From contig CALXTV010000006.1 of the NCBI GenBank assembly GCA_944391505.1, forward strand, positions 1-64,000: a DNA stretch of 64,000 nt. The letters are read 5' to 3'. This DNA is from an uncultured Alphaproteobacteria bacterium (GTDB taxonomy: Bacteria > Pseudomonadota > Alphaproteobacteria > RF32 > CAG-239). The translations under genes were made by a program, and so were the position numbers. The notes below the pieces were generated by a model that saw nothing but the letters and a program-made list of their open reading frames with translations, searched no databases and was not told where the DNA came from. Of the stretch, positions 1 through 64,000 are shown in pieces. Each line of letters starts with the position of its first letter. The first letter of the stretch is position 1.

Positions 1-137
1 GACGCAGGATTTGAACCTCCGGGAAGGAGGTTCGACTACCAGCAATAGGCGAGACGGGAGTATCGCCGGTTTTGCCGAAGGCAAAAATTGCGCCTGTGCA
101 ACTCAAGCAGTGGCGCAGAGTAATCCTCTCGTCCCGA

Positions 138-176
138 CCAATAAAAAAAGCCGCCGAGAGGCGGTTTTTTTATTGG
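138..176. terminator. Bidirectional terminator palindrome in repeat copy 1
   Basis: A GC stem (gccgcc / ggcggt) with a GAGA loop is flanked by an A-run on the left and a T-run on the right. The arms extend to CCAAT / ATTGG, giving nearly 18-bp arms. It would terminate transcription in either direction. Confidence 0.7.
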
Positions 177-319
177 AATTGGGACGCAGGATTTGAACCT
201 CCGGGAAGGAGGTTCGACTACCAGCAATAGGCGAGACGGGAGTATCGCCGGTTTTGCCGGAGGCAAAAATTGCGCCTGTGCAACTCAAGCAGTGGCGCAG
301 AGTAATCCTCTCGTCCCGA

Positions 320-357
320 CCAATAAAAAAGCCGCCGAGAGGCGGTTTTTTTATTGG
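320..357. terminator. Bidirectional terminator palindrome in repeat copy 2
   Basis: This is the same palindrome as in the first repeat copy, one A shorter. It sits about 10 bases beyond the stop of the leftward gene at 368-739 and could terminate it. Confidence 0.7.
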
Positions 358-367
358 TTTAACAACG

Positions 368-739
368 TTAAACGAGAAGGATTTTTTCTTTCAAAACCTC
401 TCGTATAAAACGATACATTAAACAGGGTAAGCAGATTGCCGAGTAATGGTAGTAAATCGAAATAGCCAATAAGGCAGCATCGGCTTGTCTTTCCTGCTCA
501 AAATCATAGCCTTCCCGGTTGAATTTCCGTAACAGATTCATAATCGTGTCATAAAACCGACGATGGTATATGGGCAAATATTCTTGGTTATCCAGACTGC
601 TATCCTGTTCCTGAATGTATTTTTTCAGCCTTTTGTCGAAAAGCGGGTTATCTGCAATTTTTTGAGATAACTCATCTTTGTCAAAAACCATGAATGTTTT
701 TTCGATAATTTTTAATAAATAACTTCTGTCCATAATCAT
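368..739 (-). CDS. Hypothetical protein, 123 aa
   Basis: I do not recognise this protein. It is soluble-looking, rich in charged and aromatic residues, and predicted largely helical (LLKIIEKTFMVF; RRFYDTIMNLLRKFNREGYDFEQERQADAALLA). The second half is more hydrophobic (YYHYSAICLPCLMYRF) and contains two cysteines. Two ATGs lie close together (739 and 733) and neither has a clear Shine-Dalgarno site. The gene lies between the repeat block and another leftward small gene, with a terminator between them, so it probably has its own promoter in the A/T-rich 740-880 stretch. It could be lineage-specific or mispredicted. Confidence 0.55.
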   Translation of the reverse strand: MIMDRSYLLKIIEKTFMVFDKDELSQKIADNPLFDKRLKKYIQEQDSSLDNQEYLPIYHRRFYDTIMNLLRKFNREGYDFEQERQADAALLAISIYYHYSAICLPCLMYRFIREVLKEKILLV

Positions 740-883
740 TTCAGGTTTATTTAACGAGGGGGTATTCCTTTAATACGTCCTGTCCCTCTTTATTAATTAT
801 AAAAATAAAAATCAGTTTTATATTTTATGTTTAATCTTGATTTTCATAAGTTTCAACGTTTTTTATTAGAGTAAGAGAAAATC

Positions 884-907
884 AAAAAAAGACCGCGGAA
901 AGCGGTC
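884..907 (-). terminator. Rho-independent terminator
   Basis: The inverted repeat gaccgc-ggaaa-gcggtc is followed on the minus strand by seven T. It lies just beyond the stop of the leftward membrane-protein gene at 920-1234. Confidence 0.75.
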
Positions 908-919
908 TTTTAGTTAATT

Positions 920-1234
920 TCATTTTCTTCTGATCGGAAGAATCAGGAGAATAACACAAACGATATAAACTATACCGACGAAACCCAGGCCGTATGGAAC
1001 GCTCTTATAAACCATCTGCGCCACTACCAGCATAAACAAAATGGAATAAATGATAAAGGAGCCGAGAAACCCGATGACAATTTTCTGAAGTTTCATTTTT
1101 TCCTCAAGCGAAGCTTTTGGCGTCAAAAAATTCGGACGATGTTTCTTATACCATAACAAAAAGCATAAAACGATAAGACAAGCCGCAATACCGATGCCTG
1201 CCCAGAGTGTCAAAGCAAGTTTTAAATCTTCCAT
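920..1234 (-). CDS. Small membrane protein, three predicted helices
   Basis: This is a 104-residue protein with three hydrophobic segments, roughly residues 8-29, 49-72 and 77-98. They are separated by a basic cytoplasmic-type loop (WYKKHRPNF and EEKMKLQK), and the C-terminus is IRRK. No family is recognised. It is monocistronic: a strong terminator follows directly, and the next leftward gene upstream (1335-3824) ends 100 bases away. No clear ribosome-binding site was found before the ATG. It is probably a genuine inner-membrane protein of unknown role. Confidence 0.6.
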   Translation of the reverse strand: MEDLKLALTLWAGIGIAACLIVLCFLLWYKKHRPNFLTPKASLEEKMKLQKIVIGFLGSFIIYSILFMLVVAQMVYKSVPYGLGFVGIVYIVCVILLILPIRRK

Positions 1235-1334
1235 AATGATTGGTTTTAATTGGTTATAAAATAATATCCTTTTATCGGGAAGATAGCTTTTATTTGAAAA
1301 AAATGCAAGCAGTTATTAAAAGTCGGTTATGTGC

Positions 1335-3824
1335 CTATATATATTTTCCGGTAACGCTTTCCGGGCAGACGGCAATCTCCTCCGGAGTACCGCAGGCCAC
1401 AATCCGTCCGCCTTCTGTTCCGCCGCCGGGACCCATGTCGATGATATAGTCGGCGTTGCGTATAACGTCCAGATCATGTTCAATAACAATAACCGTCGCG
1501 CCGTTTTCTACGAGTTTCGCAAATATTTCCAGCAGGGTGCGGACATCAAGCGGATGCAGGCCTATTGTCGGTTCGTCAAAAACAAATACGGTGCTGGACT
1601 GGGTCTTGCCCATTTCGCCTGCCAGCTTCAGTCGTTGAGCCTCGCCGCCGGAAAGACTGGGCGTTTCTTCGCCGAGCGTCAGATAGCCAAGTCCCAGATC
1701 CTGCAATATTTTCAGCCGCTGATAAACGATTTTCAAATCTTCGCAGGCATTCAGGGCAGAATTTATGTCCATATCCATCAGATCGGGCAGGGAGTAAGCC
1801 TTGCCGGCTTTGTTAACATATTTGATGTCGCCGGCCTGTCGGGAATATCTGGAACCGCGGCAGTCCGGACACGGAATTTCGACATCGGGAAGAAACTGTA
1901 CGTCGAGATTGATGGAACCTGTTCCGTCACAAACCGGACAACGCAGTTTTCCGGTATTATAGGAAAAATCGCCGGCTTTATATCCGAGTTTTTTGGCATC
2001 GTCGGTTTTGGCAAAAATTTTGCGCAGTTCGTCATGAACATTGGCATAAGTGGCAACGGTTGAACGAACGTTAATGCCGATTGGCGTGGCGTCAATCAAT
2101 TTGACCTGTTCAATACCCTGCGCCTCGACGGAAACAATATGCTCCGGCAGTTTTTTCTTATTGATTGTTGCCTCAAGCGCCGGCACCAGACTCTCCAGAA
2201 TCAAAGTTGTCTTGCCGGATCCGGAAACACCGGTAACGACGGTCATCTTTCCCTTGGGAATGTTTGCTTCCAACGGTTTGACCGTATGAATGGCATTGGT
2301 CGAAAGGCGTATGTTCCCGAGTTCAAACATTTTATTTGGATTTTGCCGCTTTCCGAGCCTTGTTTGGCGCTTTTCCGAAAGAAACGGAGCAATGAGCGAG
2401 TGTTGGTTCTTTTCTATATCGTTTATGGTTCCTTCAGCAATGATTTGTCCGCCGTTGGCGCCGGCCTGCGGTCCCATTTCAATCAGCCAGTCCGCAGCTG
2501 ACAGTATCTGCGTGTCATGGTCGACCAGCAAAACAGAATTGCCGTCGTTGACCAGGTCATGCATGACACCCTTCAGACCGATGATGTTGGAGGGGTGCAG
2601 ACCGATGGACGGTTCGTCCAAAACATAAAGAACACCGGTTGTACGGTTGCGAACGGCGCGTGCCAGCTGCATTCTCTGGCGTTCTCCGGTTGAGAGAGTT
2701 GATGCGGCACGGTCAAGCGACAGATATCCCAAACCAAGGTCTAGCAGTCGCTGTGCCGTATTTAGAAAGGATTCGCAAATGCTTTCCGCCATCGGCTGCA
2801 TTTCCGACGGCAGCGTTGCGGAAATGCCCGCTGTCCAGCGGACAAGCTCGGCCAGCGGCATCTGGCAGGCCTCATCGAGCGAAATCCCGCGCAGTTTGGG
2901 CGCTCGAGCCTTTTCTGATAAACGGCTTCCATGGCAGTCGGGACAGATTTCCTGCTTCAAAAATTTTTCGACCCGCTTCATGCCTTGCTCGTCTTTAACT
3001 TTTGCCAGCGCGTTTTCAACCGTATAAACGGCGTTGTAATAGGTAAAATCCAGCTCGCCCGCCTGATTGGAGTTCTTTGCCTTATAGAGAATATGTTTTT
3101 TGACGGCCGGACCGTTGTAAACAATATCTTTTTCCTTGTCGGTCAGCTCCCGGAACGGCACGTCGGTGCGCACGCCCATGGCACGGCAGACGTCCGTCAT
3201 CAGCGACCACATCAGAGAGTTCCACGGAGCAACGGCGCCTTCGTCAATCGAAAGGGATTCGTCGGGAACAAGCGTTGTCCGGTCTACGGTTCGTATCATT
3301 CCGGTTCCGTCGCAGGTGCGGCAGGCTCCCTGACTGTTAAAAGCCAGTTCTTCTGCGGACGGCGCATAAAATGCCGTGCCGCATTGCGGGCAGACAAGCT
3401 GTTGCCCGGCTGCAACGGCAAGAGATGGTTCCAGATAGTGTCCGTTCGGGCAGCGGTGACAGGCCAGCCGCGAATACATCAGCCTCAGGCTGTTCAAAAG
3501 CTCGGTTCCGGTACCGAAAGTGCTGCGAATGCCGGGCACGCCGGGACGCTGACGTAGCGCCAAAGCTGCCGGAACATACAAAACCTCGTCTACCTGAGCC
3601 TTTTCGGCCTGCGTCATACGCCTGCGGGTATAGGTGGACAGCGCGTCCAAATAGCGTCGCGAACCTTCCGCATATAAAACGCCCAGGGCAAGAGAAGATT
3701 TTCCCGAGCCGGAGACACCGGCAATGCCGACGATTTTATTAAGCGGGATATCAACGTCAATGTTTTTCAGATTATGTACCCTGGCGCCGCGCACCAGTAT
3801 TTTGTCGACCATGTTTTTATCCAA
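1335..3824 (-). CDS. UvrA-like ABC ATPase (UvrA2 / short UvrA paralogue)
   Basis: This 829-residue UvrA-family protein has two ABC ATPase halves. The first Walker A is GVSGSGKSS near residue 36 and the first signature LSTGERQRMQLA. The second Walker A is GVSGSGKTT and the second signature [12 protein letters not shown]. CxxC pairs typical of the UvrA zinc modules are visible (CHRC, CPQC, CRTCDGTG, CPDCHGS, CPVCDGTG...CPDCRGS). It is about 110 residues shorter than the canonical UvrA at 17939-20758. Class-II UvrA paralogues typically lack or shorten the UvrB-binding region, and are linked to DNA-damage or antibiotic tolerance rather than core excision repair. Which role applies here is inference. 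Starts at residue 1 or residue 5 (MVDKI) are both possible. No partner gene is adjacent. Confidence 0.9.
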   Translation of the reverse strand: MDKNMVDKILVRGARVHNLKNIDVDIPLNKIVGIAGVSGSGKSSLALGVLYAEGSRRYLDALSTYTRRRMTQAEKAQVDEVLYVPAALALRQRPGVPGIRSTFGTGTELLNSLRLMYSRLACHRCPNGHYLEPSLAVAAGQQLVCPQCGTAFYAPSAEELAFNSQGACRTCDGTGMIRTVDRTTLVPDESLSIDEGAVAPWNSLMWSLMTDVCRAMGVRTDVPFRELTDKEKDIVYNGPAVKKHILYKAKNSNQAGELDFTYYNAVYTVENALAKVKDEQGMKRVEKFLKQEICPDCHGSRLSEKARAPKLRGISLDEACQMPLAELVRWTAGISATLPSEMQPMAESICESFLNTAQRLLDLGLGYLSLDRAASTLSTGERQRMQLARAVRNRTTGVLYVLDEPSIGLHPSNIIGLKGVMHDLVNDGNSVLLVDHDTQILSAADWLIEMGPQAGANGGQIIAEGTINDIEKNQHSLIAPFLSEKRQTRLGKRQNPNKMFELGNIRLSTNAIHTVKPLEANIPKGKMTVVTGVSGSGKTTLILESLVPALEATINKKKLPEHIVSVEAQGIEQVKLIDATPIGINVRSTVATYANVHDELRKIFAKTDDAKKLGYKAGDFSYNTGKLRCPVCDGTGSINLDVQFLPDVEIPCPDCRGSRYSRQAGDIKYVNKAGKAYSLPDLMDMDINSALNACEDLKIVYQRLKILQDLGLGYLTLGEETPSLSGGEAQRLKLAGEMGKTQSSTVFVFDEPTIGLHPLDVRTLLEIFAKLVENGATVIVIEHDLDVIRNADYIIDMGPGGGTEGGRIVACGTPEEIAVCPESVTGKYI

Positions 3825-3914
3825 AATCAGGGGTTGTTGTCTGAACAGGAATTTTATTGAATTGTATTATAATTTCAAGTGTTAATAAACATGGCTGTTT
3901 TTCTTTTCCTTTGG

Positions 3915-5864
3915 CTATCTTTGGCGCTTTTTTACCAGATAATCTCTGATGACAACGCCGGTGCGATATTCCTGTCTCCTTTTCATATAGTCCGCCAAAG
4001 CTTTATACGGCGTACGTTTGGGCGAAATGCAGTTGAAAAGGGCATTGGCCAGACTGTAACCGGACATATTTCGTCCGATTTTGATGTTCAGAGAGTCTTT
4101 GATTTTCTTCTGCTGTCTTTCTTTTTCGCCGTCGGGTATGTTCAGGTTATTGATATATTGCGCGTATTCCGAGGCATCTTTTCTCTGTCGTTTAGACAAA
4201 TCGACGATTTCATGACTGATACGGTAGGACACCTTGACATAAGCCTCTTCCATTTCGTCGTTTTTAAGAGAAGAAAAAAATTTGTTCAAATCACCGCTAG
4301 GCATATCCTGTGATGAGTTTGTCAGTTCATAGAAACGCAGAATTTCTTTAAACCAGGGCGTTTTAAAAGCATGCAGCTGATACCCGGCGTCCATATCCTG
4401 CAGAAGAAGAAAGCCGCGGCGTTCACTCCACAAAATGGAATTGATGGTCTTAGGCTGAATACCGATGCTTCCCGCTTTCATCTTTCTTTCCAGATGGTTG
4501 TTCAGCTTTTGCAGATAAACGCCGTAAGTATCGTGTTTGGCAAAAGGAAACTTTGTATCCATAATTTCTTCAAGCAAATGCTTGGTATAAGGGTCGTTAA
4601 TCTGAGGCGTTTCAAGTGTTCTCGGTGTCGTGTTGTTCATCAGCCGCCGCAGAATATCAATGTTTTTCATCAGATTGCCGGAGGAGTCTCTGGTCATGGT
4701 TTCATATTTTTTTATATTAAGCAAATCATCGGCAGCGATGTTGTAGTCCGGAAAATTTTGTTCAACATAGTTAATAATCCGGTTGAGTTTTTCTGTTCTG
4801 AGTTTTGGATCCAAATCAGGGTTCAGGCCTTTGACGGCATCATAATAAAGCACCATTCTTTTCAGAATTTTATGCTGCTGGGGCTGTTGATTATGAATAT
4901 AGGAACGCAGACGCGGAAAAGCTTCGTTAACCGCAATCGCGTCCAGCCGAATCTGTTCAAACCGGTTTTCGTCGCTGGACGGAATCTGCTCGGCAATGCG
5001 GCATAAACGGGTAATGTTGTAGGGCGTTACTCTTGATGTCAGGCATCTGAAAACAAAACCGCTGCTGCCGTGGTCGGAAATATCCGTTCCCCAAAGATTG
5101 CCGACCGAGTTGAGAATTTTGTTTTTGCCGTTTTTAATAACCGGTACGACGTTTTTAATGGCGCCGACGGCGAGATCGTCGTCAATGTCCGGAAGCTTTT
5201 CGATATACTTGTCAAAATGAAGGGCAAAGAGCATAAACTTTGCCGGGGGCAGAGAATCAATAGCCTGAGACATAATATCCAGCCGTTTGACTTCATATTT
5301 GGCCTCTTTCTGGTTTCGTTTGCTGAAAATGGGGGTTTTGACCTGTCCAAGATTAGAAACCAAAACACCGTAGTCAACGGAATAAAACTTATCAATTATT
5401 TCTCTTTTGCTGAAAGAAACGTCCGTTTCGTGGTGCGTATTATAGAAAACGGAAATTGTGATGTCGTCATCATGGGCATAATCTAATACCTTGGGAAAAG
5501 TTTCTGCAATTTTATCGGCAAGAATGCCGTCTTTGTCGATTTTGAACTGTTCTTTGCTGTAGTTGCTCAGAATCCGGCATAAAAGATTTTTGTCATCGTC
5601 GTTATCGCTGATGTTTTGCGCAATCTCGCTAAATTTTTCGAAAGTTTGCTTAAGATGATATAATTCAATGGGGTTTTTGGTACATAACTGATAAATCAGT
5701 TCAGCTTGCGGAACCTTGAATTTTTGGCCAATATTAAGATTCTTTGCAATATTTTGGATAATGTCGAAGCTTTGTTTTCTGGCAGCTTCGTCAGTAAGAT
5801 TTTTTTCCAGACGTTCATTAACGTCTCGTTCAAAAACGGGTGAAAAATAGTTTTGTTCGTTCAT
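3915..5864 (-). CDS. Large hypothetical protein, 649 aa
   Basis: No domain is recognised. The protein is hydrophilic, rich in Asp, Lys, Asn and Ile, predicted mostly helical, and ends in a very basic tail (YMKRRQEYRTGVVIRDYLVKKRQR region). The reading frame extends 21 codons upstream, but that extension encodes a hydrophobic, Cys-containing stretch with no ribosome-binding site. I therefore start at ATG 5864 (MNEQNYFSPVF). No signal peptide or membrane segment is seen with this start. If the upstream start were used, the extension could resemble a short signal sequence, so export cannot be excluded. It is flanked by the UvrA paralogue and a divergent membrane gene. The basic C-terminus hints at nucleic-acid or membrane contact, which is only a guess. 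Confidence 0.7.
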   Translation of the reverse strand: MNEQNYFSPVFERDVNERLEKNLTDEAARKQSFDIIQNIAKNLNIGQKFKVPQAELIYQLCTKNPIELYHLKQTFEKFSEIAQNISDNDDDKNLLCRILSNYSKEQFKIDKDGILADKIAETFPKVLDYAHDDDITISVFYNTHHETDVSFSKREIIDKFYSVDYGVLVSNLGQVKTPIFSKRNQKEAKYEVKRLDIMSQAIDSLPPAKFMLFALHFDKYIEKLPDIDDDLAVGAIKNVVPVIKNGKNKILNSVGNLWGTDISDHGSSGFVFRCLTSRVTPYNITRLCRIAEQIPSSDENRFEQIRLDAIAVNEAFPRLRSYIHNQQPQQHKILKRMVLYYDAVKGLNPDLDPKLRTEKLNRIINYVEQNFPDYNIAADDLLNIKKYETMTRDSSGNLMKNIDILRRLMNNTTPRTLETPQINDPYTKHLLEEIMDTKFPFAKHDTYGVYLQKLNNHLERKMKAGSIGIQPKTINSILWSERRGFLLLQDMDAGYQLHAFKTPWFKEILRFYELTNSSQDMPSGDLNKFFSSLKNDEMEEAYVKVSYRISHEIVDLSKRQRKDASEYAQYINNLNIPDGEKERQQKKIKDSLNIKIGRNMSGYSLANALFNCISPKRTPYKALADYMKRRQEYRTGVVIRDYLVKKRQR

Positions 5865-6029
5865 AGTAAAAACCGTATGTTTGTTAAAGAATGGATAGAA
5901 ACTAACACAAATAAAGACAGAAAGCAATATTTTTGTCTAAAACAATTGTTTTTTATAAAATTTTTTTGCCGTTCGCGATGAAGCTTTTGCAAAAGCGATT
6001 ATATTAAGAGGCAAAAAAAGGAGGAAAAT

Positions 6030-6677
6030 TTGAAACAAATAACAACGGCTCAAAAAAATTATATCAGCATAATGAATGCGTTGTGGGATTTTTTTACCAG
6101 CAAAACCGGCGCGTTTATCATCGGTGTCGGCGCCATCGTCATCGGCATGTACCAGTTTTATATCAGCAAGCCGATTCTGAAATATGAAGCCGAGCATACC
6201 AATATCGTTTCATCGGCAGATGTCAGCGATTTGAAGGTTACCGTCAAGGAAAAAGAATATAAGGATATGTATTTGACAACGCTGACGTTGATGAATACAG
6301 GGTCTCAGGCATTAGACGGCGACGACGTTTCAAAGATTGGCCATGATCCGATACGAATAGTCGTGCCGAAAGATGCGCGCCTGGCCGCTTATAACATCAA
6401 CAAAAAACAAACGTCGCCGGCGGTTGCTGCTTCGCTTGAACCTTATGACGGCGATATATTGATAAAATTTGACTATCTTAATCCCGATAATCAGATAACC
6501 ATATCGCTGCTTCATGAAAAAAACAGCGATGATTTCAAAATCGTCGGCAGTGCCGTCAACGTCAATACCATCAGTCGTGCCTGGTCGCCGGTTCAGGTAC
6601 GGGAATTTATTATTGCCGTATTGGTTGTGTGTTTTGCGGCTTATGTCCTGGCCGGAGTTTTCAGCCGTCGTACCTGA
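6030..6677 (+). CDS. Membrane protein with two TM helices and a central extracytoplasmic domain
   Basis: This 215-residue protein starts at TTG. The choice rests on a perfect AAGGAGG Shine-Dalgarno site about six bases upstream. A helix at roughly residues 29-47 (GAFIIGVGAIVIGMYQFYI) is followed by about 140 residues of beta-rich, polar sequence (TLTLMNTGSQAL...; DILIKFDYLNP). A C-terminal helix (FIIAVLVVCFAAYVLAGVF) and a basic tail SRRT end the protein. The topology suggests a bitopic anchored domain outside the cytoplasm. The family is not recognised. It precedes ppa by 77 bases and could share its transcript. Confidence 0.7.
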   Translation: MKQITTAQKNYISIMNALWDFFTSKTGAFIIGVGAIVIGMYQFYISKPILKYEAEHTNIVSSADVSDLKVTVKEKEYKDMYLTTLTLMNTGSQALDGDDVSKIGHDPIRIVVPKDARLAAYNINKKQTSPAVAASLEPYDGDILIKFDYLNPDNQITISLLHEKNSDDFKIVGSAVNVNTISRAWSPVQVREFIIAVLVVCFAAYVLAGVFSRRT

Positions 6678-6754
6678 AAAAGACTTTACAATAAATTTAT
6701 TTATAATATTTTGTTTGCCGTAATAGAAAATCATCTGCGAAGAAAAGGACAAAA

Positions 6755-7306
6755 ATGCTGCATCCATGGCATGGGGTCGGAGCCGGCGAAAAAGCTCCGG
6801 AAATTGTTACCGCGCTGATTGAGGTTCCGCGCGGCTCAAATATCAAATATGAATTAGACAAGGCCAGCGGCCTGCTTAAGGTTGACCGCATTTTGTACAG
6901 CGCCGTGCATTATCCGGCCAATTACGGATTTATTCCGCAAAGCTACTGCGACGACAATGATCCGTTGGATATTTTGGTGTTGGGGCAGGAGCCCGTTTTG
7001 CCGCTTTCCATTTTGCGGGCAAAGCCGATTGGGGTTATGAAAATGTTCGACCAGGGAGAAATGGACGACAAGATTATCGCCGTACATCTGGATGATCCGG
7101 AATATGCACATTATAATACCATCGACGAGCTTCCGCCGCATTGTCTGAAAACGCTGCGCCGTTTTTTTGAGGACTATAAGGTTCTGGAAAACAAACAAGT
7201 CATTATCGAAACTTTTCTCGGCCCCGAAGAAGCCCGAAAAACGATTAATGATGCTTTAGCCTTGTACGAAAAAAATAAGGAACACCTCACGGGTTATGAG
7301 GGCTAA
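6755..7306 (+). CDS. ppa: Inorganic pyrophosphatase (family I)
   Basis: This cytoplasmic enzyme hydrolyses diphosphate to two phosphates, pulling biosynthetic reactions forward. Its 183 residues match the usual bacterial family I length. The family signature DDNDPLD is at about 66-72, after [13 protein letters not shown] further Asp pair at about 104-105 (GEMDDK) matches the third metal-binding acid. The N-terminal [13 protein letters not shown] is also typical. The start ATG follows AAAAGGACAAAA, an acceptable ribosome-binding site. A terminator immediately follows, so the gene ends a transcription unit. Confidence 0.97.
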
Positions 7307-7310
7307 GATA

Positions 7311-7338
7311 AAAGGCGGTTTTCCACAAACCGCCTTTT
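7311..7338 (+). terminator. Terminator after ppa
   Basis: AAAGGCGGTTT and AAACCGCCTTTT form an 11-bp stem with a short loop ending in T. It lies 4 bases after the ppa stop. Confidence 0.75.
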
Positions 7339-7424
7339 ATATTTGAAAATCCGGCGGATAATTATTGCATGAAACGAAATCTGATGATAGATTTACCCGG
7401 AGAATAACTTTGGGATTGCTGTTT

Positions 7425-8420
7425 ATGCCGCAGATTTCTTTAATAATACCGCTGTATAATGCAGAAAAATACCTTGAAGCCTGTCTGGCTTCCGTTGCCC
7501 GGCAGAGCTTTCGCGATTTTGAGGTGCTCTGCATCAATGACGGTTCTTCCGACAGAACGGAGGAAATTGTCAAAAGCTTTGCGGAAAAAGATTCCCGTTT
7601 CAAACTCATCAATCAGGAAAATGCGGGTTGTTCGGCAGCCAGAAATCACGGCATAGCCGTTTCCGAAGCGCCGTATATTGCGTTTCTTGATCAGGACGAT
7701 ATGCTGCACCCGCAGGCATTTGAAGCCTTGTACTATATGGTAACCCGTTTTAACGCCGATGTTGCCGCCTTTAAAAACAAAACCGTTTCTGACGATTTTG
7801 TAATGGGCGAAACGCAAAATTATGATTTGGAAAAACAGGAATACAAATTCAGCACAACGCCGTTTGAAGACTTTTTCGCCGGCCGCAAAAACGGGCGCGG
7901 CGGCTCGGTTCTTGTCTGGAACCGCTTATATAACAAGGCTGCGGTAAAAGGGCTGGATTTTCCGGTTAACGTGCAGCCGGCGGAAGATACGATTTATACG
8001 CTGAAGGTTTTGTTTCAGATTAAGTCGATGGTTTCGACCGACGCCGAATTTCTGTTTTATCGCGACAGTTCAACTTCGGTCATGAATCAGGGCAAAACGG
8101 ATAAATATGTCAAATCGCACGCATTGGCGGCACAGGTAATATATGAATATTTCATCAAGTCTGGTTTGGCGGAAGGTTCCCGCCGGGAGTTGATAAACCG
8201 GTACCTGGCCAGATTTATATTCAAATCACTAATATCCCAGCCGCTGCGATTGGTCAGAGATAAGAAACGCCGCCGGGAGTTTTGGAATTTTGCCAACGCT
8301 TGTGTAGCTTTGCTGTATCAGGGCGGTGCTTATTGTCCCCGGTTGCTCGGTTGGCGCTTCTGCCTGGCGTCAAAACTGTTTTTAAACAAGCATTATCAGA
8401 TGGCGAGGTTATTTGTATGA
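7425..8420 (+). CDS. Glycosyltransferase family 2
   Basis: The N-terminus is a standard GT-A fold: ISLIIPLYNAEKYLEACLASV, then VLCINDGSSDRTEEIV, NAGCSAARNHGI and FLDQDDMLHP. FLDQDD supplies the DxD metal/nucleotide-sugar site. It would transfer a sugar from an NDP-sugar to a cell-surface glycan acceptor, at the inner face of the membrane; the sugar is unknown. I start at ATG 7425 because the family begins right at that point. A TTG at 7410 has a better-placed GGAGAA and is an alternative. The stop overlaps the next gene's start (ATGA), indicating translational coupling in a three-gene glycan operon. Confidence 0.92.
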   Translation: MPQISLIIPLYNAEKYLEACLASVARQSFRDFEVLCINDGSSDRTEEIVKSFAEKDSRFKLINQENAGCSAARNHGIAVSEAPYIAFLDQDDMLHPQAFEALYYMVTRFNADVAAFKNKTVSDDFVMGETQNYDLEKQEYKFSTTPFEDFFAGRKNGRGGSVLVWNRLYNKAAVKGLDFPVNVQPAEDTIYTLKVLFQIKSMVSTDAEFLFYRDSSTSVMNQGKTDKYVKSHALAAQVIYEYFIKSGLAEGSRRELINRYLARFIFKSLISQPLRLVRDKKRRREFWNFANACVALLYQGGAYCPRLLGWRFCLASKLFLNKHYQMARLFV

Positions 8421-9385
8421 AAATAGATGTTGCCGTTCAATCCTATAAAAAACCGGAATCGTTAGTATATACATTAATGAGTTTAAAAAGAGTTTCAGGA
8501 GATTTAATTGACACAGTTTATATTAATGACGATTGTTCAAATGACGGTTCGGTAGAAATTTTCAATAATATAAGTGTTAAGGAATATTTTGCTCCTTGGA
8601 AACTCAATGTGAGGGTTAATACAAAAAATGTCGGTGTTAATCAGGTTTATATGTTTAAACATCGTCCTGATTATATGAATTGGCTGTTTGTTTTGAGTAA
8701 ATTGAAACGTTTTTTAGACCCAAAAACAACTCATAATAAAGACGATGTACGCTACCAATATGCCATAGATAACACAGATAAAAAATATCTTTTAATTATT
8801 CATGATGATGTTAAGTTTTTCAAAAATATTGTATGGTTATACTTGAATACAATAGAAGCCAATTCAAATTTAGCGATTGTTGGCGATTTAGGACAATGTT
8901 GGCGTTGTAAGTTTTCAAAAATCTGTAGCCCGAAGAAACTGATGCAGGGTTTTAGACCGCCGTATTTTCCTTTAACACCGAAAAAAGATGACATATTTAA
9001 TCCCCGAAAAGGCTACAATCGTGACTGCCGAATCAATGAATGGTGTTGTTTGATAGACGTCGAAAAAGCTAAATTGATAACAGAGAAATATGGGTGTCTT
9101 CTGGGAAATTATTATAGATATTCAGATATTGGCGCATATTGGTTTTGCAAAATTGTTGAACATGGATTCGATTTTTGTGATCCTTTAGCCTCAGAAGCAT
9201 TAAAAACACAACTGGACATAAGTCCTGAACATGAGGAATATTACCTGCATGCCTGGCAGGGACACCCCGGACACTCGGTTTGGGCAGATCAAGGCATGGG
9301 AATTGTCAAATATAACCGCGAAGAAATCATTGATTTAATAAAAAAGGAATTCAATTTTGATTTTCCGCAGAAATTGATAGGATAA
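8417..9385 (+). CDS. GT2-like glycosyltransferase, divergent
   Basis: This 322-residue protein begins with IDVAVQSYKKPESLVYTLMSL, followed by VYINDDCSNDGSVEIF. It later has LLIIHDDVKFF, in the position of a GT-A DxD motif. The frame extends upstream, but the ATG at 8417 overlaps the previous stop (ATGA) and gives a proper family start. The middle (RDCRINEWCCLIDVEKA) and the tail (YLHAWQGHPGHSVWADQG) are rich in Trp, His and Cys and are unlike common GT2 enzymes. The gene is visibly A/T-richer than its neighbours, as often seen in exchanged surface-polysaccharide genes. The sugar donor and acceptor are unknown. Confidence 0.8.
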   Translation: MKIDVAVQSYKKPESLVYTLMSLKRVSGDLIDTVYINDDCSNDGSVEIFNNISVKEYFAPWKLNVRVNTKNVGVNQVYMFKHRPDYMNWLFVLSKLKRFLDPKTTHNKDDVRYQYAIDNTDKKYLLIIHDDVKFFKNIVWLYLNTIEANSNLAIVGDLGQCWRCKFSKICSPKKLMQGFRPPYFPLTPKKDDIFNPRKGYNRDCRINEWCCLIDVEKAKLITEKYGCLLGNYYRYSDIGAYWFCKIVEHGFDFCDPLASEALKTQLDISPEHEEYYLHAWQGHPGHSVWADQGMGIVKYNREEIIDLIKKEFNFDFPQKLIG

Positions 9386-9389
9386 AACA

Positions 9390-10235
9390 ATGTTGTGCAA
9401 AAAGAAAAACAATTTGATTGAAGGCGTGCCGGGTTTTATCAAAAAGAGCAGCTTCCATTTGTCCGGCAAAAACAACAAAATTATTTTCGGCAAAAACTGC
9501 AATATTGTTAACTGCAAAATAAAACTCTATGGAGATTCAACGCTTATATTCGGGGATAACTGCTATTTTGAAAACACGCAGATAATGCTGCGGGAGTCCG
9601 AAGCCCGTTTCGGCGATAATACCGAGTCATCCAAAACGACGGTAACGGCAGCCGGAAAGTCGCTGCTTGATTTAGGCGCCGGTTCGGTTATCTGTGGTGA
9701 ATTGGATATGCGCAATCAGGGGATTATCCGCGCCAAGCGTCTTTGGACGACCTGGGGACCGCATATTGCCGCCAACCACGGTCTGATTGAGTTCGGCGAT
9801 GGAGGTACCGCCGATTCAATCATTTACAACAGCGATTTTCACCCGATGTATGATTTGGAGGGAAACCTCATAAACGAAAATCAAGATGTCATTATCGGCA
9901 ATAATGTCTGGATTGGTCGCAAGTGCTTTATTTTTAAGGGTGCAAAAATCGGAGATGGTAGCATTATTTCTTCCGGAACCTACACTGGTAAAGAGATTCC
10001 TCCGCATTCTCTGGTCGCCGGCAATCCGGGGCGCATTGTTCGCCGCGATGTGGTCTGGGCGGTTAAGGACAAACCGGAATTAAAAGAGTTTTTTCCGCTG
10101 GCGCCGGATGACGAAGAAGATATGCGCGCCTTTTATAACCGGGCTTATGAGGTCACGCCGACCATCAAACACCGCAAAGGCTGTGTTTGGCTAAACCGTT
10201 TGCGGATGTTTTTTGTTCTTTTCCGGGCAAAATAG
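9390..10235 (+). CDS. Left-handed beta-helix acyltransferase (hexapeptide family)
   Basis: This 281-residue protein shows successive hexapeptide-type turns (NNKIIFGKNCNIVNCKI, STLIFGDNCYFENT, DVIIGNNVWIGRKCFIFKGAKIGDGSIISSGT). It ends with the family hallmark PHSLVAGNPGRIVRRDVVW. A His in NSDFHPMYD matches the catalytic-loop position of maltose/galactoside O-acetyltransferase-like enzymes. It probably O-acetylates a surface glycan using acetyl-CoA. It starts 4 bases after the preceding glycosyltransferase, so it is cotranscribed. A C-terminal extension of about 60 residues ends in a short hydrophobic, basic segment that may bind the membrane. Confidence 0.88.
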   Translation: MLCKKKNNLIEGVPGFIKKSSFHLSGKNNKIIFGKNCNIVNCKIKLYGDSTLIFGDNCYFENTQIMLRESEARFGDNTESSKTTVTAAGKSLLDLGAGSVICGELDMRNQGIIRAKRLWTTWGPHIAANHGLIEFGDGGTADSIIYNSDFHPMYDLEGNLINENQDVIIGNNVWIGRKCFIFKGAKIGDGSIISSGTYTGKEIPPHSLVAGNPGRIVRRDVVWAVKDKPELKEFFPLAPDDEEDMRAFYNRAYEVTPTIKHRKGCVWLNRLRMFFVLFRAK

Positions 10236-10253
10236 AAGACTGAAAAAATTGGT

Positions 10254-11129
10254 TTAAGAGGCGAAAAATTTTCCGACGGCTTTTTCTTCTTTACGCATAA
10301 ACCAGTCATAATCTTTGCCCAGATGCCCCATATCCAGAGCCTGATAACCTTTTTTGGCTAAATCATAGGCCAAAACGGTTGCCGTCGGCCCCAAAATGAT
10401 GATAAACAAGCTGCTCTTGTCCTCTTTCAGGGCTTCATTCAAAATTTCGTCATAATGTTCGAAAGCATGCTCTTTGGGTGCATAAATATATTTGGCTGAC
10501 TTAATGTTGTCATAAATATCATTGGCATAAGTTTCGGTGTCACGGCCTTTAATAAAGACGACATCGCGGTTCTGCCAAATTTTTCTCATTTCTGCATAAT
10601 AGCGGTTTAACGCCGCTTCGTCATTTTCGGCAGCCTGAATTGCATATCCGGTAAAACAGGCGTCATAATAAGTTTTGTTCAGGTCAAGAAGATTGTAAAT
10701 GCGTTTTCTGTTATTGGGCAGAAACTCTCTCCAATAATTGCGTACATGCGGACAATATCCGTCAAGAGAACCGAAAACGTCAGGAATGCCGATGAGAATA
10801 TTTTCATCATCACTGGACAGGACTTCGGAGAGTCTTTCGGCTATTTTAGGACTGGCCTTTTGAAAACCGATGTCTCGTCCTTCAATCAGGTTAAATTCGC
10901 CGTCACCGAAACGGGCAATACTCTTTCGCGATGAATAAAGGGCTCTGATTGTTTCCTGCGCTTTAATGACATGGGGCAGCACAATATTTCCGATTTGGTC
11001 GGCAATCTCATATTTAAGATTGTCAAGCATACCTTCGAGAGCGTCATGCCGGCGAATGGATTTTTTGTGAACTTTCAAGTCAATGCCAAATAACCTGACA
11101 ATATTTTTTGCAAAAAGCCTTAACCCCAT
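10254..11129 (-). CDS. GT-D fold glycosyltransferase (DUF1792-like)
   Basis: This 291-residue protein carries features of the GT-D (DUF1792) glycosyltransferases. These include SIARFGDGEFNLIEGRDIGFQ near residue 70, a central DVFGSLDGYCPHVRNYW, and a C-terminal IIILGPTATVLAYDLAKKG..ALDMGHLGKDYDW. In this family, first found in streptococcal adhesin glycosylation, the enzyme adds glucose or a related sugar to a growing glycan. The substrate here is unknown. It is transcribed leftward, opposite to the adjoining acyltransferase operon, with 18 bases between the two stops. The N-terminus is basic with a hydrophobic patch (LRLFAKNIVRLFG), suggesting peripheral membrane attachment. Confidence 0.85.
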   Translation of the reverse strand: MGLRLFAKNIVRLFGIDLKVHKKSIRRHDALEGMLDNLKYEIADQIGNIVLPHVIKAQETIRALYSSRKSIARFGDGEFNLIEGRDIGFQKASPKIAERLSEVLSSDDENILIGIPDVFGSLDGYCPHVRNYWREFLPNNRKRIYNLLDLNKTYYDACFTGYAIQAAENDEAALNRYYAEMRKIWQNRDVVFIKGRDTETYANDIYDNIKSAKYIYAPKEHAFEHYDEILNEALKEDKSSLFIIILGPTATVLAYDLAKKGYQALDMGHLGKDYDWFMRKEEKAVGKFFAS

Positions 11130-11223
11130 TTTTTTATTCCCGATTGTTAAAAAGATTGACTATTTTTTGCAGTCTATTACACTCAAAGCAGAAATTCAAC
11201 TTCTTTAGCGGACATCGGTATAA

Positions 11224-12084
11224 ATGAAAATTCTGGTTCATCTGCATCTTTTCTATCAGGAAATGCTGCCGGAAATGCTGACGCTTCTGCGCAGCCTTGA
11301 CGGCTATGAATATGACCTGTTTGCAACTGTGGTTAATGCCGCGCCGGAGACGCTTGCCGAGCTTCGCCGCTTTAAGCCGGATGTGACAGTCATTGATGTC
11401 GAAAACCGCGGCTATGACGTTGCTCCTTTTATTAAAGTTTTGCAGTTGGCTGATTTGAACCGCTATGATTACGTTATCAAACTGCATACCAAACAGACGC
11501 TCAAACGACGCGCCTGGCTGAAAAATATTTCCTTTGTCGGCGACGGCTGGCGAAAGCTGCTCGTCGGTTTTATGTCTTCACCCGAACAGCTGCGGCAGAC
11601 GCTGGCACTTTTCCGTAATACGGAAACCGGAATGGTTTCGCATTATAACCTGATAATTAAGGCGGGCAGGGAAGACCGGCTTGCCAATACGCGTGCGGAT
11701 AAAATGCTTGCGGAAATGGGCCTGCAAACCAAAGAACGTTGTTTCGTCGCCGGAACGATGTTTATTGTCAGGGCAGAGTTGTTGCTCCCGCTGAAAGAAT
11801 ATCCCTGCCGCATGGGTGATTTTGAGCCTTACAGTCGTGAAAAATCGGGCGGAACGCTGGCTCATGTCTACGAACGTCTGTTCGGTTACGTTGTCACAGC
11901 ACAGGGCAAAAAAATTGTTTCTTACCGGACGGAAACAGCCGCCGTCAAAATCGGACACCTGTTGCGTCGGATTATTCTGACCATCGGCCGGACGATTTTG
12001 CAAGTCAAAGTCAACCGCAAGAACCGGCTGATTGTCAAAGTTTTTAAAATTCCGCTTTGTTCCTGGCCGTTGAAAGAAAAATAA
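11224..12084 (+). CDS. Rhamnan synthesis F-like protein (RgpF family)
   Basis: This 286-residue protein contains ILVHLHLFY at the start, then VENRGYDVAPFIKVL and YDYVIKLHTKQT, the recurrent motifs of RgpF-type rhamnosyltransferase-associated proteins. FVAGTMFIVRAELLLPL and ...TLAHVYERLFGYVV follow, also as in that family. The likely role is in assembly of a rhamnose-containing or similar surface polysaccharide. It is divergent from the GT-D gene (94-bp gap that must hold both promoters). Its stop lies 2 bases from that of the convergent pgpA. Basic, hydrophobic C-terminal segments suggest membrane association. Confidence 0.85.
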   Translation: MKILVHLHLFYQEMLPEMLTLLRSLDGYEYDLFATVVNAAPETLAELRRFKPDVTVIDVENRGYDVAPFIKVLQLADLNRYDYVIKLHTKQTLKRRAWLKNISFVGDGWRKLLVGFMSSPEQLRQTLALFRNTETGMVSHYNLIIKAGREDRLANTRADKMLAEMGLQTKERCFVAGTMFIVRAELLLPLKEYPCRMGDFEPYSREKSGGTLAHVYERLFGYVVTAQGKKIVSYRTETAAVKIGHLLRRIILTIGRTILQVKVNRKNRLIVKVFKIPLCSWPLKEK

Positions 12085-12085
12085 C

Positions 12086-12565
12086 TTAATAAATCAGATT
12101 CAGCGCGCCGAGCAGAAAAGCGCCCGCGATAGTCCCTGCGAAAATATCGTCAAGCATAACGCCCCAGGCATTTTTCAGCTTGCTGTCCGCCCACTTGACC
12201 GGACCGAGCTTGACAATGTCAAACAAACGAAACAGTGCAAATCCGATAAAATAAACCGGCCATGCGTTAAGGTTATGGTATAAGAGCTGTCCGGCAAAAA
12301 CAAAAGTCAGCATCTGACCGGCAAATTCGTCAATAACCACCAGCGACGGGTCTTTCTCGTCCTGATGAGAGATAATCTCATGCGTTGCCCATACGCCGAT
12401 AAAAAAGGCAATGCCTACGGCCGCCAAAATCCCTGCCGTTCCGAAAAAATAAGCAATAACGAAAGCAACCGGGAGCGTTCCCAGCGAACCGATTGTTCCC
12501 GAAGCCTTCGGCGCATAGCCGAGGCCGAAGTAAGAAGCCAGCAGATGAGCAAGTTTGTTTTTCAT
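12086..12565 (-). CDS. pgpA: Phosphatidylglycerophosphatase A
   Basis: PgpA dephosphorylates phosphatidylglycerophosphate to phosphatidylglycerol at the inner membrane. The 159 residues match the family length. Signature motifs are GLGYAPKASGTIGSLGTLP at the N-terminus, DPSLVVIDEFAGQML in the middle, and FRLFDIVKLGPVKWADS followed by WGVMLDDIFAG near the C-terminus. The Asp/Glu residues of the last two motifs are the expected metal ligands. Hydrophobic segments alternate with these loops. The start follows AAAGGATATTGCC. It stands alone, downstream of the adhE terminator. Confidence 0.96.
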   Translation of the reverse strand: MKNKLAHLLASYFGLGYAPKASGTIGSLGTLPVAFVIAYFFGTAGILAAVGIAFFIGVWATHEIISHQDEKDPSLVVIDEFAGQMLTFVFAGQLLYHNLNAWPVYFIGFALFRLFDIVKLGPVKWADSKLKNAWGVMLDDIFAGTIAGAFLLGALNLIY

Positions 12566-12599
12566 GGCAATATCCTTTCTGTTTGTTTTATTTAAGCAT

Positions 12600-12636
12600 A
12601 AAAAAAACTCTCCGCAACTACAAAATTGCGGAGAGC
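12600..12636 (-). terminator. Terminator after adhE
   Basis: A 10-bp stem (ctctccgcaa / ttgcggagag) is followed on the minus strand by a run of seven T. It lies about 20 bases beyond the adhE stop. Confidence 0.85.
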
Positions 12637-12656
12637 TTCAGACTGTGCATTAAGAA

Positions 12657-15293
12657 TTACAGGTCAAACTTTGTAACGCCTTTGTAAGCATAACGATACA
12701 ACTGTTTAATCTCCTCAACCAGCGGATAACGCGGGTTAGCGCCGGTGCACTGATCGTCAAAGGCCAAAATCGACAATTCATCGAGGTCTGCTTCAAAAGT
12801 CTTCTCGTCAATTCCGTATTCTTTGATGGAAGCCGGAATATTGAGCGCTTTTTTCAACTCTTCGATTTTATCAATCAGCAAATCAAGTTTTTCGTCTTTG
12901 CTGTTGCCGCCCAGATTCAAATATTCGGCAACTCTGGCATAGCGCGATTTGGCGCTCGGATATTTATACTGCGAAAAAGCCGCCTGTCTGAACGGATGGT
13001 CGGAAGCGTTAAAGCGCATAACCTGCGTCAGCAGCAAAGCGTTGGCAATACCGTGCGCAATATGATATTTTGCACCGAGCTTATGCGCCATGGAGTGGCA
13101 CAAGCCAAGGAATGCGTTTGCAAAAGCCATACCGGCCATTGTTGCCGCATGATGAATTTTTTCGCGGGCAACGGCGTTCTGCGAACCTTCGTTGTAAGAA
13201 GCGGGCAGATATTTGAAGATCAGCCGAATGGCCTCAAAAGCCAGACCGTTGGTATATTCGGTTGCCATGGTCGAGGCAATGGCTTCCAGCGAATGAACCA
13301 GCGCGTCAATACCGCCGGCGGCACACAAACCTTTCGGCATGGTCAGAACCAAATGCGCATCGACAATTGCCATGTTCGGTGTCAGGGCATAATCGGCAAT
13401 CGGATATTTAATGCCCGTTTTATCATCGGTAATAACCGCAAAGGGCGTAACTTCGGAACCGGTTCCGGAAGTCGTCGGAATGGCGACCATATAAGCCTTC
13501 TGACCCATTTCCGGAAACTCGAAAATACGTTTGCGGATATCCATAAAGCGCATGGCCATGTCTTCAAACTTAAGTTCCGGATGCTCATACATCAGCCAGA
13601 CGATTTTTGCCGCGTCAATCGGCGAACCGCCGCCCAGTGCAATAATGACATCGGGCTGGAAAGAGTCGACCAAATCAAGAGCCTGACGAATGGTTGACAA
13701 ATCCGGATCCGGATGAACGTCGGAGAAAATCTGGAAACTGATACCGACTTCTTCCAGCACGTCGGTAACCGGACGGGTATATCCCAGGTCAAACAACGAT
13801 TTGTCCGTAATTATGAACGCTTTTTTGCGTCCTTTGAGTTCACGCAGGGCATGTGGCAGACAACCGGCCTTAAAATAAACTTTCGGCGGAACTTTGAACC
13901 ACAGCATATTTTCCTGACGCATTGCAATAGTTTTAATATTCATCAAATGTTTTACTCCCAAGTTTCCGCTGACCGAGTTGCCGCCCCAAGAACCGCAGCC
14001 CAGCGTTAAGGACGGTTCCAGAACAAAATTGTACAAGTCGCCGAGCGCGCCGTGCGAAGACGGGCTGTTGACGATAATGCGCGCTGTCGGAATCAACTCT
14101 CCGTAATGCGTAATGCGGTCATGGTTGTTGGGATTTGTGTACAAAACGGCCGTATGTCCGGCACCGCCGAACATAACCAGAGATTTTGCCTTGGCCGCGG
14201 CTTCTTCAAAGTTTTTGGCTTTGTACATTGCCAGCACCGGCGAAAGTTTCTCCGCGGAGAAAGGTTCTTCGGGGCCGACTTCGCTGACTTCGGCAATCAA
14301 AACCTTGGTATAGGCCGGAACCTTTATGCCGGCAAGTTTGGCAATGGTCGTTGCGCGCTGTCCGACAATGTCGGCATTAACATGACCGTTTTCAAGAAGA
14401 ATTTTGCCAAGAGCTTTTTTCTCTTTTTCATTAAGGAAATAAGCGCCGCGGGTAACAAATTCTTCCTTGACGGCCTCATACAGGTCTTTGACCACGATAA
14501 CCGACTGTTCGGAAGCGCAGATCATACCGTTGTCAAAGGTTTTGGAAATCAGTACCGAAGAAACCGCCGGCTTGACTTCCGCCGTTTCGTCGATAACGGC
14601 CGGAACATTGCCAGGGCCGACGCCGAGAGCAGGCTTGCCTGAAGTGTATGCAGCTTTGACCATGCCCGGGCCGCCGGTTGCCAAAATGGTGTCAACTTTC
14701 GGATGCTGCATCAGATATTGCGAAAGTGTGACGCTCGGATGCTCAATCCAGGCGATAATATCTTTGGGCGCGCCGGCTTTAACGGCTTCTTCCAGCATAA
14801 TGCGGGCGGTCTCGACCGTGCATTTTTTTGCGCGCGGATGCGGCGAAAAGATAATGCCGTTGCGGGTTTTTAACGCCAGCAGCGTCTTAAAAATGGTGGT
14901 TGACGTCGGATTCGTCGTCGGAATAATTCCGGCAATAACGCCGATAGGGTCACCAACCTTGATAATACCGTTGAGCGGGTCTTCTTCAAGCACACCGCAG
15001 GTCTTTGTATTTTTATATTTGTTATAAATATATTCGGCGGCAAAATGGTTCTTGATGACCTTGTCTTCGACAACGCCCATGCGGCTTTCTTCGGCGGCCA
15101 TCTGAGCCAGCGGAATACGCAGCGAACTCATCTTCAGGGCAACGCGCTTAAAAATTTCGTCGACCTGTTCCTGCGTATAAGTGGCAAAGATTTTCTGGGC
15201 GGCGCTTACTTTGCTGACCAGTTCATCAATGTATTTTTCCTCATCGAGGATATTTTCATCTGCCTGATTTTTTTCTTTTTTATTCAAAGCCAT
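12657..15293 (-). CDS. adhE: Bifunctional acetaldehyde-CoA / alcohol dehydrogenase
   Basis: AdhE converts acetyl-CoA to acetaldehyde and then to ethanol, reoxidising two NADH during anaerobic fermentation. The 878 residues equal the usual length. The N-terminal half is the CoA-acylating aldehyde dehydrogenase, with catalytic Cys in NGMICASEQS and ALGVGPGNVPAVID. The C-terminal half is an iron alcohol dehydrogenase, with GGGSPIDAAK for NAD, PTTSGTGSEVTPF, and iron-ligand His residues in CHSMAHKLGAKYHIAHG. A TATAAT-like sequence lies about 50 bases upstream of the ATG, and GGAGAAAACAAA serves as ribosome-binding site. It is monocistronic with its own strong terminator. The enzyme normally forms helical spirosomes. 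Confidence 0.97.
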   Translation of the reverse strand: MALNKKEKNQADENILDEEKYIDELVSKVSAAQKIFATYTQEQVDEIFKRVALKMSSLRIPLAQMAAEESRMGVVEDKVIKNHFAAEYIYNKYKNTKTCGVLEEDPLNGIIKVGDPIGVIAGIIPTTNPTSTTIFKTLLALKTRNGIIFSPHPRAKKCTVETARIMLEEAVKAGAPKDIIAWIEHPSVTLSQYLMQHPKVDTILATGGPGMVKAAYTSGKPALGVGPGNVPAVIDETAEVKPAVSSVLISKTFDNGMICASEQSVIVVKDLYEAVKEEFVTRGAYFLNEKEKKALGKILLENGHVNADIVGQRATTIAKLAGIKVPAYTKVLIAEVSEVGPEEPFSAEKLSPVLAMYKAKNFEEAAAKAKSLVMFGGAGHTAVLYTNPNNHDRITHYGELIPTARIIVNSPSSHGALGDLYNFVLEPSLTLGCGSWGGNSVSGNLGVKHLMNIKTIAMRQENMLWFKVPPKVYFKAGCLPHALRELKGRKKAFIITDKSLFDLGYTRPVTDVLEEVGISFQIFSDVHPDPDLSTIRQALDLVDSFQPDVIIALGGGSPIDAAKIVWLMYEHPELKFEDMAMRFMDIRKRIFEFPEMGQKAYMVAIPTTSGTGSEVTPFAVITDDKTGIKYPIADYALTPNMAIVDAHLVLTMPKGLCAAGGIDALVHSLEAIASTMATEYTNGLAFEAIRLIFKYLPASYNEGSQNAVAREKIHHAATMAGMAFANAFLGLCHSMAHKLGAKYHIAHGIANALLLTQVMRFNASDHPFRQAAFSQYKYPSAKSRYARVAEYLNLGGNSKDEKLDLLIDKIEELKKALNIPASIKEYGIDEKTFEADLDELSILAFDDQCTGANPRYPLVEEIKQLYRYAYKGVTKFDL

Positions 15294-15393
15294 TTTGTTT
15301 TCTCCATAAGGCTAACGTCAAAATTCGATACGATTATAAACAAAAAAGATTAATGCTTTATTGCATTACTTTAAGATTTTAAAAATTTTAAAA

Positions 15394-15420
15394 CAAAAAA
15401 AGGTGCGAAAAATTCGCACC
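15394..15420 (-). terminator. Rho-independent terminator
   Basis: GGTGCGAA-AAA-TTCGCACC forms an 8-bp stem followed on the minus strand by a run of T. It terminates the leftward gene at 15443-15895 upstream of adhE. Confidence 0.8.
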
Positions 15421-15442
15421 CGAAAAAAGATTACTCGCTCGA

Positions 15443-15895
15443 TTATTTGCCGCGCTTTTCAAATTCGGCTTCAATTTCTTCAAGAAGCTCATACGCCATC
15501 TGATTGAACCTGTTGACGTAAATCTGATGAATGTCATCATAGTGAGGATTGCCGAGGACAAGAGTCTGGTTCTCAAGCATATACTTGAGTAAATGCAGCT
15601 CATCATCGGACAGGATAGACGGATTGTTGGCAAACAACGACTTAAGTTCTTCAAAAGCCGTTTTGGGACTACCGATAAGCCGGATTCGTCGTTCCAATTC
15701 GTTGTTAACATCATCCAGAGTCTCTTTGAGATATTCAAGCCAGCTTTCGATGACGGAATCATCGCTGTTTTCCGCGCCGTTCAGCTCTTTCAGGCCGTTT
15801 TCGGCAAAAAGTTTCATCCTGCGCAAGTCCGTCAGATTCACACTTTCCGGATTAGCGGCAAACAACACACGCAAAGAAGCAAAATTCTTTTCCAT
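15443..15895 (-). CDS. Hypothetical acidic helical protein, 150 aa
   Basis: This is a soluble, acidic protein predicted to be almost entirely helical. Two similar leucine-rich blocks appear to repeat. One is SLRVLFAANPESVNLTDLRRMKLFAENGL (residues about 7-35). The other is ELKSLFANNPSILSDDELHLLKYMLENQ (about 83-110). Both follow the pattern L.LFA.NP....dl..lk...EN, so the gene may have arisen by internal duplication. No family is recognised. It is monocistronic, with a strong terminator after it. Confidence 0.7.
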   Translation of the reverse strand: MEKNFASLRVLFAANPESVNLTDLRRMKLFAENGLKELNGAENSDDSVIESWLEYLKETLDDVNNELERRIRLIGSPKTAFEELKSLFANNPSILSDDELHLLKYMLENQTLVLGNPHYDDIHQIYVNRFNQMAYELLEEIEAEFEKRGK

Positions 15896-16007
15896 AACGC
15901 AATAATTTTTTAACCCAAAGGGAAGTTAAACATAATATACATAATCGCAAAATATAAGATAGAATTAATACTATTTGTCAAATTTGTCCAGTAAAAATTT
16001 TGTTTAT

Positions 16008-16048
16008 TGTGTTTTAATATAAAAATTTTGTGTTTTAATATAAAAATT
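16008..16048. repeat. Two 20-bp direct repeats upstream of a histidine phosphatase
   Basis: TGTGTTTTAATATAAAAATT occurs at 16008-16027 and again at 16029-16048, with a 21-base period. It is A/T-rich and sits 34 bases before the start codon, so it falls in the promoter/leader. Two helical turns between copies would put both on the same face of DNA, as for a regulator binding site. A simple duplication is equally possible. Confidence 0.7.
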
Positions 16049-16081
16049 GATATTTATTTCTCAAAAAAGAGGAGAGTAAGA

Positions 16082-16630
16082 ATGAGACTGATAATTTTCC
16101 GGCATGGTGAAACCGACGGTAATGTCAAAAATATCGTGCAGGGGGCAGGGGTTGACTGCCCGCTCAATGAACACGGAAAGCGGCAGGCCGCTGTGCTGCG
16201 TGATGAGCTGGCGGCGAAAGATCTGCCGGTTATTTATTGTTCTCGTATGTGCCGCGCTCATGAAACGGCCGAAATTGTCGCCTTGTCAAATAAGGCTCCG
16301 GTTGTCGAGTTGGACGGACTGGAAGAAGTCCATTACGGCATTGCCGAAGGAATGCCGTCGGAAAAAGCGCATATCGAATTTGCCGCTGTCTTTGAGGCCA
16401 TTAACGATAAAAACAATCCACAGCGGTTCGATGTTGCCATTCCCGGAGCCGAAACCGTCCGGGAATCTACCGAACGCGGCCTGAAAGCCCTGGCTCGAAT
16501 TAAGGAAATCTGCCCGTATGAAACGGCGGGCGTCGCCACCCACGGCGCTCTGATGTTTAATTTGTACTATCACTTCTTCAAGCTCGAACGCCGTTTTGCC
16601 AACTGCGAATATTTTGAACTCGAAATCTAA
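16082..16630 (+). CDS. Histidine phosphatase family protein (phosphoglycerate mutase-like)
   Basis: The start LIIFRHGETDGNVKNIVQG carries the catalytic His of the RHG motif at about residue 8. CSRMCRAHETAEIV provides the second Arg, GLEEVHYGIAEGM the acidic residue, and VATHGALMFN the second catalytic His. These enzymes are phosphomonoesterases or cofactor-dependent mutases. With 182 residues and no mutase-specific regions, a phosphatase is more likely than a glycolytic mutase. The ATG at 16082 follows AAGAGGAGAG; the longer upstream frame has no ribosome-binding site. The gene overlaps the convergent secreted-protein gene by 4 bases. Confidence 0.9.
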   Translation: MRLIIFRHGETDGNVKNIVQGAGVDCPLNEHGKRQAAVLRDELAAKDLPVIYCSRMCRAHETAEIVALSNKAPVVELDGLEEVHYGIAEGMPSEKAHIEFAAVFEAINDKNNPQRFDVAIPGAETVRESTERGLKALARIKEICPYETAGVATHGALMFNLYYHFFKLERRFANCEYFELEI

Positions 16631-17412
16631 AACTCCATTACCGGAAGAACATAACTGGCAAAGCTATACTTATTACTATCGACAAAAACACCGGTTCTCG
16701 GATACGCAATCCATGCCCTGCTGATAGAATATTCCGACGAAGACCAAAACCAGCTGGCACCGATATTGGCATCGCCAACCTTACTCACAGCCATATCAAT
16801 GACAGTCCAGTTCTTCTGAATATTTCTCAAAACACCGGCTGCCGGCAGACACCATTTACCTGCCGTCTCTGTGGTCGGTGCATACTTTCGTGCTGCCCAG
16901 GCAGCCGGATAAGAGAGCACACTGCCGGCAGCAACAATTATACTCGTATTGCGACAGCTGTTAAAATCAGTTTCCGCCTCTGCCGCACTTGTTAAATTTG
17001 GAAGTTCGGAAACGTCTCCTCCCGCTGACCAATATAAACCATCACCAGAACCACCCTGTTCTCCGTTTTTATCGACCGTCCACGGTGCCATAATCTGACC
17101 GTGCTCGCCTCCGTCCGTAACATAAACCACAATGCCCAGCACCGTTTTGCTGCTGTCATGGTTTGACGCGGCAACACAGGTGTTGTCCGTGTAGAAAATG
17201 TCGCCGATATTGCATTTCGGACGCGGCGTCGGACAGTAATAACCGTCTCCGGTCGGGCATTTCAAACCGCCCCGCGGACATTCCTCCTTGCTGTATTTAT
17301 AACCGAGCGAAGCACATTCCGGCGTTGCCGTGCAGGTGGCAGCCAAAACCTCGGAAGCATAAAAGACAGAAGCAAAAGCGGAAAATAAAAGAAAAGGATA
17401 TTGTGTTTGCAT
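16627..17412 (-). CDS. Secreted Cys-rich protein with DUF1566/Lcl-like C-terminal domain
   Basis: The start ATG 17412 follows GGAG. Residues 1-25 form a signal peptide (FLLFSAFASVFYASEVLAA). Next comes a Cys-rich stretch (CTATPEC, CPRGGLKCPTGDGYYCPTPRPKC). A C-terminal domain of about 150 residues includes GKWCLPAAGVL, WFWSSSEYS and RAWIAYPRTG, as seen in DUF1566/Lcl-type surface domains. Cysteines are numerous enough for several disulfides. It is likely periplasmic or surface exposed, possibly in adhesion; the exact role is unknown. The longer upstream frame to 17514 has no ribosome-binding site and would bury the signal peptide. Confidence 0.8.
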   Translation of the reverse strand: MQTQYPFLLFSAFASVFYASEVLAATCTATPECASLGYKYSKEECPRGGLKCPTGDGYYCPTPRPKCNIGDIFYTDNTCVAASNHDSSKTVLGIVVYVTDGGEHGQIMAPWTVDKNGEQGGSGDGLYWSAGGDVSELPNLTSAAEAETDFNSCRNTSIIVAAGSVLSYPAAWAARKYAPTTETAGKWCLPAAGVLRNIQKNWTVIDMAVSKVGDANIGASWFWSSSEYSISRAWIAYPRTGVFVDSNKYSFASYVLPVMEF

Positions 17413-17550
17413 GGTCTTACTCCAAATCAGAATATTTCCGGACGGATTAACACCGTCCGTCAGACCACAAACACCTATTATTGACAGGATACCCCAATTC
17501 CCAGAAAGAGTCAATTAATAATGAATGCCTGTTTCTTTCCGGCTAAAAGA

Positions 17551-17582
17551 AAAACTTATCCGTTGCTGCGGATAAGTTTTTT
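17551..17582. terminator. Bidirectional terminator
   Basis: AAAACTTATCCG and CGGATAAGTTTT form a 12-bp stem with a 6-base loop and T-runs on both sides. It lies between the small membrane-protein gene and the secreted protein gene, both leftward. Confidence 0.8.
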
Positions 17583-17591
17583 CATCTAATG

Positions 17592-17843
17592 TCAAAATTT
17601 GACTTTTTGCAGGCAAGGCGATTTTACACCGTAACAACAAATCAAAGCTATTAACAAAAACCCGCCGAAAACGAAAGTATAAGAGTTTAGCGACAAATTT
17701 GTAAACAGCCCGGCAAGAGAAAAAATCGCCATCAACAAAACCGAAATACACGTTGGCATGTTGTAAAATCCGTAAATCGGAATTCTTTTGTAAAGGGCAA
17801 AGGCTATTAAAACAACCAGAGCCGAAATCAATAAGGTATTCAT
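17592..17843 (-). CDS. Small membrane protein, 83 aa
   Basis: Three hydrophobic helices fill most of the protein (TLLISALVVLIAFAL; CISVLLMAIFSLAGLF; FVFGGFLLIALICCYG). The start is taken at ATG 17843 because the upstream extension is A/T-rich and lacks a ribosome-binding site. The family is not recognised. It ends in a bidirectional terminator and lies between uvrA and the secreted Cys-rich protein. Confidence 0.55.
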   Translation of the reverse strand: MNTLLISALVVLIAFALYKRIPIYGFYNMPTCISVLLMAIFSLAGLFTNLSLNSYTFVFGGFLLIALICCYGVKSPCLQKVKF

Positions 17844-17938
17844 AATATATATTTTTATTGTTTTTTGAAAAAACATTATAAGCACAGAATAATTTTAAGA
17901 TATACCATTATCATAAACGTTTCATTCTTAATTTTTAT

Positions 17939-20758
17939 TTAAGACGACAGCTTGTCTTTCAAATATTTCGCCGTATAGCTTACTTTTGATTTGGCGACTT
18001 CTTCGGGAGTTCCTTTGGCAATGATTTTGCCGCCGCCGTCGCCGCCCTCGGGACCGAGGTCGATGATATAGTCGGCAGTCTTGATAACGTCCAGATTATG
18101 CTCAATGACAATAACTGAATTGCCCTGGTCGACCAGAGCGTGCAGAACTTTCAGCAGCCGGTTGATGTCCTCAAAATGCAGACCTGTTGTCGGTTCGTCG
18201 AGAATATACAACGTTTTGCCGGTTGCGCGCCTGGACAGCTCCTTGGAGAGTTTGATGCGTTGGGCTTCGCCGCCGGAAAGAGTGGTTGCCTGCTGTCCGA
18301 GGTGAATATACCCGAGGCCGACTTTGCGCAACAGTTCCAGCCTGTTTTTGATTGACGGAATGGCGTCGAAAAAGACATAAGCCTCATCAACGGTCATATC
18401 CAAAACGTCGGCAATCGATTTGTCCTTAAATTTGACTTCCAGCGTTTCACGGTTGAAGCGCTTGCCTTTGCAGACGTCACATTCGACATAAACGTCCGGC
18501 AAAAAGTGCATTTCGATTTTGGTAACGCCGTCGCCCTTGCAGGCCTCGCAGCGTCCGCCGGCCACGTTGAACGAAAAACGCCCGGCCGTGTAGCCGCGTG
18601 CTTTGGCTTCCGGCAGATTGGCAAACCAGTCGCGAATATAGGTAAACAGGCCGGTGTAAGTTGCAGGGTTGGATCGCGGCGTCCGCCCGATTGGCGACTG
18701 GTCAATGTCGATAATCTTGTCAATGTTTTCGGCACCGATAAGTTCATCATATTTTCCGGCCGGTTCGCGGCTGCCGTTAATCTCTTTGTTTAAGGCTTTA
18801 AACAAGGTTTCCAGAATCAACGACGATTTTCCGCCGCCGGAAACGCCGGTAACGCAGGTAAGGGTGCCGAGCGGAATTTTGACGTCGACGTTTTTGAGGT
18901 TGTTGGTTTTGGCGCCTTTTAAGCCGATGAATTTGCCGTTGCCTTTGCGGCGCTTGGCCGGAACTTCGATTTTCTTTTCGCCGTTCAGGTATTGTGCCGT
19001 CAGGCTGTCTTTGTTTTGCAGAACTTCGGCAACGGTTCCCTTGGCCATTACCGAACCGCCTTTTTCGCCGGCACCGGGGCCCATGTCAACCAGATAGTCG
19101 GCGGCGCGGATGGCGTCTTCGTCATGCTCGACGACAATAACCGTATTGCCGATGTCACGCAGACGAGTAAGCGTTTCCAGCAGACGGTCGTTATCGCGCT
19201 GATGCAGACCGATGGACGGTTCATCAAGCACATACATCACGCCGGTCAGGCCGGAACCGATTTGCGACGCCAGACGGATACGCTGCGATTCACCGCCGGA
19301 AAGCGTTCCCGATTGGCGGTTGAGTGACAGGTAGTCGAGCCCGACGTTATTCAGAAAACTCAGCCGGTCGACAATTTCCTTAATGATTTTATGCGCAATT
19401 TCCGCTTTTTTGGGCGATAGCTTGTCTTCAACACCCATAAACCAGTCGCGGGCTTTTTTTATCGACATGTCTGCCGCTTCCATAATGTCCAGACCGTTGA
19501 CTTTAACGGCCAGAGCCTCCGGTTTCAGACGCTTGCCGCCGCAAAATTCACACGGAGCCGCAGACTGATATTTGGAAAACTCGTCGCGTATCCAGGCGGA
19601 ATCCGTCTCCAGAAAACGGCGTTCCATATTAGGCACCACGCCCTCAAACGGCTTGTCGGTCACAAATCGCGAATAATACATCGGTACGCAGACATTGCCC
19701 GAACCGTACAGAATAACTTTTTGCGCATCTTCCGGAATATCTTTCCATTTTGTTGAAGGGGAAATGTCCAAAAACTGGCACAGCGAATTAATTGTCTGAC
19801 TGTAAAAAGACGAACGCCCGACATTCCACGGGGCAATGGCACCCTGGGCAAGCGACAGGTTCGGGTTTGGCACAATCAGGTTCGGATCCATGTAAAGCTT
19901 TGCGCCGATGCCGTCGCAGTGCGGGCAGGCGCCGAACGGATTGTTGAACGAAAACAGTCGGGGTTCGATTTCCTCAATCGTAAAGCCGGAAACCGGACAG
20001 GCAAATTTGGACGAGAAAACCGTTCGTTCGCCGGTATCCGCTTTTTCGGCATAAACAATGCCGTTGCTGAGTTTCAGCGCTGTTTCCAGAGATTGTGACA
20101 GCCTGTCGGCGATGCCTTCCTTGACGACGACGCGGTCAACCACGACCTCAATGTCATGTTTGACGGTTTTGCTCAGCGAAGGAAGTTCTTCAATCGTATA
20201 AATCTGTCCGTCGATTTTCAGCCGCTGATAACCTTGTTTCTGCAAAGATTCAAATTCTTTTTTGAACTCGCCTTTTTTGCCGCGGGCAATCGGTGACAGC
20301 AGCAGAAGCTTTGTGCCGAGCGGCATCTCCAGAATACGGTCGGTCATCTGAGAAACTGTCTGTGATTCAATCGGCAGCCCGGTTGCCGGAGAGTAGGGCG
20401 TTCCGGCGCGCGCCCACAACAGGCGCATATAGTCATAAATTTCGGTAACCGTACCGACGGTAGAACGGGGATTGTGCGAAGTCGTCTTCTGTTCGATGGA
20501 AATGGCCGGCGACAACCCCTCAATGGAATCAACGTCCGGTTTCTTCATCAGCTCCAGAAACTGGCGCGCGTAAGCGGACAGGCTCTCGACGTAACGGCGC
20601 TGCCCTTCGGCATAAATCGTGTCAAACGCCAGCGATGATTTTCCTGAACCCGAAAGCCCGGTAATGACCGTCAGTTTGTCTTTGGGAATATTGATGTCGA
20701 TGTTCTTCAGGTTGTGCTCTCTGGCACCTTTGATTTCAATAAATTTTTCGTCTGCCAT
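17939..20758 (-). CDS. uvrA: Excinuclease ABC subunit A
   Basis: UvrA is the damage-recognition ATPase of nucleotide excision repair, acting as a dimer that loads UvrB. The 939 residues match the family. Features are Walker [13 protein letters not shown] (residues ~35-46), signature [16 protein letters not shown], and a second Walker [10 protein letters not shown] with signature [15 protein letters not shown]. Zinc modules are CPVSGF...[17 protein letters not shown] and [18 protein letters not shown]. Ribosome-binding site AGAGGACGAA precedes the ATG. No GTTC-N7-GTTC LexA box was seen upstream. It diverges from the binding-protein gene at 20886. This is the second UvrA-family gene within 15 kb. 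Confidence 0.98.
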
Positions 20759-20822
20759 TTCGTCCTCTCTTCAAACCTGCATAATATAGTTAATCGTCTG
20801 AATAAAGGCAAATAAAATTTTG

Positions 20823-20850
20823 TTGCATTTTGCAATAATTTGACTATGAT
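20823..20850 (+). promoter_or_regulatory. Putative sigma-70 promoter for the binding-protein gene
   Basis: TTGCAT (20823-20828), a 16-bp spacer and TATGAT (20845-20850) lie 36 bases ahead of the start codon at 20886. Confidence 0.5.
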
Positions 20851-20885
20851 AAACCGCGTTGTTTGAACAATAATAATTTGATTTT

Positions 20886-22004
20886 ATGAAGAAAACTTTT
20901 GGGAAAATAATCTCAGTCCTGAGTTTGTTTCTGTCCGGTGCAGCTTCGGCGGATGTCAACATCGCCGTTATTGCCCCGAAAGCGGGAGAATATGAAAGTC
21001 TCGGCAGCGAGATTATTTCCGGCGTTCGTATCGCGGTGGAAGATATCAATGCCCGCGGCGGCCTCCGGGGTGAAAAAATCAACCTCATTACTGTTGATGA
21101 CCAGTGCGACGATCGTTTGGCCGTTTCTACGGCACAGATGATTGCCGTCAACACCTCTCCGAAAGACAAAATGTCATTGGTTATCGGTCCTTACTGCGAC
21201 AATGCTTTCGACGAAGTGTCGGCCATTTATGCCAAGGCCGGAATTTTTCAGATTATCCCGACGACCGTTTCGGCCAGTGAGGGCGCCCGGAATCATAAGG
21301 GCCTGGTCAAAATGGTCGGCTATAAAGACCGTCAGGGCAAAGACTTTTACAATTATTATAAAAAGCATTTTGCCGACAAACGCGTTGCTCTGGTTTATGA
21401 TAGCGACAATCGCGAAATAGTGGAAATTGCCGCCGCCATTCAAAGCGAGTTTCGCAAAGAAGGCGATGCCGATAAGCTGCGGGCTTTCAGTTTTGAAACC
21501 TATAATCACGATTACAGCCGGCTCGCCGGAGCCATTTTCAAAAACAGTATTGACCTGGCCTATATTCTCGGACAGTCGCGCAGCATCGCGAAGCTCTCCA
21601 AAGAACTGAAGTCGGAAAAAAAAGATTTTGTTATTTTTACCAATAAATATCAGGCGCAGGAGGAGTTTAACAAAATTATGGGCGATTTGGCCGAGGGCTC
21701 CTATTTTATAGCCCTGCCGTCGCTGAAAGACAACCCGAACTTTGCCGAAACGCTGGTCAAGCTTCGCCTCCTTGGGGTAGAACCTGAAGGATTGTCTGTT
21801 TATGGCTATTCGGCGGTAAAACTTTGGGAAGAACTTGTCGGAAAAGCCGATTCGTTTGCCTATGACAAATTGGCTTCGGTCTTAAACAGCCAGTCGGTTG
21901 ACGCCGGCTGGGGCGAAACCATGTTCAACAACGGAAACCCGCAGAATTCAATCAACTACGGTATATATCGGCTGCAATCGGGCGAATATACACAGGTCTA
22001 TTGA
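20886..22004 (+). CDS. ABC transporter substrate-binding protein, branched-chain amino acid type
   Basis: A signal peptide (about residues 1-22, ending SGAASA-DV) precedes a type-1 periplasmic binding protein resembling LivJ/LivK. Examples are VNIAVIAPKAGEYESLGSEIISGVRIAVEDINARGGL, LVIGPYCDNAFDEVSAIYAKAGI and the hinge-region VYGYSAVKLWEELV. The usual ligand is a leucine-type amino acid or an amide. No permease or ATPase genes are adjacent, so it may serve a transporter elsewhere or act as a sensor. It has its own promoter in the gap from uvrA; ssb follows 77 bases later. Confidence 0.88.
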   Translation: MKKTFGKIISVLSLFLSGAASADVNIAVIAPKAGEYESLGSEIISGVRIAVEDINARGGLRGEKINLITVDDQCDDRLAVSTAQMIAVNTSPKDKMSLVIGPYCDNAFDEVSAIYAKAGIFQIIPTTVSASEGARNHKGLVKMVGYKDRQGKDFYNYYKKHFADKRVALVYDSDNREIVEIAAAIQSEFRKEGDADKLRAFSFETYNHDYSRLAGAIFKNSIDLAYILGQSRSIAKLSKELKSEKKDFVIFTNKYQAQEEFNKIMGDLAEGSYFIALPSLKDNPNFAETLVKLRLLGVEPEGLSVYGYSAVKLWEELVGKADSFAYDKLASVLNSQSVDAGWGETMFNNGNPQNSINYGIYRLQSGEYTQVY

Positions 22005-22081
22005 TTTTGGTTTCAATCTTGTTTTTTTCATTGTATATATTACGCACGAGTTTTTAATTAGTAATAAAGGTGAGTTCAACC

Positions 22082-22546
22082 ATGGCTGGAAGCATTAATA
22101 AAGTCATTTTAGTAGGTAACCTGGGCGCTGATCCGAAAGTCAGCAATACGGCCAGCGGCACCAAAATCGTTAACCTTAACATTGCCACGTCGGACAGTTG
22201 GAAAGACAAGGTTTCCGGAGAAAGAAAGGAAAGAACCGAATGGCACCGCGTGGTCATTTTCAATCCGCAGCTTGCCGAGGTTGCTGAAAGATATCTGCGC
22301 AAAGGCTCCAAAGTATACCTTGAAGGGCAGCTCCAGACTCGCAAATGGGAAGACAACAACGGTCAGGAAAGATATACGACCGAAGTTGTTCTGCAAAACT
22401 TCAGCGGCAATCTGGTTATGCTCGACGGCAGGGGCGATGGTGTTCCGGCTGGCGGCAACGATGTTTTCTCGGGTTCGTCTTCCAACGGTTGGGATGCTTC
22501 TCCGGCAGCGGCTCCGGCAGATTTGGATGATGATATTCCTTTTTAG
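22082..22546 (+). CDS. ssb: Single-stranded DNA-binding protein
   Basis: This 154-residue SSB has an OB fold ([55 protein letters not shown]). A Gly/Ala/Ser-rich linker leads to the conserved acidic tip DLDDDIPF that recruits partner proteins. The ATG at 22082 follows AAGGTGAG at normal spacing; a GTG four codons upstream is less likely because it overlaps that ribosome-binding site. SSB coats single-stranded DNA in replication and repair. A terminator follows, separating it from gyrA. Confidence 0.97.
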
Positions 22547-22569
22547 GAAAAAAACACATATCTTAAAAG

Positions 22570-22595
22570 AAGCACCGCAAAAGGTGCTTTTTTTT
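22570..22595 (+). terminator. Terminator after ssb
   Basis: AAGCACC-GCAAAA-GGTGCTT is followed by eight T. Confidence 0.85.
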
Positions 22596-22800
22596 ATGCA
22601 AAATTTCAAAATCGAAAATTTCCTTTTTTTTTCGATATATCGTTAACTTTTAAAAACGAGATTGCGCCAAAATCAATTCTAAGGCCGTTTTTTTGCCCGT
22701 AGAAGCGAAAATGGTGTTTATAAGTCGGATTATTCATTAGCGGCCTCAATGTATTTTTGCTATAGTTACGGCAGTTTTTTAAACAGAAAGGTACGTTAAA

Positions 22801-25641
22801 GTGACTGATGAAATAGATAATGAATTAGATAATCAGATGGTAACGGCAAAAGAGAGCGGTCAGGATATTACGCCGATTTCAATTACCGAAGAAATGCGCC
22901 GCTCATATCTTGACTACGCCATGAGCGTTATCGTTTCGCGAGCGTTGCCGGATGTCCGCGATGGTTTAAAACCCGTACACCGCCGCATTATTTATTCGAT
23001 GTATGAAAACGGTTATGACTATAATCGCCCGTATCGAAAATCTGCCCGCATCGTCGGTGACGTTCTCGGTAAATATCACCCGCATGGCGACAGCTCCGTT
23101 TATGAAGCGATGGTTCGTATGGCACAGCCTTTTTCCATGCGCCTGCCTCTGGTGGACGGACAGGGAAACTTCGGTTCGATGGACGGTGACTCTGCCGCCG
23201 CCATGCGTTATACCGAAGCGCGTCTGGAAAAAGTGGCCCACGCCCTGATTGAAGATATTGACAAAGAAACCGTCGACTTTATGCCGAACTACGATGAAAC
23301 CGTTCAGGAACCGACGGTTTTGCCTGCGCGTTATCCGAACCTGCTGATTAACGGCGCCAACGGTATCGCCGTCGGTATGGCCACCAATATTCCGCCGCAT
23401 AACCTCGGTGAAGTTATTACGGCCTGCTGCGCTTATATTGATAATCCCGATATCAGCATTGACGATCTTATTTCCATCGTTCCCGGACCGGACTTTCCGA
23501 CCGGCGGCATGATTCTGGGCTACAGCGGCGCCAAGTCGGCTTATTACACCGGCCGTGGTTCGGTTATGATGCGTGCCAAATGCACGATAGAAGAACTGCA
23601 TAAAGATAAGGAAGCGATTATTGTTCACGAAATTCCTTATCAGGTTAACAAGGCCGCGCTGGTTTCGCGCATTGCCGAACTGGTTAAGGATAAAAAGCTG
23701 GAAGGTATTTCCGACATTCGCGATGAATCTGACCGGCAGGGCGTTCGCGTCGTTATTGAAATCAAACGCGACTTTCAGGCCGACGTCGTTTTGAATCAGC
23801 TTTATAAATATACGCCGCTGCAAACCAGCTTCGGTATGAACATGCTGGCGATTAACGGCGGCCGTCCGATGATGATGAACCTGAAAGACATCATTGCCGC
23901 CTTTATCGAGTTCCGCGAAGAAGTAATCCGCCGCCGTACGATTTATGAACTGAACAAGGCTCGTGACCGCGCACATACGTTGGTCGGTCTGGCTCTGGCG
24001 GTTGAAAACCTTGATCCGGTCATTGAGTTAATCCGTACCTCGCCGAACCCGCAGGATGCCAAAGACGCCTTGTTGGCCAAAGCCTGGCCGGCGCGTGACA
24101 TCGAGCCGCTGGTACAGTTGATTGATGAGCCGGACCGTAAGGTTGAAAACGGTCTCTATCATCTCTCGGAAACCCAGGCCAAAGCCATTCTGGATTTGAA
24201 ACTTCAGCGTTTAACCGGTCTGGAACGCGATAAAATTCACGAAGAGTTGATGACCATCGGCGAAGATATTAAAGAATATCTGTCAATCCTTTCCAGCCGC
24301 GAAAAACTTTACGGAATTATGCGCGACGAACTCGTTGCCATTAAGGACGAATATGCAACGCCGCGCCGTACCAAGATTGAAGATATCGAATATGATACCG
24401 ATATTGAATCGCTCATTCAGCGTGAGGAAATGGTTGTTACCGTTACCGAGGCCGGCTATATCAAACGCGTTCCCCTGAATGCCTACAAGGCGCAGAAACG
24501 CGGAGGCAAGGGCAAATCCGGCATGGCAACCAAGGACGAAGACTTTGTTACCCGTCTGTTTGTGGCTTCGACCCACACGCCGGTTCTGTTCTTCTCGTCC
24601 AAAGGTCTGGTTTACAAGATGAAGGTTTACAAGCTGCCGCTCGGTTCGCCGACCTCAAAAGGCAAGCCTTTCATCAACCTGCTGCCGCTTGACGAGGGCG
24701 AAACCATTACCACGATTATGAAACTGCCGGAGAATGAAGAGGAGTGCAAAGATCTTTCCATCATGTTTGCCACCTCGCAGGGCAATGTTCGCCGCAACTC
24801 GCTGATGGATTTTGTCAACGTTCAGAGCAACGGCAAAATTGCCATGAAGCTTGACGAAGGCGACAAACTGATTAATGTCCGCATCTGTACCGAAGAAAAC
24901 GACATTATGCTGGCAGCCCGCAGCGGTAAATGTATCCGCTTCCCGGTTACCGAAGTTCGTGTTTTTGTCGGCCGTAACTCGACCGGCGTCCGCGGCATCA
25001 AACTGGCCGACGGCGACGAGGTCGTTTCTATGTCAATTTTGAACCACAGCGACGCGACCTCCGAGCAGCGTGACGAATACGCGCGCATCTCTTCCGCCAT
25101 TAAGCATCTTCAGGCTGAAAAGGGCGGCGACTGCGAGATTTCCGTTGAAGAAACAGGTCTTGAACTGAATGTTTTGACGCCGGAACTCTACAAGGAGATG
25201 AAAGAAAAAGAACAGTTTATTCTTTCCGTTACTTCCACTGGTTACGGCAAACGGACGTCTTCGTACGAATATCGCACTACCGGCCGCGGCGGTCAGGGTA
25301 TCGCCAATATGGAAATGTCCGCCCGCAACAAGGAAATCGTCAGCTCTTTCCCGATTGAAGATGACAACCAGATTATGATGGTTACCGACGGAGGCAAGCT
25401 GATTCGTATGCCTGTCAGCGATATCCGTATCGCCGGCCGCAAAACGCAGGGCGTTATTCTCTTCCGCACCGCCGAAGACGAACGGGTTGTTTCCGTTACC
25501 TGGCTCGATGCAGATGCCGGCGATGATGAGGAACTGGAGGAAGAAACCGGAAGCGAAGTCTTGGGCGAAAGCGTTTCGGAACCCGATGACGCCTTAAATG
25601 ATGTCGTCAGCGAGCCGGAAGCTGCCGAAGACATCGAATAA
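22801..25641 (+). CDS. gyrA: DNA gyrase subunit A
   Basis: GyrA forms the DNA breakage-reunion core of gyrase. The catalytic Tyr is Tyr137 (AAMRYTEAR). The quinolone-determining region reads [10 protein letters not shown], with Ser98 and Glu102 at the positions of E. coli Ser83 and Asp87. The GyrA box appears as KRGGKGKSG, followed by the beta-pinwheel C-terminal domain, and the protein ends in an acidic tail rich in Glu. The 946 residues exceed the enterobacterial 875, owing to the C-terminal insert ([18 protein letters not shown] region), as in alphaproteobacteria. The start is GTG with AGAAAGG upstream. A strong terminator ends the gene. Confidence 0.98.
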
Positions 25642-25660
25642 CCCTGAACCAAAACAAAAA

Positions 25661-25698
25661 AAACGGCCTTGTCTTTTGACGGACAGGCCGTTTTTTTT
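25661..25698 (+). terminator. Terminator after gyrA
   Basis: AACGGCCTTGTC pairs with GGACAGGCCGTT to form a long stem, followed by eight T. The T-run touches the stop codon of the convergent gene. Confidence 0.85.
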
Positions 25699-26114
25699 CA
25701 ATAAAATCTGTGTCGAAACGCATTATTCATTGTTTGCACATGAAGATATTCGTCCATGCTCATACCATTGTAAAAGGCCATGGATTTTCGCTGTGGCGTT
25801 TGCTTGTTGAGAACAAAATCAACATAAGTTTCAATATTATCAAAAGCGCAGGTTATGGTTTTAAGCCTGCCTTTTTCAACAAGCGGGCGGTCTTCTTCGT
25901 CACGGCAGACCAGCTTTTGAAATACCATTTTGTCGCCGCTGCCGCCGATGCTTTTCCCCGGCCGCCTGAACTGTTCGTCTTCGGGGCAGGGACGGAGTTT
26001 CTTCAGCTCGTCGCGATAAAACAACAATGCCTGCTTTTCGGGGAGTTCCCGGCAGTTTATTATCTTTTTTTCCAGAGCGGCAATAGCATTGCCCAAAAGC
26101 TTTGTTTCGTCCAT
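25698..26114 (-). CDS. Hypothetical protein, 138 aa
   Basis: This soluble protein has an N-terminal helical region (LGNAIAALEKKIINCRELPEKQALLFYRDELKKL), a basic/Gly segment (RRPGKSIGGSGDKM) and a C-terminal aromatic part (KSMAFYNGMSMDEYLHVQ). No family is recognised. The frame is open to a TTG at 26174, but that start has no ribosome-binding site. I chose ATG 26114; both starts are weak. It converges on gyrA and its stop lies in the gyrA terminator's T-run. Confidence 0.55.
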   Translation of the reverse strand: MDETKLLGNAIAALEKKIINCRELPEKQALLFYRDELKKLRPCPEDEQFRRPGKSIGGSGDKMVFQKLVCRDEEDRPLVEKGRLKTITCAFDNIETYVDFVLNKQTPQRKSMAFYNGMSMDEYLHVQTMNNAFRHRFY

Positions 26115-26241
26115 ATCAAATCCGTTTTTCCAGTCAAACGGCAACAATTTATCATGTTTTTTGTCTAAAATCAATACTGTTAATTTATTAATCTTTTATA
26201 AAAATCTCTTTGTTAAAACTAAATCCCGCAAGGAGGCTGAA

Positions 26242-26802
26242 ATGCAGAAACTCAAACAAGACGAATGGAAAACCCTTTCCAGTGAATATTTATTCCGCCG
26301 GCCGTGGCTGACGGTTCGCAAAGACAGCTATGAACTTCCGGACGGAAGAGCCATACCTGAGTATTATATTCTCGAGTATCCGGATTGGGTCAATACGCTG
26401 GCCGTAACCAAAGATAAAAAATTTGTTTTTGTCAGTCAATATCGTCCGGGACTTAAAAGAAATGATTACGAACTTTGTGCCGGTGTCAGCGAAAAAAGCG
26501 ATAAAAACATGGAAGCGGCGGCTCGTCGGGAGCTTCTTGAAGAAACCGGCTATGGCGGCGGCCACTGGCGCGAATATATGGTTGTTTCGGCCAATCCGTC
26601 GACCACAAACAATCTCACGCACTGCTTTTTGGCCGAAGATGTCGAATTGGTCGGTAAAACGCATCTGGACGCAACCGAAGATGTCCGTGTTCATCTCCTG
26701 AATTTGGATGAAGTGAGAGAGCTTCTTGTGTCCGGCGCCGTAAAACAGGCCACACACCTGGCGCCGTTATGGAAGTATTTTGCCGAAAACAGACTCTTGT
26801 AA
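26242..26802 (+). CDS. Nudix hydrolase (ADP-ribose pyrophosphatase-like)
   Basis: Nudix enzymes hydrolyse nucleoside diphosphates linked to other moieties. The core REL-LEETGY is preceded by GVSEKSDKNMEAAAR. Relative to the canonical GX5EX7REUXEEXGU box there is one extra residue and no Glu at the first conserved acidic position. It nevertheless resembles the ADP-ribose / nucleoside-diphosphate-sugar branch (FVSQYRPGLKRNDYELCAG). The length of 186 residues is typical. The ATG follows a strong AAGGAGG at a seven-base spacing. Activity on ADP-ribose is inferred only from similarity. The gene stands alone. Confidence 0.85.
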   Translation: MQKLKQDEWKTLSSEYLFRRPWLTVRKDSYELPDGRAIPEYYILEYPDWVNTLAVTKDKKFVFVSQYRPGLKRNDYELCAGVSEKSDKNMEAAARRELLEETGYGGGHWREYMVVSANPSTTNNLTHCFLAEDVELVGKTHLDATEDVRVHLLNLDEVRELLVSGAVKQATHLAPLWKYFAENRLL

Positions 26803-26958
26803 AAAAAATAGACAAAATGCTTGCAATAGTGAAAAAAATGAAATATAGTTGTTTTCATATTCAGTATAATTGTAGGCTTTGTATTAGATTTTCTATTTTT
26901 AGTGTCAATCATAATGCCTGCAGTTTCTCTTAATTTCTTAAATTTTAATAAATATGCT

Positions 26959-27867
26959 ATGAACGAAAAGAAAAGAGAATTGATTTGGCATTATGCCAAT
27001 TTGATTCATGAAAACTTGTGTTTGAAAACCGACTGCCTTGATAAAGACGGCAAGTTGGTAAGTGTGAAATACGTGGCCTGCATTGACGACGACCCTAAAT
27101 CGGCGGTTTATGCGGCCTGGTTGTATCATAAGGCTGTTTCCGAAGGGCAGCATCCGCAGGTTTTGTGCGTCGGCGGTTTAGGATTGCTTTCCGCCCACCT
27201 GAAACCCAAAGATGTAGTTTTCTATTCGGAAGGGATACGTTTGGCGGAAGTTTGTATTGATTTGGGCGTTCCGATTGAAAATATCGTCATTTTGGACAAA
27301 GGCAGAAACAGCGGCGAAAATGTCCGAGACATAGCCTCTCAGATGATCAGAGATCCGGGCAATGTCGTTTTTGCCGTTACCAAGCGTTTGTCGCTACGAT
27401 GGGAACGAACTTTCAAAAAGCAAATTTCCGAACAAATGGCAAAGCAGATGAGCCAAAAGTATTGTCAGCAATATAATCCCGAAATGATAAACGCACCGAA
27501 GGATTATTATTACGTTATTGACGAAACTTTGGAAGAAGCCTGCTGCTGGATGAACGGCAAACGTATTGGCAATTGTCAGATGATGTTTCACGAACTGGCC
27601 AGCATCTATGACCGTTGTGTCAGATATGCCGGAACTTTTCAACTTCCTCTGGAGTTTGAGGTTTCCGACGAAGTGAAAAAAGCTGCCGATTATATGGCTG
27701 GGCATTATCGTATTAAAAACGGCAAAATGGGTTTACGGGAAATTTGTCAGTATGTTTACCTGTTGGCATCTCTCCAAAAACATTTGCCGGACATGCAAAA
27801 AGAACAAAATAACACAATCGCCGAAAAACAGCGTGAGTTTACCGCTGAATTTGGCATAAAATTTTAA
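26959..27867 (+). CDS. DUF218 / YdcF-like protein, 302 aa
   Basis: The central part follows the DUF218 layout. HPQVLCVGGLG resembles the first nucleotide-binding loop, SEGIRLAEVCIDLGVPIENIVILDKGRNSGENVRDI is the family hallmark, and FAVTKRLSLRWERTF follows. Members include SanA, ElyC and YdcF, thought to affect envelope or polysaccharide homeostasis. Here the protein has no signal peptide or membrane segment, and its C-terminus is a long helical extension, so it is probably cytoplasmic. The start is taken at ATG 26959 (MNEKKREL), a non-SD start; residue 5 of the longer frame is an alternative. The next gene begins 4 bases after the stop. Confidence 0.7.
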   Translation: MNEKKRELIWHYANLIHENLCLKTDCLDKDGKLVSVKYVACIDDDPKSAVYAAWLYHKAVSEGQHPQVLCVGGLGLLSAHLKPKDVVFYSEGIRLAEVCIDLGVPIENIVILDKGRNSGENVRDIASQMIRDPGNVVFAVTKRLSLRWERTFKKQISEQMAKQMSQKYCQQYNPEMINAPKDYYYVIDETLEEACCWMNGKRIGNCQMMFHELASIYDRCVRYAGTFQLPLEFEVSDEVKKAADYMAGHYRIKNGKMGLREICQYVYLLASLQKHLPDMQKEQNNTIAEKQREFTAEFGIKF

Positions 27868-27871
27868 AGTT

Positions 27872-28198
27872 ATGAACCAGATTGAATTAGTAGAAGCACT
27901 GACTCAAAAGGGGTACAGTGCAGGTTTTTCCGGCACTTTGCTGGTTGTCACGGTAAACGGACGTCCGGATGTTCCCGTTGTTGTCCGCACCAAAATGAAC
28001 TATTCCAGGTCGCTGCCCGTGTTTATAAAATTTCGCAACAAAGATATTGAACCGATTTATTATGGCAGCGTCCTTGCCATTGCGAAAATTATCAGCAAGT
28101 TTGGCTGTGGCGCTAATATGGTTTGTTGCTGGAAAGCCGACAAAAAGATTGATTATGAAGAGCTGGAAGATTTCCTGCGTGAGCTTCATAATCGCTAG
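27872..28198 (+). CDS. Hypothetical protein, 108 aa
   Basis: This soluble protein starts four bases after the DUF218-like gene and is likely cotranscribed. It is beta-rich near the N-terminus (YSAGFSGTLLVVTVNGRPDVPVVVRTKM), then alternates helices (VLAIAKIISKFG) and acidic segments (YEELEDFLREL). No family is recognised. Tight linkage suggests it works with the DUF218-like protein. A bidirectional terminator follows. Confidence 0.6.
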   Translation: MNQIELVEALTQKGYSAGFSGTLLVVTVNGRPDVPVVVRTKMNYSRSLPVFIKFRNKDIEPIYYGSVLAIAKIISKFGCGANMVCCWKADKKIDYEELEDFLRELHNR

Positions 28199-28215
28199 AC
28201 CCTGATTAAGGTCGC

Positions 28216-28263
28216 AAAAAAAAGCGGTTCGGTTGTCTTTAGACATCGAACCGCCTTTTTTTT
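28216..28263. terminator. Bidirectional terminator
   Basis: GCGGTTCG and CGAACCGC form the stem base, with a nested TGTCT/AGACA hairpin in the loop and A-run and T-run on either side. It serves both converging genes. Confidence 0.8.
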
Positions 28264-29752
28264 AGTTCAAAGGTACAATGCCGCGAGCCAGAGCATATAT
28301 GGCCCACAAGGCAATGACAATTAAAAAGGAGGCAATAACGCCTTCGCCGGTCGTAAAAGTGCGCTGACCGGGGGCAAACTGGTGCCGTGCCCATATATAA
28401 ACCGGAATTCCCAAAGCCATGAAAATCACGGCCATCAGCAGGTAATTCAAACCGGCGGCATAAATCAGCCACAGGGCATAAATCGAACCGATGATTGCCG
28501 AAAACAGGGCTGCCGAACGACGGATATAAATTCCGTTCGGATACTCGCCGTCTTCACAGACTTTCCATAAATAGGCGCAGCTTGAAAAATATGCCGGCAG
28601 CACCATGACGCTGGTAATACTCAACATGGTGTTCCAGGCGTTGTTTGAAAAATAAACCAGCAAAATGAAAAGCTGCATCAGCGCACTGGTCACCCACAAC
28701 GAAATTGAAGGTGCCTGATTTTCGTTTTCTTTGGCAAATTCTTTGGGAAACGTGCCGTTCTCGGCCGCAGCCTGCGGAATTTGCGCCGTGACCATTGTCC
28801 AGGCCAGCCAGCTTGTCAGCACCGAAACCAACAGTCCGATATTCATCAGCCAGGCACCCCACGGACCGACGATTTTTTCCAAAATTCCGGCCGTGGAAGG
28901 ATTGGCGACGGTTGCCAGTTCGGCTTGCGTCATAAATCCGAAAGGCATCAACGACAGCAAAACATAGATAATCAGGCAGCCCAGAAAACCGAGCACAGTG
29001 GCGCGCCCGACAGCTTTGGGGTTGGACGCGTGTTTAGACATCACAACGGCGCCTTCAATACCGATGAAGGCCCACAGCGTAACCAGCATTGTGCTTTTAA
29101 TTTGCGTGGAAAGACCGCCGATTTTGGCTTTGGTTGCCATTTGTTCTCCCCAGAAGTCGAAGTCAAATTTGGAAAACTGAAAGACAAACAACAAAATCAG
29201 GATAAACAGAATCAGCGGAACAATTTTGGCGATTGTGCCGATGAGGTTGATAACCGTTGCCTGTTTGATACCGCGCAAAACCAAAAAGTTGAAGCCCCAG
29301 ATGAGTATGGAACCGCCGACAATCGACAGCAGATTGTTGCCGCCGGCAAAATAAGGCGGAAAGAAATAGTTGAGGGCATCCATGGTAATGACGGCATAAC
29401 CGACGTTTCCGCATATCTGGCACAACCAGTAAGACCAGCCGATGGTAAAACCGACATACGGTCCGAAACCTTCGCGGCTGTACATATAAATACCGGCGGT
29501 CAGATCCGGCTTAATGGTCGAAAGAATACGAAAAGTGTTGGCGATGAAAAAAACGCCGAAACCAGTAATAACCCAGGCCAGAAGAACGGCTCCGGCAGAG
29601 GCGCCGGCCGCCATGTTTTGCGGCAGCGAATAAATGCCGCCGCCGATCATTGAGCTGATGACGATACTGGCCAGCGCCAACACGCCGAGTCCCGATTTTG
29701 TTCCGCCGGCTTTATCCGCAGCCGCGGCGGAAATATTTTTTTTGTCAGCCAT
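28262..29752 (-). CDS. APC-family amino-acid antiporter (arginine/agmatine-type)
   Basis: This 496-residue APC superfamily permease has about 12 hydrophobic helices. The first begins [19 protein letters not shown], with the family's GGGI substrate loop. [27 protein letters not shown], the amine-binding helix-6 region, is also typical. It lies in the same direction as, and 94 bases downstream of, a pyruvoyl-dependent arginine decarboxylase. The pair matches the AaxC/AaxB arrangement, so arginine in / agmatine out exchange is the likely reaction. The start follows TTGAGGAAAAAACA. Specificity is inferred from the neighbour, not seen in the sequence. Confidence 0.85.
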
Positions 29753-29846
29753 TGTTTTTTCCTCAAATGATTATCAAAAGCGATTAAGGCGGAGCAGAGA
29801 AAAAACTGCTCAGCCTTGTTTTCGGCAGCAGAATGATTCCCGAGGC

Positions 29847-30434
29847 CTATGCCTTGGCCGGTTCCGCATGCTCAAAGTTCAGAAAACCGAGCGCGGTCAG
29901 ACTGTAGCCGAACTGCTGTGTAATGTTGATATAGTTATGCCACAGCTGGAAGTCTGAGTGTTTTTCGACACCGCGGATATCCAGCTCATGCTGTAGCGAC
30001 TTGTTCAGCCACATTTCGGCATGTCCTCTGGCAATTTCATCGTCAATGAAAGTGTCGAAATATTCGACGTATTCGGCAGCCCAGCCGCCGATAAGCTCAC
30101 CGTTCTTATCCTTTCCCCAGCAAACACCCAAACCGGTGGCAATGGCTTTATGATTGTCGCGGCTGGCGCCGTTTCCGGCCATAATGACTTCCAGAACCGC
30201 ACCGTGTTTGAATTGTTTGACAATCTGGTCGTTCAGCGGAACGATTTTGCCGAACAGTTCTTTTGGCAAAACCGAAGTATAGGGAACGACGTTGAAATTT
30301 TCGATTTTTGCCTGCATCAGAGCCGAGTCATAACAAAAAGTTTCAAAAGGCTGGGGCGGAATACCTTCGTCGGCTTGTCCGACACCGCCGGTAATAAAAG
30401 CAAAAGTAGGGTAGCGTACACCTTCAGTCATCAT
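29847..30434 (-). CDS. Pyruvoyl-dependent arginine decarboxylase
   Basis: This 195-residue protein fits the PvlArgDC family, which self-cleaves at Ser to create a pyruvoyl group and decarboxylates arginine to agmatine and CO2. The motif [17 protein letters not shown] places the cleavage at Thr53-Ser54, as Thr-Ser in Chlamydia Aax[15 protein letters not shown] carries the downstream acid residue, and the N-terminal [18 protein letters not shown] is typical. The start at ATG 30434 follows AAGGAG; the longer frame upstream is rejected because it overlaps the promoter. It is followed by the antiporter gene. The role is acid tolerance or arginine use, inferred from the pairing. Confidence 0.9.
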
Positions 30435-30479
30435 GTTTCTCCTTAAAATATTTTTCATTGTAAATATTGAGTTGGAAAG

Positions 30480-30504
30480 ATTATGCGCTATTAGAACTAA
30501 TAGC
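30480..30504. promoter_or_regulatory. Perfect 18-bp palindrome between the divergent decarboxylase and efflux genes
   Basis: GCTATTAGAACTAATAGC (30487-30504) is an exact 8+2+8 inverted repeat. A possible -10 box for the leftward decarboxylase (CATAAT, plus-strand ATTATG at 30480-30485) lies beside it. The palindrome therefore sits where the -35/-10 spacer would be, a common place for dimeric repressors such as TetR-type. It is a candidate operator; the regulator gene is not in the window. Confidence 0.6.
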
Positions 30505-30629
30505 CGGATTTGCTTTTTCAATGCCTGCTTCTTAAAACATTCAGACATATCCACACAATCGGATTAGTGTTGTATTTTCGCCAAATCAGAGTATTTTTTT
30601 CATATAAATTAACATTTCGGGGAAAAAAT

Positions 30630-32144
30630 ATGTTAGCATCTAAATTATTTGTCATAACTGTTGCTTTTCTGGCCTTGAGCGGTTGTAAAGACGAAAAAAA
30701 TCAGCAGAGTGCGTCATCTTCTTCCGTTCCGGTCGTTCAGGCCGTCAGAGTCGAACCCCACGATATTCCGCTGAGTTTTGAATATGCCGCCCGGGTTCAG
30801 GGCTCAAAGGAAACGGAAGTGCGTGCCCGCGTCGGCGGTATTTTGCTCAAACGCAATTATGTTGAGGGCTCAAAGGTCAAAGAAGGCGATGTTTTGTTTC
30901 AGATAGACCCCGAACCTTTTGAAGTCGAGTTGCTGCAGGCCAAGGCCGAGCTTTCGCAGAATGAAGCCAACCTGAAAGCGGCAGAAACCCAATGGGAACG
31001 CATTTCAAAACTGTTTAACGAACGGATTGTCAGCGAAAAGTCCCGTGACGAGGCTCGGGCTGATCTCGACGCCCTGAGAGCCAGCACCGCATTGGCCGAA
31101 GCCAAGGTAAAATCTGCTCAGCTTAATCTGAACTACACAACAGTACGCGCGCCCATCAGCGGCATAACCAGCATGGAAACCCAAAGCGAGGGCTCACTGA
31201 TAGCCGTCAATGCCCCGATGACGACCATTACCCAGTTTAATCCGGCTTATGTTATCTTTTCGGCTTCGGAAAATGAAATTTTTAAGCTCGGTTCCATGGT
31301 TGAGCAGGGACTTATTGTCAACCCTCGTCATTCCAAAACCGTTTATGCGCAGGTCAAATACGGCAGCGGCAAGATTTATGAACATGATGGTGAAATCAAT
31401 TTTGTTAATCCGGGCATTGATGAAACAACCGGCACGTTAAAGCTCAGAGCCGTTTTCCCTAATCCGGAAAACCGCCTGGTTCCGGGACAGTTTGTTCGTC
31501 TGGTTCTTGAAGGTCTTATCCGCAAAAACGCCATCATTGTTCCGCAGGAAGCGGTTATGCAGGGAGCGGACGGTTCGGTTGTCTACCGCATAAATTCGCA
31601 GGGGATTGTTGAATCCGTTCCGGTTCAGGTCGGTTTGACCACACCAGACGGCAGTTGGATTATTGATAAAGGGTTGAACACCGGCGATGTCGTTATCGTT
31701 AACGGAATTATGAAAGTCCGTCCGGGAACGCCTGCTGAAGCCGAAATTAAGGAACTTCCGGTTCCGGTTGTCCCCGCTGTTTCCGAACCGGCAGAAACGG
31801 TTCCGGCCGATGAAGAAGAAAAACCGGCTTTCGTTTCGGAAGAAGCTTCCCCGGCGGCTGATGTCGAACAGGCGGAAACCGAACCTGTTGAAGAAGGCTT
31901 CATCGCCGTAAAAGATACAGAAAAAGAAACTGCGCCGGAAGCAGCCGCGCCTGCAGTTCGCGAGGAGGGAATTATGGCTGTTGAAGAAAAACAGCCGTCC
32001 AAAGAAGAAAATATCATTATTCTGGAAGAAATCCCGGCAGATGAGGAAGAACCGGCATTTGAAGAAGACGATGCCGCCGATGCTGGCGTTTATACGGACA
32101 AAGTCCTCTCCCGCGCGGAACAAAACGAACTTTTTGCCGGATAA
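30630..32144 (+). CDS. RND efflux periplasmic adaptor lipoprotein with a long acidic tail
   Basis: The signal sequence ends in the lipobox LSGC with Cys19 lipidation. The membrane-fusion-protein core follows: LPLSF-like start, VRARVGGILLKRNYVEGSKVKEGDVLFQIDPEPFE, a coiled-coil hairpin (residues ~105-165), YTTVRAPISG and the beta-barrel (PGQFVRLVLEG...). From about residue 400 to 504 it adds an acidic, Pro/Ala-rich tail (PADEEEKPAF, EEEPAFEEDDAADAG) not typical of AcrA-type adaptors. The start at 30630 follows CGGGGAAAAA. The next gene, the RND pump, begins 16 bases after the stop. It links pump and outer-membrane channel; no TolC-like gene is present here. Confidence 0.92.
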   Translation: MLASKLFVITVAFLALSGCKDEKNQQSASSSSVPVVQAVRVEPHDIPLSFEYAARVQGSKETEVRARVGGILLKRNYVEGSKVKEGDVLFQIDPEPFEVELLQAKAELSQNEANLKAAETQWERISKLFNERIVSEKSRDEARADLDALRASTALAEAKVKSAQLNLNYTTVRAPISGITSMETQSEGSLIAVNAPMTTITQFNPAYVIFSASENEIFKLGSMVEQGLIVNPRHSKTVYAQVKYGSGKIYEHDGEINFVNPGIDETTGTLKLRAVFPNPENRLVPGQFVRLVLEGLIRKNAIIVPQEAVMQGADGSVVYRINSQGIVESVPVQVGLTTPDGSWIIDKGLNTGDVVIVNGIMKVRPGTPAEAEIKELPVPVVPAVSEPAETVPADEEEKPAFVSEEASPAADVEQAETEPVEEGFIAVKDTEKETAPEAAAPAVREEGIMAVEEKQPSKEENIIILEEIPADEEEPAFEEDDAADAGVYTDKVLSRAEQNELFAG

Positions 32145-32160
32145 CCAATAAGGAACAGCC

Positions 32161-35100
32161 ATGTTTTCAAGATTTTTCATTAACCGCCCGATTTTTGCGA
32201 CGGTTATTTCTCTGGTAATTGTTTTGGCCGGTCTTGTTTCAATGCAGGCTCTTCCGGTAGAGCAATACCCCGACATTGTACCGACCGAAATCCAGATTTC
32301 GGCAACTTACCCCGGCGCCACGGCCGAAGTCTTGGCCGATACGGTTGCCGCGCCGATTGAACAGGAAGTCAACGGCGTTAAAAACATGATATACATGTAT
32401 TCAAGCGCCACTTCCAGCGGTTATCTGACCATTGGCGTCGTTTTTGACATCGGAACGGATCCGGATCAGGCCACCATTGACGTCAACAACAAAGTTCAGG
32501 CGGCAACCGCAAAGCTTCCGTCCGAGGTTGTCAAACAGGGCGTGACCGTCAAACAGAAGTCCAACTCAATTTTACAGGTTGTAACCATGCGTTCGACCTC
32601 TGACCGCTATGACACGGTTTATGTTTCAAACTATGCGTTGCTTAATGTCCTTGACGAGATCAAACGTATTAAAGGCGTCGGCGATGCTTCGCTGTTTGCT
32701 TCGCAGGATTACTCGATGCGTATTTGGCTCAGCCCGGACAAGCTGGCGGATTATAACCTGACGCCGCAGGACGTAATTGCCGCCGTGCAGGAACAAAACT
32801 CCCAATTTGCGGCCGGTCAGTTTGGCCAGCAGCCGATGAGCGAGTATCTGCCGTATACTTATAGTGTCAATACCAAGGGAAGACTGGTTGACGAAAAAGA
32901 ATTCGGCAACATCATTCTCAAAAGCAACAACGACAGCGGCGCCATGCTCCGTCTGAAAGATGTTGCGCGAATTGAACTTGGCGCGCAGGATTACAGCGTT
33001 ACTTCAAAATTTAACGGCGAAGACAGCGTCGCTTTCGCCATTTATCTGCAGCCGGGAGCCAACGCGCTGGAAACGGCGGAATTGGTTAAAACCAAAATGG
33101 AAGAACTCTCCAAACGTTTCCCGGACGGCATTGTTTATGATATTCCGTATGATACGACCTTGTTCGTCAACGTTTCGATTAACGAGGTGGTTCATACGTT
33201 TTTTGAAGCCGTTTTGCTGGTTATTCTGGTCGTTTATCTGTTCTTGCAGAATTTCCGGGCGACGCTTATTCCGATTCTGGCAGTGCCCGTGTCGATTATC
33301 GGCGCCTTTGCCGGCATGTATCTGCTTGGTTTTTCAATCAATTTGTTAACCCTGTTCGGTCTTATTCTGGCCATCGGTATCGTCGTCGATGACGCGATTA
33401 TCGTTCTCGAAAACGTCGAACGTCTGATGAGCGAGGAGGGGCTGTCGCCGAAAGAAGCGGCAATCAAAGCCATGCAGGAAGTTTCCGGCCCGGTTGTCGC
33501 CGTGGCGCTGGTTCTGTCGTCCGTGTTCCTGCCGATTGCTTTTCTCGGCGGTATGACCGGTGTAATGTATCAGCAGTTTTCGGTTACGATTGCGATTTCC
33601 GTTCTGATTTCGGCGCTGGTTGCATTAACGCTGACGCCAGCGTTGTGCGCCCTGATAATCAGACCGCATCGGGAAGAGCATGAACCGGCGCGTTTTTTCC
33701 GCTGGTTCAATACCTTTTTCGAAAAAGTCACCGAATGGTATTTGGCCGGGGTCAGACTGTTTTTGCATTATCGCAAAATAGCCGTCCTCTGTTTTGTCGG
33801 CGTCATCTTGTGCATTGTGGCCTTGTTTAAGGTTGTTCCGGGCGGATTGGTGCCGATGGAAGATATGGGCAACCTGCTGATGGCTTATGATATGCCGCCG
33901 GCGTCTTCTCTGCCGCGAACAGAGAAGTTTACCAATGCCGTCTCTGCCGAGGTGGCCAAAAACCCTGATGTTGCCGATGTCTTGAATATTAACGGCTTCA
34001 ACATCTTGTCCGCGTCACAGAATACCTATTCCGGTGTCAGCTTCATTACACTTAAGGACTGGAATGAGCGCAAAGGCGACGCCAGTTCGGCCGATGCCCT
34101 GTCAAAAGTCTTTACGGGCATCGGCATGAGCCGTCCGGAAGGTATCGGCTATGCGTTCAGCATGCCGCCGATTATGGGATTGAGCATGACCGGCGGTTTT
34201 GAGGGATATATCCAGAACCGTGCCGGCAAAACCTCGGCCGAGCTGATGGATAAGGTCAATGAATTTATTGCGGCGGCCAATCAAAATCCGGCGCTGCAGA
34301 ATGTCAAAACCACGTTTTCGGTCTCCACGCCGCAGTACCGGATTGATCTGGATCGCGAAAAAGCGCGTATACTCAATGTTTCGATTGACGCGATTTATTC
34401 GGTTTTGCAGTCGACTTTCGGCAGCATGTACGTCAACGACTTTACCTATCTGGGACGCAACTTCCGCGTTACGCTTCAGTCGGAAGACAGATTCCGCCGC
34501 ACGCCGGAAGATTTGCGTTATGTTTACGTCAAGTCCAATTCCGGCGAGCTGATACCGATAAGTACGCTGATAAACGTTGAACGCGTGACCGGACCGGAAC
34601 TGGTCAACCGCTTCAACATCTTTCCCGCGGCAAAAATCATGGGCGACCCGGCACCGGGTTACAGCTCCGGCCAGGCGATTGCCGCCATGGAAGAAGTTGC
34701 CGACAAGGTTTTGGGCAGCGATTATTCCCTGTCGTGGGTCGGTTCCGCTTATCAGGAAAAACTGGCCGGCGGCGCCAGTACACAGGCTTTTGCCTTCGGT
34801 CTGATAATGATTTTCCTGATTTTGTCGGCACAATATGAGAAATGGTCGCTTCCTTTCGTCGTTTTGCTTTCGGTACCGTTTGCGGTGCTGGGCGCCTTGT
34901 TGGCCGTTTGGCTGCGCGGCATAGAAAACGATCTTTACTTCCAGGTCGGTCTGGTTACGTTGATTGGTCTGGCCGCCAAGAACGCCATCTTGATTGTCGA
35001 GTTTGCGGTTATGCAGGTTGAGGCCGGGCTCTCTTATGCCGAAGCGGCGGTCGAGGCAGCCAAACTGCGTTTCCGTCCGATTGTCATGACCTCGCTGGCA

Positions 35101-35286
35101 TTCACTTTCGGCATTTTGCCTTTGGCGGTTTCCACCGGCGCCGGAGCGGCCAGCCGTCACGCCATCGGTACCGGCATGATCGGCGGTATGCTGCTGTCAA
35201 CCTTTGTCGCCACTTTGTTTGTTCCGATGATGTTTGCCATTATCGGCGAAACCTTTGACAGAAAGAAAAAGGAGAAGAAACAGTGA
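32161..35286 (+). CDS. RND multidrug efflux transporter (AcrB-type permease)
   Basis: This 1041-residue hydrophobe/amphiphile efflux pump has the full AcrB layout. The first TM is FFINRPIFATVISLVIVLAGLVSM. The porter domains follow, then TM4 with the proton-relay pair Asp410-Asp411 (GIVVDDAIIVLENVER). The second half repeats the scheme, ending with GLVTLIGLAAKNAILIVEFA and LRFRPIVMTSLAFTFGI. It exports toxic compounds or metabolites using the proton gradient, in a trimer with the adaptor encoded just before it. The last codons overlap the cutA start by four bases (GTGA). The substrate cannot be read from sequence. Confidence 0.96.
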   Translation: MFSRFFINRPIFATVISLVIVLAGLVSMQALPVEQYPDIVPTEIQISATYPGATAEVLADTVAAPIEQEVNGVKNMIYMYSSATSSGYLTIGVVFDIGTDPDQATIDVNNKVQAATAKLPSEVVKQGVTVKQKSNSILQVVTMRSTSDRYDTVYVSNYALLNVLDEIKRIKGVGDASLFASQDYSMRIWLSPDKLADYNLTPQDVIAAVQEQNSQFAAGQFGQQPMSEYLPYTYSVNTKGRLVDEKEFGNIILKSNNDSGAMLRLKDVARIELGAQDYSVTSKFNGEDSVAFAIYLQPGANALETAELVKTKMEELSKRFPDGIVYDIPYDTTLFVNVSINEVVHTFFEAVLLVILVVYLFLQNFRATLIPILAVPVSIIGAFAGMYLLGFSINLLTLFGLILAIGIVVDDAIIVLENVERLMSEEGLSPKEAAIKAMQEVSGPVVAVALVLSSVFLPIAFLGGMTGVMYQQFSVTIAISVLISALVALTLTPALCALIIRPHREEHEPARFFRWFNTFFEKVTEWYLAGVRLFLHYRKIAVLCFVGVILCIVALFKVVPGGLVPMEDMGNLLMAYDMPPASSLPRTEKFTNAVSAEVAKNPDVADVLNINGFNILSASQNTYSGVSFITLKDWNERKGDASSADALSKVFTGIGMSRPEGIGYAFSMPPIMGLSMTGGFEGYIQNRAGKTSAELMDKVNEFIAAANQNPALQNVKTTFSVSTPQYRIDLDREKARILNVSIDAIYSVLQSTFGSMYVNDFTYLGRNFRVTLQSEDRFRRTPEDLRYVYVKSNSGELIPISTLINVERVTGPELVNRFNIFPAAKIMGDPAPGYSSGQAIAAMEEVADKVLGSDYSLSWVGSAYQEKLAGGASTQAFAFGLIMIFLILSAQYEKWSLPFVVLLSVPFAVLGALLAVWLRGIENDLYFQVGLVTLIGLAAKNAILIVEFAVMQVEAGLSYAEAAVEAAKLRFRPIVMTSLAFTFGILPLAVSTGAGAASRHAIGTGMIGGMLLSTFVATLFVPMMFAIIGETFDRKKKEKKQ

Positions 35287-35594
35287 GCAGAGCCGTCATT
35301 CTGACAATGGTTCCGGATAAAGGGCAGGGGCTGAAAATTGCCCGCTGCCTGGTGGAAGAAAGGCTGGCGGCCTGCGTAAACGTCATAGATAAGGCAACGT
35401 CGGTTTACCGCTGGCAGAACAAAGTCTGTGAAGAGGAAGAATATCTGCTGGTCATTAAGACCGAAGCCGCCAATTTTGACGAAATCAGAGACCGCATTTT
35501 CAAGCTTCATGACTATGAACTGCCGGAAGTCATAATGTTTCACATAGACAAAGGCGATGACGAATATCTGGCCTGGATTACGGCCAATAGCTGA
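35283..35594 (+). CDS. cutA: Divalent-cation tolerance protein CutA
   Basis: CutA is a small trimeric cytoplasmic protein with a ferredoxin-like fold. Motifs are VEERLAACVNVI, SVYRWQNKVCEEEEYLLVIKT and HDYELPEVIMF. The 103-residue length is typical. It starts with GTG, overlapping the RND stop codon, so it is translationally coupled to the pump. The link to metal tolerance is historical; its molecular function is not settled. A strong terminator follows. Confidence 0.95.
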   Translation: MSRAVILTMVPDKGQGLKIARCLVEERLAACVNVIDKATSVYRWQNKVCEEEEYLLVIKTEAANFDEIRDRIFKLHDYELPEVIMFHIDKGDDEYLAWITANS

Positions 35595-35595
35595 A

Positions 35596-35623
35596 AAAAT
35601 CCCTCTTCGGAGGGATTTTTTTT
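35596..35623 (+). terminator. Terminator of the RND/cutA operon
   Basis: AATCCCTC-TTCG-GAGGGATT ends in eight T, with a stable UUCG tetraloop. Confidence 0.9.
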
Positions 35624-36035
35624 GACTTTTTTACCATTTGTTAAACTCGGATGATGTACCTTACAGACAGTATTTTACAATTATAGATTATCTTCTGTCT
35701 TAAGCCTTTGTCCGTGTTGTTTTCATCGCTTTATTTGTTCTGTTTCCTCTTTAAACCGATGATTTTAACAACCGCATTATTTTTTGACTTCAAACATTTA
35801 GGTTGTCGGATAAATGTTTGCGAAAAAGCCTGATTCCCATTCACGCTTTTGTCTTGCGCTCCGTGTTCATTGCTCTGAACTGTCCGGAGAAGTCGACACG
35901 GCAGCATCTTGGTCATCTGACTTGTTTCGTAATTGCAAGTGCGAAACTTTTCGGAAGACACTCCCCATAAATTCAGTTCCGGCCGGACTGCTATTTATAA
36001 AAAATTAGTCGGTTGATTATTTTAGTATATATACT
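35624..36035. other. Gene-free stretch with small inverted repeats
   Basis: No convincing coding frame is seen. A perfect 9-bp inverted repeat (AAACATTTA...TAAATGTTT) lies near 35795-35825. A smaller repeat (GTTTCG...CGAAAC) lies near 35924-35946. A minus-strand frame of 76 codons (35731-35961) has biased composition and no ribosome-binding site, so I do not call it. It may contain an unrecognised RNA or a remnant. Confidence 0.5.
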
Positions 36036-36038
36036 GTC

Positions 36039-36086
36039 AAAAAACGCTTCACGTCAAAAAAAAACACGAAGCGTTTTTTTGTTTTT
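36039..36086. terminator. Bidirectional terminator-like hairpin
   Basis: AAAAAACGCTTC and GAAGCGTTTTTT can pair as a 12-bp stem with a 17-base A-rich loop. It insulates the leader RNA region from the stretch upstream. No protein gene directly precedes it. Confidence 0.6.
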
Positions 36087-36125
36087 AAATTATTCCTTTT
36101 CTTCTTTTGTTTGCAGAAAAAGCCG

Positions 36126-36153
36126 TTGCAAATTAGAAATCAGTCTTTATAAT
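36126..36153 (+). promoter_or_regulatory. Strong sigma-70-like promoter for the leader RNA
   Basis: TTGCAA (36126-36131), a 16-bp spacer and a perfect TATAAT (36148-36153) predict a transcript start near 36160, ahead of the structured RNA. Confidence 0.65.
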
Positions 36154-36159
36154 CGTCCT

Positions 36160-36340
36160 TGCCATCAGCGATGGTTAGGCTGACGGCGGAGATTGAACCC
36201 TCCTTATAGAGAACCGATACCTCCCCCTGGAGGATGACGCGATATAAGCCGCTTTGCGGACGAATAAGTGTACTGTCTCTATACAGGGTTCAACATCCTC
36301 CGCCTTTTCTGATCGAAAGGGCGGTTTTGTTTTAACAAAA
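36160..36340 (+). ncRNA. Candidate riboswitch-like leader or structured small RNA
   Basis: The RNA can form a long irregular stem. Pairs are 36185-36191 GGCGGAG with 36298-36304 CTCCGCC, then TGAACCCT (36194-36201) with AGGGTTCA (36285-36292), then TATAGAGA (36205-36212) with TCTCTATA (36276-36283). It encloses two hairpins: CCTCC-CCCT-GGAGG (36220-36233) and CCGC-TTT-GCGG (36249-36259). The 3' strand of the basal stem shares bases 36300-36304 with the following terminator, so the two folds exclude each other, as in transcription-attenuating riboswitches. No known riboswitch class is recognised. A stand-alone 180-nt small RNA, for example 6S-like, is an alternative. It would control the downstream XRE gene. 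Confidence 0.45.
36300..36335 (+). terminator. Terminator / expression-platform hairpin
   Basis: CCGCCTTTT pairs with AAAGGGCGG across a seven-base loop (nine pairs, one G-U), followed by TTTTGTTTT. It shares its 5' arm with the 3' arm of the upstream long stem. Confidence 0.7.
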
Positions 36341-36359
36341 CATGAAGGAGTTGAACATA

Positions 36360-36587
36360 GTGACAACCAAAAACAACGAAATCATCAAAATCAGAAACGG
36401 TATTTCCCGCCAACTGCACGAGGCTCGTATCAGTGCGCATTTATCTCTGGTGCAGGTCGAAAAGTTGACCGGCATTCCGGCCGATGTTATCGACCGGTTG
36501 GAAGTCGGCATCAAGCCGGTTGACATCGGTCATCTGCACCAGTTGGCCAAGGCTTACGGCAAAACCGTCAAAATCAGTCTGGTCTGA
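36360..36587 (+). CDS. Small XRE-type helix-turn-helix protein
   Basis: This 75-residue protein is almost only a helix-turn-helix domain: LHEARISAHLSLVQVEKLTGIPADVIDRLEVG...LHQLAKAYGKTVKISL. This is the XRE/Cro type. I start at GTG 36360 because AAGGAG sits 10 bases before it. ATG 36342, in frame, would contain that ribosome-binding site within the coding sequence. It lies directly behind the terminator-linked leader RNA and is followed by a bidirectional terminator, so it is monocistronic. It may be an orphan regulator; no partner toxin or phage gene is adjacent. Confidence 0.75.
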   Translation: MTTKNNEIIKIRNGISRQLHEARISAHLSLVQVEKLTGIPADVIDRLEVGIKPVDIGHLHQLAKAYGKTVKISLV

Positions 36588-36593
36588 AAAATT

Positions 36594-36617
36594 AAAGCCC
36601 CTCGGAAGAGGGGCTTT
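36594..36617. terminator. Bidirectional terminator
   Basis: AAAGCCCCTC-GGAA-GAGGGGCTTT, a perfect 10-bp stem, lies between the convergent XRE and cyclophilin genes. The flanking T-tracts are short. Confidence 0.75.
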
Positions 36618-36622
36618 GCAAT

Positions 36623-37237
36623 TTAAAGGTCGGCGATAACACTCATGCTGATAATCTCGTCAGGATTGGAAACCGCTCCGTTCTGACCTTCGCCGCGCTT
36701 GATGAGGTCGACAAATTCCATGCCCGAGGTAACCTCGCCCCACACCGTATATTGTCCGTCCAGCCAGGGACAGTCGGCAAAGCAGATGAAAAACTGGCTG
36801 TCGCCGGAATCCGGATTCATGGCGCGCGCCATCGAAACCGTGCCGCGTTTGTGCGGATTACGGTTAAATTCGGCTTTCAGCTTTTTTCCTGTGCCGCCGG
36901 TACCATTGCCGTAGGGGCAGCCCGTCTGCGCCATAAAGCCGTCAATGACCCGGTGAAATTTCAGCCCGTTGTAAAATCCGGCGCGTACCAGTTCCTTAAT
37001 TCGTGCAACATGGTTCGGTGCGTCGTCCGGATACATTTCAATCACAACGTCGCCGTCTTTAAGCTTTAAGAGCAGGGCATTTTCGGCGTCTTTAACTTTG
37101 TAGGAATGTTTGATTTTCTTGGCGCGTGTCTTGCTTACCGGGAGCTTTTTTGTCTCGGCGGCCTTCAGTCCTTTGGTTGCCGGTTTGCCAAGTTTTTTCG
37201 CTTCTTCGTTTTTAAGCATTTTGGTTTCTTTTGCCAT
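36623..37237 (-). CDS. Peptidyl-prolyl cis-trans isomerase (cyclophilin)
   Basis: Cyclophilins catalyse proline isomerisation in protein folding. The core VVIEMYPDDAPNHVARIKELVRAGFYNGLKFHRVIDGFMAQTG holds the catalytic Arg (FHRV). QFFICF, the Trp in CPWLDGQYTVWG and GMEFVDLI complete the site. An N-terminal extension of about 50 residues is very Lys-rich (KNEEAKKLGKPATKGLKAAETKKL), with no signal peptide. This suggests a cytoplasmic enzyme with a nucleic-acid- or membrane-binding tail. The ATG follows GGAG (ACGGAGATTTACG). It is monocistronic and converges on the XRE gene. Confidence 0.93.
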   Translation of the reverse strand: MAKETKMLKNEEAKKLGKPATKGLKAAETKKLPVSKTRAKKIKHSYKVKDAENALLLKLKDGDVVIEMYPDDAPNHVARIKELVRAGFYNGLKFHRVIDGFMAQTGCPYGNGTGGTGKKLKAEFNRNPHKRGTVSMARAMNPDSGDSQFFICFADCPWLDGQYTVWGEVTSGMEFVDLIKRGEGQNGAVSNPDEIISMSVIADL

Positions 37238-37316
37238 CGTAAATCTCCGTTAAAAATCACTTCTGTTAATAATATAGGTACAAATGACGACTATTGCACG
37301 GCCGAAAGACAAAATT

Positions 37317-38282
37317 TTACATTCCGCCGTATTTCAAAACAAAATCGACACGCTCTTCCGGAGTAAGGTTTTTCGGATATGATTTTTCAATCCTTTTCAG
37401 AATATCGGCAATTCCGCGGCCGTTGGCAATCTGAATCGCCAAACCGGGACGGGCGTTCAGCTCCAGCATCATAGGGCCTTTGAACTCATCAAGGACAATA
37501 TCGGCGCCAAGATATCCCAGACCGGTCATTTCATAACCTTTCGCCGCAATCAGCAGGTGCTCGCGCCAGAACGGAACCTCAAGCGTCGACAGGTCTGCAT
37601 GCGTGTCGGGATGAACGGCAATCGGTCGGTTCCACATGACGCCTTTCAGACTTTTACCGTTTCTAATGTTCAGGCCGACGCCGACGGCGCCCTGGTGCAG
37701 ATTGGCGCGTCCGCCCGAAGCTTTGGTCGACAGACGCATCATTGACATTGCCGGATAACCCTTATAAACAATAACGCGCACGTCTGGCACGCCCTGATAA
37801 CTGTATTCCGAAAATATCGGGCTGAAATGTACCAGCTCTTCAATCAGCGCCACGTCATATTGTCCACCCAGACTGTAAAGGCCGCTCAAAATGTTGGATA
37901 TATGCTGGTAAACTTCGCTGAAAGTAAGCACACGCCCCGATGCCGTGACAAATTCCGTTTCCGTATAGCTTTTGATGACCAAAACGCCCTTGCCGCCGCT
38001 GCCGTGTGCCGGTTTAATCACAAATTCCTTATAGTTTTTGACGATTTCCAACAGGTTTTTAACCTGATTTTGCACCTCGACCACCCCGATGAGATTAGGT
38101 GTGGTAATGCCGACTTTCTGCGCCAGCATTTTGGTTTGCACTTTATCGTCCACCAGCGGATAAAGTCGGCGGTTGTTGCATTTGGAAATAACGCTGAAAT
38201 TGCGCCGGTTCATACCCAGCACGCCGGCTTTGCGAAGCTCGGAAGGAGAGGCGAAATTTTTCAGCCAGCCGAAACCAAACAT
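37317..38282 (-). CDS. ATP-grasp alpha-L-glutamate ligase-like protein
   Basis: This 321-residue RimK-related ATP-grasp protein shows LVDDKVQTKMLAQKVGITTP, the lid KEFVIKPAHGSGGKGVLVI and the metal/ATP motif MMLELNARPGLAIQIANGRG. It lacks RimK's N-terminal domain. Proteins of this group occur next to a transglutaminase-like 7TM protein and a retropepsin-like protease, exactly as here: it starts 3 bases after the 511-residue membrane gene. The reaction, presumably peptide-bond formation with an acidic amino acid, is unproven in this context. Neighbours suggest a role at the envelope; the gene is last in a three-gene leftward operon. Confidence 0.88.
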   Translation of the reverse strand: MFGFGWLKNFASPSELRKAGVLGMNRRNFSVISKCNNRRLYPLVDDKVQTKMLAQKVGITTPNLIGVVEVQNQVKNLLEIVKNYKEFVIKPAHGSGGKGVLVIKSYTETEFVTASGRVLTFSEVYQHISNILSGLYSLGGQYDVALIEELVHFSPIFSEYSYQGVPDVRVIVYKGYPAMSMMRLSTKASGGRANLHQGAVGVGLNIRNGKSLKGVMWNRPIAVHPDTHADLSTLEVPFWREHLLIAAKGYEMTGLGYLGADIVLDEFKGPMMLELNARPGLAIQIANGRGIADILKRIEKSYPKNLTPEERVDFVLKYGGM

Positions 38283-38285
38283 TGC

Positions 38286-39821
38286 TCAGCCTTTCTTTGC
38301 CAGAGGTGAAAACCGCTTCAGTTCGGTCAGTCTGTAGCCGGTATAAGTGCCGAGCAGCATGACGATAAACAGAATGACCAGATTCAGCTCATTGAAAGCA
38401 AACATAATGTGGCGGATATAGTCGTTGCAGATGACAAAGTAAGTAATTACGGCCACCAGTAAACTGAAAATAATTTCCTTGGAAGCGTTCATGGCACCGT
38501 CTTCCTCCCAAGTAATGGAGGCACGCTCAATAATCCACGCCGTAATGATAATTGGGAAAAAGACCGCCGAAGACGCAATGTCAATCTTAAGCTGATAACC
38601 GAAAACCGTCAGCATCTGCATCAGCAGAATAACCACGATGACCACGGCCGAAATACGCGGCACCAGCAGCAGGTTGAGTCTGGAGAGCAGGGCGCGGATG
38701 AGCAGGCCGATGAAAATGATAAAGCTGAAGCAAACCAATCCCGGCCAAAATCCGGTTTTGACCAAAGCCATGGAAATAAGCATCGGCGTAAACGTACCCA
38801 TTGTCTGCACGCCGACCACGTTGCGCATCAGCACAATGATTAAAATTGCCAGAGGGAAAATCATCAGCCATTTGAGCGTATTTTGTTCGGCCAGCGGCAG
38901 GCTGTAAATCGAATAGTCGAACCATGTCTTTTGGTTGGCCAGTTTCGCCCGGTGCTGTGCAAGGTTGAAAGAAGAACTGATGGACTTCAGAACCGAATAT
39001 TTGATTGACGAGTCATCGCCGCCCTCAATATCAAGCAGAGAATCCCCGCCGCGCTGAATAATTACAAAATTTTCGGGCAGGCCTTTTTTACCTGTTTTCA
39101 GGTCATAAAGCGTCCAACGGCCTTCCGTGTAAGCCTCAATCATCAAATCCGGCGTAAACGATTTTTTGTTTTCCTCCAGTTTAATGCCGCGAACCATTCT
39201 TGTCGGCACATTTTTCAGCGCCAGCAGATTTGTAATGGCCTCGGCAATGTCTTTTTGGCTTTTCTTCATCGGCAGAAAAGCAAGAACCGTTGCGTCCGGC
39301 GGATTTTGGTTAAGCAGACGGATAACCTGCTGCGGAACGTTTCCCTGCTGTTTCTGCGAAAGTTCCAGAAGTTCTTTGGCAACGGCCAGTCTCTGCTCGT
39401 CAAAAATCGGCTTTTCCGGATTGGAGGGAACCGGCGCCGGAATTTTTCCCCGGCCGTCTTCATTGTCAAACAGCAAAATGCGATAATAAAGCTGCTGCTT
39501 TTCCGTTCTGGGTCCGGAAGTCAGAACAATCCGGTTTTCTTTGGTGTCTTTACTGATTTCATAGCCTTCCGCAACCGCGTCTTCGTCCAGAATCTTATAT
39601 TCTTTGCTGACCTTGGGCGTTGCCAGCGAAACCTTAATCGGCTCACCGTTCGGAATAAAATTAATCTGGGCTTCAATGGTCCAGACCGCCGTTGATTTCT
39701 TCGGCGCAAAATCAAAGCCCCAGTAACGGACTTTGTAATAAATGCTGTATGCTGCAAAAGCAACGGACAAAAGCAGACCGATTGTCAAAATGAAACGGAC
39801 GGAAGTAAATTTTTTCAGCAT
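38286..39821 (-). CDS. Inactive transglutaminase-like protein fused to seven TM helices
   Basis: This 511-residue protein has an N-terminal membrane anchor (FILTIGLLLSVAFAAYSIYY). A periplasmic region of about 260 residues contains a transglutaminase-like core (NLLALKNVPTRMVRGIKLEEN) without an evident catalytic Cys. A seven-helix C-terminal membrane domain follows (LMIFPLAILIIVLM..., VVGVQTMGTFTPMLISMAL, SAVVIVVILLM, and others). It matches the UUP1/7TM_transglut families known to co-occur with an ATP-grasp ligase and a retropepsin. The substrate-binding role is inferred. The ribosome-binding site AAGGTGAAA precedes the ATG; the next gene begins 3 bases after the stop. Confidence 0.88.
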   Translation of the reverse strand: MLKKFTSVRFILTIGLLLSVAFAAYSIYYKVRYWGFDFAPKKSTAVWTIEAQINFIPNGEPIKVSLATPKVSKEYKILDEDAVAEGYEISKDTKENRIVLTSGPRTEKQQLYYRILLFDNEDGRGKIPAPVPSNPEKPIFDEQRLAVAKELLELSQKQQGNVPQQVIRLLNQNPPDATVLAFLPMKKSQKDIAEAITNLLALKNVPTRMVRGIKLEENKKSFTPDLMIEAYTEGRWTLYDLKTGKKGLPENFVIIQRGGDSLLDIEGGDDSSIKYSVLKSISSSFNLAQHRAKLANQKTWFDYSIYSLPLAEQNTLKWLMIFPLAILIIVLMRNVVGVQTMGTFTPMLISMALVKTGFWPGLVCFSFIIFIGLLIRALLSRLNLLLVPRISAVVIVVILLMQMLTVFGYQLKIDIASSAVFFPIIITAWIIERASITWEEDGAMNASKEIIFSLLVAVITYFVICNDYIRHIMFAFNELNLVILFIVMLLGTYTGYRLTELKRFSPLAKKG

Positions 39822-39845
39822 AATTTCACCTTACGGAAAGGAAAC

Positions 39846-40385
39846 TTAATGAAGCGTATTTTCGAGAGCCGTATCGACAATGGCCCGGCCGGTCAGAACG
39901 TTGCGGCCGATAAGCGCCTGATATTCGAATTTCGAACGGTCGGCCAGTGAAAATTCGGCACTGATTATCTCATTGCCGAGCTTGATGTCGAGTATGACGA
40001 CCAGTCTTTTTTCATGTTGATTAATACGCGTGATGGTTGTCTGTCTGGCCAGCTCTTTTTCAAAGTGGTGTTTTTCGCCGGTTTCCCGGTTGGTTACCGT
40101 AAAAGAAACCCATTTTTCACCGTCGCGCTCAAATGTTTTAACGTCAGATGCGTCAATAGACGACGTCTCGGCTCCGGTGTCGATGCGTCCGGCCAAAGGC
40201 GCCTTCATCGGCAGCACATAAACCGGCTCGACAGCGCCGATAATTCCCAGCGAATGACTGGTAGATGAGATCTGCGGGGCTTTTATTTCAACCGGCGGAA
40301 CAATAGCCGGCGTAATGACCTGATTTTTGCAAGCGCTGCACATAACGGCCAAAATTCCTAAAAACGAAAGATTAATATATTTCAT
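39846..40385 (-). CDS. Retropepsin-like peptidase lipoprotein
   Basis: The signal peptide ends in CSAC, a probable lipobox (MKYINLSFLGILAVMCSAC). Next come a Pro-rich spacer and a single retropepsin half-domain with the catalytic motif GRIDTGAETSSIDA at about residue 86. FEYQALIGRNVLTGRAIVDT, near the C-terminus, is the second hydrophobic-Gly loop of these proteases. They act as dimers. The family (PF05618-like) is often annotated as ATP-dependent zinc protease, but the DTGA motif points to an aspartic peptidase. It heads the operon with the transglutaminase-like and ATP-grasp genes. No strong ribosome-binding site is seen. Confidence 0.83.
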   Translation of the reverse strand: MKYINLSFLGILAVMCSACKNQVITPAIVPPVEIKAPQISSTSHSLGIIGAVEPVYVLPMKAPLAGRIDTGAETSSIDASDVKTFERDGEKWVSFTVTNRETGEKHHFEKELARQTTITRINQHEKRLVVILDIKLGNEIISAEFSLADRSKFEYQALIGRNVLTGRAIVDTALENTLH

Positions 40386-40558
40386 AGCTTTGCTGTATTC
40401 TCTTCAAGACCTGAATTTATTTAGTTATTTACAAACAAAACAGGGCAAAAGTAAAGCTAAATTATTTGCTTCTGCATAAATATTTTTTTGATGATTTTCT
40501 TTGAGAGGTATGTTATAATTTATGACAAACGGAAAGATAAAACAATAGGTTAGGAACA

Positions 40559-41497
40559 ATGCAGCAGAAAAATTCAAATGACGGACAACTCCGGAAGAAC
40601 CCTCAGGAACGTGTAAAGGCGGTTAAAACCCGCATCAAAAAACAGAAAATTGCGCTATTGCGCAGCCTGAAAAGGGTTTCGATGTATTTGGCTCTGCAAT
40701 GCGCCGCCACCATACCGCAGGCCGGCAATTCGCTGCTCGGAACTCAGGCGTCCGCCAGCGGATACAACAATCGCGAAGCTTTTGCTGCCGAAGTCAACGC
40801 CAAGGCTCAGGTCAATGAAGCCCTGCAAAAGCGAAAAGAATGGCTGATTAAAGACAAGTTTTTTTCCAAGCTTGTTCAGTATCAAAACATTGTCAAATCC
40901 AAAAGCGGCATGGATAAAAAGAACTATATCAAACAAAACTTCTTTGACGTTGTCTATCCTGTCGGAGGCATTCCCAAAGGTTCCAACTATTGCGTTGCCT
41001 CCGTCATGCGCTGCCTTTACGATATTAATAAGGAAACCGGAGATTTAGACGGTTTTATGCCCAACGGCAATACGGTTGAGGGACACAGCATGGTTTCCTG
41101 CCCGAAACTCAAGGAATATGTCAAAAAAAACTTTCCGGATTGCATCATTGAGCGGCCGACCAAAGCAGATAAGGCAAATTTGGAAGACGGCGATATCATT
41201 TTGTCCCGTTCCAGCCGAAACACTTCCAGCGGTCTTCACCTGACCGCGGTTTACAATAGCCGGGAGGGAGTCGAAATCAGCTTCAACAGCGAGGGTATCC
41301 GACCGTATAAAGCCGAAAATATCGAGACAATAATCAAGTTGGGAAAAATCATAGACACCTGTCTGAAAGAGCGCATCAATCAGATGGACAGCCGCTCGGC
41401 TCTGGCCTCGTTGGAAGCCGGGGTTAAAAACAACGATTATCAGTTGACGGCTATGGCTGTAAACAAATCCGTCCGGGGACAAAACGCACAAATGTAA
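40559..41497 (+). CDS. Papain-fold-like protein with putative Cys/His active site
   Basis: This 312-residue protein has a very basic N-terminus, followed by a hydrophobic stretch (MYLALQCAATIPQAGNSLLG) and then AxA-like sites, an unusual but possible signal sequence. The central part reads GSNYCVASVMRCLYDI, with a Cys at the head of a helix. SGLHLTAVYNSREGVEISFNSEG, with a His on a beta-strand, comes about 90 residues later. This Cys-helix / His-strand order is that of NlpC/P60, CHAP and related amidases or peptidases. The family is not identified with certainty. A TATAAT box lies about 40 bases ahead of the ATG. It ends in a bidirectional terminator. Confidence 0.6.
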   Translation: MQQKNSNDGQLRKNPQERVKAVKTRIKKQKIALLRSLKRVSMYLALQCAATIPQAGNSLLGTQASASGYNNREAFAAEVNAKAQVNEALQKRKEWLIKDKFFSKLVQYQNIVKSKSGMDKKNYIKQNFFDVVYPVGGIPKGSNYCVASVMRCLYDINKETGDLDGFMPNGNTVEGHSMVSCPKLKEYVKKNFPDCIIERPTKADKANLEDGDIILSRSSRNTSSGLHLTAVYNSREGVEISFNSEGIRPYKAENIETIIKLGKIIDTCLKERINQMDSRSALASLEAGVKNNDYQLTAMAVNKSVRGQNAQM

Positions 41498-41526
41498 AAA
41501 AAGGCCGGTTAGAACCGGCTTTTTTC
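41495..41526. terminator. Bidirectional terminator
   Basis: GCCGGT-TAGA-ACCGGC with A-run and T-run flanks, between the convergent papain-like and porin genes. Confidence 0.8.
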
Positions 41527-41527
41527 A

Positions 41528-42802
41528 TCAGAAGAAGAAAGTTGCGCGCAGCGACAGAACGGTTGCGTAATCCGATTTCTGATTTTCGGCCGGATCGATA
41601 TAAAACTGGATGTCCGGCGTCAGAGTCATCCATTTTGATATTCCCCATGCCCAGTAGGCCTCGATAACTTTTTCGGCATCATGGGCAAGTTCCGATCCGA
41701 CGGCATCTTCGTCAATTTTATTATAGGCAAAGGCCAGGCCGATCTGATCCAGCGGATTGCGATCCAGCGGATCATTATAAACGCCGCCCACAACCCAGGA
41801 CTGGTTAATCGTTGCCACATTTCCCGATACGCCGTTAATCCGCGCAAACAGACTTAGCTTGTCGCCAAAATCCTGCGACAGATTCAAGGACCAGCCGTTG
41901 GTCGTTCCTTCCTGTTCCTTCACGCTTGGCATATTATACAACAAAATGGAATATTGTCCGCTTCCCAGCCCTTTGATTGTCGGCGTATATGAAATTGACC
42001 CGAATGTTGTATAATGTTCTTCGTCCAGATTGTTGACCCGTACGCTGATACCGTCGACGTTGGTGGCGTCCTGTGCACCCAGAACAAAAGTCCAGTCGCT
42101 GTTCGGCGAAATCTGAACATAAGTGCCGACGCCGGCGGTAGAGTAGGTGGAGCTTGCATTCTGCGACAGGGCGTAGTTGAGAAAGTTGACTTGTTGATTG
42201 GAGTTGTATGCGCTTCCGTCAAAATTATACAGCGGAAATTGACCAAGGCCGATGGTTAACCAATTCCAGCGGCCGCCGAGCTGATAGGTATATAACAACT
42301 CGTCAAAACTGTTGGAAGGCGAGTCATAATCATTAATTCCCGTAACTACGCCGATATTGCTGCCGACGGTTGCCGCCTGTGCGCCGCCGTAACGGGCAAT
42401 GTTGTATGCGGCGGTAAGAGTTCCGGTACCGTATTCGTTTTTGAAGTTTGTCCACGAAAAGGTCGGATAAATCAATATCTGCTGTGAAGCACGTTTGCCG
42501 TTCGGTGCGCCGTGCTGCGGCATATAGGTAACGTCAATGGAATAGTCGAAATTATATTCTTTGCTCAGTCGGTTTTTAAATTCGGCATAGTCTTTGGCAA
42601 AATCAGAAAAACCGTGATTGCGTCGCATTTCGTTGGCAGCAATGCGCTGCCGGACGCTTTTTGGGGCCTTGATATCGTTGTTGTCAACGGAAGAAATTTC
42701 GGTGTTGTCGGAAACATCGGAAGAAACCGGTGCCGCCTGTGCGTCTGCAACCAGAAAAGAACCGGCCAGAACCGCCGAAAGAAGAAAATAATGTCTGTTC
42801 AT
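41528..42802 (-). CDS. OprB-type carbohydrate porin
   Basis: This 424-residue outer-membrane protein has a signal peptide cleaved near ADAQA-AP and an N-terminal helical region. A string of amphipathic beta strands ends in LSLRATFFF with C-terminal Phe, the outer-membrane assembly signal. NWLTIGLGQFPLYN, TGINDYDSPSN, YTPTIKGLGSGQYSILLYNMPS, INQSWVVGGVYNDPLDRNPLDQIGLAFAY and AYWAWGISKWMTLTPDIQFYIDPA match the OprB/carbohydrate-selective porin family. It probably allows sugar diffusion. The ribosome-binding site AAGGATTG precedes the ATG. It is monocistronic. Confidence 0.87.
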   Translation of the reverse strand: MNRHYFLLSAVLAGSFLVADAQAAPVSSDVSDNTEISSVDNNDIKAPKSVRQRIAANEMRRNHGFSDFAKDYAEFKNRLSKEYNFDYSIDVTYMPQHGAPNGKRASQQILIYPTFSWTNFKNEYGTGTLTAAYNIARYGGAQAATVGSNIGVVTGINDYDSPSNSFDELLYTYQLGGRWNWLTIGLGQFPLYNFDGSAYNSNQQVNFLNYALSQNASSTYSTAGVGTYVQISPNSDWTFVLGAQDATNVDGISVRVNNLDEEHYTTFGSISYTPTIKGLGSGQYSILLYNMPSVKEQEGTTNGWSLNLSQDFGDKLSLFARINGVSGNVATINQSWVVGGVYNDPLDRNPLDQIGLAFAYNKIDEDAVGSELAHDAEKVIEAYWAWGISKWMTLTPDIQFYIDPAENQKSDYATVLSLRATFFF

Positions 42803-42921
42803 CGTAACAATCCTTATCAGTGAATATCAAAACGGAAAGACGCATTGTATCTAAACCTTGTTTTTCAAATAAAAAGAGCGGAATATCATTTTTTTGCAAA
42901 AAAAGCGCGACCGAATATACG

Positions 42922-42950
42922 TTGACGGCAAGAGCATTTTTTGCTAAAAT
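42922..42950 (+). promoter_or_regulatory. Strong sigma-70-like promoter
   Basis: TTGACG (42922-42927), a 17-bp spacer and TAAAAT (42945-42950) predict a start near 42957, which gives a 17-base leader for the gene at 42974. Confidence 0.65.
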
Positions 42951-42973
42951 AAAAACCTCTTAAATAAGAAATT

Positions 42974-43618
42974 ATGTCAAACTCCTATAATTATAAAAGT
43001 ATGAAAAAAACAATTACTTTGGGACAGATTGAGCATGAATTGGCCAATTTGTTTCCAGGTCAGAAATTTTCTAACATTATCCGGTTTTCGACTGTAGACT
43101 TTACGGTTAACAACGAGCAAATGCACAAAGAGATCTGTGTTTTGTTCAGGTTCAAATACAGTAATACGGATTATTGCTGGGATTTGGATGCCAACATCAT
43201 TTTTGCCAATGTCGATAACCTGAAGTTCAGTCCGATTGAGCCTGGCAAAAAAATTGTTCTGCACGGAAAAGCCTATCGCTTTTATCGTGCGGACAACGAA
43301 ATTTGCATCGAAGTAAAGGACGAGCCGAAACTGAAAACCCTGACTGATGTCTGGAAAGTTTGGAAGATAATTGAAAATGATTATCGGGAAGAGTTCAGAG
43401 GACACTTCTATCCGACTTTTGTCAAGGCAATCGTCGACGGTAATCAGGGCTGGCTGGTCGCAATGAAAAATTCCGGTGACAGTTACCGTGACATTTTATT
43501 CATTCGCGCCGACGATGCCGCAGATATTCGTATCAGACATGCCGCAAGGTTTGTTCACTATACGTATCTGGAAAAGCCGTCCAAGACAATGGTAGAATAT
43601 CCTGACTGCCTGAAGTAG
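42974..43618 (+). CDS. Hypothetical protein, 214 aa
   Basis: This is a soluble protein of unknown family. It has an N-terminal helical segment (LGQIEHELANLFPGQKFSNIIRF) and several beta-rich stretches (ICVLFRFKYSNTDYCWDLDANIIFANV; ICIEVKDEPK). A C-terminal half follows (FYPTFVKAIVDGNQGWLVAMKN; RYTYLEKPSKTMVEYPDC). There is no signal or membrane segment. Either ATG 42974 or ATG 43001 (MKKTITLG) could be the start; neither has a Shine-Dalgarno site. The short predicted leader agrees with the first. A terminator follows. Confidence 0.65.
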   Translation: MSNSYNYKSMKKTITLGQIEHELANLFPGQKFSNIIRFSTVDFTVNNEQMHKEICVLFRFKYSNTDYCWDLDANIIFANVDNLKFSPIEPGKKIVLHGKAYRFYRADNEICIEVKDEPKLKTLTDVWKVWKIIENDYREEFRGHFYPTFVKAIVDGNQGWLVAMKNSGDSYRDILFIRADDAADIRIRHAARFVHYTYLEKPSKTMVEYPDCLK

Positions 43619-43631
43619 AAAAAAATTTTTC

Positions 43632-43660
43632 GGGTCATCTGTTCGCAGATGGCCTTTTTT
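43632..43660 (+). terminator. Terminator of the 42974 gene
   Basis: GGTCATCTG-TTCG-CAGATGGCC with one wobble pair and a T-run after it. Confidence 0.8.
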
Positions 43661-43688
43661 CATGAAAAAAGCCCCGCGGTTGCGGAGC
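43661..43688 (-). terminator. Terminator of the giant autotransporter gene
   Basis: On the minus strand GCTCCGC-AACC-GCGGGGC (one G-U pair) is followed by a T-run. It lies just beyond the stop of the leftward gene at 43695. Confidence 0.75.
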
Positions 43689-43694
43689 CTTGTT

Positions 43695-46600
43695 TCAGAA
43701 CCTGTATCCCAAGCCGGCGCTGAGGGCATAACCGTCGTCTTCTTCAAGGAATTTGTTGGCTTCAAAGTAGAAGTCAAAACCTTCATGCTTATAATCCATG
43801 CGGACGGAGAGAATACCGCGGTCGCGCTCGACGTCATAAGTATCCATCTGATAACTGCCCAGCATATTGGCAATTCTGGCTCTGGCCGCGCGATAAGGAT
43901 TATTAAATTCGTGATACCAGCTTCCGCCTGCGCGCAGGGTCAGGTCATTTTCGGCCATTATGCTGAACGACTTGCGGGCATAGAGACCAAGGCCGCCTTC
44001 AACCGACAGGTTGTTGGAAGATTTTACTTCCAGTCCGTTCTTTTCCTTGGTGTTGTCCTGATACAATCCCAAAATGTTGAACTCGGCAGTCGGTTCCAGG
44101 GTAAGCGTGCCGAAATTGATTTCTTTGCGAACTTCATTGGTAACACCATAGTAGTAGTTCTTGATGTCGGCCTTGTTCTCTTCACCACCGGTTCTGCGCT
44201 TGTATTCGCCCCAGCCGATACCCAGCCGCGGCATGGAAATAGCCTTCAATCCCTCGGTCGTATAAATCAACGGCGTCAAAATTTGCGCAACAACCTCGTC
44301 GCGGCTGGATCCGTTGTCATAGTCGCTTTCATATCTGGTAAAGCTGACACCCAGGCCATAACGGAAGTTATTGTTGTATTTGCGGTCAAACATGGCGTAT
44401 GCCGTTGCTGCATTGTCCTCGTAACCGCTGAGCAGATTGACACCGTCCTGTTCGCGATAGTCGTAAACAAAATCAAACATGGCACGAACATCTTTGCTGC
44501 TTTGGTTGGCAAACAGAGACTGGCTCATATGGCGATTGACGGCCTTAACGATGTCCATATTCTGTTTGGCAAAGCTCGGAACAATATCCAGCCCCATCTG
44601 ACCGGCAACCGCAGCCGTGAAAGAGCTGGCGTCGGGAGCCGATTTCAGAATACTGTACATATCCATGTTGGTTCCCAACGTATAATTGTTGGTCAGGAAG
44701 TTTGCCACACTGCTATTGTCAACGACATCGGAAAATTCCTTCATTGTCATCACAACGTCCTGATTACCGTCTTCATTTGTAACCAGATATGCGTCAAAGA
44801 GGTAAGAACCCGAGCTCAGCTTGAGCCCCGCGTCGGTACCGATAAACGAATCCTCATTAACATAGGTAGTTTTGTTGCCTTCCATAACAATATCGGCAGA
44901 AGCTGTTACAGGACCTGAATACTCAGGAGCAATGTAAGAACCTTTGGGCGCAAGCACGAATGTCCCGCTGTTGGCCGCAGACATAAGGTTAAAGTTAAGC
45001 GCGCTTGTCGAGATGACTTGTCCGCTGTTGACAAAGGTCGCCCCGTTGGCCACTTGAATGAAGTTTCCACATCCTGCGCCCGTGCACCCCGTTGGATTAT
45101 TGTCCGGATCAGGGTCGGGGTTTTCACTGGTAGATTCGCCCGGATGTTCGTCGACTATGGACGAGCCGTTCAAAATAATATTCCCTGTGTTGGTAATGGT
45201 ACTTCCGCTACCGGTAGCATACATACCGACGGCATTTGAACCGTTAACCGTAATGGTTCCGCTATTGATTAAATCTGCGCCGTTTGAGCCATACATACCA
45301 TAAACCGTTCCGCTGCCGGTTCCCGTAACGGTAATCGTTTTCGTGTTCGTTGCCGAACCTCCGCTGCTATACATGCCATAGGCTCTGTTACCTGTCACAT
45401 TAATACTGTTGTTGTTTTCCAGTGAAGCGCCAGAACCGTACATACCATAAGCAGTTCCGTTGGTTGCCGAAACATCAATGCGCCCGCCGTTTACAACATC
45501 AACATTCTGGTTGCCCAAAGTATAAATACCATAGGCAGAACCCGAGCCCGTGTAATTAACGTCTATTACATTTGTATTTGTTATATCCTCACTACCGGAA
45601 GCGTTGTCTGCATAAATACCGTAAGCATTGGTCTGTGCCGAATTGACTGTAAGTGTTCCCGAGTTTCGAACACTGCTGTTTTCCGCATGTATGGCGGCCG
45701 TACTGTTGCGTCCGACGGTAATATTGCCGGAGTTAACAAGGCTGCTGTTGTTTGTGCCGTACATGGCATAGGTTCCGGAATAGCTGTCGTCGATGGAAAT
45801 GCTGGTTGTGTTTGTTGCCGTACTGCCGTTGGTTGCACGCAGGGCATACGAATTGTTGGCACTTATGGTAATATTGCCGTTATTGGTAATGCGCCCGCCC
45901 GTACCGTCGGCAAGCATGGCCGTACTTCCGGTTTGGTTTACAGCGATGGTTGCCCTGGCCGAATTCGTCGCCGAACCGCTTCCGTTAACGGAAAGGGCTA
46001 TGCTGTTGGCGACATCGAGGTTAATTTTTCCTTTATTAATCAATTCACCAACTTTGGTAAACATAGCTGTTGTAGCGCTTTGCAAAATATTAATTGTTCC
46101 GGATGTTTCATTTGTCAATGACGCGCCGGTTCCATACATGGCATAACTGCCCGAAGCGCCGTTGTTTATGTTAATTGCTCCCGCATTGCTCAGCGTGGCG
46201 TTGGTGCCGTTATCTGCTGCCATGGCGTAGGAGTTGTCCCCCGTCACATTTATTGTCGCGCCGGAAGCATTTTGCGCGCTGCCGCTTCCGGTTACGCGCA
46301 TAGCCGTCGAGTTAGCATAATTAACGGCGAGGGTGCGCTCATTGACAATTCGGCCATTGTTGGCTCTCATTATTGTCCCTGCGGCATTCATGTTAATCGT
46401 GCCGCGGTTATACGCAGTGCCGTTTTCGCTGTTCATCGCAACGGATCCCGAAGTACCGGACATAATACTTATTGTGCCGGTATTGGTAATGGTTCCGTTG
46501 GCGTTGTTAACGTTCATACCAAACGAGTTATCGGAATAAACATTAATGTTGCCGCTGTTTGTCGCGCTTCCTGTTGCTGTGCCGTCCACCAGCATACCGG

Positions 46601-49600
46601 CGTTTCCGGTTCCGGTTGCGGCCGTCGACGTTCCGACATTGATTGTTCTGGAGTTTGTTGCCGTGCCGCCGCTTGCAACATGCATAACATTAACGTTACT
46701 TGCAGTATTTACGGCGGAAAGCGTACCGTTATTGGTAATATTGCCGCCCATGGCTCTCATAATATCCGTATTGCTCAGATTTGAGGTAACGGTTCCAGAA
46801 GTTCCGTTAATTGCAGAACCTGAATTACTCAAGAAAGCGTAAGATCCGCTGGCGTTATTGGCGATAATGATGTCGCCGTTATTGGTAACCGTACCGCCTT
46901 TGCTTTGCAAACCAACCGAATTGGCGGAATTGACATTAATCGTTCCAGCATTTGTTGCTGAGCCGCCGGAAGCTAAAATTCCCACAGAATTTGGCGCAGT
47001 TGAGCCGCCGGACCCCAGATTGATGGAACCACTGTTGGTTGCGTTGCCGCCGGTAATATTCATACCCGTCAGCCCGCTGCCAATCAGATTGATTGTGCCG
47101 GAAGCTGCGTTGTTCAAGGTGCCCCCGGAAGCTCCCATGGCAGAAACATTGCTTCCGTTTACGCTGATTGTTCCGGCATTTGTCGCCGTACCACCGTTGG
47201 CATAAATTCCGAAAGCCGATGCCAAAACATCATCGGGGTTTGTACTGCCGATAATTGATATTGTCTTGTCTGCGGCATTGGTAACACTTCCGGATGCGGT
47301 GGCATACATTCCGTACAACAGACCGTTTTCATTGGAGTTAATATTAAGAGTAATATTATTGTTGTTTGTTGCCGTTGTTCCGGAACCGCTTGCGTACATT
47401 CCGTATCCGCCGCCTTTAATAAAAATCCGGTCATTGTTTACAAGTGTGCTGCCTCCCGTGCCGTATAAACCATAGGCGCCGGAAGCATTAACGTTGATTA
47501 AGGCATTGTTGGTCAGCGTGCCGCCGCCGGTTGCGGCCATAGCTTTGGCTCCGGAAGCGTTGACATTGATACTCGTCTTATCATCATCCAAGGCATCGCC
47601 AGACGTATTTCCGTGCGTTGCCGAACCGTTTCCACCGACGGAAAGACCGGAGCTGTTTTCTCCGTCAAGCGTAATAATTCCGGAGTTAATCAGTTGTCCG
47701 ACAGTCGTAAACATAGCCGTAGAACTGCTCTGCAGAACGTTAATCGTCCCCGAGTTGGTCAAATTGGCATTTGCACCGGCCATCGCAAAAGAATTGCTGC
47801 CGTCGCCGTCCAAAACAAAACGGCCTTCGTTGACCAAAGTTGCGGCAAAACCGTCTTCGACCTTGAAGCCGTAAGAATTGCTTCCAGATATTTCAATTTT
47901 TCCGGTTTCCTGATTTGTGATTGTTCCGGCGCCCTGAATCAGATAAGCGTTGGAGTTGTTTCCGTCAATTGAAATATTTCCCGAATTTTCGGCATTCTGG
48001 TCACCGATAATGGATATAGCCGTTGAATTGTTGCCCATGGAAATAGTGCCTTCATTATAGGCTTCTCCGTTGACAGCTTCCATCAAAATACCCTGACCGT
48101 ACATATTAATTGTACCTTTATTGCGGATATCTCCGTTTTGGGCATAAAGCGCTACGGAACCATCAGCACCTTCCATCACGGTAATTGTTCCCTCATTAAC
48201 CAGCTCGTCGTCTTCACTGTTATTAATCAATTTAATTCCAAAGGAGTCTTTTGTGTAAATATTGATATTGCCCTTATTGACAACAGAACCGCCATCGACG
48301 AGCATTCCGACATTGTTCGTGCCTGCAGCGCCTTCGGTTTGGCCGACATTGATTGTGGCTCCGGCCGAGTTGGTTATTGTATTGGCTCCCTGAATATGCA
48401 TGGCGTTTACATTGCTCAAACCGTCGTTAATGTTGAGCGTACCGTCATTGGTAAGAGCGCCGCCGGTCGATTTCATCAAATCGGTATTGGACTGATTTGA
48501 GTTTATGATACCGCTTACGCCGTTAGTAGCGGAACCCGCGTTGCTCAGAATAGCGTAAGAATTGGTTGCTTCATCGGCAATGTTTATTGTGCCGTTATTT
48601 ATAATAGTCCCGTTCTCGGCATCGCTTTGCAGTCCGACGGAATCCGCCGAGTTGACGTTAATGATTTCCTGATTGCTTACGGTACCGCCCGTTGTCTGCA
48701 TACCGATCGAATTGGTAGATTGTGTAAGCGTACCGTCTTCATCCCTGACGCCGACGTTTATTATGCCTGCATTGATAGCCGTTCCGCCAGCAGCCGTCAT
48801 ACCGAAATTGTAGCTTCCGGTCAGATCAATCCGTCCGCCTTCCATATTTGTAATGTGGTCGTTCGTACTGTCGCTGGTGCCGGTACCCGCATAAGCCATA
48901 CCTGTAGAATTGCTGCCGTTAATGATAATGCTGCCAAGGTTGCTGCCGTTTCCCTGATTAACATAGATTCCGAAAGCATCAGACAACATTTGAGATATGG
49001 AAGAACTGCTGTTAAGGCGGATTTCTGCTCCTGCCGTATTGTTTGCCGAAGCACCGCCATCGGCATAAAGACCATAGGAAAGAGCCTGATTATTGTTGTT
49101 CGGAACATTAATCGTAATATCATTCCTATTAATAATCTGCGCAGTTGAACCGCTTCCGTACATACCTGTTCCGCCGTCGTTCAGTGTAATGGTTCCGGTC
49201 GAATTGGTAATGGTACCGGCTGTCGTATACATACCCCAGCCATACATATCATTAAACGTAATTTTTCCCTTATTGTCGGCGGTACCGTCAGCAATCGAAA
49301 TACCATAACCCCTCTGCTGGGAGCTCAGATAATTATCGTCACCGGTCAGGATAATGTCGTCATTGTTTATGATGGTTGCGTTAACGGCCGAAGCCCCGGC
49401 TTTTATTCCGTAATTGTTTTCGCTGATTCCGTTGCTGGTAATATTAATGTCTGCATTGTTGTTTGCCGTAGCGTCTTGTCCGGTCAGTTCAATACCCGTA
49501 ACATTGCGTCCGGTCATTTCAATGAGGTTGTTGTTATCGACCAGAAGACCGGCCTTTATACCGGTTGCACCGTTGCCGTTGGTTATGGTAATTGTTCCGT

Positions 49601-52256
49601 CGTTGGTTATTTTGCCCGCCTGTGCTACAATCCCCGTACTTGCCGCTGTGTTGTTGTCATTAATGGTTATTGTCGCATTTTCAACATTATAGACGTCACC
49701 GTTGGAAGACGAAATACCCGTTCCGCCTTGTTCAAGGCTGATACTTCCCATATTGATGACTCTGCCCGATGTCGTGGCAATGCCGGTGCCGCGCTTGCGG
49801 AAAACGATGCTGCCGTTGACATTATTGTTAATATTGGCCGAATCGCTGAAAATTCCGTATGAATCGACAATACTTGAACCGTCTGCCGAAACAAGGACAT
49901 TCATGTCAATGACGCCGTTATTTTCAACCGTTCCTTTTTCGGCCTTAATACCGTAAGACGCAGTCGTCGGAACCCGTGATGTATTGGTAATAAAAATACC
50001 CTGACCGTTTCGGCCGTTGTTAATTGCCGTGCCGTCTTCAATGAAAATACCCATTGCGTCATCGGCGTTGTTAATGGTAATGCTGCCGTTATTTATGGCC
50101 TGAGCCCGGCTTAAATCCTGCGTAACGGTAGAACCGGTATTGCCCCCGGCAGCATCGTTGCCTGTACTGTCTTCATTTCCAGTCGTTTCACCGCTTGTGT
50201 CGCCTGTTTCTGTTCCGGTTTCTGTTCCTGTTCCTGTTCCTGTTCCGTCTCCGCTTGCATCTCCTTCACCATCCGAGCCGGTAGAAGCATCAGTTGTCGG
50301 ATCTCCTGATTTAATGACCATGCCGGCACCGTTGTTTTGCAGAACAATACTGGCATTATCGCTGTTGGTCAGAGTTCCGTTGTTCGTACGCATACCGGTT
50401 CCTTTGCTGACCATGGTAATGCTGCCGTTGTTGGTTACGCTACCGCCGTTAAACGAAGCCATGCCGAAACCATCTGTACTGTTAACGGTAATGGAACCGT
50501 TTTCGCCGTTGACAAGTGTCGGCAACAGAGAGTCTATTTCAGAGTTGCTGCCTTGTCCTCTGACGCTGAGCATTCCGTAGTTTCCGGTGCCGCCGGTAAC
50601 CGAGATTTCGTTGTTATTGGTAATCGATCCGCCGTGAACCGCCTGCATACCGGCGCCGGCATTGTTAACACCGGAAGACATCAGCAAACTGATTTTACCG
50701 TCGTTGACGGCATAAGTTTTGGCATCGGCCCGCATGCCGACAATACCACCGTTTCCTTTAAGAAGGGTATTGGTATCAGGCGCATAAGTTCCACTGCCGG
50801 TCAGAGCATAATTAAGTGAAATATTGCCGTTTTCGCCGTTAAACAAATACAAACTTCCGGCGCGGCGGATAAGTTTTGTTCCGTCCAGAAAATCCTGATC
50901 CAGATAACCGCCCATGCCGATTAATGATGTTTTGATTGCAGCGGAGTCGCTTTGTGCGTTAAGCGTAATGCTGGCATTGTTGGAAGCCGTTGCCGGGTCG
51001 ACCTGATTAGGGTAGGGAACCTCATTGACGTTGCGAACTTCCATGCCGATAATTGTTCCGGCATTGGCTGTTGTCGTATCCGTTCCGTCTGTTCCGTCGC
51101 TTCCGGAATCGCTTCCGCCTCCCGAATTGCCGACATTAATGGTATTTCCGGTAATATTGCCGTTATTGATAATGGAAGAATATGTGTCGGCATACATACC
51201 GATAACCGTATCCGTATCGTTGAAACCTCTGAATTGCAGATTAATGTCGCCGCCCTGATTGGTCGCTGTGGAATGATTACCGGCAACCATTCCCAAAGCG
51301 GCATTTTGCGCCAAAACAGTAAGAGTACCGTAATTAAGCGCCTGACTTCTATCATCGGCAGCCAGACCAACTGTTGCGTCTCCGAGCGTAATCATTGGCG
51401 CGTCAGAGCTGTCAGTCTCCGAACCGTTGATGACCGTCGAATTGTTGCGGGCTTTCATGCCGACTTGCAAATAAGCCGCATAATCAAGAATGTTTCCATT
51501 CAAGTCAATAAGGTCAACAAGCAGTTTGTCTTCCTGCGTTCCGTCAGCATTTCGGACTGTGAGAGATGAGTTGTTGCTGATTGAAAAATCATTTGTTTCC
51601 GAGCCCTCCGCTTTATTCACGATGGTTTTGTTATCATCAGCATAATATTTAATACGAATATAAGGTGACGATTCCGGAGAAGTCGGCGTCCGCGTTCCGG
51701 AAAACTTAGCCAGACTGTCATCTGGTTCCTCATAGGGAACAAAGTAATAATGATTTCCGCCGCCGCCACCGCCGCCTCCGGCCAAAATGGCAACCAAACC
51801 GCCGGCCAGCAGAATACCACCGATAATCCAGGTACGATTGGAGATAATGAATTCGCCTTCATTAAACTTATTGTAGGCCTGACGAGGAGTATCGGTAATT
51901 GCCGCGGCACAACTCTGATCCATAAATTCGTCATACTGCTGTGTCGGAATATTTTGAATACATGAAGCGCGAGGGTTGGCTCCGGCAGAACGGAAAGCAT
52001 TATAAGCTGTGCAGTTGTCCTGAAGAATGGCATGGCACAGACCTGTATTGCCGAAACGATCGCGCGAGTCGATGTTCAAACCGCGCTGAACCGCGGCACG
52101 CAAGGCTCTGACATTTCCCTGAGAGGCATAGGAATACATCTGCGCCAGACTTATCGGCGGCAGACCGCCAGCCCGTACGACAGGAGAAGAGGCCAGACAA
52201 AAAGCTGCCGCAGAGATAACGGAAACCGCTTTCCTGAATATAAACCTAATCTTCAT
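43695..52256 (-). CDS. Giant autotransporter adhesin with ankyrin-like N-terminal segment
   Basis: This protein has 2853 residues. Residues 1-29 are a signal peptide (AVSVISAAAFCLASSPVVRAG). About 35-95 look ankyrin-like (QMYSYASQGNVRALRAAVQRGLNID; RFGNTGLCHAILQDN). A hydrophobic segment at ~143-160 (WIIGGILLAGGLVAILA) ends in a run of eight Gly. From ~200 to ~2500 the passenger is a right-handed beta-helix of short turns of the type nsGtInvxxxnSxGmxaxGgsatN, Asn/Gly/Ser/Thr-rich. From ~2560 an autotransporter beta-barrel follows, ending in GLGYRF with aromatic C-terminus. It should export its own passenger to the surface, probably as an adhesin. The intact frame rules out decay. Start ATG 52256 has GGGGAA. 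Confidence 0.93.
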   Translation of the reverse strand: MKIRFIFRKAVSVISAAAFCLASSPVVRAGGLPPISLAQMYSYASQGNVRALRAAVQRGLNIDSRDRFGNTGLCHAILQDNCTAYNAFRSAGANPRASCIQNIPTQQYDEFMDQSCAAAITDTPRQAYNKFNEGEFIISNRTWIIGGILLAGGLVAILAGGGGGGGGNHYYFVPYEEPDDSLAKFSGTRTPTSPESSPYIRIKYYADDNKTIVNKAEGSETNDFSISNNSSLTVRNADGTQEDKLLVDLIDLNGNILDYAAYLQVGMKARNNSTVINGSETDSSDAPMITLGDATVGLAADDRSQALNYGTLTVLAQNAALGMVAGNHSTATNQGGDINLQFRGFNDTDTVIGMYADTYSSIINNGNITGNTINVGNSGGGSDSGSDGTDGTDTTTANAGTIIGMEVRNVNEVPYPNQVDPATASNNASITLNAQSDSAAIKTSLIGMGGYLDQDFLDGTKLIRRAGSLYLFNGENGNISLNYALTGSGTYAPDTNTLLKGNGGIVGMRADAKTYAVNDGKISLLMSSGVNNAGAGMQAVHGGSITNNNEISVTGGTGNYGMLSVRGQGSNSEIDSLLPTLVNGENGSITVNSTDGFGMASFNGGSVTNNGSITMVSKGTGMRTNNGTLTNSDNASIVLQNNGAGMVIKSGDPTTDASTGSDGEGDASGDGTGTGTGTETGTETGDTSGETTGNEDSTGNDAAGGNTGSTVTQDLSRAQAINNGSITINNADDAMGIFIEDGTAINNGRNGQGIFITNTSRVPTTASYGIKAEKGTVENNGVIDMNVLVSADGSSIVDSYGIFSDSANINNNVNGSIVFRKRGTGIATTSGRVINMGSISLEQGGTGISSSNGDVYNVENATITINDNNTAASTGIVAQAGKITNDGTITITNGNGATGIKAGLLVDNNNLIEMTGRNVTGIELTGQDATANNNADINITSNGISENNYGIKAGASAVNATIINNDDIILTGDDNYLSSQQRGYGISIADGTADNKGKITFNDMYGWGMYTTAGTITNSTGTITLNDGGTGMYGSGSTAQIINRNDITINVPNNNNQALSYGLYADGGASANNTAGAEIRLNSSSSISQMLSDAFGIYVNQGNGSNLGSIIINGSNSTGMAYAGTGTSDSTNDHITNMEGGRIDLTGSYNFGMTAAGGTAINAGIINVGVRDEDGTLTQSTNSIGMQTTGGTVSNQEIINVNSADSVGLQSDAENGTIINNGTINIADEATNSYAILSNAGSATNGVSGIINSNQSNTDLMKSTGGALTNDGTLNINDGLSNVNAMHIQGANTITNSAGATINVGQTEGAAGTNNVGMLVDGGSVVNKGNINIYTKDSFGIKLINNSEDDELVNEGTITVMEGADGSVALYAQNGDIRNKGTINMYGQGILMEAVNGEAYNEGTISMGNNSTAISIIGDQNAENSGNISIDGNNSNAYLIQGAGTITNQETGKIEISGSNSYGFKVEDGFAATLVNEGRFVLDGDGSNSFAMAGANANLTNSGTINVLQSSSTAMFTTVGQLINSGIITLDGENSSGLSVGGNGSATHGNTSGDALDDDKTSINVNASGAKAMAATGGGTLTNNALINVNASGAYGLYGTGGSTLVNNDRIFIKGGGYGMYASGSGTTATNNNNITLNINSNENGLLYGMYATASGSVTNAADKTISIIGSTNPDDVLASAFGIYANGGTATNAGTISVNGSNVSAMGASGGTLNNAASGTINLIGSGLTGMNITGGNATNSGSINLGSGGSTAPNSVGILASGGSATNAGTINVNSANSVGLQSKGGTVTNNGDIIIANNASGSYAFLSNSGSAINGTSGTVTSNLSNTDIMRAMGGNITNNGTLSAVNTASNVNVMHVASGGTATNSRTINVGTSTAATGTGNAGMLVDGTATGSATNSGNINVYSDNSFGMNVNNANGTITNTGTISIMSGTSGSVAMNSENGTAYNRGTINMNAAGTIMRANNGRIVNERTLAVNYANSTAMRVTGSGSAQNASGATINVTGDNSYAMAADNGTNATLSNAGAININNGASGSYAMYGTGASLTNETSGTINILQSATTAMFTKVGELINKGKINLDVANSIALSVNGSGSATNSARATIAVNQTGSTAMLADGTGGRITNNGNITISANNSYALRATNGSTATNTTSISIDDSYSGTYAMYGTNNSSLVNSGNITVGRNSTAAIHAENSSVRNSGTLTVNSAQTNAYGIYADNASGSEDITNTNVIDVNYTGSGSAYGIYTLGNQNVDVVNGGRIDVSATNGTAYGMYGSGASLENNNSINVTGNRAYGMYSSGGSATNTKTITVTGTGSGTVYGMYGSNGADLINSGTITVNGSNAVGMYATGSGSTITNTGNIILNGSSIVDEHPGESTSENPDPDPDNNPTGCTGAGCGNFIQVANGATFVNSGQVISTSALNFNLMSAANSGTFVLAPKGSYIAPEYSGPVTASADIVMEGNKTTYVNEDSFIGTDAGLKLSSGSYLFDAYLVTNEDGNQDVVMTMKEFSDVVDNSSVANFLTNNYTLGTNMDMYSILKSAPDASSFTAAVAGQMGLDIVPSFAKQNMDIVKAVNRHMSQSLFANQSSKDVRAMFDFVYDYREQDGVNLLSGYEDNAATAYAMFDRKYNNNFRYGLGVSFTRYESDYDNGSSRDEVVAQILTPLIYTTEGLKAISMPRLGIGWGEYKRRTGGEENKADIKNYYYGVTNEVRKEINFGTLTLEPTAEFNILGLYQDNTKEKNGLEVKSSNNLSVEGGLGLYARKSFSIMAENDLTLRAGGSWYHEFNNPYRAARARIANMLGSYQMDTYDVERDRGILSVRMDYKHEGFDFYFEANKFLEEDDGYALSAGLGYRF
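45930..49240 (-). repeat. Two-copy ~1.7-kb super-repeat inside the autotransporter passenger
   Basis: Related blocks lie about 1.65-1.77 kb (550-590 codons) apart. Examples are NSADSVGLQS near 48640 and NSANSVGLQS near 46920, SNTDLMKS (48480) and SNTDIMRA (46765), STAMFTTVGQLIN (47720) and STAMFTKVGELIN (46065). Between copies identity looks moderate, so the duplication is old relative to drift. Superimposed on it are the short beta-helix turns. Confidence 0.7.
50110..50310 (-). repeat. Low-complexity Gly/Thr/Glu linker with hexamer repeats in the autotransporter
   Basis: The plus strand reads gttcctgttcctgttcctgttcc around 50220-50245, a tandem ttcctg hexamer encoding Gly-Thr / Glu-Thr units (GTGTGTETGTETG). 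It is a slippage-prone stretch. Since the unit is six bases, copy number changes keep the frame. Confidence 0.75.
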
Positions 52257-52311
52257 TTCCCCAAAACTTCAGATGTCAGAACATCACAAAAAACGCTTTT
52301 ATTCTTCCCAA

Positions 52312-52340
52312 TTCTTATCTGAGCTTGAGGGGTTCGTCAA
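52312..52340 (-). promoter_or_regulatory. Putative promoter of the autotransporter gene
   Basis: On the minus strand TTGACG (52340-52335), a 17-bp spacer and TAAGAA (52317-52312) lie about 55 bases ahead of the start ATG. The -10 matches TATAAT moderately. Confidence 0.45.
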
Positions 52341-52468
52341 CCAAACATAAAAGGTTATACAAAGGTTTTTAATGTTTTGTTAAGATTTTCAGAAAAACAT
52401 ATTGTAAATGAAAGCAACAAGATACTATATTCAAGAAAATATAGTTTTTCGGGAAATCGGAAGAAAAG

Positions 52469-53614
52469 ATGAATATCGAAAAAAAACTTAATCTTTGGGT
52501 TGAAAAAAATCTGATGGAAGATAGTCAGAAGCAGGCCATCTTGAAATATGAAGCCAATATCAAAAATAGGGCTTTGTTGTATATGTTGCTATTTTTGGGA
52601 GGTTTTTGTCTCTGCCTGGGAATAATTTCGCTGATTGCCTATAACTGGCAGATTGTTCCATCGGCCATCAAATTAATTGCTTGTTTTATGATATTGGCCG
52701 GGTTGGGAGGTACAGCAGTTGTTTCGCTGCTTGATAACCGCCAGCTGCTTTCAGAGACGCTTCTTTGGGTTTATGCGTTGTTGCTTTTGGGGAGCATCGG
52801 ACTTATATCCCAGATATATCAGCTAACGGCTCATGGAGCGCAGGCTTTGCTGTTTTGGACAATAATAATCATTCCGCTGCTTCCGTTTGTCCGTCGGGTT
52901 TGGCTGCCTTTTTTCTGGTTGCCGATGTTTGCCGTTTCCTTGCTTGATGTCCTTTTTGATTATGCTTGGTTTTCACAAAGTTTTGAAGCATTTGAACGCG
53001 CATTTCCGGGAGCCTGGCAAATAGCACTTCTGTTGTTTTCGGTTTCGTCTTACAGATTGTTGGCCGACGGCGGGGATTCTTTCCTGCCCCTGTCCAATGC
53101 TTTTAAAATCTGGACGTTGTTTCTTTTGACCGGTTATGTTGTTTATGCCGATATCTGGGGACTTGAAATTTTTAAGGCTTCTGCAGAAAAGGGCGGTTTG
53201 CTGGGACTAACCGTATGGCTGTCGTTGACATGCCTGACCGGAGCTTTCTGCTGGTTCAATGTTTGTCGGGGAAATAGATATTGGTCTCTGGCATTGTTTG
53301 TTGTTTTGGATTTTGCCCTTGTTGCACGTCTGTTGCCGAAAAACGAAACTCTTTTTAGTATTTGGGGAGCCATGCAAAGTCTTTCATTGCTTGTCCTTGC
53401 TTTCATCTATGCTTGCAGAAAGAACCGTCTCGGATTGCAAAAATGGCTCATGTCATTAATAGCCTTGCGCTTTTTCATAATTTATATTCAGGTCTTCGGC
53501 AATCTGCTCTATACCGGCGTCGGACTGTTTTTTTCGGGACTTATATTGTTGGCTGCCGTTTATGGATGGCTGAACAGAAGTAGACTGACGACTTTTGTAA
53601 AGAGAGGCAGATAA
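52469..53614 (+). CDS. DUF2157 membrane protein
   Basis: This 381-residue protein begins with a cytoplasmic helix (KLNLWVEKNLMEDSQKQAILKYEAN), the DUF2157 N-terminal pattern. Some ten hydrophobic helices follow (LLYMLLFLGGFCLCLGIISLIAYNW first). DUF2157 proteins are integral membrane proteins of unknown function, often next to a GDYXXLXY-domain gene, as here. The stop TAA overlaps the next ATG by one base (TAATG), implying translational coupling. It has no relation to the divergent autotransporter, which shares the intergenic region. Confidence 0.85.
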   Translation: MNIEKKLNLWVEKNLMEDSQKQAILKYEANIKNRALLYMLLFLGGFCLCLGIISLIAYNWQIVPSAIKLIACFMILAGLGGTAVVSLLDNRQLLSETLLWVYALLLLGSIGLISQIYQLTAHGAQALLFWTIIIIPLLPFVRRVWLPFFWLPMFAVSLLDVLFDYAWFSQSFEAFERAFPGAWQIALLLFSVSSYRLLADGGDSFLPLSNAFKIWTLFLLTGYVVYADIWGLEIFKASAEKGGLLGLTVWLSLTCLTGAFCWFNVCRGNRYWSLALFVVLDFALVARLLPKNETLFSIWGAMQSLSLLVLAFIYACRKNRLGLQKWLMSLIALRFFIIYIQVFGNLLYTGVGLFFSGLILLAAVYGWLNRSRLTTFVKRGR

Positions 53615-54018
53615 TGAACAAGCGTATTTTTATTTTAAGTTTGATATTTTTTCCTTTTTTTGTATTGCTTGCCTGGATTGGTCTACTGGAGTTTCGTTAT
53701 GTTTCGTCGCCGCGTGTCCTGATTGCCGTTTCCGGACATGATCCGCGCGACTTTTTGTCTGGCCATTATCTCAGCCTGCAGCCAGATTGGCCCCATACCG
53801 ATTGCCGTCAGTTTGTAAACGGTCTTTGTCCCAAAGAAAGGTTTGAAAAAACATATCGCTATTATATGACCCAAAGCGATGCCCGGCAGATTGAACTGGC
53901 GTTATCAGACAGCCGCCTTGATATGAAACTGGAGTTTGCTTTGCCGGAAGACGGATCCCCCCTTATCCGCAAATTAATTATCAATAAAATGGATTGGCAG
54001 GAATGGCTAAAAAAATAA
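53614..54018 (+). CDS. GDYXXLXY-domain protein
   Basis: This 134-residue protein has an N-terminal membrane helix (FILSLIFFPFFVLLAWIGLLE). An extracytoplasmic domain with the GDYXXLXY-like motif DPRDFLSGHYLSLQPDW follows, plus two Cys (CRQF, CPKE) that could form a disulfide. In other genomes this family sits next to DUF2157/DUF4401 genes; here it overlaps the DUF2157 stop codon. The function is unknown; the two proteins probably form a membrane unit. A terminator follows. Confidence 0.85.
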   Translation: MNKRIFILSLIFFPFFVLLAWIGLLEFRYVSSPRVLIAVSGHDPRDFLSGHYLSLQPDWPHTDCRQFVNGLCPKERFEKTYRYYMTQSDARQIELALSDSRLDMKLEFALPEDGSPLIRKLIINKMDWQEWLKK

Positions 54019-54037
54019 AATCTACTGTAACAAAATA

Positions 54038-54068
54038 GAGCCTTGCTTCTTTTCCGGCAAGGCTCTTT
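54038..54068. terminator. Terminator hairpin
   Basis: GAGCCTTGC pairs with GCAAGGCTC across a ten-base loop, with short T-runs on both strands. It serves the convergent GDYXXLXY and Hsp20 genes. Confidence 0.65.
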
Positions 54069-54075
54069 ACAAAAA

Positions 54076-54567
54076 TCAGGCTTGGTTTTCCTGAGTGCGT
54101 TTATTCTTTTTGACGCTGATTTTCTTAAACTTCTGTTGTTCAGACTGCGATTTTGGCAGAACGACTTTCAGCACGCCGTCGTCATAATCGGCATCAGCTT
54201 TTTCATAGTCCAGATCCCAGGGCAGGGGAATAGTCCGTCGGAACATTCCGTAAGAAATTTCCGAAAAATAGTTGCCCTTGCTGTTTTCTTCGCTTTGGTG
54301 TCTTTTTTCGCCGGAAATTGAAAGGTATCCGTCGGACGAAATATGAACCTCGATGTCCTTTTCCGCAATTCCCGGAAGTTCTGCCGACACCGTAACCGAA
54401 TTTTTGTTCTCACGGACTTCAATCTTCGGCTCAAGTTCACTTTCGGCAGAAGGCGTATCGAAAAAATTCCAAAAATGACTGATGAGGTTTCTAAACTCAT
54501 TATGATTGCCGCCGCCGGACTGTATTTCCCGTCCGGACGGATTGGCATTGGTCGGAGAATTTTTCAT
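54076..54567 (-). CDS. Small heat-shock protein (Hsp20 / alpha-crystallin family)
   Basis: Hsp20 proteins are ATP-independent holdases that keep unfolded proteins soluble. The alpha-crystallin domain starts near residue 47 (PKIEVRENKNSVTVSAELPGIAEKDIEV) with the typical ELPG turn. SDGYLSISGEKRHQSEE, FRRTIPLPWDL, YDDGVLKVVLPKS and a basic tail complete it. The N-terminal arm contains HFWNFF. The ribosome-binding site GGAGG precedes the ATG. A small hydrophilic gene starts the same operon 14 bases upstream. Confidence 0.95.
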   Translation of the reverse strand: MKNSPTNANPSGREIQSGGGNHNEFRNLISHFWNFFDTPSAESELEPKIEVRENKNSVTVSAELPGIAEKDIEVHISSDGYLSISGEKRHQSEENSKGNYFSEISYGMFRRTIPLPWDLDYEKADADYDDGVLKVVLPKSQSEQQKFKKISVKKNKRTQENQA

Positions 54568-54581
54568 AACCGCCTCCGCGA

Positions 54582-54830
54582 CTACATTTTCCGGCCGCAG
54601 GACGAAAAAGAGTCCGTTTCTTCGGCACCTTTTGCCTCATAGCCTGAATCGCGGTTGCTGCCGCCCGAGGCCTGATAACCGGTCTGTTTTTGTTGGTTTG
54701 ACGATTTTTCCGCATTCAACGAATGATCGGTCATAGGCGTTTCGTTGGTTTTCTTGTCCGGTGTAAAGGATATGTCGCTGCTTATGTGGGATTTCTGACG
54801 TTCCTGATTGGTCTGCGTATTATTTTCCAT
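54582..54830 (-). CDS. Small hydrophilic protein upstream of hsp20, 82 aa
   Basis: It is very hydrophilic, rich in Asn, Gln, Ser and Thr, with no predicted hydrophobic core (NTQTNQERQKSHISSDI; NQQKQTGYQASGGSNRDSG), so it is likely intrinsically disordered. A perfect AAAGGAGGA before the ATG supports translation. It is cotranscribed with hsp20, 14 bases apart. Disordered small proteins of this kind accompany stress genes in some bacteria, but no function is known. The family is not recognised. Confidence 0.65.
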   Translation of the reverse strand: MENNTQTNQERQKSHISSDISFTPDKKTNETPMTDHSLNAEKSSNQQKQTGYQASGGSNRDSGYEAKGAEETDSFSSCGRKM

Positions 54831-54973
54831 AATATCCTCCTTTGTTGATTGTTGACCAAATCGAAATAAGTCTCGTCACGGCATTTTAAAGCTAGCAAAA
54901 ATATCAGGAAGCCGTTCATAAAAAATAAAGAATATAGTGTTACTTTATTAAAAAAATTGCAAAGGAAAGCCAG

Positions 54974-55627
54974 ATGAAAAGGAAGACGGCATTTGTCAGC
55001 GACTTTGACGGCACGATTACCGGCGACGATTTTTTTGCCTATGCCTCCGAAGCTTTCTTTGATGAAAAATCGCTGGCACCCTGGAGACGCTTTAAAAGAG
55101 GCGAAATTTCCCATTTTGAAGCTCTGCGGAAAATGTTTTCGCAAATCCGCGTTCCTCTCGGAAAACTTAACGCTTTTATGGATAAAATCCCGGTCGATGC
55201 CGGGTTTGCCACCGCCGCGCAGATATGCCGCGAAAAAAATATTCCGGTATATATTTGCTCTGCCGGCTGCGACTATTATATCAACTACCTCATCGGCAAT
55301 GTTATCAAAAAATACGACGTTTCTTTGGTTACGAACCATGGCCGTTATAGTCCGGAAAGCGGATTAACAATGGAAATGCCGCCGGCAGACAGTCCTTATT
55401 TCGACCCGTTGACCGGCATTTCCAAAGCAGCGATTGTCAACCGCCTGCACAAAGAAGGATATGATGTAATATATGCCGGCGACGGATTGCCGGATTATGA
55501 AGCCGCACGGAACGCCGACATCGTCTTTGCCCGCCGCGATTTACTGACGAAATGCCGGGAAGCGGGCCTTGCGGTTCGCTCATTTAATGATTTTGGCGTT
55601 ATCAATGCTTATTTGAAGGAGCTCTGA
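54974..55627 (+). CDS. HAD-family phosphatase (MtnX/SerB-like)
   Basis: This 217-residue HAD phosphatase has motif I DFDGTIT (residues 9-15), a helical cap (DDFFAYASEAFFDEKS), motif II VYICSAG, Lys in GISKAAI and motif IV YAGDGLPDYEAARNAD. It belongs to the type-IB group with MtnX and phosphoserine phosphatase. One base separates it from a glycerol-1-phosphate dehydrogenase gene. A reasonable but unproven idea is that it removes phosphate from the product of that enzyme. The ATG follows AAGGAAAGCC. Confidence 0.87.
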   Translation: MKRKTAFVSDFDGTITGDDFFAYASEAFFDEKSLAPWRRFKRGEISHFEALRKMFSQIRVPLGKLNAFMDKIPVDAGFATAAQICREKNIPVYICSAGCDYYINYLIGNVIKKYDVSLVTNHGRYSPESGLTMEMPPADSPYFDPLTGISKAAIVNRLHKEGYDVIYAGDGLPDYEAARNADIVFARRDLLTKCREAGLAVRSFNDFGVINAYLKEL

Positions 55628-55628
55628 A

Positions 55629-56702
55629 ATGTATAATCTGCCTTATACCAACAAGCAAATAAACATTCCTTATCTTTTGAAAATCGGCAATGGCAAAACT
55701 TACAAAATCGGCAAATATCTGATTGACAAAAACCTGTCCGGTGTTGCTTTGTTTCTGGGCGAGGGCACCGAAGAACTGGTCGGAGCCGAACTCCGCCGCG
55801 GTTTTGGCGACAATGGCATAAATGTTGTTCACTGTCAGGTCGTTAACGACATCAGCATCGAAAGCATAACACAGACGGCATTTCAGCTTCCGCCGGAAAC
55901 TGACGTTATTGTCGGCATCGGCGGCGGCAAAGCGCTTGATTTTGCCAAATATTCGGCGCATCTGCTGCGCTTGCCTTTTGTGAGCGTTCCGACCTCGACA
56001 TCGAATGATGGCTTTTGCAGTCCGACATCTTCGCTTACGGTGGATGGAAAGCGTAAGACAGTCAAGTCAAGCATTCCTTTCGGCGTTGTCATGGATTTAG
56101 ATGTCATCAAAAGCTGCCCGCCGATTTTCTTTTATTCCGGCATCGGCGATATGGTTTCCAAGATAACGGCTCTGGCCGATTGGAAGGAAGCCGCCAATCG
56201 TAAACTTGAGCGTTACAGCGACTTTGCTTCCATGCTGGCCTATAACTCACTTGATTTATTATTTATAAAACATTCTTACGATATTAATGCACCGGAGTTT
56301 CAGCGAAGCCTGAGCACATCTTTACTGATGAGCGGTATTGCCATGGAAGTTGCAGGCACATCCAGACCGGCAAGCGGTTCGGAACACCTTATATCTCATG
56401 CTCTGGACGAAGTATCCGTACGACCGCAAATGCACGGCCTGCAGGTCGGCACCGCTGCTTATCTCTGTGCAATGCTGCAGAACAATCCCAGCACGGACAG
56501 CCTGCGTGACATTCTGTCCAAAACCGGCTTCTTTGACTTTGTGAGCCAGAATCCTTTCAAAAAAGACGAATTTTTACAGGCTTTACGCCTGGCGCCGGAA
56601 ATCAAACGCAGCTTTTATACCGTTCTTTCCGAACCGGACAGCTACAACCGCGCCGTCGAATTTATCAACGACGACGAAATTTTGCAAAAACTGATAAAAT
56701 AG
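55629..56702 (+). CDS. Glycerol-1-phosphate dehydrogenase (Fe/Zn-alcohol dehydrogenase superfamily)
   Basis: The enzyme would reduce dihydroxyacetone phosphate to sn-glycerol 1-phosphate with NAD(P)H. Motifs are the nucleotide site VGIGGGKALDFAKY, PTSTSNDGFCSPTSSL, and metal ligands Asp in GIGDMVSK, His in ASGSEHLISHAL and His in PQMHGLQVG. The 357 residues agree with the family. It resembles AraM and archaeal G1PDH. Bacterial use is rare and linked to heptaprenylglyceryl phosphate or to surface-polymer glycerol phosphate. The HAD gene starts one base upstream of it, so they form an operon. It converges on the ankyrin gene with 3 bases between stops. Confidence 0.9.
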   Translation: MYNLPYTNKQINIPYLLKIGNGKTYKIGKYLIDKNLSGVALFLGEGTEELVGAELRRGFGDNGINVVHCQVVNDISIESITQTAFQLPPETDVIVGIGGGKALDFAKYSAHLLRLPFVSVPTSTSNDGFCSPTSSLTVDGKRKTVKSSIPFGVVMDLDVIKSCPPIFFYSGIGDMVSKITALADWKEAANRKLERYSDFASMLAYNSLDLLFIKHSYDINAPEFQRSLSTSLLMSGIAMEVAGTSRPASGSEHLISHALDEVSVRPQMHGLQVGTAAYLCAMLQNNPSTDSLRDILSKTGFFDFVSQNPFKKDEFLQALRLAPEIKRSFYTVLSEPDSYNRAVEFINDDEILQKLIK

Positions 56703-56705
56703 TCA

Positions 56706-57656
56706 TTATTCGATATATTCGGACTTTACGCTTCCGTCTGTGTCTACATAGCTGCTCTTTGTTCTTTTGGTATATTCATCATAGCGCATACCGCTATAGT
56801 TATAGAGAGATTTATCCGCACCGGCAGCAAGCAAGATGTCAACAGCCGCCTGATTTCCGAAGGCGAAAAACAGCGGCGTATTTCCTTGTGCATCCCGAAT
56901 ATTCACATCTGCACCTTTGGAAATCAAATACTTCAATATCTCTAAATTTGTAGAACTTGTTCCAACCAATGCAGAAAAGATAACCGGTTTGCCGTCAGAA
57001 GTTTTGGCATTCACATCTGTACCGTTCTCAATCAGCAAAGCCACGGTTTTTAACACATAGTCGTCTGCACCTTGTGAAGCAATCTTGTAGGCCTGATTTA
57101 TTTTATATTTCAAAAGATCCAAATCTTCCTGTGTTACGGCATCACACGACTTGGCAAAATTAACAACACAATAATTGTTATCCATACCGGATTTTATCAC
57201 ATCCACAAGAGCATCATAAAAAGTTTTTTCATAACCATTAATTTTAAAAGGAATATGTATGGCGGATTCTAACGGCAAAACACGCAATTTACTTCCGCTT
57301 TCTTGATTGGGGTTTGCGCCGGATTCTAATATAATCTTAACTTTTTCCAATGCGTTATCGGGAGAAATTTGCGATGTAACAGCTCCGAAAGCATAAGGGA
57401 TAGTGTCAATAGCCTTGAATAAAGGCGTTGTCCCGTTATAAGTACTGTTGACGTCAAAACCGTCTTTAATCAGGTTGCGCAAATCATCAGGCGTGCCTTC
57501 AAGCATAATCTTACGGAATTTTTCATATTGTTCCTTGCTCATTTCTTTTTTTGCCGTTTCCGTCGTGTTAACGTTTTCGGCACTCTGAACCGGGCAGGGA
57601 CGGAAACCGCAAATTATGCCTAACAAAAGAAGCGTGGCCAAAAATGTTTTTTTCAT
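56706..57656 (-). CDS. Secreted ankyrin-repeat protein
   Basis: This 316-residue protein has a signal peptide (FLATLLLLGIICGFRPCPVQSA). Ankyrin repeats follow: TPDDLRNLIKDGFDVNSTYNGTTPLFKAI, VKIILESGANPN, VALLIENGTDVNAKTSDGKPVIFSAL, ILKYLISKGADVNIRDAQGNTPLFFAF and VDILLAAGADKSLY. It is exported to the periplasm, or is surface bound, with a protein-binding role. I use ATG 57656 following GAGGTGACT; a GTG two codons upstream is in frame. It is the last gene of a leftward run of four and ends three bases from the dehydrogenase stop. Confidence 0.9.
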   Translation of the reverse strand: MKKTFLATLLLLGIICGFRPCPVQSAENVNTTETAKKEMSKEQYEKFRKIMLEGTPDDLRNLIKDGFDVNSTYNGTTPLFKAIDTIPYAFGAVTSQISPDNALEKVKIILESGANPNQESGSKLRVLPLESAIHIPFKINGYEKTFYDALVDVIKSGMDNNYCVVNFAKSCDAVTQEDLDLLKYKINQAYKIASQGADDYVLKTVALLIENGTDVNAKTSDGKPVIFSALVGTSSTNLEILKYLISKGADVNIRDAQGNTPLFFAFGNQAAVDILLAAGADKSLYNYSGMRYDEYTKRTKSSYVDTDGSVKSEYIE

Positions 57657-57672
57657 AGTCACCTCGCATATT

Positions 57673-58299
57673 CTACTTAAACAAAGCTTTAAGTAATTCT
57701 TTATATTCCTTGTTTATGTTATTGTAATTTCGAAGTTTGTTTTTTAAAAGTTCTCCGATGGTTTCAAAATACCAATGTTGTTCTTCTCTGCCGCAGCTGT
57801 AATCATTCCACATGCTTTCGCCGCATTCCTGCAGACTTCTGTAAAAAGAACGCAGGTTTGACAATTTGTCGGCGGCAATCAGCAGCATGCCGTTTTTGCT
57901 GCGGGTTCTTTTCAGATAGGCGATTGTTTCAAGCTTGCGATTCTTCCAAGGCAGGCTTTTGTCTTTTTCCGTATCGGCCATGATAATTTTGATGATTTCT
58001 CTGGCTTTTGCCGGCGCAAACAGACATTCAATGTCGCGGACGGTCTTTTTCGTGTCTTCAAGAACGTCATGCAGAAGCCCGGCGATAATCAGGTTTTCGC
58101 AGGCCTTGTTTTCAATCAGAATACCGGCCACCTCAAACAGATGCGAAACATAGGGAATATCGGAACTTTTGCGGGTTTGTCCCTTATGGGCGTCAATGGC
58201 AAACTCTGCGGCGCAAATCATCGGCGCCGTCAGTTCTTGTTGATAACGAGTTAAAAATTCCTGAAAAAGTTCAACGGCCCACTGATGATTATATCGCAT
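57673..58299 (-). CDS. HD-domain hydrolase (SpoT/MESH1-like)
   Basis: This 208-residue metal-dependent hydrolase has CAAEFAIDAHKGQTRKSSDIPYVSHLFEVAGIL, then AGLLHDVLEDTKKTV (the HD metal site) and LLIAADKLSNLRSF (the third ligand). The layout is that of the hydrolase domain of RelA/SpoT and of the eukaryotic MESH1, and it may cleave (p)ppGpp or a related nucleotide. No synthetase domain or TGS/ACT is present. The start follows GGGAG. It lies in a leftward operon with glycosyltransferase, ParB-like and ankyrin genes, so the true substrate may be different. Confidence 0.85.
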   Translation of the reverse strand: MRYNHQWAVELFQEFLTRYQQELTAPMICAAEFAIDAHKGQTRKSSDIPYVSHLFEVAGILIENKACENLIIAGLLHDVLEDTKKTVRDIECLFAPAKAREIIKIIMADTEKDKSLPWKNRKLETIAYLKRTRSKNGMLLIAADKLSNLRSFYRSLQECGESMWNDYSCGREEQHWYFETIGELLKNKLRNYNNINKEYKELLKALFK

Positions 58300-58314
58300 G
58301 TTTTTCTCCCAAAA

Positions 58315-59373
58315 TCAGTCATTAATCACAATCTGCCAAGGCTTTCCCACAGGCTTATATTTATCAAACAGCAGGTCGGCCATAAATTTGGTAACGTTTC
58401 GCTCGTTGTATTCCGAATGTATTTTTTCCCAGCCCTTGCGCGCCGTTTTCATCCGCTGTTGAGGATTTTCCTTAAAATATCGAAGCTTATCAAAAAACTC
58501 TTCCCTTGTATCATAAAAAGCGGCTTCATCTTCTTCAAAAAGGTCGGTAAAACCGTTGCGGCGGTCAATAAACGCCAACTGTCCGTCCGCCATGATATGC
58601 GCCAGCCGGTCCGAACTGTAAAGATAAACATCGTTCAGCCGGCTCAGGTTAAGACCCATGGCCGCTTTTCCCAGTGCTTCGATATATTCGTAACCGTTCA
58701 GACTGCGGTTGCCTTTCAGGCCGGCCAGCAGCCATTTCAGCCCCGGAACCTTAGCCGAAGCCTCGTCAATAATCTGTTCGATTTCCTCATCTTTACCGCA
58801 GAACTGACGTTTGCCGGTATTCGTGCAGAGCATAATGTCATACGGAAGCTCTTCCTGTTCGAAAGAGCGGTTGGTTTCAATGGAATTATCCGCCATATTC
58901 GGCAGATACGCCACTTTGTTGCGCGGGAGCTTAAACTGACGGAGCAGGCGGTTGTCGCCGGTCGAAATCATCAAAACGTCAACAACGTCCAGATATTTGC
59001 GCAAGGCTTCAATATTGCGTTCGGCATAACCGGGAACAATCCAGTCGCAGCTCCACTGCATAATGCGAAGATGCGGAAACATCTCCTTGATTTTCAAAAT
59101 AGTTTCGGCGTCAATCAAATCGGCATGGCCGATCAGCAGGGCATCAGGCTTAACGGTTTTGCAGTAGTTTATCAGATGAGCGTTAAGCTTGCGTTTGCCC
59201 CAGAAGTTCATATGCCCGAAACCGAACATCCGACACAAATCTCTGTCCGGATAGTTCAAAACCGCATAGCCGTTACGAATTAGCCCATTAGAAATTTTAA
59301 TCGGAAAACCGTTTTGAAAACAGCCCTTTAGACGCATAAGATTAAAATTTGATATATGAACGATATTTTTCAT
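58315..59373 (-). CDS. CgeB-like glycosyltransferase
   Basis: This 352-residue protein resembles the CgeB / glycosyltransferase-1-like family. The N-terminal half (PDALLIGHADLIDAETILKIKEMFPHLRIMQWSCDW) is Rossmann-like. The C-terminal half has GYEYIEALGKAAMGLNLSRLNDVYLYSSDRLAHIMADGQLAFIDRRNGFTDLFEEDEAAFYDTREEFFDKLRYF, the usual nucleotide-sugar side. A sugar transfer onto a surface glycan is likely. The gene lies between the HD and ParB-like genes in the leftward run. Confidence 0.85.
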   Translation of the reverse strand: MKNIVHISNFNLMRLKGCFQNGFPIKISNGLIRNGYAVLNYPDRDLCRMFGFGHMNFWGKRKLNAHLINYCKTVKPDALLIGHADLIDAETILKIKEMFPHLRIMQWSCDWIVPGYAERNIEALRKYLDVVDVLMISTGDNRLLRQFKLPRNKVAYLPNMADNSIETNRSFEQEELPYDIMLCTNTGKRQFCGKDEEIEQIIDEASAKVPGLKWLLAGLKGNRSLNGYEYIEALGKAAMGLNLSRLNDVYLYSSDRLAHIMADGQLAFIDRRNGFTDLFEEDEAAFYDTREEFFDKLRYFKENPQQRMKTARKGWEKIHSEYNERNVTKFMADLLFDKYKPVGKPWQIVIND

Positions 59374-59383
59374 TTTGCGGAAC

Positions 59384-60079
59384 TCATTGTTTAAATATCA
59401 GCGCCAGTCGGGCCATGATTCTGAATAACGGCCGCAGCGGACGCGGTGCTTGCCCGACTGCCGAAAAGACAACCGCAATCCGGTGTATATTACAGTCAAT
59501 CGCGACCCCCATGCGGTGATGTCCCTGATTTAGCGTATCCTGCACGCCGAGAATGCGGCAAAGCATAATGTCTATCGGAAAACGGTCGTTATATCCGTTG
59601 GTCAGCATGCTTTTTTTAAGTTTTTCATACATGCTCAGACGCTGTTCCTTATCCATTTTGTATTTGGGATTGCTAAACTGATAGGCATTGCTTTCGGTTC
59701 GAAAGTTTCTTTCAATTTTTTTTGCCCTTATTTCAAAGGGATCAATATGATAAATGTTAGACGAGTAGAATTTGTGTTTATAGCGAAGCACGCGCACCAT
59801 CGGCGAAAGAAAGTCAAAACGGCCGATTTTGGGAATAAAGGCAATCCGCACCGGCACATAAGGAACTTTGTCGGCAATGGCTTTTTCAAGTATGGCGCGA
59901 CCCTTAAGAAGGGTATCCGGCGTTCCGGTCGATTTGTCAATCCATATCGGATTATGACCGATAAGCAGAACAACTTCATCTGAAACATTAACTTCATCTT
60001 TCAGCACACTGTCTTTCAAGACAAATAAATCCTGCGGATCGAGATGATATATTTCTGATGAATAACAAATATTTGTCAT
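59384..60079 (-). CDS. ParB-like domain protein near glycan genes
   Basis: In the C-terminal half of this 231-residue protein, LSMYEKLKKSMLTNGYNDRFPIDIMLCRILGVQDTLNQGHHRMGVAIDCNIHRIAVVF follows the ParB/sulfiredoxin scheme: LxxSIxxxGxxxPI, then GHHR, then IxVV. The N-terminal part is unassigned (IYHLDPQDLFVLKDS; LIGHNPIWIDKSTGTPD). ParB-like proteins in polysaccharide clusters are thought to act as nucleotide-dependent enzymes, not in chromosome partition; this is inference. The start follows AGGAGAACTTA. It is first in the leftward operon. Confidence 0.7.
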   Translation of the reverse strand: MTNICYSSEIYHLDPQDLFVLKDSVLKDEVNVSDEVVLLIGHNPIWIDKSTGTPDTLLKGRAILEKAIADKVPYVPVRIAFIPKIGRFDFLSPMVRVLRYKHKFYSSNIYHIDPFEIRAKKIERNFRTESNAYQFSNPKYKMDKEQRLSMYEKLKKSMLTNGYNDRFPIDIMLCRILGVQDTLNQGHHRMGVAIDCNIHRIAVVFSAVGQAPRPLRPLFRIMARLALIFKQ

Positions 60080-60255
60080 TAAGTTCTCCTGTTAAACCTT
60101 AAGCTACAATAAATCAGTCTCGGACGCAAATAAAAAGTACGGACATTCCAACGTTTTTATGCTGTGTTTTTTTGAAATTGCGGGGTTGATATTGCTCTGT
60201 TGCTGATTAGATATTGCGTACTTTTTTGCAACCCTGTTTTTAGAGGAAAATTATC

Positions 60256-61602
60256 GTGCCTTGCGACCCGAACACAACCGTCTTGCACCGCCTGGAAGAT
60301 GGTTATCATATAACCGTTGTCCCCGGACACCCGCACACACTGTTCCTGCGAGACCGCTATTGCACAAAACTTGCGGTTTTGGAACTGTTTCAGGACAAAA
60401 TTGTCAGCGTTTCCGGTTATCGCGTTCGGGAACTTCCGCATAAGCATATTGAAGTTCTGATAAATTTTGTGCGTGGTTTTCATTATTTTCTGTCTCCGGA
60501 GGCCGCACTGGAGCTTAGACTTTCTTCAATTCGTTTTGAAGACGGCATCGAGCAGTATTTCACGGTTTCGGAGCTAAGCCCGTACCGGCTGAACAAAATC
60601 ATGCGCAGCCCCCAAAAAAAGCAGATAATCCTGAGCGGCTGGCGCAAGTCGCGGCTTACCGTGCCCAAACGTGCCGTAAACTGCAGCCTTGTATTGAATC
60701 GCTGCAAAATCAAAAACCTTTATATTTCCAAACGTTCAAATGTGACGGTCGATTTGCGGGACAATCCGTTTATCGAAACGGTAACCGTGGAGGAGGGCTT
60801 CATCGGAGCGCTCAACCTCTCACGTTCTGCCGTAACCGATATCCAAATCGGCGACAACTGCCGTTGCAACATTGCGATGAACTATAGCGCAAAATGTTTT
60901 GATTTGCATATCGGCGACGTCTACAGCGGCGTGCTCGACATCAGGGATTCCTGTTTTCATAACCTTAAAATCGGCTATTATTGCTATGCCAACATCAAGC
61001 TGAGTGAGAATTGGGGACAAAAGAACATCGTCATCGGAGATTCTTTTCGAGGCAATATGATATTGGATTCCGTTTATGCCAAAAACATTTCTGTCGGAAG
61101 CGACTGCCGGGGCAAAATATTCATAAAGAACAAGGCTCGTGACGGAAAGAAAGGAATTAGCAGGGTTAATCTGGACGATGACTTTGGCGGCGAACTGGAT
61201 GTTACGTCCTCCAGAACCGTTGAGCGCATCGAAATCGGCCGCAATGCCGCCGGGCGAATTAATTTGTCCGGTTGTCCGTCGGTAAAGACACTCCGGCTTG
61301 ACGAACGTTTTGGCGGTATTGCCGATTTAAGCCGTTCCGGCATAATGTATGTTCGTGTCGGAAAGGAAGCAACCGGACATTTTATATTAAACGGCTGTCA
61401 AAATCTGACATTGATAAAGATGTCCCGGAACGCAATGCCGACCATAAGCGTGGACCGTTCGCCGATAGAGGTTGTCAGAGACGCGCAAAACGTTTACTAC
61501 CGCTATAATGACCGGCGACTTCCCGACGATTTTTTCACGCCGGCTTACATACATTGGCTCAAGAATGTCAAAAACTTTTTCCGCCAAAATGTTTCGCACT
61601 GA
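60256..61602 (+). CDS. Beta-solenoid repeat protein of unknown function, 448 aa
   Basis: From about residue 145 to 405 the protein has about twelve turns of roughly 22 residues, each ending in an I/V-x-I-G-D/R/S-x-C/A-x-G pattern. Examples are DIQIGDNCRCNIAMNYS, DLHIGDVYSGVLDIRDS, NLKIGYYCYANIKLSEN, NIVIGDSFRGNMILDSV, NISVGSDCRGKIFIKN and RIEIGRNAAGRINLSG. Such regularity implies a beta-solenoid. The first ~140 residues are non-repetitive and hydrophilic, and there is no signal peptide, so it is likely cytoplasmic. It starts at GTG with AGAGGAAAA at proper spacing. No family is recognised. It is divergent from the ParB-like gene. Confidence 0.75.
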   Translation: MPCDPNTTVLHRLEDGYHITVVPGHPHTLFLRDRYCTKLAVLELFQDKIVSVSGYRVRELPHKHIEVLINFVRGFHYFLSPEAALELRLSSIRFEDGIEQYFTVSELSPYRLNKIMRSPQKKQIILSGWRKSRLTVPKRAVNCSLVLNRCKIKNLYISKRSNVTVDLRDNPFIETVTVEEGFIGALNLSRSAVTDIQIGDNCRCNIAMNYSAKCFDLHIGDVYSGVLDIRDSCFHNLKIGYYCYANIKLSENWGQKNIVIGDSFRGNMILDSVYAKNISVGSDCRGKIFIKNKARDGKKGISRVNLDDDFGGELDVTSSRTVERIEIGRNAAGRINLSGCPSVKTLRLDERFGGIADLSRSGIMYVRVGKEATGHFILNGCQNLTLIKMSRNAMPTISVDRSPIEVVRDAQNVYYRYNDRRLPDDFFTPAYIHWLKNVKNFFRQNVSH

Positions 61603-61702
61603 AATTGTTACGATTTTGTTACAGAATTTGGTTGTTAAGCCCCGCCGTTTATGCTATACTTAAATATATTCCGAAATATAATTATGAGAACGGAGGCTGA
61701 TT

Positions 61703-62194
61703 ATGGGAGAAGCTATCGAAACCCCGGGCATGACCTTCCTGCGAAGACTGGATATTGCCAAAGAAAACAAAACGACATTGTTTGCCTTTTTGTATCAAAC
61801 CCTTCAGAAAGCCAATCCGTCAGAAGACAACCGAAACCTTATGAAAAAGCTGGACGAAATCAGCGATTTGGATGCTATGGCCAAATATCACGGCGCTTTG
61901 GCTGAATTTCAGATAAAACGCAACGAAGATGCTATTCAACATTCTCAAAAACAGTTGAACGGCCTGCGGCGTCTCGGCGAAAACAACTTCGACTACGAAG
62001 CGATAATGCAGCGCAAAATCGCCGTTCTCTCCAGTTTTCGTCCGGAAACCAAGGATTGTATTTACCTTTCCATGCTACGCTACATCAAGGATAAAAACTT
62101 TGGAACGGCCAAAGATTTTAAGCGTGAGTTCAAAAATTATGTCAACGCCAGCCGTCAGATGGCTTTTCGTCGGCAAAATGTCATCGACTATTAA
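61703..62194 (+). CDS. Hypothetical protein, 163 aa
   Basis: This soluble, mostly helical protein (FLRRLDIAKENKTTLFAFLYQTLQKANPSEDNRNLMKKLDEI; SQKQLNGLRRLGENNFDYEAIMQRKIAVLSSF) has no recognised domain. It starts at ATG 61703 after CGGAGGCTGATT, a strong ribosome-binding site. It lies between the beta-solenoid gene and anmK. The terminator after it overlaps the anmK ribosome-binding site. Confidence 0.7.
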   Translation: MGEAIETPGMTFLRRLDIAKENKTTLFAFLYQTLQKANPSEDNRNLMKKLDEISDLDAMAKYHGALAEFQIKRNEDAIQHSQKQLNGLRRLGENNFDYEAIMQRKIAVLSSFRPETKDCIYLSMLRYIKDKNFGTAKDFKREFKNYVNASRQMAFRRQNVIDY

Positions 62195-62218
62195 TCATTA
62201 ATAAACAAAACTCTTATA

Positions 62219-62252
62219 CAATCTCCCCGTTGAACGGACAGGGAGATTTTTT
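62219..62252 (+). terminator. Terminator whose 3' arm contains the anmK ribosome-binding site
   Basis: AATCTCCC pairs with GGGAGATT, with a small inner CGTTGAACG hairpin, followed by six T. The 3' arm holds GGGAGA, the only Shine-Dalgarno-like sequence ahead of anmK, whose ATG starts right after the T-run. Confidence 0.75.
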
Positions 62253-63632
62253 ATGGCGGCAATACGGACAATCGGAATTATGACCGGCAATTCGTTGGAC
62301 GGTGTCGATGTCGTTCTGACGGAATTTGACGGCGGTCGCATAAAGGATTTAGGCGGTTTTTCAAAACCGTATCCGCGCAGCCTGACGGATAAAATGCTTC
62401 GTTTGCGCGCATATATAAAAAAAATCGGCGCCGACATGGAAAAACTGGCAAAAGACAGGGAAACTCTTGATGTTATAAGAGATTATACGCTTCTTGTTGC
62501 CGAAACGGTCAACGAATTTATAAAAAAATCGGATTTTCGAAAAGAAGACATTGCGGCTCTCGGCTTTCACGGACAAACCTGCGATCACTTTCCGCCGTCT
62601 GTTGCCGGTGCAAAACCCTCCTATACACTTCAGGTCGGAGATGCCGCACTTCTGGCCGATCTGACGGGCATTCCGGTTATTTACGATTTTCGCTCCGACG
62701 ATATTATGGCCGGAGGCGAGGGCGCACCGCTGGCGCCGGTGCATAATCTGCATTTGGCCGAAAATTTGCGGGAGAAGGGAATATTTCCGGTGGCTTTCTG
62801 CAATGCCGGAAATACTGGAAATCTCTCGGTCATAACCGGTGATAAAGAAGGAAAAACCGTTGTCAGAGGATGGGATACCGGGCCCTTCAATCACTATACG
62901 GATTATCTGGTCCGCACGCATAAAGACATTCCCTATGACGACGGCGGCAAATTGGCGGCCGAGGGACGGATAATTCCCGAATTGTTGACAGATTTGTTTA
63001 ATAATACGGCGGTTGATGCCAACGGACGAAATTTCTATCTCCTGCCGCCGCCAAAATCATCTGACCCGGGGTGGTATCATCTGCCCGAAAGCTTGAACTG
63101 CCGCAGATATTCTTTTGCCGATACGCTGCGGACGGCATTATATCTGAGCTCCTATGCCTTTGTGCACAGTCTGTCTTTTATTCCGCCGGATTTGTCGATG
63201 CCTTCCGATTTTTTAATCTTTGGCGGCGGTTGGAAAAATCCGCTTGCTCTGAACGATTTTAAAAACCTGTTGCAAGGCGAGGGGCTGATTTTGCCGGAAC
63301 ACCGGAAAATATTTGCCGCCCTGCAGGCTCGTTTTTCCCGTCCGCCCTCGGTGGAATGGTCGGATAAGTTTGGTTATAGCGGACAATACATGGAAGCGCG
63401 CATTTTTGCCGATATGGCCTATTGCCGGATTGTCGGCAAACCGTTTACCTTTCCGGAAACGACCGGCTGCCGTCATCCCGTCGTCGGAGGTATTTACGTT
63501 CTGCCGTCGTCCGGCGAAAGTTTTCTGCTGACAAGGCTTCTTGATGATTGCGGCACGACAGGGTTAAACATGAATATGCCGTCGCCGAAGTTCTGGAACC
63601 GGGCGGTCAAAGGCTGGCAAAAACATACTTAA
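62253..63632 (+). CDS. anmK: Anhydro-N-acetylmuramic acid kinase
   Basis: AnmK phosphorylates and opens anhydroMurNAc to MurNAc-6-phosphate for cell-wall recycling. Family motifs are TIGIMTGNSLDGVDVVL (normally MSGTSLDG, here TGN), GFHGQTCDHFPP, IPVIYDFRSDDIMAGGEGAPLAP, NAGNTGNLSVI and WDTGPFN. The 459 residues exceed the usual ~370, with extra sequence between the catalytic region and C-terminus (SDPGWYHLPESLNCRRYSFADTLRTA). It begins at ATG 62253 whose ribosome-binding site lies in the terminator's 3' arm. Its stop overlaps the convergent EamA gene by 4 bases. Confidence 0.9.
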   Translation: MAAIRTIGIMTGNSLDGVDVVLTEFDGGRIKDLGGFSKPYPRSLTDKMLRLRAYIKKIGADMEKLAKDRETLDVIRDYTLLVAETVNEFIKKSDFRKEDIAALGFHGQTCDHFPPSVAGAKPSYTLQVGDAALLADLTGIPVIYDFRSDDIMAGGEGAPLAPVHNLHLAENLREKGIFPVAFCNAGNTGNLSVITGDKEGKTVVRGWDTGPFNHYTDYLVRTHKDIPYDDGGKLAAEGRIIPELLTDLFNNTAVDANGRNFYLLPPPKSSDPGWYHLPESLNCRRYSFADTLRTALYLSSYAFVHSLSFIPPDLSMPSDFLIFGGGWKNPLALNDFKNLLQGEGLILPEHRKIFAALQARFSRPPSVEWSDKFGYSGQYMEARIFADMAYCRIVGKPFTFPETTGCRHPVVGGIYVLPSSGESFLLTRLLDDCGTTGLNMNMPSPKFWNRAVKGWQKHT

Positions 63633-64000
63633 ACGCTTTTGCTTTTATGCAGACTGACCAGCGCAATGCCGCCGATAACCAAAACGCCGCCGACAAGCTG
63701 CGAAGCATAAACGCGTTCATGGAGCACCAGATAAGCGCCGATAGTAGAAAACAGGGGCAGCAGATAATAAATAATGCTGGTTTTGATATTGCCGATACGG
63801 GCCAATGCCGAGTTCCAGCACAGATAAGAAACAACCGAGTTAAAAATTCCCAGATAAAGAAACACGCCGAAATCAGCCGGTTGAAGATGAATCAGCTTAT
63901 GCTCGCCAACCGTGGCAAACATAAACGGCAAAATAATGACAACGCCCGTAAAAGCAGTTGCCGCCAGCATCGCAGATTGCGAGATCTGTGGCGGACGTTT
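63629..64000 (-). CDS. EamA/DMT-family transporter, 5' end beyond the window
   Basis: The C-terminal 123 residues of a drug/metabolite transporter are seen, with four hydrophobic helices: AFTGVVIILPFMFATV, FGVFLYLGIFNSVVSYLCWNSAL, TSIIYYLLPLFSTIGAYLVLHE and LVGGVLVIGGIALVSL. The LGIFNSVVSYLCWNSAL...LLPLFSTIGAYLVLHERV pattern is that of the second EamA repeat. The reading frame is open to the last base of the window, so the gene's start and first repeat are cut off. An internal Met at 63970 is unlikely to be the start. It overlaps the anmK stop. Confidence 0.85.
   Translation of the reverse strand, partial: KRPPQISQSAMLAATAFTGVVIILPFMFATVGEHKLIHLQPADFGVFLYLGIFNSVVSYLCWNSALARIGNIKTSIIYYLLPLFSTIGAYLVLHERVYASQLVGGVLVIGGIALVSLHKSKSV

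Follow-up and report, generated by a model that had tools for sequence, protein, structure and literature searches.

A multicopy RNA with two mutually exclusive folds and a hypervariable word ahead of small HTH genes: a probable antisense RNA of the c4/sRNA-Xcc1 type with a built-in copy of its target

What kind of RNA is encoded ahead of the small regulator gene at 36360..36587 of the window, the 64,000-nucleotide stretch of contig CALXTV010000006.1 (assembly GCA_944391505.1) from an uncultured alphaproteobacterium of the CAG-239 family? A first-pass annotation made from the letters had proposed a new riboswitch or attenuator of no known class, with a 6S-like stand-alone RNA as the other option. 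The parts it described are present: we find the promoter, a perfect terminator and a regulator gene with a GTG start, and the minimum-energy fold has the long stem and the two inner hairpins described. The element and its surroundings comprise the following features.

36126..36153, + strand: promoter TTGCAA-16-TATAAT, 10/12 match to consensus; nearly all copies in the genus have one, and the copies align from here
36160..36333, + strand: whole RNA element including terminator and U-tract; 152.4 bits and E 2.3e-33 in the window with model R1, whose alignment includes the window copy itself
36161..36187, + strand: 5' hairpin P1 (arms 36161-36168 and 36180-36187, GGUUAG in the loop); both-sided changes in 7/8 pairs
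36188..36203, + strand: local hairpin GGAG(U)-loop-(A)CUCC; compensated replacement of GGAGU:ACUCC in copies
36193-36201, + strand: putative target-mimic word P2a, UUGAACCCU, which is the loop of the local hairpin
36205..36212, + strand: P3a, hypervariable word UAUAGAGA, complement of the loop word; both-sided changes in 7/8 P3 pairs
36220..36233, + strand: P4 hairpin CCUCC/GGAGG, part of the self-paired fold; energy fold and covariation
36229..36301, + strand: 3' domain of c4/Xcc1-like layout, made up of an outer stem, a middle hairpin, a loop hairpin and the strand word; energy fold, RNAalifold and model R2
36229-36236 with 36294-36301, + strand: outer stem of the 3' domain, GGAGGAUG paired with CAUCCUCC
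36237..36271, + strand: P5 hairpin with a near-invariant internal loop, GAWAUAA (36241-36247) and GAAUAA (36262-36267)
36273..36286, + strand: loop hairpin CUG-UCUCUAUA-CAG; stem variants in single relatives
36276-36283, + strand: putative antisense loop word P3b, within the loop hairpin
36285..36293, + strand: putative antisense strand word P2b, AGGGUUCAA, leading into the anti-SD tail; NN positions covary
36300..36333, + strand: intrinsic terminator (36300-36324) and U-tract; both-sided changes in 6/8 pairs
36347..36356, + strand: SD and flank GGAGUUGAAC of the HTH gene, the proposed antisense target; 7-nt complement in the window copy
36360..36587, + strand: small XRE-type HTH gene, 75 aa, GTG start; Pfam HTH_3, 28.1 bits

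The RNA at 36160-36324 folds with an energy of -71.3 kcal/mol against -49.2 +/- 4.3 kcal/mol for shuffled sequences (z = -5.1), and none of 200 shuffles folds as well. Across 49 aligned copies 92.6% of the cells are paired, compared with 37-47% for slid partners and 79.9% for shuffles. Both-sided changes occur in 34 of the 52 pairs of this alignment; helices 2 and 3, which join the words to their complements, change on both sides in 6/13 and 7/8 pairs, respectively. Because the paired segments do covary, we regard the structure as genuine. The evidence supports two mutually exclusive folds, one in which the RNA pairs with itself along a long helix and one with three helices in the 3' domain. 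For the window copy, the self-paired fold has an energy of -71.3 and the constrained alternative one of -57.7. Unsupervised RNAalifold analysis of the 3' domain in 39 diverse copies recovered the outer stem, the middle hairpin and the loop hairpin, with strong covariation at the middle hairpin, and all four outer pairs of P5 change on both sides while remaining 100% paired. The 3' core of the window copy starts with GGAGG, and model R2, whose alignment contains the window copy, scores it at 65.2 bits (36229-36306).

Compensation is also seen in the shorter helices. The local GGAGU:ACUCC pairing is replaced by GGUGU:ACACC or ACAUC, and all five pairs are retained in 103 of 114 copies, as opposed to none if arms of different types are combined. 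All 29 copies with GGUG have lost the distal pairing with the 3' CUCC. Covariation also links the 3' arm of P4 to the tail preceding the terminator (run 6.86 with own partners, 5.78 with swapped ones, and a maximum of 5.98 in 50 shuffles). By eye, the CUG/CAG stem flanking the variable word is replaced in single relatives by CUA:UAG, CCGU:ACGG, CAAU:AUUG and CUAU:AUAG.

Do the two folds control the terminator? The first-pass annotation had rested its riboswitch on an overlap between the basal stem and the terminator, and in the window copy CTCCGCC (36298-36304) does overlap the 5' arm of the terminator. The overlap is not conserved in the family. By inspection, the basal GGAG:CUCC adjoins the terminator in most copies and its GGCGG extension is incompletely paired. 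In most copies the overlap with the terminator is two bases. The outer stem has CC in common with the terminator base. In a terminating riboswitch or attenuator, a small molecule bound at the near-invariant internal loop of P5 would shift the folds and set the read-through into the HTH gene. That loop, the two exclusive folds ahead of a terminator and the shared CC would suit such a device, as would the distance to the gene: the HTH start lies about 27 nt beyond the U-tract, and expression of the HTH protein therefore needs read-through or an unseen promoter.

The genes behind the RNA point elsewhere. The window HTH protein is predicted with high confidence to be an XRE-type domain (AlphaFold pLDDT 92), and its nearest PDB folds, matched weakly (E 0.006-0.01), are the restriction control protein C.BclI and HipB-type proteins. 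At least 30 of 54 distinct downstream proteins match HTH_31 and others match related HTH models, while five, all from a genome with 64 copies, are BspA-type LRR proteins. In this genome (G032) the copies L152, L154, L155, L157 and L160 precede secreted BspA-type LRR proteins rather than HTH genes. No metabolic gene was found behind the RNA, where HTH, LRR_5 and secreted proteins occur instead. Moreover, promoter-RNA-terminator units occur in tandem, four in L143, three in L094 and two each in L144, L145 and L175, with no gene between the units of an array and a gene behind the last unit only, in most cases one for a small XRE-type HTH protein. Tandem units without intervening genes, the lack of metabolic genes downstream, a terminator overlap of two bases in most copies, a hypervariability of words unexpected for an aptamer and the layout shared with c4/Xcc1 all argue against a riboswitch, which we consider improbable. 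Of the layout first described, the two exclusive folds and the terminator ahead of an XRE gene stand; the folds are those of a c4/sRNA-Xcc1-type antisense RNA and its complement.

The element is a repeated one, a fact out of reach of the first-pass annotation. DNA comparison finds it, with its promoter, 14 times in the genome of the window and several times in each congener, and covariance model R1 finds 15 copies in the window's genome, which was examined by stretches and pattern searches. With the same model the RNA is present in 128 of 152 genomes and 14 of 16 genera of the alphaproteobacterial family, reaching 64 copies in one genome of about 1.5 Mb (G032); beyond the family it was found in 8 of 238 sampled genomes of the class, some of these hits being weak. 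Many of the surveyed genomes are MAGs, and the E-values of the home-made models R1 and R2 are rough. Among the named records with the RNA are Azospirillum sp. CAG:239 and many MAGs of gut alphaproteobacteria. Two pattern hits in viral contigs and the pattern hits in Paraburkholderia and Kiritimatiellae were not supported by the RNA model, and a literature search returned nothing on small RNAs of CAG-239. Two copies in the window's own genome are degraded: in L031 the P3 arms are mismatched and the HTH gene is shortened, and L043 is without the 3' part of the RNA.

An RNA polymerase-binding RNA of the 6S kind would share the long interrupted hairpin of about 175 nt and the possession of its own promoter and terminator. 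The stand-alone part of that earlier suggestion comes closer than the riboswitch. As 6S, the element finds no Rfam match, occurs in up to 64 copies per genome and has covarying pairs that do not make the 6S central bubble, which leaves this identity hardly credible.

At the site between the cutA and cyclophilin genes the cassette is missing from all six congeners, four of which have a different small gene there; its presence thus varies between species. Next to it in the window, a non-coding stretch of about 450 nt (35640-36085) has 87-92% DNA identity in the congeners, compared with about 70-78% identity of the neighbouring CutA protein. It ends in a terminator-like repeat and has no Rfam match, and no occurrence beyond the genus turned up in 49 genomes of the family. 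We consider it a candidate for a separate ncRNA.

The word shared by the two arms of P3 evolves unlike the rest of the element. In pairs of copies that are 94-97% identical elsewhere, both arms of P3 are about 70% identical, and the identity is about 60% in the lower bins (88-91% and 85-88% identity elsewhere). At orthologous chromosomal sites in two species the word may differ on both arms (for example, L047/L058 and L041/L069), and other sites retain it. Loop words recur more often than expected, with 90 distinct words among 132 where 120 are expected, a count to which shared descent contributes. The short address word that each copy has of its own suggests that dozens of mutually insulated RNA switches may exist in one small genome. 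A more tentative extension, possible rather than probable, is that the RNA and its regulator form a family of cassettes which spread through genomes and change their own address. Every sRNA would then combine the antisense words with a mimic of the matching target, the two arms of the address would be exchanged jointly at a fixed site, and a genome would hold up to dozens of mutually insulated switches.

What would the words be directed at? Taken over the family, complementarity of the loop word to the ribosome-binding site of the following gene is no higher with own than with swapped partners (exact runs of 4.00 and 4.06, respectively), and duplex energies between the two give a mean z of -0.12, again no excess over swapped partners. 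The strand word and its AACUCC tail are complementary to the GGAGUU-type SD of the gene behind, at a level that hardly exceeds a generic anti-SD (5.67 versus 5.38 for swapped partners). Downstream matches exist in some copies, including the window, where GUUCAAC of the strand word and its flank (36288-36294) is the 7-nt complement of GUUGAAC in the HTH ribosome-binding site. An exact-pattern search of the window's own genome for mRNAs with both words of the window copy returned only the element itself. Since the loop word shows no family-wide excess and the strand word is barely above swapped partners, the element's own leader, copies with the same word or other mRNAs are all possible targets.

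The last of these options would make the element a domesticated family of trans-acting sRNAs, with loop words directed at messages from other genes or from invading phages; the HTH gene would then be a mere passenger or a partner. Such a role has been proposed for the C4-like sRNAs of Acinetobacter baumannii (PMC5320573). Loop words that vary and in part recur across backgrounds, with the above caveat on shared ancestry, tandem arrays and the neighbouring ribosome-binding site left unmatched by the loop word are in keeping with this. The same kind of gene mostly remains behind the RNA, however, the exact search for the paired words returned the element alone, and an unsystematic search found no matching phage targets. 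We consider a purely trans-acting role unlikely.

The reading that best accommodates the data, to which we assign a probability of roughly 70%, is an antisense RNA of the c4/sRNA-Xcc1 type that also carries a copy of its target. Transcription would begin near 36160 and mostly end at the terminator, giving a short RNA. Its 3' half (36229-36301) can fold in the c4-like manner, displaying the loop word and the strand word leading into the AACUCC-type tail, and its 5' half bears a complement of each word, the part played by a1/b1 ahead of c4 in phage P1. Because the 5' half is complementary to both words, the full-length RNA would lock them in one long helix. If the 3' half were freed, for example by 5' processing, or if another RNA captured the 5' half, the words could pair with a target. 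By analogy with c4, for which an RNase P site at GGW is reported (PMC5320573), such processing may be due to RNase P. The words would be aimed at the read-through mRNA, at its leader and ribosome-binding site, and so limit the HTH protein, and the hypervariable loop word would insulate the copies from each other.

If this antisense reading is correct, c4-type control is not confined to phage immunity loci but reaches a large gene family of a gut-associated bacterial family, and Rfam sRNA-Xcc1 is linked to c4-like silencing of antirepressor and SymE genes. It would also offer dozens of naturally occurring, near-orthogonal RNA switches that differ in nothing but one word of 6-8 nt, and the collected copies make the two-arm evolution of a paired address directly testable.

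How close is the element to known families? The window copy indeed lacks an Rfam match, both at the gathering cut-off and at E 10, where the only hit is a chance one to Magnesium-II (13.6 bits, E 2.7). The claim that no known class is recognisable holds less well for divergent copies, which match the sRNA-Xcc1 model (RF02221) below its 53-bit cut-off: L145 at 37.5 bits (the best; E 3.6e-5 for 371 nt), L319 from the window's own genome at 33.6, L109 at 29.4 and L166 at 28.1. At permissive thresholds sRNA-Xcc1 is the sole recurring family, always on the 3' domain of divergent copies. The C4 model (RF01695) matched neither the window copy at E 10 nor any of 12 divergent loci at E 1. Reciprocally, model R2 finds true Xcc1 cores weakly (4/29, best E 0.006). 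Common descent with sRNA-Xcc1 is likely, not proven. Variant elements before lipoprotein-like genes (L145:238-432 and L319:1272-1516) lie between the CAG-239 RNA family and sRNA-Xcc1; they have CCGU/ACGG hairpins, and their GAACAUCC tails match GGAUGUU(C) at the SD.

The true sRNA-Xcc1 loci themselves look like c4. Their cores are complementary to an upstream segment (run 8.83 versus 6.08 for swapped partners) and to the downstream ribosome-binding site (6.90 versus 5.28, with at least 7 nt in 19/30 versus 12.6%). In the strong Xcc1 loci found in the phylum, a hairpin loop and a word in the upstream region are complementary to the core. A terminator-like hairpin comes next, and these words are often present again at the ribosome-binding site of the gene behind (for example, L315 and L292). 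Bro-N, KilA-N, P22_AR_N, Rha and SymE are among the genes behind them, and Xanthomonas cassettes have sRNA-Xcc1 upstream of symE (PMC12444791). The loci L289-L318 stand ahead of phage antirepressor-type and SymE genes and have complementarity to the ribosome-binding site. Phage P1 and the Xcc1 loci have in common a terminator-like hairpin (CCGCA..UGCGGUAUUUUUG) that separates a1/b1 from the core, seen at L339:156-215 and upstream of Xcc1 cores and hinting at an attenuator. In the copy of Rfam that we used, Xcc1 stands outside the c4 clan; these data suggest that it belongs there, and the papers covered here do not describe sRNA-Xcc1 as c4-like.

Phage P1, which matches Rfam C4 and c4-a1b1, is annotated with a1, b1, c4, a2 and b2 in this order ahead of icd. 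Like c4 of phages P1 and P7 (RF01695 C4 and RF03163 c4-a1b1, clan CL00128), the CAG-239 element has a three-helix core of outer stem, middle hairpin and loop hairpin followed by a single-stranded strand word, complements of the loop and strand words upstream (a1/b1) and a position ahead of the gene that it would serve; P3a may be a target mimic resembling b1. Unlike c4, it is multicopy, is not matched by the C4 model, holds words and complements inside one terminated RNA, has an intrinsic terminator after the core and is followed by small HTH genes, where P1 has icd-ant. Most downstream genes are not antirepressors, and the pair of complements that c4 has at the next ribosome-binding site (a2/b2) has no counterpart over the family as a whole, matches there being limited to some copies. 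With sRNA-Xcc1 the element shares the helix order, a CCGU/ACGG-type loop hairpin and the GAAUAA motif; true Xcc1 loci differ in having a terminator-like hairpin between complements and core, antirepressor-type or SymE genes, and a loop word that matches the downstream ribosome-binding site. The multicopy C4-like sRNAs of A. baumannii, as far as the text of PMC5320573 covered here describes them, belong to another clade and match the C4 motif, and that text does not describe small HTH genes or built-in complements. Their Group 1, in the same text, resembles the CAG-239 family in its many chromosomal copies per genome, its variable target-binding loop on a constant scaffold and an apparent processing out of longer transcripts.
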